From a virus, in the IMG/VR virus record IMGVR_UViG_3300025286_000036, positions 1 through 42,108 of that record: a DNA stretch of 42,108 nt, one strand, 5' to 3'. Below the pieces are notes generated by a model. It was not told the origin of the DNA. It did not search any database and saw nothing but the letters and a program-made list of their open reading frames with translations. A program made the position numbers and the translations under genes. This document shows, in pieces, positions 1-42,108 of this stretch. Each line of letters starts with the position of its first letter. Position 1 is the stretch's first letter.

Positions 1-715
1 CGCATAAATCTTGATAATCTAGATCGGGAGTTAACGCGGTGTCTTCTATAACGCTTAGCGGGATATATTGACCATGCTTAGCAACTCCAATGCTAACAGG
101 TATACCAATACAACCCGCGGTTGCTTCGATGGCTTGTTGTACATTATAAAGCGCTGTGTAGTATTGTTCGTCAATATCGACAGTGTGTACAGCGCCATCA
201 CAACACGCACTAATAAAACCGTTTTGGTCGTTGCTATAGTCCTCGCCAAGTACTACAAGTTTAGCGCTAGGGAATAGATCTGGGTTTGTTACGATTGGCA
301 TGGCCTGATCCTCTTGTTTTGTTTTTATTGGCTGAGTCCGCGCGGCGTGTTGTGTCTCTGTTAAGCGTTCGCCGTTTAGATACCAATATTTATGCCCGCT
401 AGCACGTATGATCGCCGCGCCGTTTTCTCTGTGGAGATTGCCGTTTTTAAACCATTCTTTAGTACCGTTGGCCTTTTTATACGCTGGCTTGTCACCTTCT
501 CTGTGGCGCTTGCCGTTTTTAAACCATTCTTTAGTACCGTCGGCACCCTCAATCGCTGGCTTGTCACCTTCTCTGTGGATCTCACCGTTTAGCCACCATG
601 CTTTATAACCGTTGGCACCTTCAATCGCTGGCTTGTCACCTTCTCTGTGATTCTTACCGTTTAATTCCCAATATGTAAAACCGTTATTATATACTTTTAC
701 TGTGTATTCAATCAT
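1..715 (-). CDS. MORN-like repeat protein fused in frame to the next gene (partial at window edge)
   Basis: The reading frame is open from an ATG at 715 to the window edge (238 residues) with no stop. Residues 1-22 are the MIEYTVKVYNNG head shared with the two upstream paralogues. Three 24-residue HREGDKPA-type units and one HRENGAA unit follow, each with a W[YFW]-x-NG core like MORN-variant repeats. The paralogues' common tail (ending GHKVKVIK) is missing. After ARTQP the frame runs through what looks like the next gene's leader (GAGGATCAGGCC) into MPIVTNPDLF, a second, unrelated protein with its own start at 301. A deletion therefore seems to have fused two genes; the downstream part may also start independently at 301. 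Function unknown: MORN-type repeats are usually protein- or lipid-binding scaffolds, but nothing here proves that. Confidence 0.75.
   Translation of the reverse strand, partial: MIEYTVKVYNNGFTYWELNGKNHREGDKPAIEGANGYKAWWLNGEIHREGDKPAIEGADGTKEWFKNGKRHREGDKPAYKKANGTKEWFKNGNLHRENGAAIIRASGHKYWYLNGERLTETQHAARTQPIKTKQEDQAMPIVTNPDLFPSAKLVVLGEDYSNDQNGFISACCDGAVHTVDIDEQYYTALYNVQQAIEATAGCIGIPVSIGVAKHGQYIPLSVIEDTALTPDLDYQDLC
302..313 (-). promoter_or_regulatory. GAGGATCAGGCC leader inside fused gene
   Basis: GAGGATCAGGCC directly before the ATG at 301, identical in type to leaders at 716, 1112, 1652, 1911, 2804 and 3398. It shows that a second gene once began here, and translation may still restart at this site. 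Confidence 0.6.
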
Positions 716-832
716 GATCTGATCCCCGTTTTATTTAATTACTTTGACTTTGTGACCGAGTAACTTCTCGATATCGGCTACGGTTAGTTCTTTGGTTGGC
801 TGAGTCCGTGCGGCGTGTTCTTCCTCTGTTAA
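696..832. repeat. 137-bp direct repeat, copy 1
   Basis: Identical to 1092-1228 at a 396-bp offset. It covers the 3' end of one repeat gene, the gap and leader, and the start of the following gene. It marks a recent gene duplication. Confidence 0.9.
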
Positions 833-1111
833 ATGTTCGCCGTTTAGATACCATTCTTTAGTACCATTGGCATATATAACCGCCGCGCCGTTTTCTCTGT
901 GACACTTACCGTTTATATACCAAGATTTAGCACCGCTGGCATACTCAATCGCTGGCTTGTCACCTTCTCTGTGGAGGTCGCCGTTTAGATACCATGCTTT
1001 ATCACCGCTGGCATACTCAACCGCTGGCTTGTCACCTTCTCTGTGGAGGTCGTCGTTTATACACCAATGTGTACTACCGTTATGATATACCTTTACTGTG
1101 TATTCAATCAT
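731..1111 (-). CDS. MORN-like repeat protein, short paralogue
   Basis: 126 residues: head MIEYTVKVYHNG, then two HREGDKPA units and one HRENGAA unit, each about 24 residues with a GxKxWYxNG core, then a tail ending ADIEKLLGHKVKVIK. It is the smallest of three tandem paralogues; the next one upstream has four HREGDKPA units. The start is set by the ATG directly after GGGGATCAGATC, the same leader as its neighbours. Its 3' end and the following leader are identical over 137 bp to the 3' end of the 1127-1651 gene, so the pair arose by recent duplication. Role unknown. Confidence 0.8.
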   Translation of the reverse strand: MIEYTVKVYHNGSTHWCINDDLHREGDKPAVEYASGDKAWYLNGDLHREGDKPAIEYASGAKSWYINGKCHRENGAAVIYANGTKEWYLNGEHLTEEEHAARTQPTKELTVADIEKLLGHKVKVIK

Positions 1112-1228
1112 GATCTGATCCCCGTTTTATTTAATTACTTTGACTTTGTGACCGAGTAACTTCTCGATATCGGCTACGGTTAGTTCTTTGGTTGGCTGAG
1201 TCCGTGCGGCGTGTTCTTCCTCTGTTAA
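1092..1228. repeat. 137-bp direct repeat, copy 2
   Basis: Identical to 696-832; see that entry. First differing bases are at 695/1091 (T versus C) and after 832/1228. Confidence 0.9.
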
Positions 1229-1651
1229 GCGTTCACCGTCTAAGTACCATTCTTTATCACCGCTGGCATGTTCAACCGCCGCGCCGTTTTCTCTGTGGAG
1301 CTTGCCGTTTAGATACCATTCTTTATCACCGCTGGCATGTTCAACCGCTGGCTTGTCACCTTCTCTGTGGCGCTCGTCGTTTATGTACCATTCTTTAGTA
1401 CCGTCGGCACCTTCAACCGCTGGCTTGTCACCTTCTCTGTGGGTATTGCCGTTTATGTACCATTCTTTATTACCGTCGGCATACTCAATCGCTGGTTTAT
1501 CACCTTCTCTGTGGAACTCACCGTTTATGTACCATTCTTTAGTACCGTCGCCACCTTCAACCGCTGGCTTGTCACCTTCTCTGTGGTACTGGTCGTTTAG
1601 ATACCAAAATGTATTACCGTTATTATGTACCTGTACTGTGTATTCAATCAT
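1127..1651 (-). CDS. MORN-like repeat protein, long paralogue
   Basis: 174 residues with the same head (MIEYTVQVHNNG) and tail (TVADIEKLLGHKVKVIK) as the 731-1111 gene, but four HREGDKPA units plus one HRENGAA unit. Each unit is 24 residues (72 bp) with invariant W, NG and HRE positions; the variable positions lie just before GxKEWY. This pattern resembles MORN-variant repeats, which fold as short beta hairpins. No signal peptide or membrane segment is visible. The ATG follows GAGGATCAGATC. Length difference from the paralogues is explained entirely by repeat number. Binding partner and role unknown. Confidence 0.8.
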   Translation of the reverse strand: MIEYTVQVHNNGNTFWYLNDQYHREGDKPAVEGGDGTKEWYINGEFHREGDKPAIEYADGNKEWYINGNTHREGDKPAVEGADGTKEWYINDERHREGDKPAVEHASGDKEWYLNGKLHRENGAAVEHASGDKEWYLDGERLTEEEHAARTQPTKELTVADIEKLLGHKVKVIK

Positions 1652-1680
1652 GATCTGATCCTCGTTTTATTTAATAGAGT

Positions 1681-1727
1681 GCTGCACATAACCCACTAAC
1701 GCGAATGAGTTATAAAAAGCGCTATTA
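1681..1727 (-). promoter_or_regulatory. Covarying RNA hairpin element, copy 1
   Basis: On the minus strand a conserved TAGCGCTTTTTATA block precedes a hairpin with arms TAACTCATT and AGTGGGTTA. It starts at the stop of the 61-residue gene and lies about 20 bases before the next leader. Compared with copy 2 the stem has two compensatory pair changes. No U-tract follows, so it is not a standard terminator. Confidence 0.6.
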
Positions 1728-1910
1728 CTTAGCATTGTTATATTCTTCATTGATTACGTATTGGTTATCACCAATCGCTGATACGAAATTGCGTTCAATG
1801 GCATGGTGTAATAGCTCGTCTTCGTCTAGCTCAAAATTAAAGTTTGGCGCTTGCTCCATCCATAAAGTGTGCTTACTGTATACTTTGGCTTTGTTTTTTG
1901 TAGTAGTCAT
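1725..1910 (-). CDS. Small hypothetical protein
   Basis: 61 residues, acidic in the middle (FELDEDELLHHAIE), no membrane segment. It is accepted as a gene because the ATG follows the operon's conserved GAGGATCAGATC leader exactly as in its neighbours. Its stop is followed at once by one copy of the covarying hairpin element. The overlapping plus-strand frame lacks any such start signal. Function not recognised. Confidence 0.6.
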   Translation of the reverse strand: MTTTKNKAKVYSKHTLWMEQAPNFNFELDEDELLHHAIERNFVSAIGDNQYVINEEYNNAK

Positions 1911-1938
1911 GATCTGATCCTCAAGTTAAAAAAAAATA

Positions 1939-2604
1939 TTACTCAACACCTAATAGATGTTTGTGTTTAATTATTTGTGATTCAATTTCGCGCTGGTCGG
2001 CTTCGAGTACTGGCAAATCATTGTGAGCTTGTAACATTTGATCGAAGTCAACTAACGGTATAGCTTGATCGCGTGTCTCTGCTTTGTTGCTGAATACGTC
2101 GTACACGTTGACCCAGTTACCATATGACTGTTGCAGAGGAAAATTTTTATCTTCTAAGTATAGCGCTTGTGCTTCAACACGTAGCCAGCCGCCTGTAACT
2201 TGATCAATGGTGTAACGCTTCACGCCGTCGGTAACTTCTAACAGGTTATCAAGCATACCCTTTATCATGTCGCGGTACTTCTTATGCAATTGTCCATCTG
2301 CGTTCATGGTGTAACCACCTTTAGATAGTAATTGCTCCACGTTGGTTTTCGCTTCGTCTAAAAATATGTGAACGCTGTTCATGGCGTTAACACGGTTAAT
2401 TAGCTTAAAATGTAACGCTTTTTCTTCGCGGTCGTAATTAATAGTACGTAGACACATAACCACATAAGGGTAACCTCCATCGGTGATCATCTTGCCGTCT
2501 TGGTCGTATACCTTACAAGCAAGTACGCCGTCGTGGTCTACTGTGAAGCCTAGCGTATCCGCTAGCCTGTCGATTAATTTGCCGTCGCTGTGAAATTCGT
2601 TCAT
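1939..2604 (-). CDS. Hypothetical protein, 221 residues
   Basis: A soluble-looking protein with mixed alpha/beta composition and an acidic C-terminal part. No recognised motif, signal peptide or membrane helix. Its start (ATG at 2604) follows GGAGCTAAGACC, a diverged form of the GAGGATCAG leader used by its neighbours. It lies in the middle of the leftward operon, four bases after the stop of the small membrane protein gene upstream. Function not recognised. Confidence 0.7.
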   Translation of the reverse strand: MNEFHSDGKLIDRLADTLGFTVDHDGVLACKVYDQDGKMITDGGYPYVVMCLRTINYDREEKALHFKLINRVNAMNSVHIFLDEAKTNVEQLLSKGGYTMNADGQLHKKYRDMIKGMLDNLLEVTDGVKRYTIDQVTGGWLRVEAQALYLEDKNFPLQQSYGNWVNVYDVFSNKAETRDQAIPLVDFDQMLQAHNDLPVLEADQREIESQIIKHKHLLGVE

Positions 2605-2608
2605 GGTC

Positions 2609-2803
2609 TTAGCTCCAAATGTTAAATAAATTTACTGTTAAAAAACATGCTGCCACTAGTGCAACACCGTTGACTCTTAGCTTTACGCTGATCCAGTTAA
2701 AAGCTAGCCCTAATACGCACCATATTATGGTACTCAAACATGAGATAATAAAACGCGGGTTAGCATTCCAAAATTCTACTAGGGCTGTCATTAATTCGTT
2801 CAT
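2609..2803 (-). CDS. Small membrane protein with two predicted helices
   Basis: 64 residues. Two hydrophobic stretches, about residues 17-38 (FIISCLSTIIWCVLGLAFNW) and 46-63 (GVALVAACFLTVNLFNIW), are separated by a short basic loop with KLR, which suggests a two-helix inner-membrane hairpin. The ATG follows GAGGATCAGGCC. Such small membrane proteins in phage accessory operons are often host-takeover or superinfection factors, but no family was recognised. A holin role is possible yet unsupported by its position far from the lysis genes. Confidence 0.6.
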   Translation of the reverse strand: MNELMTALVEFWNANPRFIISCLSTIIWCVLGLAFNWISVKLRVNGVALVAACFLTVNLFNIWS

Positions 2804-2817
2804 GGCCTGATCCTCAT

Positions 2818-2850
2818 TGTGTACTTAATTGTGTACTTAATTATGTACTT
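2818..2850. repeat. 12-bp tandem repeat (TGTGTACTTAAT)
   Basis: Two exact TGTGTACTTAAT units and a third diverged one between the small membrane-protein leader and the 10-bp repeats. Confidence 0.7.
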
Positions 2851-2870
2851 TGTTGCATGGTTTAAAGATG

Positions 2871-2920
2871 CTTAAAGGTGCTTTAAGCACCTTAAAGGCG
2901 CTTAAAGGCGCTTAAAGGTA
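2871..2920. repeat. 10-bp iteron-like repeat (CTTAAAGGYG)
   Basis: Five adjacent 10-bp units: CTTAAAGGTG, CTTTAAGCAC (inverted), two CTTAAAGGCG and CTTAAAGGTA. The inverted unit makes a hairpin with arms AAGGTGCTT and AAGCACCTT (1-base centre). It overlaps the stop of the 2912-3397 gene. Confidence 0.7.
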
Positions 2921-3397
2921 TTGTTGCACGGTTTTGAATGTTTGATGATCAACCGCGGTTATGCTGTACAGTTGATAAATCATATAATCATCCCACCAAT
3001 CGCCATTAATATCATGTCCCGCGTCGTCAGTGTTATGCGTTTCATTCTCAAGCGCTTTGGCTTCTGCTGCTGCTTCGTCTTGCGCTTGTATGGCTTGTAC
3101 GGTGTGCTTTTCATAGTCGCCTATACGTAGCATTAGTTTAACGATGTAGTAACCACCTGTTGCTGGTGCTTCCTCTGCTACCGTGTCCGCGGTCGGTTGT
3201 TTCTGGTACTCATTAATACGTGAAACTGTCGCATCAAATTGTAGCGTTACGCGTTTTAGCGCGTCGGTGTACATGTTACGTTCCCAAGGTAGTGCGCCAA
3301 GTGCTTTCGCCTCTTTAATTTTGGACTCAAGGCGCATTATCTCACCTTGTAAATAGTTACGGCGGTGCAATAGTTGTGCTAAGTTAAAATCTGTCAT
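2912..3397 (-). CDS. Hypothetical protein with N-terminal coiled coil
   Basis: 161 residues. Residues about 8-65 are predicted helical with heptad-like spacing (RRNYLQGEIMRLESKIKEAK), followed by an acidic, Ala-rich linker and a short Trp/Asp-rich C-terminal part. No known domain seen. The start follows GAGGATCAGACC. The stop codon lies inside the first unit of a 10-bp tandem repeat (2871-2920). It is the first gene downstream of the RadC-like gene, separated from it by the second copy of the covarying hairpin. Confidence 0.65.
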   Translation of the reverse strand: MTDFNLAQLLHRRNYLQGEIMRLESKIKEAKALGALPWERNMYTDALKRVTLQFDATVSRINEYQKQPTADTVAEEAPATGGYYIVKLMLRIGDYEKHTVQAIQAQDEAAAEAKALENETHNTDDAGHDINGDWWDDYMIYQLYSITAVDHQTFKTVQQYL

Positions 3398-3430
3398 GGT
3401 CTGATCCTCAATGGTGTGTGTTTGATAGAT

Positions 3431-3478
3431 TGCTTCACATAGCCCGCTAAGCTAACGAGCTATAAAAAGCGCTATCGT
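3431..3478 (-). promoter_or_regulatory. Covarying RNA hairpin element, copy 2
   Basis: Second copy, starting at the RadC-like stop. Same TAGCGCTTTTTATA block, hairpin arms TAGCTCGTT and AGCGGGCTA. Pairs 3 and 7 are G-C here and A-T in copy 1, and the wobble pairs make sense only for minus-strand RNA, matching the direction of transcription. Possible RNA-processing site, attenuator or phage promoter. Confidence 0.6.
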
Positions 3479-4015
3479 TTATAGTAGTGATCTTTCGCCA
3501 TGCTCAGCAAAGCTATATGTCCCGATACCGCTTACAATGACATGATCAAGTACGCGTAAGTCCATCAACTGAGCAGCTTTGCATATCTTGTCGGTAATCT
3601 GGCGGTCGCTGTTCGATGCTTGCAATATGCCTGACGGATGATTATGGGCTAGTATCATGGCGTTTGCTCCAAGGTCTAACGCTCTTTTGATAACTTCACG
3701 TGGGTAAACTGCTGCACTGTCAACGGTGCCGACGGTCATTTCTTCATACTTGATAATGTGGTGTTGATTATCTAAAAACATTACTGCAAATATTTCTCTG
3801 TCGCTGGTCGATAGTTTCAGGCGTAAAAACTGACCTACTCTACGGCTACTGTTCATTAAATTACTACACGACTGCGTAATTTTAGAGGCCAATATATCAA
3901 GCGCTTTGTTTATTGTTGCCTGTTCTGACTCCGAATAAGCGTTATTTGTGCTAAATGGTGCAATGATATTGCTGTTTAATGGTGTGTGATTGATGCTAAT
4001 TACGTTGTTTAACAT
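3479..4015 (-). CDS. radC: RadC-like JAMM (MPN) domain protein
   Basis: 178 residues. The C-terminal two thirds match the RadC/JAB domain: a Glu pair at 91-92, then H124-N-H126-PSG with S and D137 ten residues on, giving the complete HxH-x10-D zinc site of JAMM proteins, and the family ending DHVIVSG-GTYSFAEHG. The helix-hairpin-helix N-terminus of chromosomal RadC is absent; residues 1-60 are a different, mostly helical region. Enzymatic activity of RadC proteins is not settled; the name reflects homology, not a shown DNA-repair role. Phage and plasmid copies often sit among anti-defence genes. It is the first gene of the leftward operon and is likely controlled by the palindromes upstream. 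Confidence 0.88.
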   Translation of the reverse strand: MLNNVISINHTPLNSNIIAPFSTNNAYSESEQATINKALDILASKITQSCSNLMNSSRRVGQFLRLKLSTSDREIFAVMFLDNQHHIIKYEEMTVGTVDSAAVYPREVIKRALDLGANAMILAHNHPSGILQASNSDRQITDKICKAAQLMDLRVLDHVIVSGIGTYSFAEHGERSLL

Positions 4016-4074
4016 GGTTTGAACCCTCTTTTAAGCTGTTTTTTGCGTTTCTGTTCTGTGTTTGTTGGTTTGTA

Positions 4075-4102
4075 GTTATACCACAATGGGGATGTAACAC
4101 AA
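4075..4102 (-). promoter_or_regulatory. Candidate sigma70-like promoter for RadC operon
   Basis: TTGTGT and TATAAC separated by 16 bases on the minus strand, about 60 bases upstream of the RadC ATG. The first palindrome lies 15 bases upstream of the -35. Confidence 0.4.
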
Positions 4103-4117
4103 GCTTTATTTTTAATT

Positions 4118-4131
4118 AACGAAAATTCGTT
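4118..4131. promoter_or_regulatory. Palindrome 1 (operator-like)
   Basis: AACGAAAATTCGTT, a copy of the ACGAAATTTCGT palindrome with one altered centre base. Confidence 0.55.
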
Positions 4132-4140
4132 GATTTAATA

Positions 4141-4154
4141 TACGAAATTTCGTA
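4141..4154. promoter_or_regulatory. Palindrome 2 (operator-like)
   Basis: TACGAAATTTCGTA, a perfect 14-bp palindrome, 23 bp from palindrome 1. Confidence 0.6.
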
Positions 4155-4178
4155 GCGAAAAGGGCTAAAATGCTAAAT

Positions 4179-4194
4179 CGACGTGCCCACGTCG
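4179..4194. promoter_or_regulatory. Inverted repeat CGACGTG-CC-CACGTCG
   Basis: Seven-base arms with a 2-base centre, between palindromes 2 and 3. Could be another binding site or an RNA hairpin. Confidence 0.45.
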
Positions 4195-4238
4195 TGTTTT
4201 AGGTTTAGCTATTAATTACAACGTGTTACAGCATAACG

Positions 4239-4250
4239 ACGAAATTTCGT
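4239..4250. promoter_or_regulatory. Palindrome 3 (operator-like)
   Basis: ACGAAATTTCGT, the same core as palindrome 2. Confidence 0.6.
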
Positions 4251-4599
4251 GTGGTATTTGGTGCGTGGTATTGTGAAGTGGCACGGGTTTTAAGGGGCTT
4301 GGCACCCCACATTGTTCCCCTTTAAGTTATTGATAAATCTGGATTTAATGTGTATTTTTAGCCTTTTTGGTGTGGAACGAAAAAAACTATCTACGGTATA
4401 GAGAAGAGAGAGAAGAGAGAGATCTATATATATATACCTTTAGAAGTTTATAATGTTGTTCCTCTGTTCCTATAGGGGTTATATAGAGTAATATCAGTAC
4501 TTTAGGGTGGAACCATAGCTCGTTCCACCTTGTCCGTTCTGTTCCTAAATGGATTAAGCCCAGGTTTATCAATAGCTTAGATATTAATCGAGGTTTTTA

Positions 4600-4628
4600 T
4601 AGACAAAAATAACGGTTTTGTGTATATT
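4600..4628 (+). promoter_or_regulatory. Candidate sigma70 promoter for 4673/terS
   Basis: TAGACA and TATATT separated by 17 bases; a second TATAAT lies at 4635-4640. About 45 bases upstream of the ATG at 4673. Confidence 0.5.
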
Positions 4629-4672
4629 ATCTAGTATAATTAATATCACACACAACAAAGCGAGCGTATTGT

Positions 4673-4906
4673 ATGCCCCAATCAACCGTACAGATCACAA
4701 CTAACGAGATGCGAGAGTTTTATTATAATTCGCTGATCAAAAAGATAGCCGAGTTTAAGCTCTGGAAGGGTGACATGAAAGAGATTGATTTCGATTTGCG
4801 TAGCGCTTACCGCTTGCGTAACCTGTTTGACTTTAAAGGTTGTACGGTTACGCTCACCTCAGACGATGTGAACCAATTAAAACGTATACTTAGTACTTCG
4901 GTATAG
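4673..4906 (+). CDS. Small hypothetical protein before small terminase
   Basis: 77 residues, charged, predicted alpha/beta, no membrane segment. It begins 45-50 bp after a good sigma70-like promoter and is followed 15 bp on by the small terminase gene, so the two are probably cotranscribed. No motif is recognised; a packaging accessory or regulator role is only suggested by position. Confidence 0.6.
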   Translation: MPQSTVQITTNEMREFYYNSLIKKIAEFKLWKGDMKEIDFDLRSAYRLRNLFDFKGCTVTLTSDDVNQLKRILSTSV

Positions 4907-4921
4907 GTAGAGGATTAAAAC

Positions 4922-5647
4922 ATGGCTACGAAGCGTTTTAAGCCCCTTAATGCTAATGAACTAACTGTATTGCAGCATAGACAAGCGGGTGACTCTGCAA
5001 TTGAAAGCTATCAGCGCGGTTATCCTCATGTACAACGCTATAAGCCCGATACGATTATAGCTAAGACTGAAAAGTTTTTTAATACGGATCGTATGAAGTA
5101 CTATATTTCGACTGATTTACCAAAACGCGACGATTTGCCAAAATTAGCGGGTCGTGGTGCAAAAGGTAAATATTATCCCGAACTGGTGATCGAGTGTTAC
5201 GAGTATTTTAATATTGCACCTGTTACGATTAAAGCGGTTGTTGATGAACACACGGGCGAAACTTCTTTAGAATCAACGGTTAACAACTTACCAACGAAAG
5301 CAGGTTTTGCGTGTCAAGTGGGTATTTTACAGAGTACGCTTGCCGATTACGCTATTCGATTAAACGAAAATGGAACGTTAAAATACCCAGAATTTGCCGC
5401 AGCATGGGCAAGTGCCAGAGACGCACAAGAAAATATACTAGTGTCAAATACCCTCGCAGGGCATTATAATGCGGGATTTGCCAAGTTTGTCGCACAAAAT
5501 TTGTTAGATTACCGAGAAAGCCGTGACCTGACCGTAGTCGATACGACACCGAAACCAGTAATAAATATCAACGTCGATATGACACCTGAACAGGCCGCGC
5601 AAGTATACATTGACCAAATGAAAGGAATTGAAGACAAGAAGAATTAA
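4922..5647 (+). CDS. terS: Terminase small subunit (DNA-packaging, gp3-like)
   Basis: 241 residues. The C-terminal half (about 115-205) resembles the P22 gp3-type small terminase: a PTKAGFACQVGI-TLADYA helix-turn-helix-like region, an EFAAAWASARDAQEN helix, and a GFAKFVAQNLLDYRE segment. Residues 8-60 (LTVLQHRQAGDSAIESYQRG, then KFFNTDRMKYYIS) look like the N-terminal region of another small-terminase family (Terminase_2). TerS recognises the packaging site and feeds DNA to TerL. An SD (GAGG) lies 8 bases before the ATG. Unusually it is 3.8 kb from TerL, with a leftward operon and the lysis genes between. Confidence 0.75.
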   Translation: MATKRFKPLNANELTVLQHRQAGDSAIESYQRGYPHVQRYKPDTIIAKTEKFFNTDRMKYYISTDLPKRDDLPKLAGRGAKGKYYPELVIECYEYFNIAPVTIKAVVDEHTGETSLESTVNNLPTKAGFACQVGILQSTLADYAIRLNENGTLKYPEFAAAWASARDAQENILVSNTLAGHYNAGFAKFVAQNLLDYRESRDLTVVDTTPKPVININVDMTPEQAAQVYIDQMKGIEDKKN

Positions 5648-5662
5648 AACAACAATAAAAAA

Positions 5663-5680
5663 GCACCTGCTAAGAGGTGC
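5663..5680 (-). terminator. Intrinsic terminator of leftward pair
   Basis: GCACCT and AGGTGC arms around a 6-base loop; on the minus strand followed by TTTTTTATTG. Confidence 0.8.
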
Positions 5681-5690
5681 CTATGATTAA

Positions 5691-5731
5691 AACCGTACCA
5701 AGACCACTGACCTTGAGTACGGTTATTTTTT
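5691..5731 (+). terminator. Intrinsic terminator of terS operon
   Basis: AACCGTAC and GTACGGTT arms (loop 18) followed by ATTTTTTG on the plus strand. Confidence 0.8.
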
Positions 5732-5733
5732 GC

Positions 5734-6036
5734 CTAAACTAATTTGAGTGCTTGCGAGAATACTTTAAACTGGTCGTGGTCAATAACTCCCTTGTCTAAT
5801 AATTTTTGAATCCTAGCAACACGAGCACGATACAAAAAGTTTTTATTCTGCTTGCTTCCGCTACCATTCCAATGTACCGCATTGATGTAACCAATGTCAT
5901 TGATCGAGATAAACCGTGATTTATGTTCCTTGTCACCACAGTATATCCATTGACCCGCTTGTAATTTTAACTGACCGTTGGCAAGTGCGCTACTTACTCC
6001 ACTATCCCACAGATTGATCGCTGGTAAATATTTCAT
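5734..6036 (-). CDS. Hypothetical protein, second gene of leftward pair
   Basis: 100 residues from the ATG at 6036 (MKYLPAINLW). A GTG five codons upstream is possible, but it overlaps the previous gene, whose stop ends 2 bases before this ATG, which suggests coupled translation. Soluble, basic C-terminus (RARVARIQKLLDKG). No family recognised. The gene ends just before a leftward intrinsic terminator at 5663-5680. It shares an operon with the ArdA-like candidate, so a related counter-defence role is possible but unproven. Confidence 0.6.
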   Translation of the reverse strand: MKYLPAINLWDSGVSSALANGQLKLQAGQWIYCGDKEHKSRFISINDIGYINAVHWNGSGSKQNKNFLYRARVARIQKLLDKGVIDHDQFKVFSQALKLV

Positions 6037-6038
6037 GA

Positions 6039-6551
6039 TTATATACCCCACACGTTAAATAAACTGGCATTGGTTATCGTATAGCATTTATTTTCATAAG
6101 TGACCTTACTAATTTTGCGTTCCTTCTGTAAGTCAAAGCAATAACCCGCGTAATCAAAATACTTCGCCATGTGACCAAGTTTGTGTTGCATGTGGAATTC
6201 ATCGTTAACGAATGCCCTTACATAATCAATTTCATAACCTTTGAACACGCTAACTGTCGGCGCAAGTTCTAGAGCGCGATTCATTGAACAGCCGTTCGGG
6301 AGTATGTGGATTAACCATTTAACCGCGGCGCGTTGGTCTTCGCTTAGTGCTTTGTACTTGGCTAGCATATCGAACCATTCAAAAACATTACGTGAATGTA
6401 GTTCATACATACTGTTGAATATATTCTCCATCCGTGAACCGTTAACATATACGGTTAGTCTGCTATCCATTAAGTTATCTTTGTAAGCTTTGTAACTGTT
6501 GAATGCTACTTGCTCGCCGTTGCTTAGTGCGTGTAGTTGTAAAGTGTTCAT
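6039..6551 (-). CDS. ArdA-like antirestriction protein candidate
   Basis: 170 residues, acidic overall. The middle (ALSEDQRAAVKWLIHILP) and the C-terminal part (HMAKYFDYAGYCFDL) recall ArdA, the DNA-mimic inhibitor of type I restriction, in which LSxEQ-x-A and a YxDYxxxxxDL motif occur in the same order. The N-terminal ArdA block (YVxxxxxYNxGxxxGxW) is not recognisable here, so the resemblance is partial. It opens the leftward pair and would be made early from the divergent control region. A profile-profile search could confirm or dismiss the family; otherwise treat as hypothetical. Confidence 0.4.
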   Translation of the reverse strand: MNTLQLHALSNGEQVAFNSYKAYKDNLMDSRLTVYVNGSRMENIFNSMYELHSRNVFEWFDMLAKYKALSEDQRAAVKWLIHILPNGCSMNRALELAPTVSVFKGYEIDYVRAFVNDEFHMQHKLGHMAKYFDYAGYCFDLQKERKISKVTYENKCYTITNASLFNVWGI

Positions 6552-6659
6552 TATGTGTTACCTACCCAATGTGGTTGAAGATTCCTCGTAAATGTAGACC
6601 CATTCGTTTAGTAATGCAAGTATAAATAGTAATTAATTTAAAGATTATATGTAAAAGTC

Positions 6660-6720
6660 GCGTTGTGTGTTGATTCTATTAGAGTTTGCGGGTGATAGTA
6701 CACCTAGAATCACACAGCGT
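6660..6720. other. Nested inverted repeat (structured element)
   Basis: GATTCTA (6672-6678) pairs with TAGAATC (6705-6711), flanked by GTGTG and CACAC with a bulge. Inside, GGTG and CACC enclose ATAGTA. The two stems stack on the right side, with a 12-base bulge on the left. Confidence 0.5.
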
Positions 6721-6972
6721 CGCGCTACATGTCACGGTTTACGTGGGTTGTAGCCTGTAAGGTATAGTGTACAAGTGTGTAGTTTTATGCGTTTATTTGT
6801 GAAAAGATATGTGGGTTTTGACACGGGACACTGACACAGAAAAGACCCCCCACACCCCCTTTTTTTCTTTTTTCCTCGTTCTATTTAAACTGCTCCAAAA
6901 AATTCTAAATATATTTTTGAAAAATGCCCCTTATCAAATACCTATATAAATCAGCCACTTAACAAAAGCCCC

Positions 6973-7001
6973 GTAACAAACCACGTATAATCTGCTATAC
7001 T
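6973..7001 (+). promoter_or_regulatory. Candidate sigma70 promoter for lysis operon
   Basis: GTAACA and TATACT separated by 17 bases, 37 bases upstream of the ATG at 7039; TATAAT at 6986 is an alternative -10. Confidence 0.45.
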
Positions 7002-7038
7002 TAACTAATCAAATAACACGGGATAAGGTATTAAAAAC

Positions 7039-7335
7039 ATGGCGAAAATTCTACTACCTGAACAGTCAATCAAATACGTTTACGACGATTATACCGAAAA
7101 CCTTTTGACCCAATATGCGCAACAATTAGAACAACAAGAGAAACTTTTTGCCGGTAGAAATAAGCACCTAAACCAGTACCAGTATGCACGGCTCCGAGAC
7201 CAAGACCCTGTAATGATGGCGATACTCGACGTCATTGCCAAGATATACGAACAGGCCATACCTATCGCAATTATCATTAACGGCGGTGAAGACACAACAG
7301 ACACCGGACCAACAGACAGCGACACGAAACACTAA
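7039..7335 (+). CDS. Small hypothetical protein at start of lysis operon
   Basis: 98 residues, Gln-rich helix in the first half (TQYAQQLEQQEKLF), a short hydrophobic stretch AIPIAIIING, then a Thr/Asp-rich tail. Not recognised. It begins about 40 bp after a likely sigma70 promoter and heads the rightward operon that leads to the lysis genes and TerL. Confidence 0.65.
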   Translation: MAKILLPEQSIKYVYDDYTENLLTQYAQQLEQQEKLFAGRNKHLNQYQYARLRDQDPVMMAILDVIAKIYEQAIPIAIIINGGEDTTDTGPTDSDTKH

Positions 7336-7348
7336 ACTTGGGGGATAC

Positions 7349-7630
7349 ATGGACTATAGAAAAAAACCTGTAATAATCCAAGCTTGGGAATTGACATACA
7401 ATACAAGCTGTATCAATGCTATAATTGAAATAATTGAAGCCTCAGACGGTATAGCTCGCAGAGGTCCTGACGGCAGTTTAAAAATAACGACACTAGAAGG
7501 TGTTATGACTGCGGTAACAGGTGACTACATTATCAGAGGTGTGCACGGTGAATTTTACCCTTGCAAGCCTGACATATTCCATGAAACTTATGATACGGTG
7601 GGAGTCCAAGACAATGAAACGAAACACTAA
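7349..7630 (+). CDS. Conserved small phage protein (GDYIIRGVxGEFYPCKPDIF type)
   Basis: 93 residues from the ATG at 7349, which follows GGGGGATAC; an upstream in-frame ATG at 7235 lies deep in the previous gene and is rejected. The C-terminal core TLEGVMTAVTGDYIIRGVHG followed by EFYPCKPDIF is a pattern I recognise from many phage hypothetical proteins of unknown function. The N-terminus (YRKKPVIIQAW) also fits that family. The gene end overlaps the start of the peptidase gene by 17 bases. Confidence 0.75.
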   Translation: MDYRKKPVIIQAWELTYNTSCINAIIEIIEASDGIARRGPDGSLKITTLEGVMTAVTGDYIIRGVHGEFYPCKPDIFHETYDTVGVQDNETKH

Positions 7631-8108
7631 CCAAGACCATGAGCTATTAGTATTCTTAAAATCTTTTTTCGCAGTATTGGCGATAGCTGCAGTTGTAGTA
7701 TTATTTCTGTCTTTTTATGCCAACGCACAACAGCCGGTGTTAACGTATTTCGAAGATAGCGAATTCATAGATACGAGGACCGGTCACCATAAGATGGATT
7801 CTGAGTTTTTATTAAAACTCGACGAGCTTAGGGCGCGTTGTGGTTTCCCCCTTATAATCAACAGCGGCTACCGGTCACCAAGACACCCTGACGAGATATT
7901 CAAGAAAAAACCTGGTACCCACGCCCGCGGTATTGCGGTAGATATCAGCGCGTGGGACCCGAAGAAAAAGAAAATAATACTTAAACATGCGAAAGCGCTA
8001 GGCTTCAAGGGTATTGGCATATATCCTGGACATGTTCATCTTGACATGAGAAAAGGTAAAAAGGTAACATGGAAGTACGAGAGGTACTTAACATGGCAAA
8101 AGATCTAA
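7614..8108 (+). CDS. Endolysin: M15 peptidase with N-terminal membrane anchor
   Basis: 164 residues from the ATG at 7614, preceded by GGGAG; this start gives a hydrophobic segment at residues 11-38 (FLKSFFAVLAIAAVVVLFLS), a signal or signal-arrest-release anchor. The rest is a VanY/Peptidase_M15_3 domain: SGYRSP, then G-T-H103-ARGIAV-D110 and GIGIYPGH140-V-H142-LDMR, supplying the zinc ligands and catalytic site. Such enzymes cut peptide crosslinks in peptidoglycan. With the spanin-like protein and small membrane proteins downstream it forms the lysis cassette. An anchored endolysin would reach the periplasm without a large-hole holin, but it could instead be an ordinary signal peptide ending at ANA (residues 36-38). 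Confidence 0.88.
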   Translation: MKRNTNQDHELLVFLKSFFAVLAIAAVVVLFLSFYANAQQPVLTYFEDSEFIDTRTGHHKMDSEFLLKLDELRARCGFPLIINSGYRSPRHPDEIFKKKPGTHARGIAVDISAWDPKKKKIILKHAKALGFKGIGIYPGHVHLDMRKGKKVTWKYERYLTWQKI

Positions 8109-8242
8109 TCGACACTGAAACCACCCAACATCACGACAGTAAAACACTAGTAAACGACGAGTTGAAGGACAAGAAACAAACATTTCAACGGGCGGTTAAG
8201 CGCAACTACCAACGACATGATCATCATCAAAAAACAAGGTAG
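8093..8242 (+). CDS. Very short hydrophilic ORF in lysis cassette
   Basis: 49 residues (MAKDLIDTETTQHHDSK to the end HDHHQKTR), highly charged and His-rich, no membrane segment. The ATG overlaps the end of the peptidase gene and is preceded by GAGAGG at a good distance. It exactly fills the gap between the peptidase and the next gene, six bases before the following ATG. This supports a real gene, but no homologue is recognised. Confidence 0.5.
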   Translation: MAKDLIDTETTQHHDSKTLVNDELKDKKQTFQRAVKRNYQRHDHHQKTR

Positions 8243-8248
8243 TCTATT

Positions 8249-8542
8249 ATGGACGACAAACCCGATATTAATTACCCAAACTGGGAAGCGATGCTAGAAG
8301 AAGGTAAGCAAATACACTTCCTCAAGCGTGAAGTTAAGCGCTTAATGCGATTGAATGATGGCTTAGAATTCCGCGCCCAATTAGCTTACGCGTTTGGTTA
8401 CGGCGATTCTAAAGGTGGTTTAGATTTTGATAGCGAATTCTGTATCGAAGATATCAGCATAGAACAGGACGACGACGATAACGAGATATGGACCGCCCAA
8501 CGTAACGACCAACCTACCGATGATGACCCCGAAGATGAATAA
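8249..8542 (+). CDS. Small acidic hypothetical protein
   Basis: 97 residues. N-terminal half is basic helix (FLKREVKRLMRLNDG), C-terminal half is very acidic (EQDDDDNEIW to DDDPEDE). An AAGG precedes the start. Its 3' end overlaps the DUF1353-like gene. No family recognised. Confidence 0.6.
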   Translation: MDDKPDINYPNWEAMLEEGKQIHFLKREVKRLMRLNDGLEFRAQLAYAFGYGDSKGGLDFDSEFCIEDISIEQDDDDNEIWTAQRNDQPTDDDPEDE

Positions 8543-8951
8543 GATTAAGATCATCGGGGATTACCCGAAGTTCATCGGCGATGTGGTAGCCAAGTGGTGC
8601 GATATCAATCACCGTGATATGAGACTAGTAGAACCGTTCTCATTCATCGACCGTTCAGGTGTAAAATGGACGGCACCAAAAAGAGCACTGATAAACGGTG
8701 CCAGTATCCCCCGCATATTTTGGACGTTTGTATCATCCCCGTTCTGCGGACATTATCGCCGCGCTAGTGTAATCCATGATTATTACTGCAGATACAAGCA
8801 ACGTTCATCTAAAGCCGTTCACAGAATGTTTTATGAAGCCATGCTACAAGATGGCGTACCAAAAGTTAAAGCAAAACTTCTATACCAAGCCGTAGCTTGG
8901 TTCGGTCCTAAGTGGACTAACAAGGTAACGAGAGATAGAAAATTACCATGA
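8520..8951 (+). CDS. DUF1353-family protein in lysis cassette
   Basis: 143 residues from the first of two adjacent ATGs; an ATG at 8535 (MNKIKIIGDY) is an alternative start, and neither has a strong SD. The DUF1353 signature is clear: WTAPKRALINGASIPRIFW, an exchange-site ASVIHDYYC, and a C-terminal RMFYEAM..GV....A.LLYQAVAWFGP. The family is common in phages beside endolysins, but its biochemical role is unknown. It overlaps both neighbours (8249-8542 and the lipoprotein gene), so the genes are translationally coupled. Confidence 0.8.
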   Translation: MMTPKMNKIKIIGDYPKFIGDVVAKWCDINHRDMRLVEPFSFIDRSGVKWTAPKRALINGASIPRIFWTFVSSPFCGHYRRASVIHDYYCRYKQRSSKAVHRMFYEAMLQDGVPKVKAKLLYQAVAWFGPKWTNKVTRDRKLP

Positions 8952-9355
8952 AAAAATTTATTTTAGTATGTTTCCTACTGCTAGTACCAAGCTGCAGTAG
9001 CCTTAATCCGTTGTCGATTCTGAACGACGATCCTAAGCTTGAAGTTAATGCGAATGTAGGTAAGAACGTTGAACAAGAGAAAAGTAAAATCAAAGTCGAA
9101 ACGGGTACGTCAAACCAGACAGCGGACACAATATCGAATGATACAACGTACCAAGCGAAGACAGTCAACCAAATAACCCAAGACATACCGCCATACATAA
9201 TCGGGCTACTAATCCTGGGTTTTGGCTGGATAATCCCAGACCCCCGCATATGCTATAATGGTGTTAAGTGGATTATTAAGGACATTGCCGGTGCGTTAAT
9301 TATCACGCCGATAAAAGCGGTAGCGGACTTTATATTAAAATTACGAGGCAAATAA
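8948..9355 (+). CDS. Spanin-like lipoprotein (u-spanin architecture)
   Basis: 135 residues. An N-terminal signal (KKFILVCFLLL) ends in the lipobox VPSC, so Cys16 would be lipidated and the protein placed in the outer membrane. A polar linker follows (LEVNANVGKNVEQEKSK and later NQTADTISNDTTYQ), then a hydrophobic helix at about 82-98 (PPYIIGLLILGFGWIIP) and a short C-terminal region. Lipobox plus one downstream membrane helix in one chain is the layout of single-gene spanins such as T1 gp11, which fuse inner and outer membranes at lysis. Unlike T1 the helix is followed by about 38 residues with a second hydrophobic stretch. The gene overlaps DUF1353 by four bases. Confidence 0.65.
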   Translation: MKKFILVCFLLLVPSCSSLNPLSILNDDPKLEVNANVGKNVEQEKSKIKVETGTSNQTADTISNDTTYQAKTVNQITQDIPPYIIGLLILGFGWIIPDPRICYNGVKWIIKDIAGALIITPIKAVADFILKLRGK

Positions 9356-9356
9356 G

Positions 9357-9479
9357 ATGTTTGAAAAAATTCGCAAAGAAATAGAGAAAAGCGTCCGACT
9401 ACAAGTTAAAGTATTAGCGATATCAGTAGCAGTCATTTATATATCGTTAATCGTATTTACTTTCATGGGTCTTTGCTAA
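9357..9479 (+). CDS. Tiny single-helix membrane protein, holin candidate
   Basis: 40 residues: MFEKIRKEIEKSVRLQVK, then one membrane helix (about 19-37, LAISVAVIYISLIVFTFMG). The ATG lies 1 base after the stop of the spanin-like gene and its stop abuts the TerL ATG (TAAATG), so it fills the gap perfectly. A cationic amphipathic start followed by one helix suits a small type III-like holin or pinholin, or a regulator of lysis, but this is inference from position and topology only. Confidence 0.5.
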   Translation: MFEKIRKEIEKSVRLQVKVLAISVAVIYISLIVFTFMGLC

Positions 9480-11141
9480 ATGACTATTGATTACCTTAAT
9501 CCCGACTATACGGACGTATTCATACAGCGCCAAAAACGGCTTATAGAGATTCGAAAGAACCCACAGCTATTAGCCGCGCTAAAAATACATTACCGTCACA
9601 ACCCTTGGGACTTTATAACCGACTACGGCTTTACCTTTGACCCACGCCAAATAGAAAAGGGCCTATTGTCTAATATCCCGTTTATTTGCTGGCCTAGGCA
9701 AATTGAATTCCTACAATGGCTGACGACGCGTTGGGAGGCTGGCGAATACGGGCTAGTAGAGAAAAGCCGCGATGGTGGTATATCATGGTTATGTGTTGCG
9801 TATGCCTGTACTAACTGGTTATTCGTTCCTGGCTATAGTGCCGGTTTTGGTAGTGCTAAAGAAGCAAAGGTAGACCAAAAAGGCGACCCCGATTGCTTAT
9901 TCGAGAAAATACGCTTTTTCATCAATCACGTACCGCCTGAATTTATGCCCGAAGGATACATACCAAGATTACATAACGGCTTCATGAAGCTAATTAACCC
10001 TGAGTCGGGCGCATCAATAACAGGCGACGCCGGTGACCAGATTGGTCGTGGTGGTCGTAAGTCTATGTACTTCATTGATGAAGCCGCGTTCGTAGAACGT
10101 CAAATGGCAGTAGCCAACGCATTATCACAAACAACTAACTGTCAGATTGACATTAGTACGTTTAACGGTAACGGCAACCTGTTCTATAGAAACTCATTAA
10201 AATTTCATGGCACACGCCGTAAATTTATCTTCGACTGGCGCGACGACCCGCGTAAAGATAATGCTTGGTATCAAAAACAAAAAGAAGAATTAGACCCTAT
10301 TACAGTTGCACAAGAAATTGACCGCGACCCGAACGCATCGGCTGAAGATGTATTCATACCTAGCCAATGGGTTCAGGCGGCTATTGACTTGCATAAGCTG
10401 TTAAAGGTTCCACCTACCGGCGTGAAGACCACAGCTTTCGACCCTGCGGATACAGGCGATGCTAAGGCGGTCTGCTCAAGACATGGGTACGTTGTAACGG
10501 CTGCAGAGCTACTAACCGACGGTGATATTACCCAAGCTATACCATGGGCGTATAATAAGGCGTATTTGAATAACTCAGAGATTCTAACGTACGACGCGGA
10601 CGGTATGGGCGCACCAGTCATGAAGATGGCGTTCGGTAACTACCAGGATACCCGATTAAGCTTTCAAACGTTCTACGGTTCGGGAGCAATTCAAGATCCG
10701 AAGAAACGTTACGGTGAAAAAGAAGGTGAACGCGACTTGACGTTGAAAACGAATGAAGATTCGTTTTTAAACTTCAGAGCACAAGCAGCGACATGGTTAC
10801 GTGACCGGTTCGAGAATGCTTATATCGTGAGAGAACAAATTGAAGCCGGTGGCATGGCGCTAGATGTTGATTTTGATATGTTGATCTCTATTGATTCAGA
10901 ATGTGTTAACCAATTTGAATTAGTGGCGGAGTTGTCAAGACCTAAACGTATTTACACGAATAACGGTAAAATACAGGTCGAATCTAAAAAAGCGATGAAA
11001 GCCAGGGGCATTGAGTCACCTAACTTGTTTGATGCTTGTATGATGACAATGGCAACGAAAGCCGTTAAAAAGAGAACTAATAACAGGGCTAACGTTAGGA
11101 CTAGGGCGATACGGGCGAGGGATAGTGGTTTAGGGCTTTAA
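9480..11141 (+). CDS. terL: Terminase large subunit
   Basis: 553 residues, usual length. The ATPase part has a variant Walker A, KSRDGGISW at 95-103, and Walker B SMYFIDEAA with D200 and E201. The nuclease part (RNase H fold) shows D321 in TAFDPADTGDAKA, D372/D374 in LTYDADGMG and D518 in SPNLFDACMM, the expected acidic metal-binding residues. TerL pumps DNA into the prohead and cuts the concatemer, working with TerS (4922-5647) and the portal (12215-14572). Its stop codon overlaps the stop of the convergent holin-like gene in a TTAA. Confidence 0.93.
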   Translation: MTIDYLNPDYTDVFIQRQKRLIEIRKNPQLLAALKIHYRHNPWDFITDYGFTFDPRQIEKGLLSNIPFICWPRQIEFLQWLTTRWEAGEYGLVEKSRDGGISWLCVAYACTNWLFVPGYSAGFGSAKEAKVDQKGDPDCLFEKIRFFINHVPPEFMPEGYIPRLHNGFMKLINPESGASITGDAGDQIGRGGRKSMYFIDEAAFVERQMAVANALSQTTNCQIDISTFNGNGNLFYRNSLKFHGTRRKFIFDWRDDPRKDNAWYQKQKEELDPITVAQEIDRDPNASAEDVFIPSQWVQAAIDLHKLLKVPPTGVKTTAFDPADTGDAKAVCSRHGYVVTAAELLTDGDITQAIPWAYNKAYLNNSEILTYDADGMGAPVMKMAFGNYQDTRLSFQTFYGSGAIQDPKKRYGEKEGERDLTLKTNEDSFLNFRAQAATWLRDRFENAYIVREQIEAGGMALDVDFDMLISIDSECVNQFELVAELSRPKRIYTNNGKIQVESKKAMKARGIESPNLFDACMMTMATKAVKKRTNNRANVRTRAIRARDSGLGL

Positions 11142-11407
11142 CTGGGCGGTTTGTCGTCTTCGTGGGATACTTTTTTACTTTCCTTATACCTGAGATATAT
11201 AACAAAAATTTTCTCTATAATGAACAAGATACCGCCTAATGCTGATATGAGAAGTGCGTAATCAGCTAAATGCCAAGTAGAGCCTAAGGCTTCGTTAGCG
11301 GTAATGCCTAAACTGGCAGCAATAGAAGATAAGCCGATACGGTCGGCAATTTGGTCGATGGATTCGAGACCAATAGAGGTAAAGAAATTTATCACTTTGG
11401 CTATCAT
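11138..11407 (-). CDS. Holin-like small membrane protein, convergent to TerL
   Basis: 89 residues: an amphipathic N-terminal region (ITANEALGSTW), one membrane helix at about 49-71 (ADYALLISALGGILFIIEKIF) and a charged tail (YLRYKESKKVSHEDDK). Size and layout fit phage holins of the one-helix type, and a lone leftward gene between TerL and the head genes is a frequent phage arrangement for these. Its stop overlaps the TerL stop. No diagnostic motif, so holin is a reasonable guess only. Confidence 0.5.
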   Translation of the reverse strand: MIAKVINFFTSIGLESIDQIADRIGLSSIAASLGITANEALGSTWHLADYALLISALGGILFIIEKIFVIYLRYKESKKVSHEDDKPPS

Positions 11408-11560
11408 ATATTCGGTTCCTAGTTAATAATTTTAAAAGCTAAAATTTTATGATAATATGTCAAACACGCGTATACTTTATGATATTACACATATTAACTT
11501 TAAGTATGCCACAGAATTCGACGTATGCGAAAATTAATTTAATGATTTAAGGTGGATACA

Positions 11561-11917
11561 ATGGGTAGTTTAGTATTTTTGAGCGCTGTAACAAGCACGG
11601 GCGCGAGTGGCGCTAAAGAGTTTAGACGTTTAATTGATAGACACGCATTACAAGTCACGATAACTGGCGCACCGTCCGCGGTCACCGTTACCCTAGAAGG
11701 TAGCTTAGACGGTACGACGTTCTCTACCATAAGTACACATGCCATGTCTGCAGGGGAGTTAACCGCAACCAAAGCGCTGTACTTCGATGTTGATATGCCC
11801 GTGTTATGGGTCAAAGCAAATTTAACCGTGCTTACTGGTGGTACAGCGCCTACAGTAACCGTAACATACGCCGGAGATACTTCAGGTAGCGAAAAAGCCG
11901 GTCGTGGGATATACTAA
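11561..11917 (+). CDS. Small beta-rich virion protein, upstream of portal
   Basis: 118 residues from the ATG at 11561 after AAGGTGGA; an in-frame GTG nine bases upstream overlaps that SD and is rejected. Thr/Val/Ala-rich beta sequence with the string VTVTLEGSLDGTTF, a pattern frequent in small phage head or fibre beta-sandwich proteins. No catalytic motif. First gene of the long rightward head operon, four bases before the next ATG. Confidence 0.65.
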   Translation: MGSLVFLSAVTSTGASGAKEFRRLIDRHALQVTITGAPSAVTVTLEGSLDGTTFSTISTHAMSAGELTATKALYFDVDMPVLWVKANLTVLTGGTAPTVTVTYAGDTSGSEKAGRGIY

Positions 11918-11920
11918 ACC

Positions 11921-12211
11921 ATGGCGAACTGGACCCCTGCAGTAGTAGACCTATCAACCGATATAACGACAGTATCTACAGTAGCCGCCATCGTACGCGG
12001 TTACTATGTCAATACCGTATTATCGGCTCACGCGTGTAACATTAATAACGGCTCAACGACAGTATTCATTATACCTGCTAGCACTGCAGCAGGTACATTA
12101 GTCGAATTCACAGCACAAGACGGCGTGATATTCGATACTAGTCTAATCATTGACCCCGATAATTCCGCTACAGGTAGTATCACTATTCTGTACCAAGACA
12201 GAGTAATATAA
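11921..12211 (+). CDS. Small beta-rich virion protein
   Basis: 96 residues, beta-rich and Thr/Val/Ile-rich (TVFIIPASTAAGTLVEF, SITILYQDRVI). Likely a structural or decoration protein from composition and place between the 118-residue protein and the portal. No family recognised. The start ATG follows TAAACC, with the previous stop three bases upstream. Confidence 0.6.
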   Translation: MANWTPAVVDLSTDITTVSTVAAIVRGYYVNTVLSAHACNINNGSTTVFIIPASTAAGTLVEFTAQDGVIFDTSLIIDPDNSATGSITILYQDRVI

Positions 12212-12214
12212 ATC

Positions 12215-14572
12215 ATGGCTGATACAGATAAAAAGACATATCGAGCAAAAATCATCAACGGTAAAGAATGTGACATATGCGACGAAGACTTAGTAGATCA
12301 ATTAGATTCACTAGGACTGAGATTAGCGGCGTCACGTTCGGAAGCTATCGACGGTCGTGGAAACTCAGGCATTGAAGATGAATGGCTAGAAGATGAAGAA
12401 TACTACGAAGGTATCGACGACGCTAACCGTAGTGAATTGAAAGCATGGCGCGGCAAGCCGTTAGGCGCTCCGGCAATAGAACCCGAAGACCAAGAGTCAC
12501 AAGGTTCGACAATCTTTTTAAACATAACACGCGCATATGTGGACGCAGTAGCGGCACGTATGGGCGATATGATGTTACCTACCGCGGATAAAGCATGGGC
12601 TATACGTCCAACGCCAAGACCTGAGATAGAGGGCCTAGCCGAAGGTAAAGTACCTAAGGCCATACGCGAATCAATCGAAGGTGCTACCGAGGACCCAGAA
12701 ATGCGGGCTACTCAGGAAGCCGACGCGATAGAACAAGGCAAGCAGATAGTTAAAACGGCTAAAGAAGCCGCGAAACGAGCTGAAACGCAGATAGACGACT
12801 GGCATATCGAATCACAATTTAACTCGCATAACAGGCGTTTAATTGAGGATGCGGCTAAAGTAGGTTGTGGCGTGTTAAAAGGCCCTATCCCTGTTAAGTC
12901 TTCTAAACTCATATTTAAAGACGGTAAGCTAAAACAAGTCGAAGAAATTAAACCGGCTTCAATCCGTGTATTCTACAGAAATTTCTTTCCTGACCCCGCA
13001 TGTGGTGAAGATATCCACAATGGTAACTATACATGGGAGCGTGACGACATTACCCGCGCTGGCCTAATGAAGTTAATCGGCGTCCCAGGATACATAGACA
13101 GTCAAGTTAAAAAAGTTATTATGGAAGGGCCTATGATTGCCGAAGCAGCATTCATAGCCGGAACGGACACCCCCGGATTAGGTACGAACAGCGCAGACAA
13201 AAGAAAAAACTTGTTTGAAATTTGGTACTATCACGGAGTCATGAGTAATAAAGATTTATTAGCCATAGATATATTGTCCGAGAAAGAGAATCTAAAATTT
13301 GATAATGACGAAGAATTCGTTCACGTTCAATGTACTATGGTGAATAATCGCGTTATAAAAACTACAGTATCGCATCTAGCAAATGGTGAATTCCCCTACG
13401 ACGTTATGGTATGGCAACGCCGCTTAGGTATGCCGTTCGGTATTGGCGTAGCTAGACAGCTTAGACCAGCACAACGTATCATCGTAGGCGCTATGCGTCA
13501 CATGATGGATAATGCGGGCGTAGCCGGTGGACCGATGTTATACATCGACACTAACTTAGTCCAGGCGGCAGAAGGACCGAACGAGGTTAAGCCGTGGAAA
13601 GTATTTATAGGTGCAGACGACGCCGACCCACATGCCAACCGTGCTAAAGAAGCTATTCAGTTCCTAAAAGCGCCAATGATTCAACAAGAGCTACAAAATA
13701 TTATTGAGCTTGGTTTAAAACTTGCTGAAGATATTACAGGCTTACCACTTATCATGCAGGGCCAAACTAATCAGGCTACGCCTGAAACGTTAGGCGGTAT
13801 GATGTTGCAGAATTATAATGCATCTTCAGTATTGCGCCGTGTAGCGCGATTATACGATGATATAGTCACTACGCCGCATATTAGACGGTATTATAAACAT
13901 ATCCTGCAGTATTCTAAGGATGATTCGCTAAAAGGTGATTTTAATATTGACGCCCGCGGTTCTTCAGCACTGATTGAAAAAGATGCAGCAAACCAAGCGT
14001 TGTTACAGATTGGTCAATACATGTTGAACCCAGTCTTCAAGAAAGACCCTCAAAAATGGATGAACAAAGTATTAAAAGCGTATCATATTGATCCGGAAGT
14101 ACTAGACTACGACGATGAAGAATGGAAAGGCATCGTAGAACAAATGTCGCAGCCGCCTACGGATTCATCGCTTGAAGTGGCGAAATTGAATCAGCAAACG
14201 ACATTACAAATTGCTGAAATGAATGCGGCTAATGCAGAAAACGCCAAACGCTTCGACGCTGAAGCACAAGGCGCTATGAAAGAAAAGGATCAACAGTTCG
14301 AAGCTTTCAAACTGCAGCTTAAAGAGCAAAGCGACGATAAAGAACGTCAATTCAAACTTGCGGTATCTCAAATGGACCAAGAATTTGAAGCAATGATAGT
14401 GCAGCTTAAAGAGCAAGGCGCATCAGACCGCCAAGTATCGGATATAAAACAAAAAGTACAAGATACTGTCTTGAAGTTACAAACACAAGTTAGTTTAAAC
14501 GATAGTACAGTAGCTACACCCGCGGCTGAACCTGACGGCAGAGCACCAGACGGCGAGTCATTCCAAAAATAG
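12215..14572 (+). CDS. Portal protein (podovirus head-tail connector)
   Basis: 785 residues, in the size range of podovirus portals such as N4 gp59 and P22 gp1. The N-terminal part carries the DEWLEDEEYYEGIDDANR region seen in large podoviral portals; the middle has the helical stem/wing pattern with AEDITGLPLIMQGQ and ATPETLGGMML. From about residue 654 to 755 the chain is a long Gln/Glu/Lys coiled coil, which may form the barrel that protrudes into the head. Twelve copies would form the entry ring for DNA, docking TerL outside and the adaptor later. Follows TerL and precedes the scaffold, as expected. Confidence 0.88.
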   Translation: MADTDKKTYRAKIINGKECDICDEDLVDQLDSLGLRLAASRSEAIDGRGNSGIEDEWLEDEEYYEGIDDANRSELKAWRGKPLGAPAIEPEDQESQGSTIFLNITRAYVDAVAARMGDMMLPTADKAWAIRPTPRPEIEGLAEGKVPKAIRESIEGATEDPEMRATQEADAIEQGKQIVKTAKEAAKRAETQIDDWHIESQFNSHNRRLIEDAAKVGCGVLKGPIPVKSSKLIFKDGKLKQVEEIKPASIRVFYRNFFPDPACGEDIHNGNYTWERDDITRAGLMKLIGVPGYIDSQVKKVIMEGPMIAEAAFIAGTDTPGLGTNSADKRKNLFEIWYYHGVMSNKDLLAIDILSEKENLKFDNDEEFVHVQCTMVNNRVIKTTVSHLANGEFPYDVMVWQRRLGMPFGIGVARQLRPAQRIIVGAMRHMMDNAGVAGGPMLYIDTNLVQAAEGPNEVKPWKVFIGADDADPHANRAKEAIQFLKAPMIQQELQNIIELGLKLAEDITGLPLIMQGQTNQATPETLGGMMLQNYNASSVLRRVARLYDDIVTTPHIRRYYKHILQYSKDDSLKGDFNIDARGSSALIEKDAANQALLQIGQYMLNPVFKKDPQKWMNKVLKAYHIDPEVLDYDDEEWKGIVEQMSQPPTDSSLEVAKLNQQTTLQIAEMNAANAENAKRFDAEAQGAMKEKDQQFEAFKLQLKEQSDDKERQFKLAVSQMDQEFEAMIVQLKEQGASDRQVSDIKQKVQDTVLKLQTQVSLNDSTVATPAAEPDGRAPDGESFQK

Positions 14573-14584
14573 GAAATATATACT

Positions 14585-14980
14585 ATGAGTTGTTTTTGCC
14601 AATTTTGTGACAAAGAAATGATGGCTGAGAATTTAGCCACGCTAGAACACGGTTTCATAACGTGCGGTAACTTGAACTGTATCAGTAAAGCGAAACACAA
14701 CGTCGCGGAGTTCGCGCGAGAGGCGATAGCCAGCGAAGAACATACGCGCCGTATGGTCGTATTTTCTACGAAGACGCCTGAAGTCGATAATACGTGGCGC
14801 ATAGTTGAACCTAAGGATCATCCTGCAGCGTTAGGAAACGTAGAGGTCATGTCTCAGATGAAGCTAGGCCACTTCTTATTCGATGAAGAAGAAAAGGTAT
14901 ACTACTGCACTAAGACAGGTCTCGAAGTAATGAATCAGGTTCGAGAAAAGTTAGTCGAGGGCGAAAATGACGAAAGTTAA
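14585..14980 (+). CDS. Small zinc-ribbon-like protein
   Basis: 131 residues. Cysteines at 5, 8, 27 and 32 (CQFC near the start and CGNLNC) form a plausible zinc site; C3 and a later Cys in KVYYCTKTG may add to it. The remainder is acidic and helical. Small zinc-ribbon proteins between portal and scaffold occur in other podoviruses, with no known role. It overlaps the next gene by 14 bases. Confidence 0.7.
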   Translation: MSCFCQFCDKEMMAENLATLEHGFITCGNLNCISKAKHNVAEFAREAIASEEHTRRMVVFSTKTPEVDNTWRIVEPKDHPAALGNVEVMSQMKLGHFLFDEEEKVYYCTKTGLEVMNQVREKLVEGENDES

Positions 14981-15167
14981 TAAGCTAGAATTAACCAATT
15001 ACGAGTTAATGCAGCCAGCCACACAAAAAATATTGAAGTATTTTGACGAGAGGTTGACTAAACTTAGAATAGAAAATGATAGTTTTGAGGCCCATACGTC
15101 TTTACGTGGTCAAATACTTGAGATAAAAGCCTTTCAAAAAGCTATCAAGCCCCAAAAATCCGAGTGA
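14967..15167 (+). CDS. Small helical protein between portal and scaffold
   Basis: 66 residues, almost entirely helical and charged (ILKYFDERLTKLRIENDSF). The start follows GAGGGCG inside the end of the previous gene, showing tight coupling. Similar short proteins sit before scaffolds in many phages; function unknown. Confidence 0.65.
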   Translation: MTKVNKLELTNYELMQPATQKILKYFDERLTKLRIENDSFEAHTSLRGQILEIKAFQKAIKPQKSE

Positions 15168-15178
15168 GGTAATTAATA

Positions 15179-16255
15179 ATGGGTACTAAAGCAACTGAAG
15201 CAGATTTAGAGAAAGCATTCACCGCAGGATATAACGATCAAGATATCGAATTAGGTCCTAGTGCTGAGCTTACCGAAGAAGAACTAGCCGCGCAAGCCGC
15301 CGCTCAACTCGAAGCCAACTCAGAAGCACCAGCCGACGGAGCACCAGCAGCAGACGCACCAGCAGCAGACGCACCAGCCGCCGACGCACCCGCAGCAGAC
15401 GCACCAGCCGCCGACGAGTGGGAAGGTGTACCAGACACGATTAAAAGCCGTATTGAAGATTTAACATCACAATTAGAAAACGTTACCAATATAGCTAACT
15501 CAGCTTCGGGACGTGCTAACAAGCTACAAAGTAAGCTAGACAAGCAAAACGTTGAACAGCAAGCACCGGCAGCAGCAGCCAAGCCAACCAGCGAACAGCT
15601 ATTAGAAGCTATGGCAAGCAGCGAAAAACGCGACAAGCTAGGCGAAGACTTCCCAGAATTCGTAGCAGTATTCGAAGAAATGGACCGGTCGGTAAGTAAC
15701 TCCGTAGGTACCGCAATGGACGGACTACGCGAAGACTTGATGAACGAAGCTAGAAATATCAATTCGTCCGCTATGAGCGAATACGAAATTAAACGAAATC
15801 TTGACAATAAGCATCCTGGATGGGAGAATACCGTTCAAGATGTTGATTTTAAGACCTGGGCTTACGAAGGTGGACCCAGTGAACAAGAGCGATTATACTA
15901 CGAGAGTTTAATCACGCAAGCAGCGCAAGCAGCGCCGGAGCAATCCGCCGAAATGTATGACAATGCTAACGCGTATTTTAACTCGATGTTAGATAATCAC
16001 CCTGTATGGGCTAATGCAAAAGGTAATTTATACGGAGACCCGTCAGGGGATGCGGCTATATCACTTTTAGACCTATACAAAGAGAGTAAACCGGCTGACC
16101 CTGCTCCTGCTCCTGCAGCGCAAGCGCCAGCACCAGCGCCAAGTGACACACGATTCGAAGACGGTCTAACGCCTACACATGGCAAAGGTCGTCAGGCCCC
16201 GACGCAAGACGCCGCGGACGTTGAAAAAGCATTTAGCGAAGGGTTTAATAGCTAA
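15179..16255 (+). CDS. Scaffolding protein
   Basis: 358 residues, acidic, Ala/Pro/Gln-rich and directly before the capsid gene, as scaffolds are. Residues 50-79 are an APAADAPAAD repeat coded by 15-bp units; residues 85-120 are predicted coiled coil (IEDLTSQLENVTN). A second Ala/Pro linker precedes the C-terminus. Notably, residues 8-20 (ADLEKAFTAGYND) recur as the last 13 residues (ADVEKAFSEGFNS), perhaps two copies of a coat-binding motif. No protease motif was seen. A T7/P22-like scaffold is expected to leave or be released after assembly. Confidence 0.82.
   Translation: MGTKATEADLEKAFTAGYNDQDIELGPSAELTEEELAAQAAAQLEANSEAPADGAPAADAPAADAPAADAPAADAPAADEWEGVPDTIKSRIEDLTSQLENVTNIANSASGRANKLQSKLDKQNVEQQAPAAAAKPTSEQLLEAMASSEKRDKLGEDFPEFVAVFEEMDRSVSNSVGTAMDGLREDLMNEARNINSSAMSEYEIKRNLDNKHPGWENTVQDVDFKTWAYEGGPSEQERLYYESLITQAAQAAPEQSAEMYDNANAYFNSMLDNHPVWANAKGNLYGDPSGDAAISLLDLYKESKPADPAPAPAAQAPAPAPSDTRFEDGLTPTHGKGRQAPTQDAADVEKAFSEGFNS
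15326..15415 (+). repeat. 15-bp coding repeat in scaffold (PAADA)
   Basis: Six 15-bp GCACCAGCAGCAGAC-type units encode APAAD repeats in the scaffold linker. Confidence 0.85.
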
Positions 16256-16269
16256 CCTTAATAGCTATT
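16247..16269 (+). other. Hairpin at scaffold stop
   Basis: AATAGCTA and TAGCTATT arms (loop 7) spanning the scaffold stop codon. No U-tract follows, so it may be a processing or stabilising hairpin rather than a terminator. Confidence 0.5.
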
Positions 16270-16338
16270 ATATCAGCGCAATAGCCCTGAGAGAGTTAAC
16301 GATAAACGGTTTTAACCCTTTATTGAAAAAAGATGAAT

Positions 16339-16356
16339 TATAGTAATGTTACTATA
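16339..16356 (+). promoter_or_regulatory. Palindrome in capsid leader
   Basis: TATAGTAA and TTACTATA around TG, 35 bases before the capsid ATG. Could be an operator or 5' mRNA hairpin. Confidence 0.5.
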
Positions 16357-16391
16357 AATCGAATTTATAATTTAATTTGGAGTAAAACCTC

Positions 16392-17444
16392 ATGGGTATT
16401 GTTTCGTATGATGTGAACACCCCGCGTATCGCAAAAACAAAAGGGGAAATTTTAAAACATGCTGTACCTCGCATGGTCCTGTCTATCACTGGTCGTCAGC
16501 ATAAGATAGGCAAAAACATGTCGGATACTGTTGTTTTCCGTCGTTGGTTGCCGTTCGGTGGTGCTACCACTGATTCGTCTACGATCAACAACTGGGTAGT
16601 AGATCCTAACACTCATTTGACTACAGACGGTGTAACCCCTGTAGCAGATACCATCACGCCGCAAGATATCACGGTACAAATTAACCAGTATAGCTGTCTG
16701 TATGCATATACCGACAAAACTGCTGAGTTGTACGAAGATGATATTCCTAAGCCAATGATGAAACAAGCCGGTCAACGTATGGGCTTAGTTAAAGAGTTAG
16801 TTAGTTACGGTATCTTAAAAGCTAGCACAAACAAGTTTTATGCTGGTGGTACTTCTCGTGCAACTGTTGACGCTACGGTAACGTTAAATCGTTTACGTAA
16901 TATCACTCGTTCTTTGGAAGCGAACCGCGCTGACCAGATTACTGAAGTGTTAAAAGCGTCAGAAAATTATAATACTTCACCTGTTGAATCGGGTTTCTTA
17001 GTATTTGTTGATACTGATATGGCGCATGATATACGCGAAATTGAAGGTTTCACCAAAGCTGCAGAATACGGCGAAATAGGCATGAAAGCGCACCCTCGTG
17101 AATTAGGCGCAGTTGATGAATATCGTTTCATTACTTCACCTGAATTGGGACCAGCTTTAGCAAGTGGTGCCGCTGTCGGTACGACTGGCTTAGTTTCTGC
17201 CGCGTCTGTTAACGTTGATGTATACTTTATGATCATCGTTGCTGAAGACGCTTGGGGCGATGTAGCCTTACGTGGTTTAGATGGTTTTAGTTTGACTCAC
17301 TTGCCTCACAACAAGAAAGACAAACAAGATCCACTAGGTCAACGTGGTTATATTGGTGGTAAATTCTGGTGTGCTCCATTCATGCAAAATGATGGCTGGG
17401 CTGCAGTACTAGAATGTGGTGCTACTGCTTTAGGTGATAGCTAG
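16392..17444 (+). CDS. Major capsid protein, N4-gp56 family
   Basis: 350 residues. Recognised from the family's layout: an early KIGKNMSDTVVFRRWLPF block, TDKTAELYEDD followed by a GQRMGLVKELV helix, EYRFITSPELG, and the end DPLGQRGYIGGKFW. This is the HK97-fold coat protein family named after N4 gp56. It is set apart by its own noncoding leader with a hairpin, an SD (GGAG) before the ATG, and a hairpin after the stop, which suggests boosted or separate expression. It is the main head protein built around the scaffold upstream. Confidence 0.92.
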   Translation: MGIVSYDVNTPRIAKTKGEILKHAVPRMVLSITGRQHKIGKNMSDTVVFRRWLPFGGATTDSSTINNWVVDPNTHLTTDGVTPVADTITPQDITVQINQYSCLYAYTDKTAELYEDDIPKPMMKQAGQRMGLVKELVSYGILKASTNKFYAGGTSRATVDATVTLNRLRNITRSLEANRADQITEVLKASENYNTSPVESGFLVFVDTDMAHDIREIEGFTKAAEYGEIGMKAHPRELGAVDEYRFITSPELGPALASGAAVGTTGLVSAASVNVDVYFMIIVAEDAWGDVALRGLDGFSLTHLPHNKKDKQDPLGQRGYIGGKFWCAPFMQNDGWAAVLECGATALGDS

Positions 17445-17452
17445 AATTAGTT

Positions 17453-17480
17453 AGAGTCTCGTAAGAGGCTCTACGCTTTT
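17453..17480 (+). terminator. Weak terminator-like hairpin after capsid gene
   Basis: AGAGTCTC and GAGGCTCT (one GU wobble), loop GTAA, followed by ACGCTTTT. Partial termination is plausible. Confidence 0.5.
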
Positions 17481-17505
17481 CGCGTATTAATAGGATAATA
17501 TTGTT

Positions 17506-17991
17506 ATGAATAACAACAACCATTCAGGTACTATGAGCTTCACTAAAACTGTTGCTGTAGCTGGTACCACTTCGACGGTTACTACGTCTAACGCTACTGA
17601 CTTTATCATTAATGGTAAGTTCGGTACTCAATTAGATGCATTAACTAACCAAGCGACCCCGACTACCGATTTTCTAACCGGTGCGGCGTTCCCTGCTTTA
17701 GCAGCGAACGAGGGTTGTGCAATCGTATTAGGAACTACCGCCGCTGGTGGTACTACAGTTAAAGCCGTTCAAGGTGGAATTGTAGATCTTGATTCAACTA
17801 GTGGCGAGTTCATTACCGCACCTAGCTTTGGTTCAATACCTAAAGAAATGTGTCCGTTCGCGTATATTATTATACAAAACGGCAGTACAGGTAGTGCATG
17901 GACTTTCGGCACGACTTCATTCGGCGCAACAGGTATCACAGATACTTTCGTCGATATTGGTCAAATGCCTGACCGTCCACAAGAATCGTAG
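17506..17991 (+). CDS. Probable head decoration protein
   Basis: 161 residues, Thr/Gly/Ala-rich beta protein (VAVAGTTSTVTTSNATDF, GTTAAGGTTVKAV). It follows the capsid gene as a separate short unit and is closed by a strong intrinsic terminator, so it is likely made in large amounts. A capsid decoration role fits position and composition. No signature motif confirms it. Confidence 0.6.
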   Translation: MNNNNHSGTMSFTKTVAVAGTTSTVTTSNATDFIINGKFGTQLDALTNQATPTTDFLTGAAFPALAANEGCAIVLGTTAAGGTTVKAVQGGIVDLDSTSGEFITAPSFGSIPKEMCPFAYIIIQNGSTGSAWTFGTTSFGATGITDTFVDIGQMPDRPQES

Positions 17992-18012
17992 GATTCTAAC
18001 GTAAAAAGAGAT

Positions 18013-18047
18013 AAGTACTCTTAGTTAAGCTAAGAGTACTTTTAATA
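18013..18047 (+). terminator. Intrinsic terminator after decoration gene
   Basis: AAGTACTCTTAG and CTAAGAGTACTT arms with a 5-base loop, followed by TTTAAT. Confidence 0.8.
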
Positions 18048-18053
18048 TTAACT

Positions 18054-18392
18054 ATGTCTAATGTACCTAAGAATAAATCAAACGCCGCTGTATTAGTTCG
18101 AAATGGCGCTCCTGACTACAACGTTTTATCTAGTGATACTCAACCATGCCCTAAAGCCGACGAAGCTGGTGCCATTATGGTTCATACCGATACAGGTAAT
18201 GAATTCAAATGGACTGGGACAGTATGGGTCTCAACTGGTAGAACTCATGCCGCTAACATCGAACAACAACTCGCAGTACTACATCAAGACAACATCGAAA
18301 TGAAACAATTATTAAAAGCCCTATTAATGGGTATTGAAATAATTGCGGATCGCCAAAACGACCCATTGATTGACGATGTAAGCGAGGATTAA
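18054..18392 (+). CDS. Hypothetical virion-associated protein
   Basis: 112 residues. Residues 1-65 contain the GAPDYNVLSSDTQPCPK and AGAIMVHTDTGNEFKWTGTVW pattern, the latter like the carbohydrate-facing 'tagged' motifs of fibre-associated proteins; residues 66-108 are a helix. It begins right after the terminator at 18013-18047. Function unknown; probably a minor virion component. Confidence 0.55.
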   Translation: MSNVPKNKSNAAVLVRNGAPDYNVLSSDTQPCPKADEAGAIMVHTDTGNEFKWTGTVWVSTGRTHAANIEQQLAVLHQDNIEMKQLLKALLMGIEIIADRQNDPLIDDVSED

Positions 18393-18395
18393 ATC

Positions 18396-18962
18396 ATGTC
18401 AACAGAAATTCAATATACTAGCGATAATACAGGCGCATTAGAAAAAGCTAAAGGGTCTGATAGTCGTATTAACGTCAGTTCGAGATCAGATTCACGAAGC
18501 TATTATAACTCACGAGATAAAGGCCAAGCATACTCAATTGTTTTCGATATGCAATCAGCCGCCGCGGGCGAGCATGTAGCGTATTTCGTTAACACCAGTA
18601 CAACAGGCTTAGTATTCGTTGTTGATGCTATAGGCGTTAACTCAGCCGAAGCGTCACGTATAAAATTATGGTTTGTTAGTGGTACTGCTGCGGCAGGTAA
18701 CGAACTAACGCCAACTAACCTTAACCGTAACTCTGCGAACGCGGCTACCGCGACGGCGAGAGAAGGGGGCAGCGCGGCTACAGGTATCACCGGACTAACT
18801 GAAGAAGCTTTGATAGATTATGCTTACGTTCAGGCTACAGGCCATGAAGAACTTAGGCTAGCTGATAGGGTGCGTTTAGGTCAAAATGATGCTATAGCGA
18901 TAGAGTACGACGAAGGTACTACCGGCGACGTATCAGGCGTAATTTTTGGGTTTTTTGAATAA
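18396..18962 (+). CDS. Hypothetical beta-rich virion protein
   Basis: 188 residues. After a polar, Ser/Arg-rich start (SDSRINVSSRSDSRSYYNSR) comes a beta-rich domain (YSIVFDMQSAAAGEHVAYF) ending AIAIEYDEGTTGDVSGVIFG. Layout suggests a structural protein. Its stop overlaps the ATG of the next gene by one base (TAATG), so translation is coupled. Confidence 0.6.
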   Translation: MSTEIQYTSDNTGALEKAKGSDSRINVSSRSDSRSYYNSRDKGQAYSIVFDMQSAAAGEHVAYFVNTSTTGLVFVVDAIGVNSAEASRIKLWFVSGTAAAGNELTPTNLNRNSANAATATAREGGSAATGITGLTEEALIDYAYVQATGHEELRLADRVRLGQNDAIAIEYDEGTTGDVSGVIFGFFE

Positions 18963-19384
18963 TGATTAATACTCAAATAAAAGGCACTAACGAAAATGGT
19001 GGAGAGTCCCTAGTTAGGGTCTCTTCTAAAGGTCAAATGGCTGTCGGGCCATTAACCCATAGTACGCCCGTTAACGTGAAAGCCGAAGAACCCGACACAG
19101 CATACAATTTGATAGCTCCGTCGGCAGGTAAACAAATCATTATAACCGATATCGTACTAACCGCGAATAAAAACGTCGGCGCTACCGATGCGACTGTCGA
19201 TCTATACGAAGCTGATAGCGTTACGGATACGGTAATAAACCGAAGTATTCTTCAATTAGAAATGATTAAAAACTCGTCTTTAGTACTGACAGGCTTAAAT
19301 ATACTCGCTAACGAAAACAAATGGGTCAACGTCAAAACTGACGACGACGATGTTTTCGCGACAGTAATGTACTATTACCTGTAA
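18962..19384 (+). CDS. Hypothetical beta-rich virion protein
   Basis: 140 residues, beta-rich, with GKQIIITDIVLTANKNVG, a motif common in small phage head and fibre beta-sandwich proteins, and ending WVNVKTDDDDVFATVMYYY. Probably a structural protein related in fold to its neighbour upstream. No family name can be given. Confidence 0.6.
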   Translation: MINTQIKGTNENGGESLVRVSSKGQMAVGPLTHSTPVNVKAEEPDTAYNLIAPSAGKQIIITDIVLTANKNVGATDATVDLYEADSVTDTVINRSILQLEMIKNSSLVLTGLNILANENKWVNVKTDDDDVFATVMYYYL

Positions 19385-19412
19385 TTAATGCTACAATACA
19401 ATCCCAATTCCT

Positions 19413-19434
19413 CTTAGGCTAATAATAGCCTAAG
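19413..19434 (+). other. Intergenic hairpin
   Basis: CTTAGGCTA and TAGCCTAAG arms with loop ATAA; no U-tract. Lies before the 19458 gene. Confidence 0.5.
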
Positions 19435-19457
19435 GGTAGAACTTCCAACAAAAGGAA

Positions 19458-19973
19458 ATGAAGACCATGGCTAAGACAACTCAACGAACTAGAAAAATTC
19501 AAGTAACAGATACCTTAACTTTAGGTGCTAACTCTGTAGTACGTAGAAAATCAGGTAACGACTACGCGGTATTATTTCCGGCTGTAACTACGCAAACACT
19601 AACTACTACTAAAGCTGTATTAGCTTCAGAGAGTGGTACAAGGTTCATCCTTAGTGCTGCGGCAGCTTTTGTAACTACATTACCTGAACCTGTAGCGGGT
19701 ATGGAATATTATTTCTATATCGGTTCAACGCATCCGACTACAACTCATACGATCAAGACAACCAACAGTGATAACATCATTGTAGGTAACATTGTGTCGC
19801 CTGAAGATGCGTTAGGCTCTGTATCGGTAGTAACTGACGCTGACACAGTATCGTTTGTTGCGAACAAAGCTAAACACGGTGATTATGCTCACGTATGGAG
19901 TGACGGCACTAACTGGTATCTAAACGGTATGTGTGCGGTTCAAGATGCAATGACGTCAACTCAAGCTAGTTAG
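19458..19973 (+). CDS. Hypothetical virion protein
   Basis: 171 residues from 19458; the ATG at 19467 (MAKTTQRT) is about equally likely, being ten bases after the AAGGA. Thr/Ala-rich beta protein with GMEYYFYIGSTHPTT and HGDYAHVWSDGTNWYLNG, a short motif often seen in phage surface proteins. It stands as its own unit: a hairpin precedes it and an intrinsic terminator follows. Confidence 0.6.
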   Translation: MKTMAKTTQRTRKIQVTDTLTLGANSVVRRKSGNDYAVLFPAVTTQTLTTTKAVLASESGTRFILSAAAAFVTTLPEPVAGMEYYFYIGSTHPTTTHTIKTTNSDNIIVGNIVSPEDALGSVSVVTDADTVSFVANKAKHGDYAHVWSDGTNWYLNGMCAVQDAMTSTQAS

Positions 19974-20001
19974 TCTATACTATAATTAGTAATTGAGTTT
20001 T

Positions 20002-20038
20002 GCTAAACTAGTCACAACGGCTAGTTTAGCTTTATTTT
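20002..20038 (+). terminator. Intrinsic terminator after 19458 gene
   Basis: GCTAAACTAG and CTAGTTTAGC arms (loop 9) followed by TTTATTTT. Confidence 0.8.
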
Positions 20039-20057
20039 AACTAAAAGAGTGCTAATT

Positions 20058-20753
20058 ATGACTGACGAAAAACAAATGCCTAAAAAAAGAGACCCTAAAA
20101 AGCTAAGCATGGCGGGTCTGAATAAAGACCTCGAACAAGCTAACGAAGTGAATGCTCAAAAATTCGACAAGCTAGAAGACACAGTAAACAGTTTAGCCGC
20201 TGACTTGAAAGAAGGTATGGGCGACGTGCTAAAAGCAATTAGCGCTAAAAATAACCCCGTACAAATCACCAAAGATGGTGCTCACTCTGAAGACGTCTAC
20301 TTAAAAGAAGATTTAATAGATATCGAATTTAAGAAAGACGGCAACGTCCATGCAGACGTAGAGACTGTACGCCCTGGTATCACTTCCGTAGATAGTATGG
20401 AATTCGTAGAAAAAGCCGAACAAATGGCCTTTGATAATGAAAACATCGAAATCATGGTAATGCCATCATCTTCGACGTATCCTGATCATACTTTCTTTGT
20501 TGGTGTTAATGGCATTCAACGCTTAATCGTCCGTGGTCAAAAACAATGGCTACCTAGACGCTACGTTGAAGTGTTACTACGCGCTAAGGTCTCTACTTAT
20601 GGTAACTTCGAAACGCGTAACGCAACTACTAACGAGTTAGAAGTTAAAAACCCCGAAACAAAATCACATCGTTATCCTTTACAAATTATAACGGATAAAA
20701 GCCCGTTAGGTGCTAAATGGTTAAACCGTGTGACGAACGATACAAGGTGTTAA
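20058..20753 (+). CDS. Hypothetical virion protein with coiled-coil start
   Basis: 231 residues from the ATG at 20058; an in-frame GTG three codons upstream is rejected. The first 70 residues are charged and helical (LNKDLEQANEVNAQKFDKLE); the rest is alpha/beta with PSSSTYPDHTFFVGVNGIQR and RRYVEVLLRAKVSTYG. It precedes the adaptor gene by four bases, so a head-completion or internal role is plausible. Not recognised. Confidence 0.6.
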   Translation: MTDEKQMPKKRDPKKLSMAGLNKDLEQANEVNAQKFDKLEDTVNSLAADLKEGMGDVLKAISAKNNPVQITKDGAHSEDVYLKEDLIDIEFKKDGNVHADVETVRPGITSVDSMEFVEKAEQMAFDNENIEIMVMPSSSTYPDHTFFVGVNGIQRLIVRGQKQWLPRRYVEVLLRAKVSTYGNFETRNATTNELEVKNPETKSHRYPLQIITDKSPLGAKWLNRVTNDTRC

Positions 20754-20757
20754 ATTT

Positions 20758-21483
20758 ATGTCAACGTATCTACAACTTTGCCAAGATGTAGCCCGCGAAT
20801 GTGGTGTAGCCGGTGGTGCTGACGCAACACCTCGCCCACTTACAGTAGTCGGACAAGCAGGTGAATATAATCGTATAGTTAATTGGGTAGCTGACGCCTA
20901 CGAAGAAATTCAAGGATCTGAAAATTTCAGGTGGCTACGTAAAAGCTTTACTGTAGATACTGTAGATGGTACAGACACCTACGCATTTGGTGACTGTACC
21001 GACGTTGACGATGCGGCTGTAATAAGCCGTTTCAAAACGTGGCACCTAAATGACCCAAGAAACCCGCCTAAAATATATTTGACGGCTACAGGTGTAAGCG
21101 CTCAGGTTTTATTAACCTGGACCCCTTGGGACAATTTCGAATATCTGTATAAGACAGGTTCTTTACAGTCTCAAACATCACAACCAGTTCATATAACCGT
21201 TAACCCTAAAGATGAAATTCAATTAGGGATAACGCCTAACGACGTTTATACGCTAACAGGCGATTATCATAAGTCGGCACAAATACTAGCCGCCGATAGC
21301 GATACCCCAGAAATGCCCGCGGCGTATCATAAGCTAATCATGTATCAAGCCATGGAATACTACGCGCTATTTGAATCAGCGCCAGAAATTCTAGCCCGTG
21401 CTGAACGTGGTATGAAAAGACTAACTAATCAGCTTAAACGTAATCAATCACAGCCGTTTAGAAAAAGTGGTCCTTTAGCATGA
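20758..21483 (+). CDS. Head-tail adaptor protein
   Basis: 241 residues. The opening MSTYLQLCQDVARECGV, the helix IVNWVADAYEEIQGSENFRW and the closing helices (YHKLIMYQAMEYYALFES, LARAERGMKRLTNQLKRNQS) match the phage adaptor family (tail tubular A/gp6-like connector). It should bind beneath the portal ring and link it to the nozzle. The gene end overlaps the next start by four bases. Confidence 0.78.
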   Translation: MSTYLQLCQDVARECGVAGGADATPRPLTVVGQAGEYNRIVNWVADAYEEIQGSENFRWLRKSFTVDTVDGTDTYAFGDCTDVDDAAVISRFKTWHLNDPRNPPKIYLTATGVSAQVLLTWTPWDNFEYLYKTGSLQSQTSQPVHITVNPKDEIQLGITPNDVYTLTGDYHKSAQILAADSDTPEMPAAYHKLIMYQAMEYYALFESAPEILARAERGMKRLTNQLKRNQSQPFRKSGPLA

Positions 21484-23552
21484 AAAAAGTACAATTAGCA
21501 AAGCCTAAGTTCGATTATCTAAAATTTGCCGGTGGCTATGATACAGAATCTAAGCCATGGAACTTAGACGCCGGACACTTGCGGGAATCCCAGAATTACG
21601 AGGCGGCTATTAACGGGCAAGGTTATACAGATATCCAAGGTTATGAACGGTTCGACGGGCAAGCAGCACCGTCCGACGCTATATATTACATAATCGACGT
21701 AAATATTACCGGTACTTTTAACGTGAATACTACAGTAACGCAATTAGTATCAGGCGCTACAGGCGTAGTACTCGCGGTTAACGGCGATGATACACCACAA
21801 ACACTAGTACTTACTAAGCTAACAGGCACCTTTAACGATTCTGACGACTTACAAGAAGCAGCCGTAACCCAAGGTACCGCGACGTCAACCGCTAGATTAG
21901 GCGGCGCGACGACACGATCGTTAGATGCTCAATACTTAAATTTAGCGGCAGACGAATACAGGGACGATATCGGCGCAGTCCCAGGGTCAGGCAGTATCTT
22001 AGGTATCCATATGTTAAACGATGTATGGTATGCGTTTAGAAACAACGCGGGCGATACGGCTGCAGACTTATACAAGTCAACATCTTCGGGATGGACTCAA
22101 GTAGCTTTAGGCCGTGAATTATCTTACACGTCTGCGGGTACTTATGAAGTCGCTGAAGGTGATACGATTACCGGAGCTATCTCAGGCGCTACGGCGGTAA
22201 TAACCCGCGTAATGCAAGAAACTGGGTCTCTTTTAGCTGGTGACGGTGCAGGACGTTACATATTTGCATCCCAGACAGGCACATTTCAAGCTGAAAACCT
22301 CGACGTGGGGGGTAACCTTAACGTCGCAACTATCGCAGCCGACAGTACCGCTATAACGCTTGCAAAAGACGGGCGTTTCGAAATGGTGACAGAAAACTTC
22401 GGCGGTCAAGCCGGAGCGAAACGAATATACGGCGCAGATGGTGTGAACCGTGGTTTTGAGTTCGACGGTTCTGTATTTTGCCCGATTGAAACGGGTATGA
22501 CTACCGACACGCCTAAACATGTAATCGTGCATAATAAGCATTTGTTCTTTTCTTTTGACGGTTCGGCGCAGCATTCAGGCTTAGGCTTTCCGTATAGATG
22601 GTCTCCTATATTCGGCGCTGCAGAGTTAGCCACGGGCGATACGATAACCGGTTTTGTAAAAGAACCAGGATCACAAGAAAGCCCTGCGTTAACCATATAC
22701 AACAGAAATACGGTACATATGCTATATGGGACTTCGGCACTTGACTGGAATTTAGTTCAGTATCGTTCAGAAGTAGGCGCGTTAGCGTATACCATACAGC
22801 AATTAGACCAAACAATGCACTTAGACGACCGCGGTATTACCACATTTAGAACGGCTCAAGAATTTGGTAACTTCCAACACGCGACAATTTCAAGACATGT
22901 ACAAAGATTCTTAGACACTAAACGTAATTTAGCTACGGCGTCTTGTATAGCTCGTATTAAAAACCAGTATAGACTATTTTTCTCTGATAAATCAGCGTTA
23001 TATATTACTACAGAGGGTCATAAGATATCAGCTATCATGCCTCAGGTATTTTCGGATGCTGTAGAGTGTATAACGTCCGTGGAAGACAGCACCGGCGTAG
23101 AAGCGATAATGTTCGGGTCAACCGACGGGATAGTATACCATTTAGATAAAGGCACTTCTTTCGACGGTAATAATATAGAAGCATTTGTAAAAACATTTTT
23201 CCATTTCTCTAAGTCTATCAGGCACCTTAAAAAGTATTTAGGCGTGACTTTAGAGGCTTCAGGGTCAGGTTACGGAGAAATTAACTTTTCAACAGAATTA
23301 GGGTACAATGAGCAAGGTATACCACAACCGTTGACCCAAACCAATGAATTTAACTTAGGTCAATCGTTTTGGGACAGTTTCGTATGGGATACGTTCATAT
23401 GGGACGGCGTAAACTTATCGCCATCAAATATGAAAATAGAGGGTAGCGCGGAAAATATTTCGTTAGTAATGCGAAAAGATAGCGACTACTTAGCACCAGT
23501 GAATATAACAGGCGCGATGATTCGCTACACTCATAGACGACAGTTAAGATAG
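21480..23552 (+). CDS. Tail nozzle-like protein (tubular protein B type)
   Basis: 690 residues, beta-rich with repeated Gly-Asp turns, and a C-terminal region with SFWDSFVWDTFIWDGVN. Residues about 70-170 and 210-265 contain VSGATGVVLAV- and ISGATAVITRV-like units, which may be small repeated domains. Directly downstream of the adaptor, a large beta protein is expected to be the nozzle or tail tube of a short-tailed phage. That assignment rests on order and composition rather than a signature. Confidence 0.65.
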   Translation: MKKVQLAKPKFDYLKFAGGYDTESKPWNLDAGHLRESQNYEAAINGQGYTDIQGYERFDGQAAPSDAIYYIIDVNITGTFNVNTTVTQLVSGATGVVLAVNGDDTPQTLVLTKLTGTFNDSDDLQEAAVTQGTATSTARLGGATTRSLDAQYLNLAADEYRDDIGAVPGSGSILGIHMLNDVWYAFRNNAGDTAADLYKSTSSGWTQVALGRELSYTSAGTYEVAEGDTITGAISGATAVITRVMQETGSLLAGDGAGRYIFASQTGTFQAENLDVGGNLNVATIAADSTAITLAKDGRFEMVTENFGGQAGAKRIYGADGVNRGFEFDGSVFCPIETGMTTDTPKHVIVHNKHLFFSFDGSAQHSGLGFPYRWSPIFGAAELATGDTITGFVKEPGSQESPALTIYNRNTVHMLYGTSALDWNLVQYRSEVGALAYTIQQLDQTMHLDDRGITTFRTAQEFGNFQHATISRHVQRFLDTKRNLATASCIARIKNQYRLFFSDKSALYITTEGHKISAIMPQVFSDAVECITSVEDSTGVEAIMFGSTDGIVYHLDKGTSFDGNNIEAFVKTFFHFSKSIRHLKKYLGVTLEASGSGYGEINFSTELGYNEQGIPQPLTQTNEFNLGQSFWDSFVWDTFIWDGVNLSPSNMKIEGSAENISLVMRKDSDYLAPVNITGAMIRYTHRRQLR

Positions 23553-23572
23553 AAATTAAGGACTTATAAACC

Positions 23573-24865
23573 ATGGCTAATGCATATTACGCACCTTCGG
23601 GGACTCCGGTAGCTAACTCGCAAGGTAGTTCATCCGATATGAGAGGCGAATTTAATACTATTGAAGATGGCTTCGACAAGTTACCTACGCTAACGGCTGA
23701 TTATGTAGTCAAAGTTAACGCGGGCGGTACAGCGTTAGAAGCTGTCGTAACCTTAGCAGTAGCCCAAGGCGGGACCGGTGTAGCAACACTAACCGACGGT
23801 GGTATATTACTGGGATCAGGTACGGGCGCTATCACAGCTACGGCAGCATTAGCCGACGGCGAAATGATTGTAGGTGATGGGACTACCGACCCTGCAATCG
23901 AATCAGGCGCAACGCTAAGAACGTCAATAGGTGTAGGCGCTACGGATACGTTAACTATTCGAGGCATAACCTCTGACGGCGTAATCGACCAGAATGATGC
24001 CACAGACTCTACATCAACGATCACCGGTAGTATTCATACCGATGGTGGTTTAGGTGTAGTGAAAAACGTACATATAAACGGTAACCTAGTGACTACGGGT
24101 CCTACATTTAGTACGCGTATAGGCGTAGACTCGGGTACGTCTTTTGCAAGTAACGATTTTAGTACAGCTTTCGGCTATAGAGCTTGTGAACTTGCTACAG
24201 GAACGAATGTTGTCGGCCTTGGCTTCGAAGCTATGAAAAACGCAACTACAGGCAATAATACTACTGCAGTAGGTAGCGCCGCTTTATCAAGCCTTACAAC
24301 GGGTCACGGCAATACGGGCGTAGGTCGAAGCTGTAACTCTGATTTATCTACAGGTAGTAATAATACTTGTATAGGTTTTTTAACTCAGACGGGTAGTACT
24401 TCAGCAGCGCACAGAATTTGTATTGGTCAGGCTGCGGAAACCGACCAGGATTACCAAGTAGCTATCGGTACATCAGCGAATCAGATTAAAAATGAATTTG
24501 ATACCGATGCTACATGGTCTCAAGCGAGTGACCTTAGAAAGAAAAATGTTATCGGTCCTACAGTACTAGGACTAAAATTTATAAATGACCTAAAACCTAT
24601 TTTATATACTATAAAGCCTATGGAAGAATGGCCCGAAGAATGGGGCGTAACACCTGGCGACATTAATACTAAGCGTGTCATCCACGGTTTAGGTGCTCAA
24701 GATGTGCTACAAGCTATTAAAGATTCCGGCGTAGACCCCGCTACTTTCAGTGGTTGGAGTGAAGACAAACACGGGCAGCGCATATCTAAAGAAGCTATGG
24801 TAATCCCGTTAATTAAAGCGGTTCAAGAGCTAACCGCAAGGATCGAAGAATTGGAGAACAACTAA
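23573..24865 (+). CDS. Tail fibre with C-terminal S74 intramolecular chaperone
   Basis: 430 residues. The N-terminal half contains Gly/Thr-rich repeats such as AQGGTGVATLTDGG and TGNNTTAVGSAAL/TGSNNTCIGF, the latter like the beta-roll of trimeric adhesins. The C-terminal 110 residues (from S319-DLRKK) form an S74/endosialidase chaperone domain: SDxRxK, GLGAQDVLQAIKD and the ending VIPLIKAVQELTARIEELE. This domain trimerises the fibre and then usually cuts itself off at the Ser. Likely receptor-binding or fibre-tip protein. Confidence 0.85.
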   Translation: MANAYYAPSGTPVANSQGSSSDMRGEFNTIEDGFDKLPTLTADYVVKVNAGGTALEAVVTLAVAQGGTGVATLTDGGILLGSGTGAITATAALADGEMIVGDGTTDPAIESGATLRTSIGVGATDTLTIRGITSDGVIDQNDATDSTSTITGSIHTDGGLGVVKNVHINGNLVTTGPTFSTRIGVDSGTSFASNDFSTAFGYRACELATGTNVVGLGFEAMKNATTGNNTTAVGSAALSSLTTGHGNTGVGRSCNSDLSTGSNNTCIGFLTQTGSTSAAHRICIGQAAETDQDYQVAIGTSANQIKNEFDTDATWSQASDLRKKNVIGPTVLGLKFINDLKPILYTIKPMEEWPEEWGVTPGDINTKRVIHGLGAQDVLQAIKDSGVDPATFSGWSEDKHGQRISKEAMVIPLIKAVQELTARIEELENN

Positions 24866-24866
24866 A

Positions 24867-26483
24867 ATGCCTACTAATACAAGTCCTTTACAGATTCCCC
24901 AGTTACAGGGTGCGCCGTCGAATAAGCCTTTAAATGACGACCCGTTAGATCCGAACGCGCCGCCAGCGGTTAATGGTGCGGTACCTGCGGGGCCTACTAC
25001 TACTACGCCGCCTACCGCGTATACGCCTGACCAGATAGCTCTTGACCCTGCTACCGATACGGTAGAAGGTCGCGTATCTAATATCGTGAAAAAAGGTGGT
25101 GAATTGCAACAGTTAGCCGAGACAGGCGCTAACCAAAGAGCACAGCAAAAGGGCTTACTCAATACGTCTATAGCTGCTGGTGCCGCGCATAAAGCTAACC
25201 TAGAATCAGCGTTACCGATAGCGCAAGAAGATGCACGTACATCGTTCGCAGCTAAACAAGCTAACATTACGGCTATCAACCGTGCTAAAGAACAAGAAGC
25301 GGCGTTCGGTCAACAAACAGCGCTACAACGTGAGAAAGAACAGATCGACAAACGCTTATTAACAGCTAGTGCCGATGAACAAATACGCTTAATCGCACGA
25401 AAAGGCGAAGTAGATACAGCATTACAAACCTTAGCCGGTGAACAAGCATTGGTACAAATAGGCGCGAGAGGCGAAGTCGAAACGGGCTTAATTAATCGTC
25501 GCGGTGAAATAGAGAAAGAACTTCAAGCGGCGGACGCTGAAACGAGAAAAGAATTAATAAAAGAACAAGGTAAAATTGACTATGATTTAGTTGTTGCGCG
25601 TAGTGAAGAAGAAATGAAGATACGCGAAAGACAATCAGAATTAGACCAAGAATTAGCAACATTAAGTGCTAGGTACAAGTCGCAAGACCTCGCTAGCCAA
25701 CAGTTACATGAAACTAAGTTGAACAACGAACGTATGGACTTAGAAGAACGTATGACAGAGTTAAAAGCGGAGCAACAACTAGTATTGCAGAAATTACAAG
25801 GTGAGCAAGCAGTACAGCTAGAAGACGTCCGAGGCTTTTACGACGGTCAAATCAGTACGCAAAAAAGCGCGGCTGTCTTGTATCAGTCTGCACAAAATGC
25901 GATAGCTCAAATGATGATGAACCCTGACATGACGGCTACCGAACGAAACAACGCTGTACAGTATCAGATAGATAACCTCGAAGCGTCGTTAGGTGTATTA
26001 GGTGCTATGGGTGGCGTGAATATAAGCGCTATATTAGGTAATACGACGTTTAATCCTGCGCTTACCAGTCCGCCTATGCCAACGCAGTCGCCTAATTGGA
26101 CGAAAAGCTCTAATGCTGCTGGTGGTACTACGTACTCCCCGTCATCGACAGTATCATCGGGCATACCAACACGTACGCATATCGACCCTGGCGAGTATAA
26201 CGTTATCGCGCCGTCGGTACGCCCAACATCACCACCAGCTACTATGTCGCCGCCTAAGCCAACGCCTACGCCAACGCCTACGCCAACGTCTACGCCTAAG
26301 CCAGTATTCGACCCTAGAAAATGGATTACGCCTAAACGGTCAACGCCTAAGCCAGCGCCTAAGAAGCCAGCGCCTAAGAAGCCAGCGCCTAAGAAGCCAG
26401 CGCCTAAGAAGCCAGTACGTCGCACCGGAGGCGGGGGCGGAGGCTCAAGCAAAAACTACGGTTCAGCATGGCAACACAGATAA
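24867..26483 (+). CDS. Probable ejection protein with coiled coil and Pro-rich tail
   Basis: 538 residues. Pro-rich start, then a long coiled coil at about 85-340 with the LLNTSIAAGAAHKANLESAL segment known from internal proteins of other podoviruses. The C-terminus (about 440-520) is PTPTPTPT followed by KPAPKKPAPKK, encoded by exact 15-bp repeats, then a Gly-rich end. Basic Pro-rich tails bind DNA or thread through pores. It is the first gene of the ejection block. Role as internal/ejected protein is inferred from context. Confidence 0.65.
   Translation: MPTNTSPLQIPQLQGAPSNKPLNDDPLDPNAPPAVNGAVPAGPTTTTPPTAYTPDQIALDPATDTVEGRVSNIVKKGGELQQLAETGANQRAQQKGLLNTSIAAGAAHKANLESALPIAQEDARTSFAAKQANITAINRAKEQEAAFGQQTALQREKEQIDKRLLTASADEQIRLIARKGEVDTALQTLAGEQALVQIGARGEVETGLINRRGEIEKELQAADAETRKELIKEQGKIDYDLVVARSEEEMKIRERQSELDQELATLSARYKSQDLASQQLHETKLNNERMDLEERMTELKAEQQLVLQKLQGEQAVQLEDVRGFYDGQISTQKSAAVLYQSAQNAIAQMMMNPDMTATERNNAVQYQIDNLEASLGVLGAMGGVNISAILGNTTFNPALTSPPMPTQSPNWTKSSNAAGGTTYSPSSTVSSGIPTRTHIDPGEYNVIAPSVRPTSPPATMSPPKPTPTPTPTPTSTPKPVFDPRKWITPKRSTPKPAPKKPAPKKPAPKKPAPKKPVRRTGGGGGGSSKNYGSAWQHR
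26349..26417 (+). repeat. 15-bp coding repeat (KPAPK)
   Basis: Four exact AAGCCAGCGCCTAAG units and a partial fifth, encoding the KPAPKKPAPKK tail. Confidence 0.9.
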
Positions 26484-26496
26484 AAGGTAATCGTCT

Positions 26497-26937
26497 ATGA
26501 GACTGATTCGAAAAGCAACGCCTAGTGACGTACCCGAAGTAGTAAGATTAGGCTTAGAAGCTTTAAAGCGGGATGCGTACGAAAATTTAAGAATAAGCGA
26601 AACGAAAGTAGTAGACATGGCTAAGGAATGTATATCCGCACCATGTCATTTTTGTTGGGTCGCTGAAAAAGATTCGAAAATAGTAGGCGCTGTAAGTGCC
26701 ATGGTTCATCCCATGGCGTTTTATGAACGTAGCCAAGCTTCAGTAGTTCAATTTTATTGTGAAGACCCAGGGCAAGGCGTTAAGCTAATCAGAGAATTTT
26801 TAGCATGGGCTAAGTCTCGTCCAGCTATAAAAATGGTTTGTTTTACGTTAGAATGTAAAGCAGATAAAAGAATCGGTAAATTGTTAAGCCGTCTTGGTTT
26901 AGAAAACGAATTACCAGTATACATGAGTACTTTATAA
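26497..26937 (+). CDS. GNAT-fold protein in ejection block
   Basis: 146 residues. The start RKATPSDVPEVVRLGLEALK, the strand pair CWVAEKDSKIVGAVSAM and the CEDPGQGVKLIREFLAWAKS helix follow the GNAT acetyltransferase fold; the acetyl-CoA loop (Q/R-x-x-G-x-G/A) is only partly preserved as GQG. GNAT-like proteins recur at this place in podovirus genomes, including T7 gp13-like internal virion proteins A. Enzyme activity is uncertain. Confidence 0.75.
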   Translation: MRLIRKATPSDVPEVVRLGLEALKRDAYENLRISETKVVDMAKECISAPCHFCWVAEKDSKIVGAVSAMVHPMAFYERSQASVVQFYCEDPGQGVKLIREFLAWAKSRPAIKMVCFTLECKADKRIGKLLSRLGLENELPVYMSTL

Positions 26938-26956
26938 GTACTAATAGGATCTAGAT

Positions 26957-27730
26957 ATGAGTAAAGTATTCAAAGGCATTACTAAAGCAGTTAAGAAAAT
27001 CGCTAAGGGTATTAAGAAAGTCGTCAAAAAGGTCGTAAAATCGAAGGTCTTTAAGATCGTATTAATCGCGGCGGCTGTCTATTTCGGAGGTGTAGCCTTA
27101 GGTATGTGGGGCGGTGCGAGTGCCGCGGGTGCTGCAGCCGGTACAGCCGCTACCGGAGCTACAACCGCGGGTGCTGGTACTGCTGCTGCTACTACTGCAG
27201 CTACTACAGGCGCTACAACTGCTGCTGCTACAGGTAGTCAAGTTGCCGGAGCGCTTACAGGTGCCGGTACTACTGCGGGTACAACTGCTGCTACTGTTGG
27301 CGGCGCTGCTACAAGTGCCGAGATTGCCGCGGCTGTTGGTGGTGGTACTGCTGCAGGTACTACGGCTGCTACTACGGCTGCTGCGGCTGCGCCTGAGATT
27401 GCCGCGGCGTTGACTGCTGCACCAGCGGCGACCGCTGCCGCTGCTCCATCGTTCTTAGGAACTATCGGTGCTGGCGCGAAAGCAGTCGGAAGCTATTTAA
27501 CAGCTAACCCGATGATTGCCGCTATGGGTCTGAATGCTGTCTCAAGTGCTATGGCACCAGACGAAAAAGAATTAATGCAACTTCAAGAAGAATCGCGGAA
27601 ACGTGAATTTGACGAGACATTAGCCGCACGTAGAAAAAATTTAACCGGTTACGATACTCTGCCATTATTACATCAAGCGCGTGATAGCGGTAATAACGGC
27701 GTGTGGAATAGACGCACAGGAGGTAGTTAA
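26957..27730 (+). CDS. Membrane-active internal virion protein candidate
   Basis: 257 residues. Residues 1-32 are a strongly cationic amphipathic helix (GITKAVKKIAKGIKKVVKK), followed by a hydrophobic helix (33-50, FKIVLIAAAVYFGGVALG). Then come about 120 residues of Ala/Gly/Thr low complexity and a second hydrophobic part (AAAAAPSFLGTIGAGAKAVG), ending in a polar tail. This is the pattern of small ejection proteins (T7 gp14-like) that insert into the host envelope to form a DNA channel. Inference from pattern and context. Confidence 0.65.
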   Translation: MSKVFKGITKAVKKIAKGIKKVVKKVVKSKVFKIVLIAAAVYFGGVALGMWGGASAAGAAAGTAATGATTAGAGTAAATTAATTGATTAAATGSQVAGALTGAGTTAGTTAATVGGAATSAEIAAAVGGGTAAGTTAATTAAAAAPEIAAALTAAPAATAAAAPSFLGTIGAGAKAVGSYLTANPMIAAMGLNAVSSAMAPDEKELMQLQEESRKREFDETLAARRKNLTGYDTLPLLHQARDSGNNGVWNRRTGGS

Positions 27731-27731
27731 G

Positions 27732-28301
27732 ATGCCAATGCAACCAAACAATCAAGGTTCACTAGCTAGTCAAGGTGCTGGCGATGCTGTTCCCCAGGGC
27801 GCACCAACCGACGACGGACGAGAGTTAACCCAAGGTACTGAAGCTGCAACGCCTGAAGAACAAGACGCGTACGAACGCGTAGTACTAGCGGGCGATGAAA
27901 TACTATTCGGTAGTTCAGAAGCGCGTGAAGCACTAGTCAAAAAAATGACCTTAGATGCGCCAAAACCAGCCGAGGCATTAGCCAACGCTACGGCGCTATT
28001 AGTCTTAAAACTTGACGAACAGTCGGGCGGACAAATACCGGAAGCTATAATACTCCCTGTAGCTGCTGAACTTTTAGAACATGTGGGCGAGCTAGCGGAG
28101 AGTTTAAAACTTTTCCCTATTGATGAAGCTGTCGGTAATCATGCGGCACAATTAATGGTAGGCCATTTAGCCGAAGCTTACGGTATGACTGAAGAAGAAA
28201 TAGCGGGCATGGTAAACTCTGTCCCGCCTGAAGCTCAGCAACAAATAGCCCGTGAACAAGGCGAATACGCCATTAAACAACCACCTACTGAGGCGTTATA
28301 A
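27732..28301 (+). CDS. Acidic internal virion protein
   Basis: 189 residues from the ATG at 27732, which follows GGAGGT eight bases upstream; a longer in-frame start at 27681 lies inside the previous gene and lacks such a signal. Ala/Glu-rich, helical, with a variable Gln/Gly-rich start. No known domain. Its place between two ejection-type genes suggests a minor virion protein. Confidence 0.65.
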   Translation: MPMQPNNQGSLASQGAGDAVPQGAPTDDGRELTQGTEAATPEEQDAYERVVLAGDEILFGSSEAREALVKKMTLDAPKPAEALANATALLVLKLDEQSGGQIPEAIILPVAAELLEHVGELAESLKLFPIDEAVGNHAAQLMVGHLAEAYGMTEEEIAGMVNSVPPEAQQQIAREQGEYAIKQPPTEAL

Positions 28302-28303
28302 TC

Positions 28304-29092
28304 ATGGCTAGTTTTCTTCAAAAATTCATACGCGGTGGCGCTGAAATGGGCGGTAAACTATTTGCCGACCAAGCTCGTGAACAAATGCGAGCCGATATCA
28401 TGGCGAAACGCGATCAAGTACTAAATGAAAATAGACTGTCGTTAGAACAACAACGACAGGAATTTAGCACGGCGCAGCACCAAGAAATTATGGCGCAAAA
28501 AGAACAGCACTTTCAACGTGAGCAAGAATCGCCACGGGCGAAAGCTGAAGGTATCGCACTAAGTAGCGCAGAGAATTTACAGTCTTTAAAAGAGCAGTAT
28601 GCTAGCGCAGAGACCGACGCCGAACGTGCAGACATAGCGAAGTTAATGGCGGCTGAACAAGGCAAGCCGATGGAAAATGTAGTCGGTAGTGGTTCGGGTC
28701 CTACTGCAGCGCAAAAAGAAGCTCGTGTATTAGCTCAGCTTGACGAATTCAAAGACGAAGCCGAAGCGCTGAAATTTTTGAAAAGTAAAGAAGGTAATAT
28801 GACGCGTGAGCTATTTAAGGCAATGCAAGCTAAGCAGGAAAATGACTTAATCAGTCCTGACGATCCTAATTACCTTACATTAGAACAAATGCTAACGAAA
28901 GCGCGTGAAATATCAAAGTCAAAACCGGCTAATCCTGACACGAAAACGTCTGTAAGTCCTAAGGATGGCGGCAATGAGCACTTTAACACTACGAATAACC
29001 CAAGCGTAAGTACTCAAGAAGAATTCGACAAGCTCGAATCGGGTGCGCTATACTTTGATGTATTCGACGGTAAGTCATATAGGAAGCCATAA
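28304..29092 (+). CDS. Coiled-coil internal virion protein
   Basis: 262 residues. Gln/Glu/Lys-rich helices fill residues about 20-130 (LEQQRQEFSTAQHQEIMAQK), then a less ordered tail ending SGALYFDVFDGKSYRKP. Typical of helical ejection proteins. The stop overlaps the next ATG by one base (TAATG), so it is coupled to the 1140-residue protein. Confidence 0.65.
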   Translation: MASFLQKFIRGGAEMGGKLFADQAREQMRADIMAKRDQVLNENRLSLEQQRQEFSTAQHQEIMAQKEQHFQREQESPRAKAEGIALSSAENLQSLKEQYASAETDAERADIAKLMAAEQGKPMENVVGSGSGPTAAQKEARVLAQLDEFKDEAEALKFLKSKEGNMTRELFKAMQAKQENDLISPDDPNYLTLEQMLTKAREISKSKPANPDTKTSVSPKDGGNEHFNTTNNPSVSTQEEFDKLESGALYFDVFDGKSYRKP

Positions 29093-32000
29093 TGGGTACG
29101 AACAGATTCGGCGGTCAAGCTGTCGGTAATGAGACTGCAGAGGCCAACCGTTTCGGTGGTATTGCTGTAGCAGAAGAAGTAGAAGTACCTAGCAGGTCAT
29201 TCGCAGAATTAGGCGGCGATTTAGCGTCTAGTTTTGGTGCTGGTGCTAACTCACTATTAAAACTAGGTGGAGATTTATACGGATTATCTACCGGTGACAT
29301 GGATAACTGGGCGTCTGAACAAGGCGAGCGCGGTATCCAGTTTTACGCAGAGCATAAATCAGACAAGTTAAAAGCCTTAGAACATAATCGAAAAGCTAAA
29401 ATAGATAACGCCGACGGCGAATTCGCCAAAGCGGGTACAGCTTTTTGGGAAACTGTAACATCACCATCACTATTCGCCTCATTTGCTTTCGAACAAGCGC
29501 CTATGCTAATGGCTACGGCTGGCGGTGGTACTGCTGTCGGTGCAGGTTTTAAAATGTTAGGTGCTGGCGCTAAAACTGCTGGTACTGCGGCTACTGCTGG
29601 CGCTGTTGGTACTGGTGGATTGATGCAAGGTGCCGACGTCGGTGCTGCAGCACATGAAAAACTAATCAATTTACCCGATCAAGTGTGGGAAGTTAACGAA
29701 AAATACCAAGAGAAAATAGCCCAAAATATCGACCCTGAGACCGCTAAAAACGACATTTCGCTTGAATTATCGCGTGATAGTGCGCTAGCTGCAGGTATTG
29801 TATCAATAGGCTTAAATTTGATTCCAGGGGCTGCTAAGCTAGAAAAAGCCTTAGTAGGTGCTAAACGTTCTGGTGCTGGTGGTTTACAAGGTTTCGCTAA
29901 AGGCTTTGCCGGTGAAGCTACCGCCGAAGGTTTAGAAGAGGGCGCGGGCGCTGTTATTAGCAACTTAGCCACTAAACAAATAGATCCTAGCCAAGACCTT
30001 ATGGAAGGTGCGGGCGAATCCGCGGGTATGGGTGCTGCTGCTGGTATTTTTGGTGGTGTTGCAGGTATACAAGGCGGCGGTAAAAAATCAGATAGCGATA
30101 TCATAGACGATTTAGCTAAAACAACTAACTCTATACAGTCCGCGCCGACTGTAGACGAAGCTATCGACGTAGGTAACGCTATTGTAGGCGGTGCAGTCGA
30201 AGCACATACAGGTAATAAAGAAGCTGCCGAGGCTGTTAACGCTGCTGTCGAAGCCGTAGAACCTGTAGAAACTAAGATAGAACCAACTGTCGGCGGTACT
30301 TTTGGCGGTATTGATGTAGGTACAGAGCCAACAATCACACCAACCGCGCCACGTACTGAAGAAGAACGTATAGCGCAAGAAATTGACGTACAAACCAAAG
30401 CCCGTGCTCGTATAGAAGAAGAAAAACGCGAACAAGCGAAAGCCGCGCCACAAGAGGCGGTTATCAGTGAGCTAACCTTATCGAAAGATGTGCCACAATT
30501 CAAAGCGGGTGCAGGTAAAGAAGGTGTAGTAGAGCCGTTAGGCGGTACTTTTGACCGTGCCGGTGTAGGCCCGATTCAAGTTTGGGTCAGAAAAGACGGC
30601 ACTAAAGAAGTTATTACAGGTCGCCATAGATTAGATTTAGCTAAACGTAGCGGTATGACTACGATACCTGCTCAGTTCCATAGAGAAGCCGACGGGTTCG
30701 ACCTCAAACAAGCTAAAGGCTTAGACGCTACGCTAAATATTCGTGAAGGTCAGGGCCAGGTAAAAGATTACATTACCTTTGTTAAAGATTCGAACATGAC
30801 TAAAGCTCAAGCCGAAGCCGAAGGAATATTAGCACGTCCTACAGGTCAACAGGCTTTCGCCATTGCCAAAAAAGGTAGCGATATTCTTATCGACGCCCAT
30901 GGTCAGGACATAGTTAGCGACGGCGCTGCAGTTAAAATATCTGAAGCAGCACCAAATAACGAAGCTTTGCAAGTAGTTGGCCTAAAAGCGCTTGAACGCG
31001 GCAAGCCAGTTAGTGTAGCTGTTAATATGGTGAAAGCTGTTAGTACTATGGCACCGACAGAGCCACAAGAGGGCGATTTATTCGGCTTCGATACAGGTGC
31101 TATTAAACAAGCTGAAGCGATGGCGAAAGTCGCAGCCACTAAACAAGCTGCGATACAACGTCAAATATCGTCTATTAAAGGCGCTGTTAAACGTCCTGAA
31201 CTAGCCAAAGCTGAAGGTGTTAACGTTCAAAACCTAGCTAAGTCTAAGGCGAGTTTAGAGAAATTACGCGCTGAAAAAACTTCGTGGGATAACTGGCATA
31301 CTAACCCTAAAAACATTGCAGCGATTAAAGCTGAAATGGGTCAAAAACCTGTACAACAACCTGTACAACAACCTGTACAACAACCTGTACAGGCTAAGCC
31401 GATACCTAAGATTAACCCAGACCGTGTAGTCGTAGAGCATCCGGTAGATGTGAAGACTTTTGGCACGTTTAAGACTGCTAAAGACGCCGTATCATGGGTA
31501 GCGGATAACGCTAAAGAACCCGTATTCAGGGCGATAGCTACTAAAATTAGAGATAATGACGCTATCGGCGCAGACGTAAAATTCGAAATGCGTGGCTCAG
31601 GTAAACGTAAAAACTTTACTCGTCGCGGTGTTTTTAGCTTCAGAAGACACCACATGACCGGTGCAGTTGCGGATCGTAAAGTGGCTATATTCCATGAAGG
31701 TAGACAAGAAGGTACCTTAACACATGAACTTATACACGCCGCCACTACTGAAACGATAGTTAACCCTAAGACAGACGAACAGGTAAAAGCGGTCGAAGCG
31801 ATTAAAAAGACTAAACGCGATATAGACAGCATTATTAAAAATGACCTTGAGCAGTTCACTAAGTTAACACCTAAAGAACGTAGCGCGTTCATGTCTGTTG
31901 GTAACTCGCTAGATGAATTCGTGACTTATACGTTAACTAATGAGCACTTTCAAGGTGCGCTTAAAAAGTTACACTTTAAAAACGATAAAGAAAGCTTATT

Positions 32001-32514
32001 TAACAAACTAAGTAGCTTGATTAAAGACTTACTAGGCGTTAAAGACGTACCTACTAATGTATTCGCCCGCGCTCTTGAAGTTACTTCGGGTCTCGTGGAC
32101 GTAGCTAAAGATACCGCGTCGGTGATGGAATATACACCGCGAAAAACCCGCACAGAAGTGAGCAGAGAACGTGCTCAAAAATTGCGTAAAGAAGCTTACG
32201 AGGCTACACTTAAAGGTACAGATAAATCGCCTACGAAGTCCGGTTACGCTAAGTTTATTACTAAAATGCGTAAGGCTTATAAAGAAGCTACCGACAAGCT
32301 ACCACGCGAAACTATCCACGGTAGAGAAGACTTTACCCAATTTATCCAAGCTACAGTAGGTCAACAAGTAGCACTATCCGATATTAAGTTAACTAGGAAA
32401 GTGAAGGGTAAAGATGGTAAGATGAACATAGCCCAAGGCACCGCGGACGTAGTACTAAGACAAACTAGAAAGAAACGTGACGTAGCGCTTAAACTATTAA
32501 GGTGTATCCAATGA
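29092..32514 (+). CDS. Giant ejection/polyvalent protein: ParB-like plus zinc-protease domain
   Basis: 1140 residues. N-terminal 100-340 is Ala/Gly-rich with membrane-like segments. At 500-560 a ParB-like sequence contains the GRHR motif (510-513: ITGRHRLDLAKRSG) used by ParB/sulfiredoxin-fold proteins, and its long downstream ALQVVG region matches methylase-associated ParB. A PVQQ repeat at 753-766 acts as a linker. At 878-882 is HELIH, a HExxH zinc site, with E942 in DEFVTYTLTNEHFQ as the likely third ligand. Multi-domain proteins that combine ParB and zincin domains are known as polyvalent proteins ejected by phages or conjugative elements. Probably travels in the virion and acts in the new host; targets unknown. 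Confidence 0.78.
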   Translation: MGTNRFGGQAVGNETAEANRFGGIAVAEEVEVPSRSFAELGGDLASSFGAGANSLLKLGGDLYGLSTGDMDNWASEQGERGIQFYAEHKSDKLKALEHNRKAKIDNADGEFAKAGTAFWETVTSPSLFASFAFEQAPMLMATAGGGTAVGAGFKMLGAGAKTAGTAATAGAVGTGGLMQGADVGAAAHEKLINLPDQVWEVNEKYQEKIAQNIDPETAKNDISLELSRDSALAAGIVSIGLNLIPGAAKLEKALVGAKRSGAGGLQGFAKGFAGEATAEGLEEGAGAVISNLATKQIDPSQDLMEGAGESAGMGAAAGIFGGVAGIQGGGKKSDSDIIDDLAKTTNSIQSAPTVDEAIDVGNAIVGGAVEAHTGNKEAAEAVNAAVEAVEPVETKIEPTVGGTFGGIDVGTEPTITPTAPRTEEERIAQEIDVQTKARARIEEEKREQAKAAPQEAVISELTLSKDVPQFKAGAGKEGVVEPLGGTFDRAGVGPIQVWVRKDGTKEVITGRHRLDLAKRSGMTTIPAQFHREADGFDLKQAKGLDATLNIREGQGQVKDYITFVKDSNMTKAQAEAEGILARPTGQQAFAIAKKGSDILIDAHGQDIVSDGAAVKISEAAPNNEALQVVGLKALERGKPVSVAVNMVKAVSTMAPTEPQEGDLFGFDTGAIKQAEAMAKVAATKQAAIQRQISSIKGAVKRPELAKAEGVNVQNLAKSKASLEKLRAEKTSWDNWHTNPKNIAAIKAEMGQKPVQQPVQQPVQQPVQAKPIPKINPDRVVVEHPVDVKTFGTFKTAKDAVSWVADNAKEPVFRAIATKIRDNDAIGADVKFEMRGSGKRKNFTRRGVFSFRRHHMTGAVADRKVAIFHEGRQEGTLTHELIHAATTETIVNPKTDEQVKAVEAIKKTKRDIDSIIKNDLEQFTKLTPKERSAFMSVGNSLDEFVTYTLTNEHFQGALKKLHFKNDKESLFNKLSSLIKDLLGVKDVPTNVFARALEVTSGLVDVAKDTASVMEYTPRKTRTEVSRERAQKLRKEAYEATLKGTDKSPTKSGYAKFITKMRKAYKEATDKLPRETIHGREDFTQFIQATVGQQVALSDIKLTRKVKGKDGKMNIAQGTADVVLRQTRKKRDVALKLLRCIQ
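31348..31392 (+). repeat. 12-bp coding repeat (PVQQ)
   Basis: Three exact CCTGTACAACAA units and a partial fourth in the 1140-residue gene. Confidence 0.9.
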
Positions 32515-32834
32515 GTAGCAAACTAATACAAGACTTAGAAAACGATGGCTTTAGCATCTTTTCTGAAGAAGACTTAGACAAACGAAATCCGGCAAGTGAC
32601 GAACCTATCGAACCTACGGTAGTTGTTGTTGATACTAAAGAAGTACTAGCCGCGGTAGCTGAAACTAGCTTGACAGTTAAAGCCGGTATAGAAAATTCTA
32701 ACCGTCAATTGCAAAGCAGCGTTAGCCAAATCGTCAACGCTATTAAAACTGAACAACCGACCAGCTTCACACTAGACATTAAGCGCGACGAACGCGGGTT
32801 CATGTCTAGCGTTGAAGTTAAAATAAACAAGTAA
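32511..32834 (+). CDS. Conserved small phage protein (DIKRDERGFM type)
   Basis: 107 residues from the ATG at 32511; its ATG overlaps the preceding stop as ATGA, and an in-frame GTG nine bases earlier is rejected. Acidic N-terminus, a helix of about 40 residues and a C-terminal strand (LDIKRDERGFMSSVEVKI) that I recall from many phage hypothetical proteins. Role unknown. Confidence 0.65.
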   Translation: MSSKLIQDLENDGFSIFSEEDLDKRNPASDEPIEPTVVVVDTKEVLAAVAETSLTVKAGIENSNRQLQSSVSQIVNAIKTEQPTSFTLDIKRDERGFMSSVEVKINK

Positions 32835-32847
32835 GGAATTTTAGCCC

Positions 32848-33150
32848 ATGGCAACGTATTTAGAAGTAAGAGACCTGTTTAACGATTCCGATTTAACTAA
32901 TCGTGTCGCTGTAGCTGTACTAGTATCTGTTAAAGATAAGCTAGAAGTAACCCCAACCGCTGCAGAAAAATCATACGCGGCTAAAGTATTTGCCAGTCCT
33001 CAAGCTGAAGCTAAAAAAGTTTTAATGTACGTTTTAGCCGCTAATAATGGTGCAACCGTAGCCCAAATTCAAGGGGCTACCGATGCAGCTATACAAACTA
33101 ACGTCGATGCAGTCGTAGACGTATTAATCGACGCACTAGCAGGAGTATAA
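32848..33150 (+). CDS. Small helical protein
   Basis: 100 residues, helical, Ala/Val-rich (ATYLEVRDLFNDSDLTNR, AAKVFASPQAEAKKVL). Similar short proteins are seen in phage head-tail regions. No motif; probably virion-associated from context. An AAGGAATTTTAGCCC leader precedes the start. Confidence 0.6.
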   Translation: MATYLEVRDLFNDSDLTNRVAVAVLVSVKDKLEVTPTAAEKSYAAKVFASPQAEAKKVLMYVLAANNGATVAQIQGATDAAIQTNVDAVVDVLIDALAGV

Positions 33151-33153
33151 TAT

Positions 33154-33609
33154 ATGGCTATCAGTACTGATGCTGCGATAGAGTTCTTCGGAACACAAGA
33201 CACTTTAGGTACTTCTAGTGCTACTGTTGCCGATGCAGCTTTTAGCATTGCGGGCGACCTTAGTACGTGGACTAACGACGACGACGCGCCTATGGCTAGC
33301 GTTACAGCGCTTATAGATTATGCCGTAGCGCCTAGCGCTAATACGTCAGTTAATCTGTACGTGCGATTACTTAATACGCAATCGACTAACGATAACGAAA
33401 TACCAGACGCTAACTATCAACATAAATTCGTTGGTAGTTTTCCGGTGAACGATGTTACGACTAATCAATATATAACTATTGATATCGGATTACCTAATAG
33501 TAAAACGTCGCAAGAGTACGAATTCTATATAGAAAACCGAACAGGTCAGACTATACAAGCTGGTTGGGATATCTATGTAACGCCTAAGACTATCGGTCCT
33601 CACGCGTAG
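33154..33609 (+). CDS. Beta-rich virion protein
   Basis: 151 residues, beta-rich with alternating hydrophobic/Thr/Asn residues (SVNLYVRLLNTQSTN, YEFYIENRTGQTIQAGW). Consistent with a fibre-associated or decoration protein. Not assigned to a family. It starts 3 bases after the previous stop. Confidence 0.6.
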   Translation: MAISTDAAIEFFGTQDTLGTSSATVADAAFSIAGDLSTWTNDDDAPMASVTALIDYAVAPSANTSVNLYVRLLNTQSTNDNEIPDANYQHKFVGSFPVNDVTTNQYITIDIGLPNSKTSQEYEFYIENRTGQTIQAGWDIYVTPKTIGPHA

Positions 33610-33621
33610 AAGGTTCGCTTT

Positions 33622-34497
33622 ATGGCTTTTATTAAATTACCTAAAGAATTCCATATAGATTTTCGCATTCCAGGCATGAAGCCCGTCGGCCCTGTAGAAA
33701 TAGATTATACCAATCCATTATCTCGCAGCTTAGACGCGTTTATGCTGTTCGATGGTTACGAAGCGACAAACTTAGTAGCGCCTAATAGGTTTAAATTCGG
33801 TAGTTCTTACAAAGGTATAGACGACTTAAAGGGCGGTGCTAAGGGTCTTGAAGCCCACATAACCGCTTTAACTACTACGGGCGAAGTTTATAGAATCGTA
33901 CCGATGCGGAGCTTTAACCAAGGTACCGCAATTTTTTCAGGTTGTTTTGAGAACTATACAGGTGCCGCGGGGTTCTTCAGTCTTCGTACTGTTGATACAG
34001 CGCCTAACACTATCTTTTTTAGGTTAGATAACAACTCTATAAGAGTTAGAATAAACGGTAGTACTATAGTTCTCGACTCGCCTGTCGATGTATTTGGTTC
34101 AACAACGTCTGTTGTTAAAACTATCACATGGAATGAGGACACTAATACTCGTTCTCTTTATATTGACGGGGCTTTTGCGGATAGTGACGGTACCGCTTTT
34201 TCATGGGTGGATCAAGTGCCTAATGAATATTCATTATACGGCGACAATAGCGCGGGTGGCAACGTAGCGAATAGCTGGCAACGCTACGCTATGACGTTTG
34301 ATAGAGAGTTAACGGAAGGTGAGGTAGCTAGTTTATATCGTGACCCTTACCAGCTTTTAAGACCTTTGGCACAGTCAGTATACATTACCTCTGACGCTCC
34401 ACCGCCATCGGGTAGAATAATGAGCAGCTTAGCGCATAACGGCGGTCTAGCCGGACTAGGCGGAATAGCAGGACCAGGCGGCGGATTAGCAGGATAA
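33622..34497 (+). CDS. LamG/concanavalin-like fibre protein
   Basis: 291 residues. The core (about 70-240) has the laminin-G/concanavalin pattern: SFNQGTAIFSGCFENYTG, IRVRINGSTIVLDSPV, VVKTITWNEDTNTRSLYIDG, and a closing MTFDRELTEGEVASLYRDPYQLL, typical of phage carbohydrate-binding fibre proteins. The C-terminus is a Gly/Ala repeat (GGLAGLGGIAGPGG). Likely a receptor-binding or tip protein. Confidence 0.75.
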   Translation: MAFIKLPKEFHIDFRIPGMKPVGPVEIDYTNPLSRSLDAFMLFDGYEATNLVAPNRFKFGSSYKGIDDLKGGAKGLEAHITALTTTGEVYRIVPMRSFNQGTAIFSGCFENYTGAAGFFSLRTVDTAPNTIFFRLDNNSIRVRINGSTIVLDSPVDVFGSTTSVVKTITWNEDTNTRSLYIDGAFADSDGTAFSWVDQVPNEYSLYGDNSAGGNVANSWQRYAMTFDRELTEGEVASLYRDPYQLLRPLAQSVYITSDAPPPSGRIMSSLAHNGGLAGLGGIAGPGGGLAG

Positions 34498-34503
34498 AAT
34501 ATT

Positions 34504-36675
34504 ATGAGTAGAGATAGAACAGTAGGTGATACCTTTTATATCGCTTTCACAACAAGGGCTTTCGCCACAGGTATTCCGACTACATTAGCGGGTACGCCTG
34601 TAATTTCAGCATATGAAGACGCGGGCTTAACGCAAATAACGGCGGGTCTAACCTTAGGCGTTGATCATGATGGCGTAACTGGCATGAACATGATTACTGT
34701 TGTAGCTACTGGTGGCAACGGCTTCGAAACCGGTAAAGATTACCAGCTAGTTATCACCACCGGCACTGTCGGCGGTGTATCAGTAGTAGGCGAAGTAGTG
34801 GGTCAATTCTCGCTAGGTCTTTCATCTTCTACTACTGTAATCGGTGCGGCTGGCGCAGGTCTAACAGATTTAGCAACTCAGGCTAGCGTAAATACTATCG
34901 ATACGAACGTTGATTCTATCCTTGTGGATACTGCAGAAATTGGCGCGGCTGGTGCAGGTTTAACAGCTTTAGCAACTCAGGCTAGCGTAAACACTATCGA
35001 CACTAACGTTGATTCTATCCTTGTGGATACTGCAGAAATTGGCGCGGCTGGTGCAGGTTTAACAGCTTTAGCAACTCAGGCTAGCGTAAACACTATCGAC
35101 ACTAACGTTGATTCTATCCTTGTGGATACTGCAGAAATTGGCGTCGCTGGCGCTGGTTTAACAGACGTTACGATTAACGCGGCTAGTGTCGATTTAGTTT
35201 GGGATGAACTTATAACAGGCTCAGCGCATAATATTAACAACTCAGCCGGTAAACGTCTAAGAAATGCGGGCGGCGATATCTTCTCAGAAGGTACAGCGCA
35301 ATCAGGTGCCGCGAACTCTATACAATTAGCCGCGGGCGCGGTAACTTCCGACGATCAATTCGTACGTGCAAGAATAATCACCATAGGCGGTACGGGTGCT
35401 GGTCAAGAAGCGATCATAACCGATAGTGTAGCATCTACGGATACGCTAACGACAACGCCCGCATGGTTAACTAACCCAGACGCGACGACAGAGTACCATA
35501 TATTACCAGGTCAAGTTCATACTACCGTACAAAACGGCGGCTACGATAACGCGTCAGTCTACGTCGATACGGTAAACGGTACGGCAGGTACATTAACGGG
35601 TGTGAACGGTACAAGTACAAACCCTGTAGATAGTTTAACCGACGCCTTTACAATCGCTACCGCTAACAATCTTACCAGATTCGAAATAATCCCAGGGTCC
35701 GCCGTAACATTACCCGCGGATTCATCTAGCAGATCGTTTGTAGGTCGTAACTGGGATCTAGCTCTTAATAGCGCGGATATTAGTTCATCATACTTTGAAG
35801 GTGCTATAACAACCGGAATCGCAACCGGCACAGTTAACGAAGACCCTACCTTTATAGGTTGTTTATTCGGCGCTGTAACTTTACCGCCGAGTAACGGGTT
35901 TGAATGTGGTTTCTTTGGTGTCTTCACTTTAGGTTCTGCAGGTAGTTACACTTTCGGGGGTTCTGCTGCAGTATTCGCATTAAGTCTTACTATTGATTTT
36001 GGATCAGGTCTAAACGCCTCAGAATTCTTCTTACCTAGTTGGGGTGGTGGCGTAGTCGAAATTCAAAACGCTGGCGCGGGAACTGGTACGTACAAATATC
36101 AAATGTCAGGCCATGGCGATTTAACTATTAATGCGAACTGTTCGGCTACAACCGAAGTGAAGCTACGCGGTAACATCGACCTAACGAATAATGCAAGTGG
36201 TATTACTCTTGACATTAACTCAAACTATGAACTTGATACTATCATTTCAGATTCGGTAGCGTTCCAAGGTCAAGACGTCGCAGACATATTAGTCGATACC
36301 GCAGAAATTGGAACGGCTGGTGCTGGTTTAACTAATATAGGTACTATCGCAACATGTACCACGGTAACGAACCAAGTAACCGCGGACGTTACAGCGATTA
36401 GCGGTGACAGTACGGCGGCTGATAACTTAGAAGCTTCGCTAGAAACGTTAGTACTTGGCACGGCTACAGGTTCGCCAACAACGACTACCATGCCTGACAG
36501 TGCATTAACCGAAGCAACGAACGACCATTATAACGGTCGCGTGATAATTTGGAGAACTGGCGTACTAGCTGGTCAAGCTACTGATATCACGGGCTATAAT
36601 GGCGGTACTAAGACATTTACGTTTACCGCAACCACTGACGCGCCTGGCGCGGGTGATGCGTACGTTATCGTTTAA
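34504..36675 (+). CDS. Repeat-containing tail fibre-like protein
   Basis: 723 residues. Residues 1-110 are a beta-rich head; residues 114-212 are three 33-residue units (ATQASVNTIDTNVDSILVDT) coded by 99-bp tandem repeats, the second and third identical in DNA, and partial relatives of the unit occur before and near residue 600. The middle (about 280-590) is a Gly/Asn/Thr-rich beta-helix-like part. The C-terminal DHYNGRVIIWRTG...AGQATDIT...YNGGTKTFTF domain is common at the ends of phage fibres. A shaft plus tip fibre is the best reading. Confidence 0.75.
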   Translation: MSRDRTVGDTFYIAFTTRAFATGIPTTLAGTPVISAYEDAGLTQITAGLTLGVDHDGVTGMNMITVVATGGNGFETGKDYQLVITTGTVGGVSVVGEVVGQFSLGLSSSTTVIGAAGAGLTDLATQASVNTIDTNVDSILVDTAEIGAAGAGLTALATQASVNTIDTNVDSILVDTAEIGAAGAGLTALATQASVNTIDTNVDSILVDTAEIGVAGAGLTDVTINAASVDLVWDELITGSAHNINNSAGKRLRNAGGDIFSEGTAQSGAANSIQLAAGAVTSDDQFVRARIITIGGTGAGQEAIITDSVASTDTLTTTPAWLTNPDATTEYHILPGQVHTTVQNGGYDNASVYVDTVNGTAGTLTGVNGTSTNPVDSLTDAFTIATANNLTRFEIIPGSAVTLPADSSSRSFVGRNWDLALNSADISSSYFEGAITTGIATGTVNEDPTFIGCLFGAVTLPPSNGFECGFFGVFTLGSAGSYTFGGSAAVFALSLTIDFGSGLNASEFFLPSWGGGVVEIQNAGAGTGTYKYQMSGHGDLTINANCSATTEVKLRGNIDLTNNASGITLDINSNYELDTIISDSVAFQGQDVADILVDTAEIGTAGAGLTNIGTIATCTTVTNQVTADVTAISGDSTAADNLEASLETLVLGTATGSPTTTTMPDSALTEATNDHYNGRVIIWRTGVLAGQATDITGYNGGTKTFTFTATTDAPGAGDAYVIV
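34843..35139 (+). repeat. 99-bp tandem repeat in fibre gene
   Basis: Three units of 99 bp (33 codons); units 2 and 3 are identical, unit 1 differs by a few bases. A partial fourth follows at 35140. Confidence 0.9.
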
Positions 36676-36681
36676 TGTTAC

Positions 36682-36706
36682 ACTACCTAGTATTACACTA
36701 GGTAGT
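36682..36706 (+). other. Hairpin after repeat fibre gene
   Basis: ACTACCTAGT and ACTAGGTAGT arms, loop ATTAC. Only a weak downstream tract (ATCAAAC), so doubtful as a terminator. Confidence 0.5.
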
Positions 36707-36740
36707 ATCAAACTAAACTAATACATAGAGGGTCATACCG

Positions 36741-37148
36741 ATGGCGAATGCACTTTACGGCTTAGGCCGAGAAAAGTTTTTAGATGGTAGCATTGCCATC
36801 TTAACGGACAATATAAAATGCGTCCTAGTTGATACGGCTACATACACTGTAGCTATTGACACTGACGAGTTTTTATCTGATATCCCGTCTGGTGAGCGCG
36901 TTGCGACCTCAAGTAACATGGGTACGAAGACTGCTACGTTAGGCGTGTTCGACGCTGCCGACGTAACTTTTACCGCGGTAACGGGTGATGTTTCCGAAGC
37001 CTTAGTAATTTACAAAGATTCGGGCGTAGCTTCTACCAGTCCTTTAATCGCTTATATAGATACTGCCACTGGGTTACCTGTCACGCCGAACGGCGGTGAT
37101 ATTACCGTAACCTGGGACTCAGGCGCTAATAAGATCTTTAAACTATAG
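36741..37148 (+). CDS. Conserved virion structural protein
   Basis: 135 residues. I recognise the sequence type (MANALYGLGREKFLDG, NIKCVLVDTATYTV, AVTGDVSEALVIYKDSGV, DITVTWDSGANKIFKL) as a small conserved phage protein of head/tail modules. Its role is unknown; it is likely a virion protein. A hairpin at 36682-36706 separates it from the preceding fibre gene. Confidence 0.72.
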   Translation: MANALYGLGREKFLDGSIAILTDNIKCVLVDTATYTVAIDTDEFLSDIPSGERVATSSNMGTKTATLGVFDAADVTFTAVTGDVSEALVIYKDSGVASTSPLIAYIDTATGLPVTPNGGDITVTWDSGANKIFKL

Positions 37149-37176
37149 ACAATAGCGCTAAGCTTAGGGATTTTTA

Positions 37177-37539
37177 ATGGCTAATATTACTCGTTTAGGT
37201 GCTTACGGTGGTGCTCGCCCCCTATACGGCGACTTTTCTGGTAAAGCTGAAGCCACAATAATAACACCTACAGGCATTGCCAGCGCGGAAGCGTTCGGTA
37301 CTGCTGTCATTACCACGGGCGTAGTCTACATAGTACCTACAGGCATAGCGGGCGCGGAAGCGTTCGGTACTGCTGTTATTACGGGTGGTGATACCACTAC
37401 TGCAACAACCAACAAATTCGGTAAAACTTTCTACGCTGACCAAGACAAGAAAAAGCGTAAAGCATTAACATTACAAATGCGCCAAGAAGATGAAGAAATC
37501 TTAGCGCTCGTTCAAATTATAGGTAGGTTAGTATTATGA
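37177..37539 (+). CDS. Virion protein with repeated GIxxAEAFGTAVI motif
   Basis: 120 residues. Two 23-residue units (PTGIASAEAFGTAVI and PTGIAGAEAFGTAVI) at about residues 31 and 54 are followed by a charged helix (KKKRKALTLQMRQEDEEIL). The motif occurs in many phage surface proteins as a repeated beta turn. Its end overlaps the next start by four bases (TTATGAG). Confidence 0.65.
   Translation: MANITRLGAYGGARPLYGDFSGKAEATIITPTGIASAEAFGTAVITTGVVYIVPTGIAGAEAFGTAVITGGDTTTATTNKFGKTFYADQDKKKRKALTLQMRQEDEEILALVQIIGRLVL
37267..37404 (+). repeat. 69-bp coding repeat (GIxxAEAFG)
   Basis: Two 69-bp units, the second diverged at its end, encode the two PTGIA-AEAFGTAVI modules. Confidence 0.8.
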
Positions 37540-40430
37540 GTAGCTTAGCATCGTGTCTAAAAAAGGCGGGTAAAGCATTGACTAAAGCTGAAATAGACAC
37601 GGTAACTAATTCAGCGCGTCAGTATATGGATGATGGTTTTACTCCTAGTGAGGCCGCGAACAAAGCTGTTGAAGAACTCATAGACGCTACCCACAACACA
37701 GTATTAAAATATGAAAAAGAGATCACCGCTAAAGGTGGTGACGTGCAAGCCGGTGACTACTCGATTGCCGATGAAATAGCGCATATTCGTGGTACTTACA
37801 GACCGTCAGGTTTAGAAACTAAGCTAGATAAAATGATAGCTAAAAAATCTGTTAAAGCTAAAAAGGTTACTCGTGAACTTTCCGACGATGAAATAGTATC
37901 ATTAAATATGAAAGACGAGGGCTACAGTCCTGAAGAAATCGACGTAATTAAAAAAGGTGGTTTCGGTAAAGAAACCGGCAAAGAAAAAGTCGAGAAGCGT
38001 ATAAAGAAAATAAATAAACATGTTAAAACTAGATTTAGACAACGTATCGTTGACCAGTTCGCATCATTTAAAGAGATCATGAAAGACGAACGGTCATGGA
38101 TGCTATCACACCTTACTAGTTCCGCGTCAGGTGCTATTGAAGCAGTCATGCACCACGGACAACCGAAGCTAGACGTATCGGGTGTTATCACTGTCGATAC
38201 TAAAAAGAAAAGTTTAGATAAAATCCTTGAGCAATTAGGCCCTGACATGGACCGCTGGACTTACTGGATGGCGGGCAACCGTTCTAATCGTCTGATTAAA
38301 GAAGGTAAAGAAAGCTTATTTAACGAAGCCGATATCGCAGTATTACGCGGACTGAACCAAGGTAAAGAACGTTTATTCGAAAAAGTTAGACAAGATTTTG
38401 AAGCACTTAACAACTCAGTAGTTGATATCGCTGTAAAAACCGGTCTTGTGAATGCTGAAGAAGCGGCGCAATGGGCGGAAGAAGGTTTCTACTTACCGTT
38501 CTACCGTGTATTAGAAGAGGGCGAGTCAAGAGGACCACGCGCTATAGCCCGTGGTGGTTTAGTTAGACAGGAAGCGTACAAAAAACTTACTGGTAGCGAC
38601 GCTAAATTGCAAGACCTTATGGCTAACGCCGTGCTCAACTGGAATCATTTACTATCAGCGTCACTAAAAAATCAAGCGGCTAAGTCTGCTATTGATAGTG
38701 CTGTTGATTTAGGTATGGCTACTGAAGTATCGCACCAAGATAAAAGTAAGGACGCGATCTTTATTCGTGAGGACGGTAAAGAAGTATGGTACGAAATAGA
38801 AGAACCTTTAGTACTGGAATCATTAGCCGCGTTAAACTGGGAAGGTTTAGGCGGTCCACTAATGAAAGTCGCCCGTGGCTTTAAACGTGCATTAACTTAC
38901 GGCGTGACTGCTAGTCCTGAGTTTAAAGCGCGTAACTTAATTCGAGATTCGATTCACGCTATGGCTGTTACTGGTACTAGCGCTAACATCTTTAAAAATT
39001 TAGGCCAAGGCTTCAAGGCTACCGCTAAAGATAGCGAAGTAGCCGCGCAAATGTTATCTACCGGCGCGACGTTCGGTCAAACAGGTTACGTTCATGGTAG
39101 CGACCCTGACGCGATAAAACGTTTAGTTAGAAAAGGTATGGACGAAGCAAGCGCGAAAGCATCTATTTTAGATACGCCTAAAAAGTTAGCTAAAGTTTGG
39201 GACGCATACCAAGACTTCGGCGCTAGGTTGGAGAACGTTAACCGTTCTGCAGACTATACCCAAGCATTAGAACGCGGCGACAGTTTATTAGAAGCTGCTT
39301 TCAATTCTCGTGATCACTTAGATTTTACACGCACCGGCACGTCGAATGCGATTAGGTTTATATCGCAGACAGTACCGTTTGTTAACGCTCGTATGCAAGG
39401 TTTAGATAAAGCGGCTCGTGCTGCCCCTGGGACGTTTAAAGAATGGATGAACCCTAAGGAAGCAGCGAAGTTTAAAGCTGTTATAGGCGTGTATTCTGCC
39501 ATGTCTGTCGGGTTATACCTAGCCATGAAAGACGACGAAGATTACAAAGCTGCTGAAGAGTGGGAAAAACGTACATATCATTTAGTTAAAATTCCTGGTA
39601 GCGAAACAATGTACCGCATACCTAGACCGTTCGAAGTTGGCGCGATAGCTTATATGATGGAATCTGTCGCTCAACAAATGGTAGATGATAAAGTCCACGG
39701 TAGATTATTCGCTGAACGTTTAGGCCATACGCTTACAGATACGTTCGCAATGAACCCGATACCTCAAGTGTTCAAACCTGGCGCTGAAATTGCTATGAAT
39801 AAGAACATGTTTACCGGTAGACCTATCGAGTCACAAGCAATGAGAAGTTTATCACCGGAAAACAGAAAAAGAGCGTGGACTAGTGAAACGGCTATCGCCG
39901 CGTCCGAGGGTTTCGCTAAAATAAGTTGGGGTAAAGTAGAGTTATCACCGGTACAAATTGAACATTTAGTACGTGGCTATTTAGGTTGGGCGGGCGCGAC
40001 TGCGCTATCTGCAACTGATATGCTTATTACTAGGCCAGCGACAGGCGCACCGGCAGCGCCAACAACTAAGCTTGCTGAGTATCCTTTGATTAAAGCATTC
40101 GTTAAAGCAGCGCCAGCTAAGAACACTCATTATACGACCATGTTTTATAAACGTCTTGAAGAAATCAACAACGCTTATGCGGATATCCGAGAAGCTAAAA
40201 AGATAAAAGACTTTGATAAAGCGCGGGCGCTTATGGATGAAAGTAAAGATAAGTTAGCGCAACGTAAATTCTATAACAAGGCGCGTAATAAGTTGACCAA
40301 AATAAATCAGCGAATGAAACTTGTACGTTTAAGTTCCATGACCGCTGATAATAAACGTGCTGAACTGGATAGACTTACGTTCCTTAAAAATGAGCTTACT
40401 AAACGAGTGTTCGATAAGACCCAGGACTAA
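37536..40430 (+). CDS. Large polyvalent-type ejection protein with LPD38-like domain
   Basis: 964 residues. The N-terminal 1-350 is helical and charged with no catalytic motif seen. At 460-475 SPEFKARNLIRDSI, and from 614 PFVNARMQGLDKAARAAP, then LVKIPGSETMYRIPRPFEVG, match the large polyvalent-protein-associated domain family (LPD38-like) found in virion-ejected proteins. Such proteins are thought to enter the host with phage DNA. The C-terminal helix ends NELTKRVFDKTQD. Its stop overlaps the stop of the convergent gene at 40427. Confidence 0.7.
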   Translation: MSSLASCLKKAGKALTKAEIDTVTNSARQYMDDGFTPSEAANKAVEELIDATHNTVLKYEKEITAKGGDVQAGDYSIADEIAHIRGTYRPSGLETKLDKMIAKKSVKAKKVTRELSDDEIVSLNMKDEGYSPEEIDVIKKGGFGKETGKEKVEKRIKKINKHVKTRFRQRIVDQFASFKEIMKDERSWMLSHLTSSASGAIEAVMHHGQPKLDVSGVITVDTKKKSLDKILEQLGPDMDRWTYWMAGNRSNRLIKEGKESLFNEADIAVLRGLNQGKERLFEKVRQDFEALNNSVVDIAVKTGLVNAEEAAQWAEEGFYLPFYRVLEEGESRGPRAIARGGLVRQEAYKKLTGSDAKLQDLMANAVLNWNHLLSASLKNQAAKSAIDSAVDLGMATEVSHQDKSKDAIFIREDGKEVWYEIEEPLVLESLAALNWEGLGGPLMKVARGFKRALTYGVTASPEFKARNLIRDSIHAMAVTGTSANIFKNLGQGFKATAKDSEVAAQMLSTGATFGQTGYVHGSDPDAIKRLVRKGMDEASAKASILDTPKKLAKVWDAYQDFGARLENVNRSADYTQALERGDSLLEAAFNSRDHLDFTRTGTSNAIRFISQTVPFVNARMQGLDKAARAAPGTFKEWMNPKEAAKFKAVIGVYSAMSVGLYLAMKDDEDYKAAEEWEKRTYHLVKIPGSETMYRIPRPFEVGAIAYMMESVAQQMVDDKVHGRLFAERLGHTLTDTFAMNPIPQVFKPGAEIAMNKNMFTGRPIESQAMRSLSPENRKRAWTSETAIAASEGFAKISWGKVELSPVQIEHLVRGYLGWAGATALSATDMLITRPATGAPAAPTTKLAEYPLIKAFVKAAPAKNTHYTTMFYKRLEEINNAYADIREAKKIKDFDKARALMDESKDKLAQRKFYNKARNKLTKINQRMKLVRLSSMTADNKRAELDRLTFLKNELTKRVFDKTQD

Positions 40431-40654
40431 GGTACTCTTTGCACATACCGCTTAACGCGGTTGACTTCTTCTTGAGTGTACCCGCCAGCGGTACACCATA
40501 GCTTAAAATTTCTATAAAACGTCGCTGCAGTCTTAGGGTTAGTCCCTAATGCTGTTTGCGCGTAATAGATTTTCAGGCGTTCTTCTAGGTCCTGAATCCT
40601 TTGGGGAACTCTATACCCTGTAAGGTACTGTGCTTTGAATTCATCTTCAGTCAT
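40427..40654 (-). CDS. Small hypothetical protein
   Basis: 75 residues, basic, helical, with an Arg/Gln-rich start (QRIQDLEERLKIYYAQ). An AGGGATCGACA leader precedes the ATG. Its TAG overlaps the stop of the 964-residue gene in CTAA. It is last in the leftward operon. No family recognised. Confidence 0.6.
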   Translation of the reverse strand: MTEDEFKAQYLTGYRVPQRIQDLEERLKIYYAQTALGTNPKTAATFYRNFKLWCTAGGYTQEEVNRVKRYVQRVP

Positions 40655-40663
40655 TGTCGATCC

Positions 40664-41140
40664 CTAGTCACTCGTAACGGTTAGCGTACGTTCAATCTCA
40701 TTAATAAAATATTTCACCTTATTAATATCGTACTTTATATCAGTACCCGCTTTGCCAATACCTTTTTTAGCTTGGATAATTCTACGTAACGCTTTGATGA
40801 TATTACCCGCGTCAAAGTCGTTATCAACTAACATACGTATTACGTCGCCCGTTTCAATGGTCGCAATTTCGCAATCTCGCTCTTGTCGAGCTAAGCGGTT
40901 AAGTACATATTGAGGTACTTCTAATTCATAGTAGCTTGAGCTACCGCCGTCAGATTTTACCGCCTGGCCTCTTGAGTGTATTGCGTTTGAGGCTATCAGC
41001 GATTCCCCAGCGGGTAGATGCTGGTCGATGTTGTTGTCTTCAGCCATGGTTTTAGTCTCCGGTGTGTCGTTATAAAATGTGAACATCATAGCAAGCCTAT
41101 GACAAATTTTCCGGTCGATACTGTTGCGGTACTCAGCCAT
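40664..41140 (-). CDS. DUF3310-like protein (possible nucleotide-kinase family)
   Basis: 158 residues from 41140; an internal ATG at 41047 (MAEDNN) has a stronger SD (GGAG) and may be the true or a second start. The C-terminal half fits DUF3310: IETGDVIRMLVDNDFDAGNI-IKALRRI, then KAGTDIKYDINKVKYFINEI, where the family has D/E-VI...GN-IIKY-x-R-x(n)-K-A-x-x-Y-I. The family includes T7 gp1.7, a nucleotide kinase. So a nucleotide-metabolism role is possible, with moderate confidence. Confidence 0.55.
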   Translation of the reverse strand: MAEYRNSIDRKICHRLAMMFTFYNDTPETKTMAEDNNIDQHLPAGESLIASNAIHSRGQAVKSDGGSSSYYELEVPQYVLNRLARQERDCEIATIETGDVIRMLVDNDFDAGNIIKALRRIIQAKKGIGKAGTDIKYDINKVKYFINEIERTLTVTSD

Positions 41141-41149
41141 AGATAACCC

Positions 41150-41419
41150 CTAAGTGCTAGCGCCGATAAGTTTTTCTATCTTCATAGAGACTTTAGCCCC
41201 GAAGATAGAACCGCATACCGTACCTATGATATATGGAATAGCTAACATGTAATCAAGATCAGCTACGACTAGTTGATGCATCGTTAAGAACCATAGCCCG
41301 TTACTAAACACCGAACAGATAGCATGATACGACATGTTATCTCGATTACGTGAACGGCTTACCATGGTAAATGATACGTTTTGAATGAAAGCTAAAAATA
41401 ATATCGTGAGATATATCAT
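41150..41419 (-). CDS. Small membrane protein
   Basis: 89 residues with three predicted hydrophobic segments (1-19, about 36-53, 58-76) and a basic loop SRSRNRDN between the first two. The end GSIFGAKVSMKIEKLIGA is a recurrent pattern in small phage membrane proteins of unknown function, by my recall. A GGGG-type SD lies at the end of the previous gene. Confidence 0.65.
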   Translation of the reverse strand: MIYLTILFLAFIQNVSFTMVSRSRNRDNMSYHAICSVFSNGLWFLTMHQLVVADLDYMLAIPYIIGTVCGSIFGAKVSMKIEKLIGAST

Positions 41420-41425
41420 ATAATT

Positions 41426-42108
41426 TTATTCCCCTTTAGAGTCTTCTAACATTTGCACGGTTACGTTTACTTTTGAAACTTCCCCATATTTTTTGTGCCA
41501 CGTTTCCGCGGTAATACTACGCCCTGCAGAATAACCACCACCAGCAGCGTAGGCGTCTTTACCTGCTAGCGTTCTGTATGTTTCCATTTCACAAATAGCG
41601 TTCTCAGTTACCGATTTATGGTGAACGTGACCCATGTATATTTTACGGTGACGTGTGGATATATGTTCGTCCATTATCTGCTTAGCGAATATTTGATACA
41701 AACGGTCGCCTTTTATCTGGTGACCATGATGTGACATAAAGTAACAGTCGCCATGCTGCCAGTAGAAAACATTACCCGCGTTGTTACCGATAGTTACCCG
41801 CGGTTCATTTGCGAATACTACGGCTAACATTTCTTGCATCCATAATGATCCTACATCGTTATGATTGCCAATCTCAGGTCTGAACGTTACGTGCTCAAAT
41901 TTGTTTAGCGCCGCCTGGATATAGTAAAGAACGATTCGTATCGCAACACGTACGACTTTATGATAACGACTATCCATATCAAGGACGTTACCACTACGGG
42001 CGGTTTTACCTTCTAAGTTATCAGAGTGCATGAAGTCGCCTAAGTCGATAATCGTACAGTGCTTCGCTGCCGGTGTTTGATGTATTAGCATATCAATAGC
42101 TCTACAAT
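41426..42108 (-). CDS. Calcineurin-like metallophosphoesterase (partial at window edge)
   Basis: The frame runs open past the right edge (residues CRAID before MLIHQTP), so the N-terminus with the first metal motif (DxH) is outside. Visible: GDFMHSDN (motif II), GNHND (motif III), HHGH and GHVHH near the C-terminus, in the proper order for the metal site of calcineurin-like phosphoesterases. Phage members are commonly found in replication regions as nucleases or phosphatases. It likely belongs to the leftward replication/metabolism operon continuing beyond the window. Confidence 0.85.
   Translation of the reverse strand, partial: CRAIDMLIHQTPAAKHCTIIDLGDFMHSDNLEGKTARSGNVLDMDSRYHKVVRVAIRIVLYYIQAALNKFEHVTFRPEIGNHNDVGSLWMQEMLAVVFANEPRVTIGNNAGNVFYWQHGDCYFMSHHGHQIKGDRLYQIFAKQIMDEHISTRHRKIYMGHVHHKSVTENAICEMETYRTLAGKDAYAAGGGYSAGRSITAETWHKKYGEVSKVNVTVQMLEDSKGE

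Follow-up and report, generated by a model that had tools for sequence, protein, structure and literature searches.

What are the two similar sequences that lie between the leftward genes of the window, and do they act as DNA or as RNA? The window, i.e. the whole stretch of 42,108 bases analysed here, is the IMG/VR virus record IMGVR_UViG_3300025286_000036, which is apparently a fragment and encodes a terminase as well as a head-tail connector of the portal type. No close relative with annotation was found for it. From its letters, a sequence-only reading had proposed a twice-occurring RNA hairpin with compensatory base changes at positions 1681-1727 and 3431-3478.

Two hairpin copies in the window

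The sequence confirms the presence of two such elements at these positions of the minus, i.e. transcribed, strand in the form of two hairpin copies of about 55 nt, with the minus-strand letters TAATAGCGCTTTTTATAACTCATTCGCGTTAGTGGGTTATGTGCAGCACTCTATTA and CGATAGCGCTTTTTATAGCTCGTTAGCTTAGCGGGCTATGTGAAGCAATCTATCAA, respectively. The 14-nt block TAGCGCTTTTTATA is common to both and has exactly two occurrences in the 42 kb, and the two regions align to each other over 72 nt (E = 4e-12). Therefore, their likeness is not due to chance. The parts of the two copies are given below, where bit scores and the E values beside them come from the covariance model R3 (see below), which had both sequences in its training set, and fold z values include the flanks.

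1673-1726, minus strand: hairpin copy 1 (win_el1), whole 20-pair structure; R3 71.3 bits, E 2.4e-14; fold z -2.8
1688-1713, minus strand: upper stem of copy 1 (1713-1704 with 1697-1688) and loop CGCGTT (1703-1698)
1681-1720, minus strand: lower stem of copy 1 (1720-1716 with 1685-1681), with one U-C mismatch in this copy
3424-3476, minus strand: hairpin copy 2 (win_el2), whole 20-pair structure; R3 73.8 bits, E 5.5e-15; fold z -6.1
3439-3463, minus strand: upper stem of copy 2 (3463-3454 with 3448-3439) and loop AGCTT
3432-3470, minus strand: lower stem of copy 2 (3470-3466 with 3436-3432)

The stem first read as 9 bp is thus present but comprises 10 bp, whereas the TATGTG taken to lie downstream of it is partly 3′ arm, and the real structure is longer than proposed: a TAG ahead of the hairpin is paired to a CTA behind it, and with a 5-bp stem in between this amounts to 20 pairs. 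The two changes from A-T to G-C pairs between the copies had been correctly recognised, as had the restriction of G-U pairs to the minus strand, which holds for the two window copies. Likewise, both copies do directly follow a stop codon, namely the TAA of the open reading frame (ORF) 1725-1910 and the TAA of ORF 3479-4015, respectively, and the start of copy 1 even falls within the former (1727-1725).

The view of the element as an RNA hairpin and not an ordinary terminator is backed by the strand-specific G-U pairs, the location and the fold energies. An intrinsic terminator was rejected for the window copies, as a U-tract is missing and neither site (1673-1726, 3424-3476) received a terminator-like call. 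An unusual terminator or attenuator working without a U-tract is decidedly unlikely: a stable hairpin past stop codons would suit it, but neither strand has a T-run following the stem, and a full stop inside a continuous same-strand array would silence downstream genes lacking promoters of their own, with no sigma-70-like promoter call adjoining the window copies. A sigma-70 promoter as the identity of the element was likewise rejected, with no call at 1673-1726 or 3424-3476, and so was a stop-codon readthrough element, since the next in-frame stop follows after 0-13 codons. No tRNA was found in the window.

Further copies in related phages

The search of relatives foreseen in the sequence-only reading yielded nine more copies on four other contigs, giving a total of eleven copies with nine distinct sequences on five contigs of related uncultured phages and at most five copies per genome. 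Three covariance models were used, R1 from the two window copies, a second model R2, and R3 from the nine distinct sequences; finds of R1 and R2 beyond their training sets are independent, while the scores of R3 are not independent of its own. R1 retrieved five copies in IMGVR_UViG_3300022670_000211 (G001; 62,495 bp), the terminase of which is 79% identical to that of the window, and R2 one copy in IMGVR_UViG_3300020231_000064 (L049). By an exact-pattern scan both copies were found in IMGVR_UViG_3300008219_000254 (L004/L027), with a hairpin identical to that of the window, and a scan for RadC relatives revealed one copy in IMGVR_UViG_3300024520_007427 (L135). With R3, all eleven copies scored 68-78 bits on the transcribed strand, in contrast to 18-25 bits for its plus-strand matches, and nothing else in 1.13 Mb was convincing. 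As G001 carries a direct terminal repeat of 144 bp (L039 1-144 and the end of L040), this contig of 62.5 kb looks like a closed genome of the clade.

Outside these contigs, R2 and R3 gave nothing convincing in terminase relatives of up to 68% identity, in the RadC relatives L136 and L137, or in TW1, ctsTn925 and vB_Pun_Y3, and DNA searches of plasmid and phage records returned no match. A scan of the viral collection with a loose stem pattern gave, apart from the relative, only chance coding matches; three pattern matches in the genome collection were due to chance, pairing being absent from them, and L005 was a spurious match to a short protein. In Rfam 15, no family reached the gathering threshold in the window, and the best sub-threshold match of the L135 copy had an E value of 7.7.

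Consensus structure and covariation

Folding of a MAFFT alignment of the nine distinct sequences by RNAalifold, without guidance, resulted in 20 pairs, arranged from the outside in as an outer stem (5 pairs), a 1x3 internal loop (a C opposite three letters), a middle stem (5 pairs), a 2x2 internal loop, an upper stem (10 pairs) and a loop of 5-8 nt. Pairing, the loss of which in relatives would have spoken against the hairpin, is retained in 97.2% of the 180 cells, and 9 of the 20 pairs change on both sides, in 16 cells, with 12 further pair types. The covariation score is 0.312 as compared to 0.094 ± 0.023, none of 500 shuffles reaching the pairing, both-sided, pair-type or score values, and controls slid along the alignment show 33-43% pairing and 0-2 both-sided pairs. 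The nine sequences share descent and their cells are therefore not independent events, yet both-sided changes affect nine different pairs, among them pairs 18-39 (G-C, A-U, U-A), 20-37 (U-G, C-G, G-C) and 3-56 (A-U, U-A, G-C), and in G001_d the outer TAG/CTA is replaced by ATG/CAT. Moreover, each copy by itself folds into the consensus shape (z from -2.8 to -7.9, energies from -16 to -26 kcal/mol). Finally, in all 23 G-U cells (23/23) it is the 5′ arm of the transcribed strand that carries the U, which is evidence for RNA of this strand because the other strand would give A-C mismatches. The element is thus a clearly covarying, previously unlisted RNA hairpin of five related uncultured phages.

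These data also bear on a DNA operator or promoter palindrome for a dimeric protein, as proposed for the extended start-associated sequences (ESAS) of Cluster K mycobacteriophages, which share the layout of the element (PMC3203893, PMC11373665). The arms of a palindrome can co-change as well, but U-G is found at pairs 12-45 and 23-34 in all copies and at pair 20-37 in 5/9, which would be asymmetric in double-stranded DNA, and neither the variable spacing across the loop nor the single orientation of the copies suits such a site, making it very unlikely.

Beyond pairing, the CTTT, TATA and GGNTAT stretches show strong conservation of primary sequence. At the same time some variants are peculiar to one genome: the two window copies have C-G at pair 21-36 where the remaining seven have A-U, four of the five G001 copies have an internal loop of the UGU/UAG type, and copies of one genome differ at only 9-13 columns (the window pair; G001 a-c). 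This likeness within a genome fits either duplication or coevolution with a partner.

Conserved letters, variants particular to a genome and closely similar copies within it are what would be expected if the element tracked a trans-acting factor, i.e. if it were the binding site of a phage or host RNA-binding protein exerting antitermination or translation control on the operon message. Still, recent duplication within a genome would also yield genome-specific variants, and no candidate protein was found, which renders this reading unlikely. Similarly improbable is the broader idea that the hairpins are the signal of a phage-specific post-transcriptional system, in which a trans-acting RNA-binding protein or nuclease would act on several accessory genes at once and coevolve with its sites, each phage having its own variant.

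Position between genes and the start-associated leader

The copies are all oriented like their neighbouring genes and reside in a single operon arm, the core starting 1-19 nt past a stop codon and ending 23-48 nt ahead of the next ATG in every copy; in four of them (win_el1, G001_b, G001_c and G001_e) the letters of the stop codon are included in the outer stem. The same-strand array around the copies, which includes the RadC-like gene and small genes without known function, probably forms an early polycistronic mRNA, its extent as an operon and its timing being presumed. In the window, the neighbouring features are:

1725-1910, minus strand: gene before copy 1, a 61-aa protein of no known function (ORF)
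1649-1663, minus strand: start-associated leader GAGGATCAGATCATG, after copy 1
1127-1651, minus strand: gene after copy 1, a repeat protein of 24-aa units
3479-4015, minus strand: gene before copy 2, a RadC-like JAB-domain protein (Pfam PF04002, E 4.7e-41)
3395-3409, minus strand: start-associated leader GAGGATCAGACCATG, after copy 2
2912-3397, minus strand: gene after copy 2, a 161-aa protein of no known function

The RadC gene directly precedes the element in the window, L004/L027, L049 and L135, and in G001 a small gene intervenes. No element follows the L049 homologue (52% identical) of the 61-aa gene that precedes copy 1, and none precedes the L049 homologue (37% over the overlap) of the gene after G001_c. 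As the element is present or absent at homologous junctions, it belongs to neither of its neighbour genes, and most junctions of its operon are without it.

Presence or absence at homologous junctions, together with the TAG...CTA ends, would also be compatible with a MITE-like remnant, a small mobile repeat inserted between genes and functionless for the phage. This is extremely improbable: the letters at the two ends covary, being ATG...CAT in G001_d, and hence belong to a stem and not to a fixed target-site duplication, and pairing is kept across clear divergence, where neutral remnants would lose it.

The leader GAGGATCAGAYCATG is usual on the gene after the hairpin, and other genes of the arm share it without a hairpin. 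Ahead of seven leftward genes of the window there is a stereotyped leader GAGGATCAG(A/G)YCATG (GGGGATCAG... in two of them), beginning on the minus strand at 313, 727, 1123, 1663, 1922, 2815 and 3409. The similarity of these leaders exceeds what a Shine-Dalgarno sequence requires, and the leader is also found in L027, L049, L135 and G001.

Other repeats occur in the same region. Adjacent ORFs at 376-1651 of the window consist of 72-nt (24-aa) repeats, which differ in sequence and repeats in the relatives and have weak Pfam matches only. Around the stop of ORF 2912-3397, tandem 10-nt units of the TTAAAGGTGC/TTAAAGGCGC type (2862-2917) could form a hairpin; in L004 the unit make-up is different (around 5480-5545). 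Upstream of RadC, between divergent genes, there are three exact ACGAAWWTTCGT palindromes (4119-4250), possibly an operator or origin region, which are also present in L004 and L135, the pattern not being matched in L049 or G001.

Possible function

The explanation favoured here, albeit tentatively, is that of an intergenic mRNA processing or stability hairpin, with host RNase III as the most likely enzyme to cut it, as in the early mRNA of T7. The element would then act in cis within a polycistronic message that a podovirus-like phage clade transcribes leftward, probably early. Host RNase III would recognise the interrupted helix and cut at or near an internal loop, whereupon the upstream message would retain a 3′-terminal hairpin blocking exonucleases and the message of the downstream gene would begin with a new 5′ end, which would allow adjacent genes separate mRNA lifetimes. 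The hairpin and the GAGGATCAGATCATG leader might move together as an intergenic cassette during gene shuffling. Since neither the window nor G001 gave a match to an RNase III domain, with a working control (8/14 control genomes matched), it is the enzyme of the host that would have to act.

In line with this explanation, one feature of T7-type sites, which are defined by cleavage, is present, i.e. an irregular hairpin with internal loops within a same-strand gene array, the latter being presumed to be one transcription unit. T7 R1.1 is a structured RNA of 60 nt with an asymmetric 4/5 internal loop, located in the gap between the early genes 1.0 and 1.1, and is an RNase III site (PMC6121014). 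Sites of this type and the present element thus have in common a hairpin of about 60 nt, one or more internal loops and a location between phage genes of the same strand, these being early in T7 and probably early here. However, in contrast to the T7 sites, a single sequence family is repeated here with strong primary-sequence conservation, and the internal loops (1x3, 2x2) are smaller than that of T7 R1.1, it being the structure that was read here and cleavage that we infer from it. Besides the smaller loops, two observations argue against this explanation: the degree of sequence conservation exceeds the need of an enzyme that recognises the shape of double-stranded RNA and may therefore point to a protein reading the sequence, and the element is missing from most junctions of the operon.

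Without being cut, the hairpin might act as a REP-like element of mRNA stability, blocking 3′-5′ exonucleases after the upstream gene and insulating the next ribosome site. Its place directly past stop codons, its stable fold and its lack of restriction to one gene family are all consistent with such a role, which is nevertheless somewhat unlikely, as a mere roadblock needs neither conserved internal loops nor a shared primary sequence. REP/BIME-type 3′ stability hairpins are repeated palindromes past stop codons in bacterial operons. The operon setting and the repeated palindromes after stop codons are shared by the element described here, but its sequence and genome are different, and it was found only in a single clade of phages, where it is linked with a start leader.

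Relation to ESAS and implications

Closest in layout are the ESAS, which together with start-associated sequences (SAS) are known from Cluster K mycobacteriophages (PMC3203893, PMC11373665) and from Microbacterium Cluster EF phages (PMC7302621). The ESAS and the present element are alike in being intergenic repeats, with inverted arms in Cluster K, that shortly precede a stereotyped start-associated leader, are associated with a subset of non-structural genes and occur in group-specific variants. However, arm changes in the Cluster K ESAS were generally not supportive of RNA pairing and DNA-binding sites were favoured by the authors (PMC3203893), and SigA-like promoters inside ESAS were described in a later paper (PMC11373665). 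In the present element, there is strong support for RNA pairing, and no sigma-70- or SigA-like promoter was called at the window copies, the element and the ESAS being set apart by these features and not by direct sequence comparison. Therefore, in spite of the common layout, the element is not classed as ESAS, because it has neither the promoter nor the non-pairing arms. A similar layout, built on a different sequence, recurs in a distant phage with a RadC-like gene (IMGVR_UViG_3300044951_001887; L136:6087-9991), whose own seven-copy intergenic repeat ends in the leader AATGAAGTCTCTGAAACGAAACGA.

An ESAS-like layout can accordingly rest on RNA structure instead of DNA recognition. The covariance model of the element can be used to find more copies, and matched junctions that either carry or lack the hairpin provide a natural series for testing how genes within one transcript may be expressed separately.
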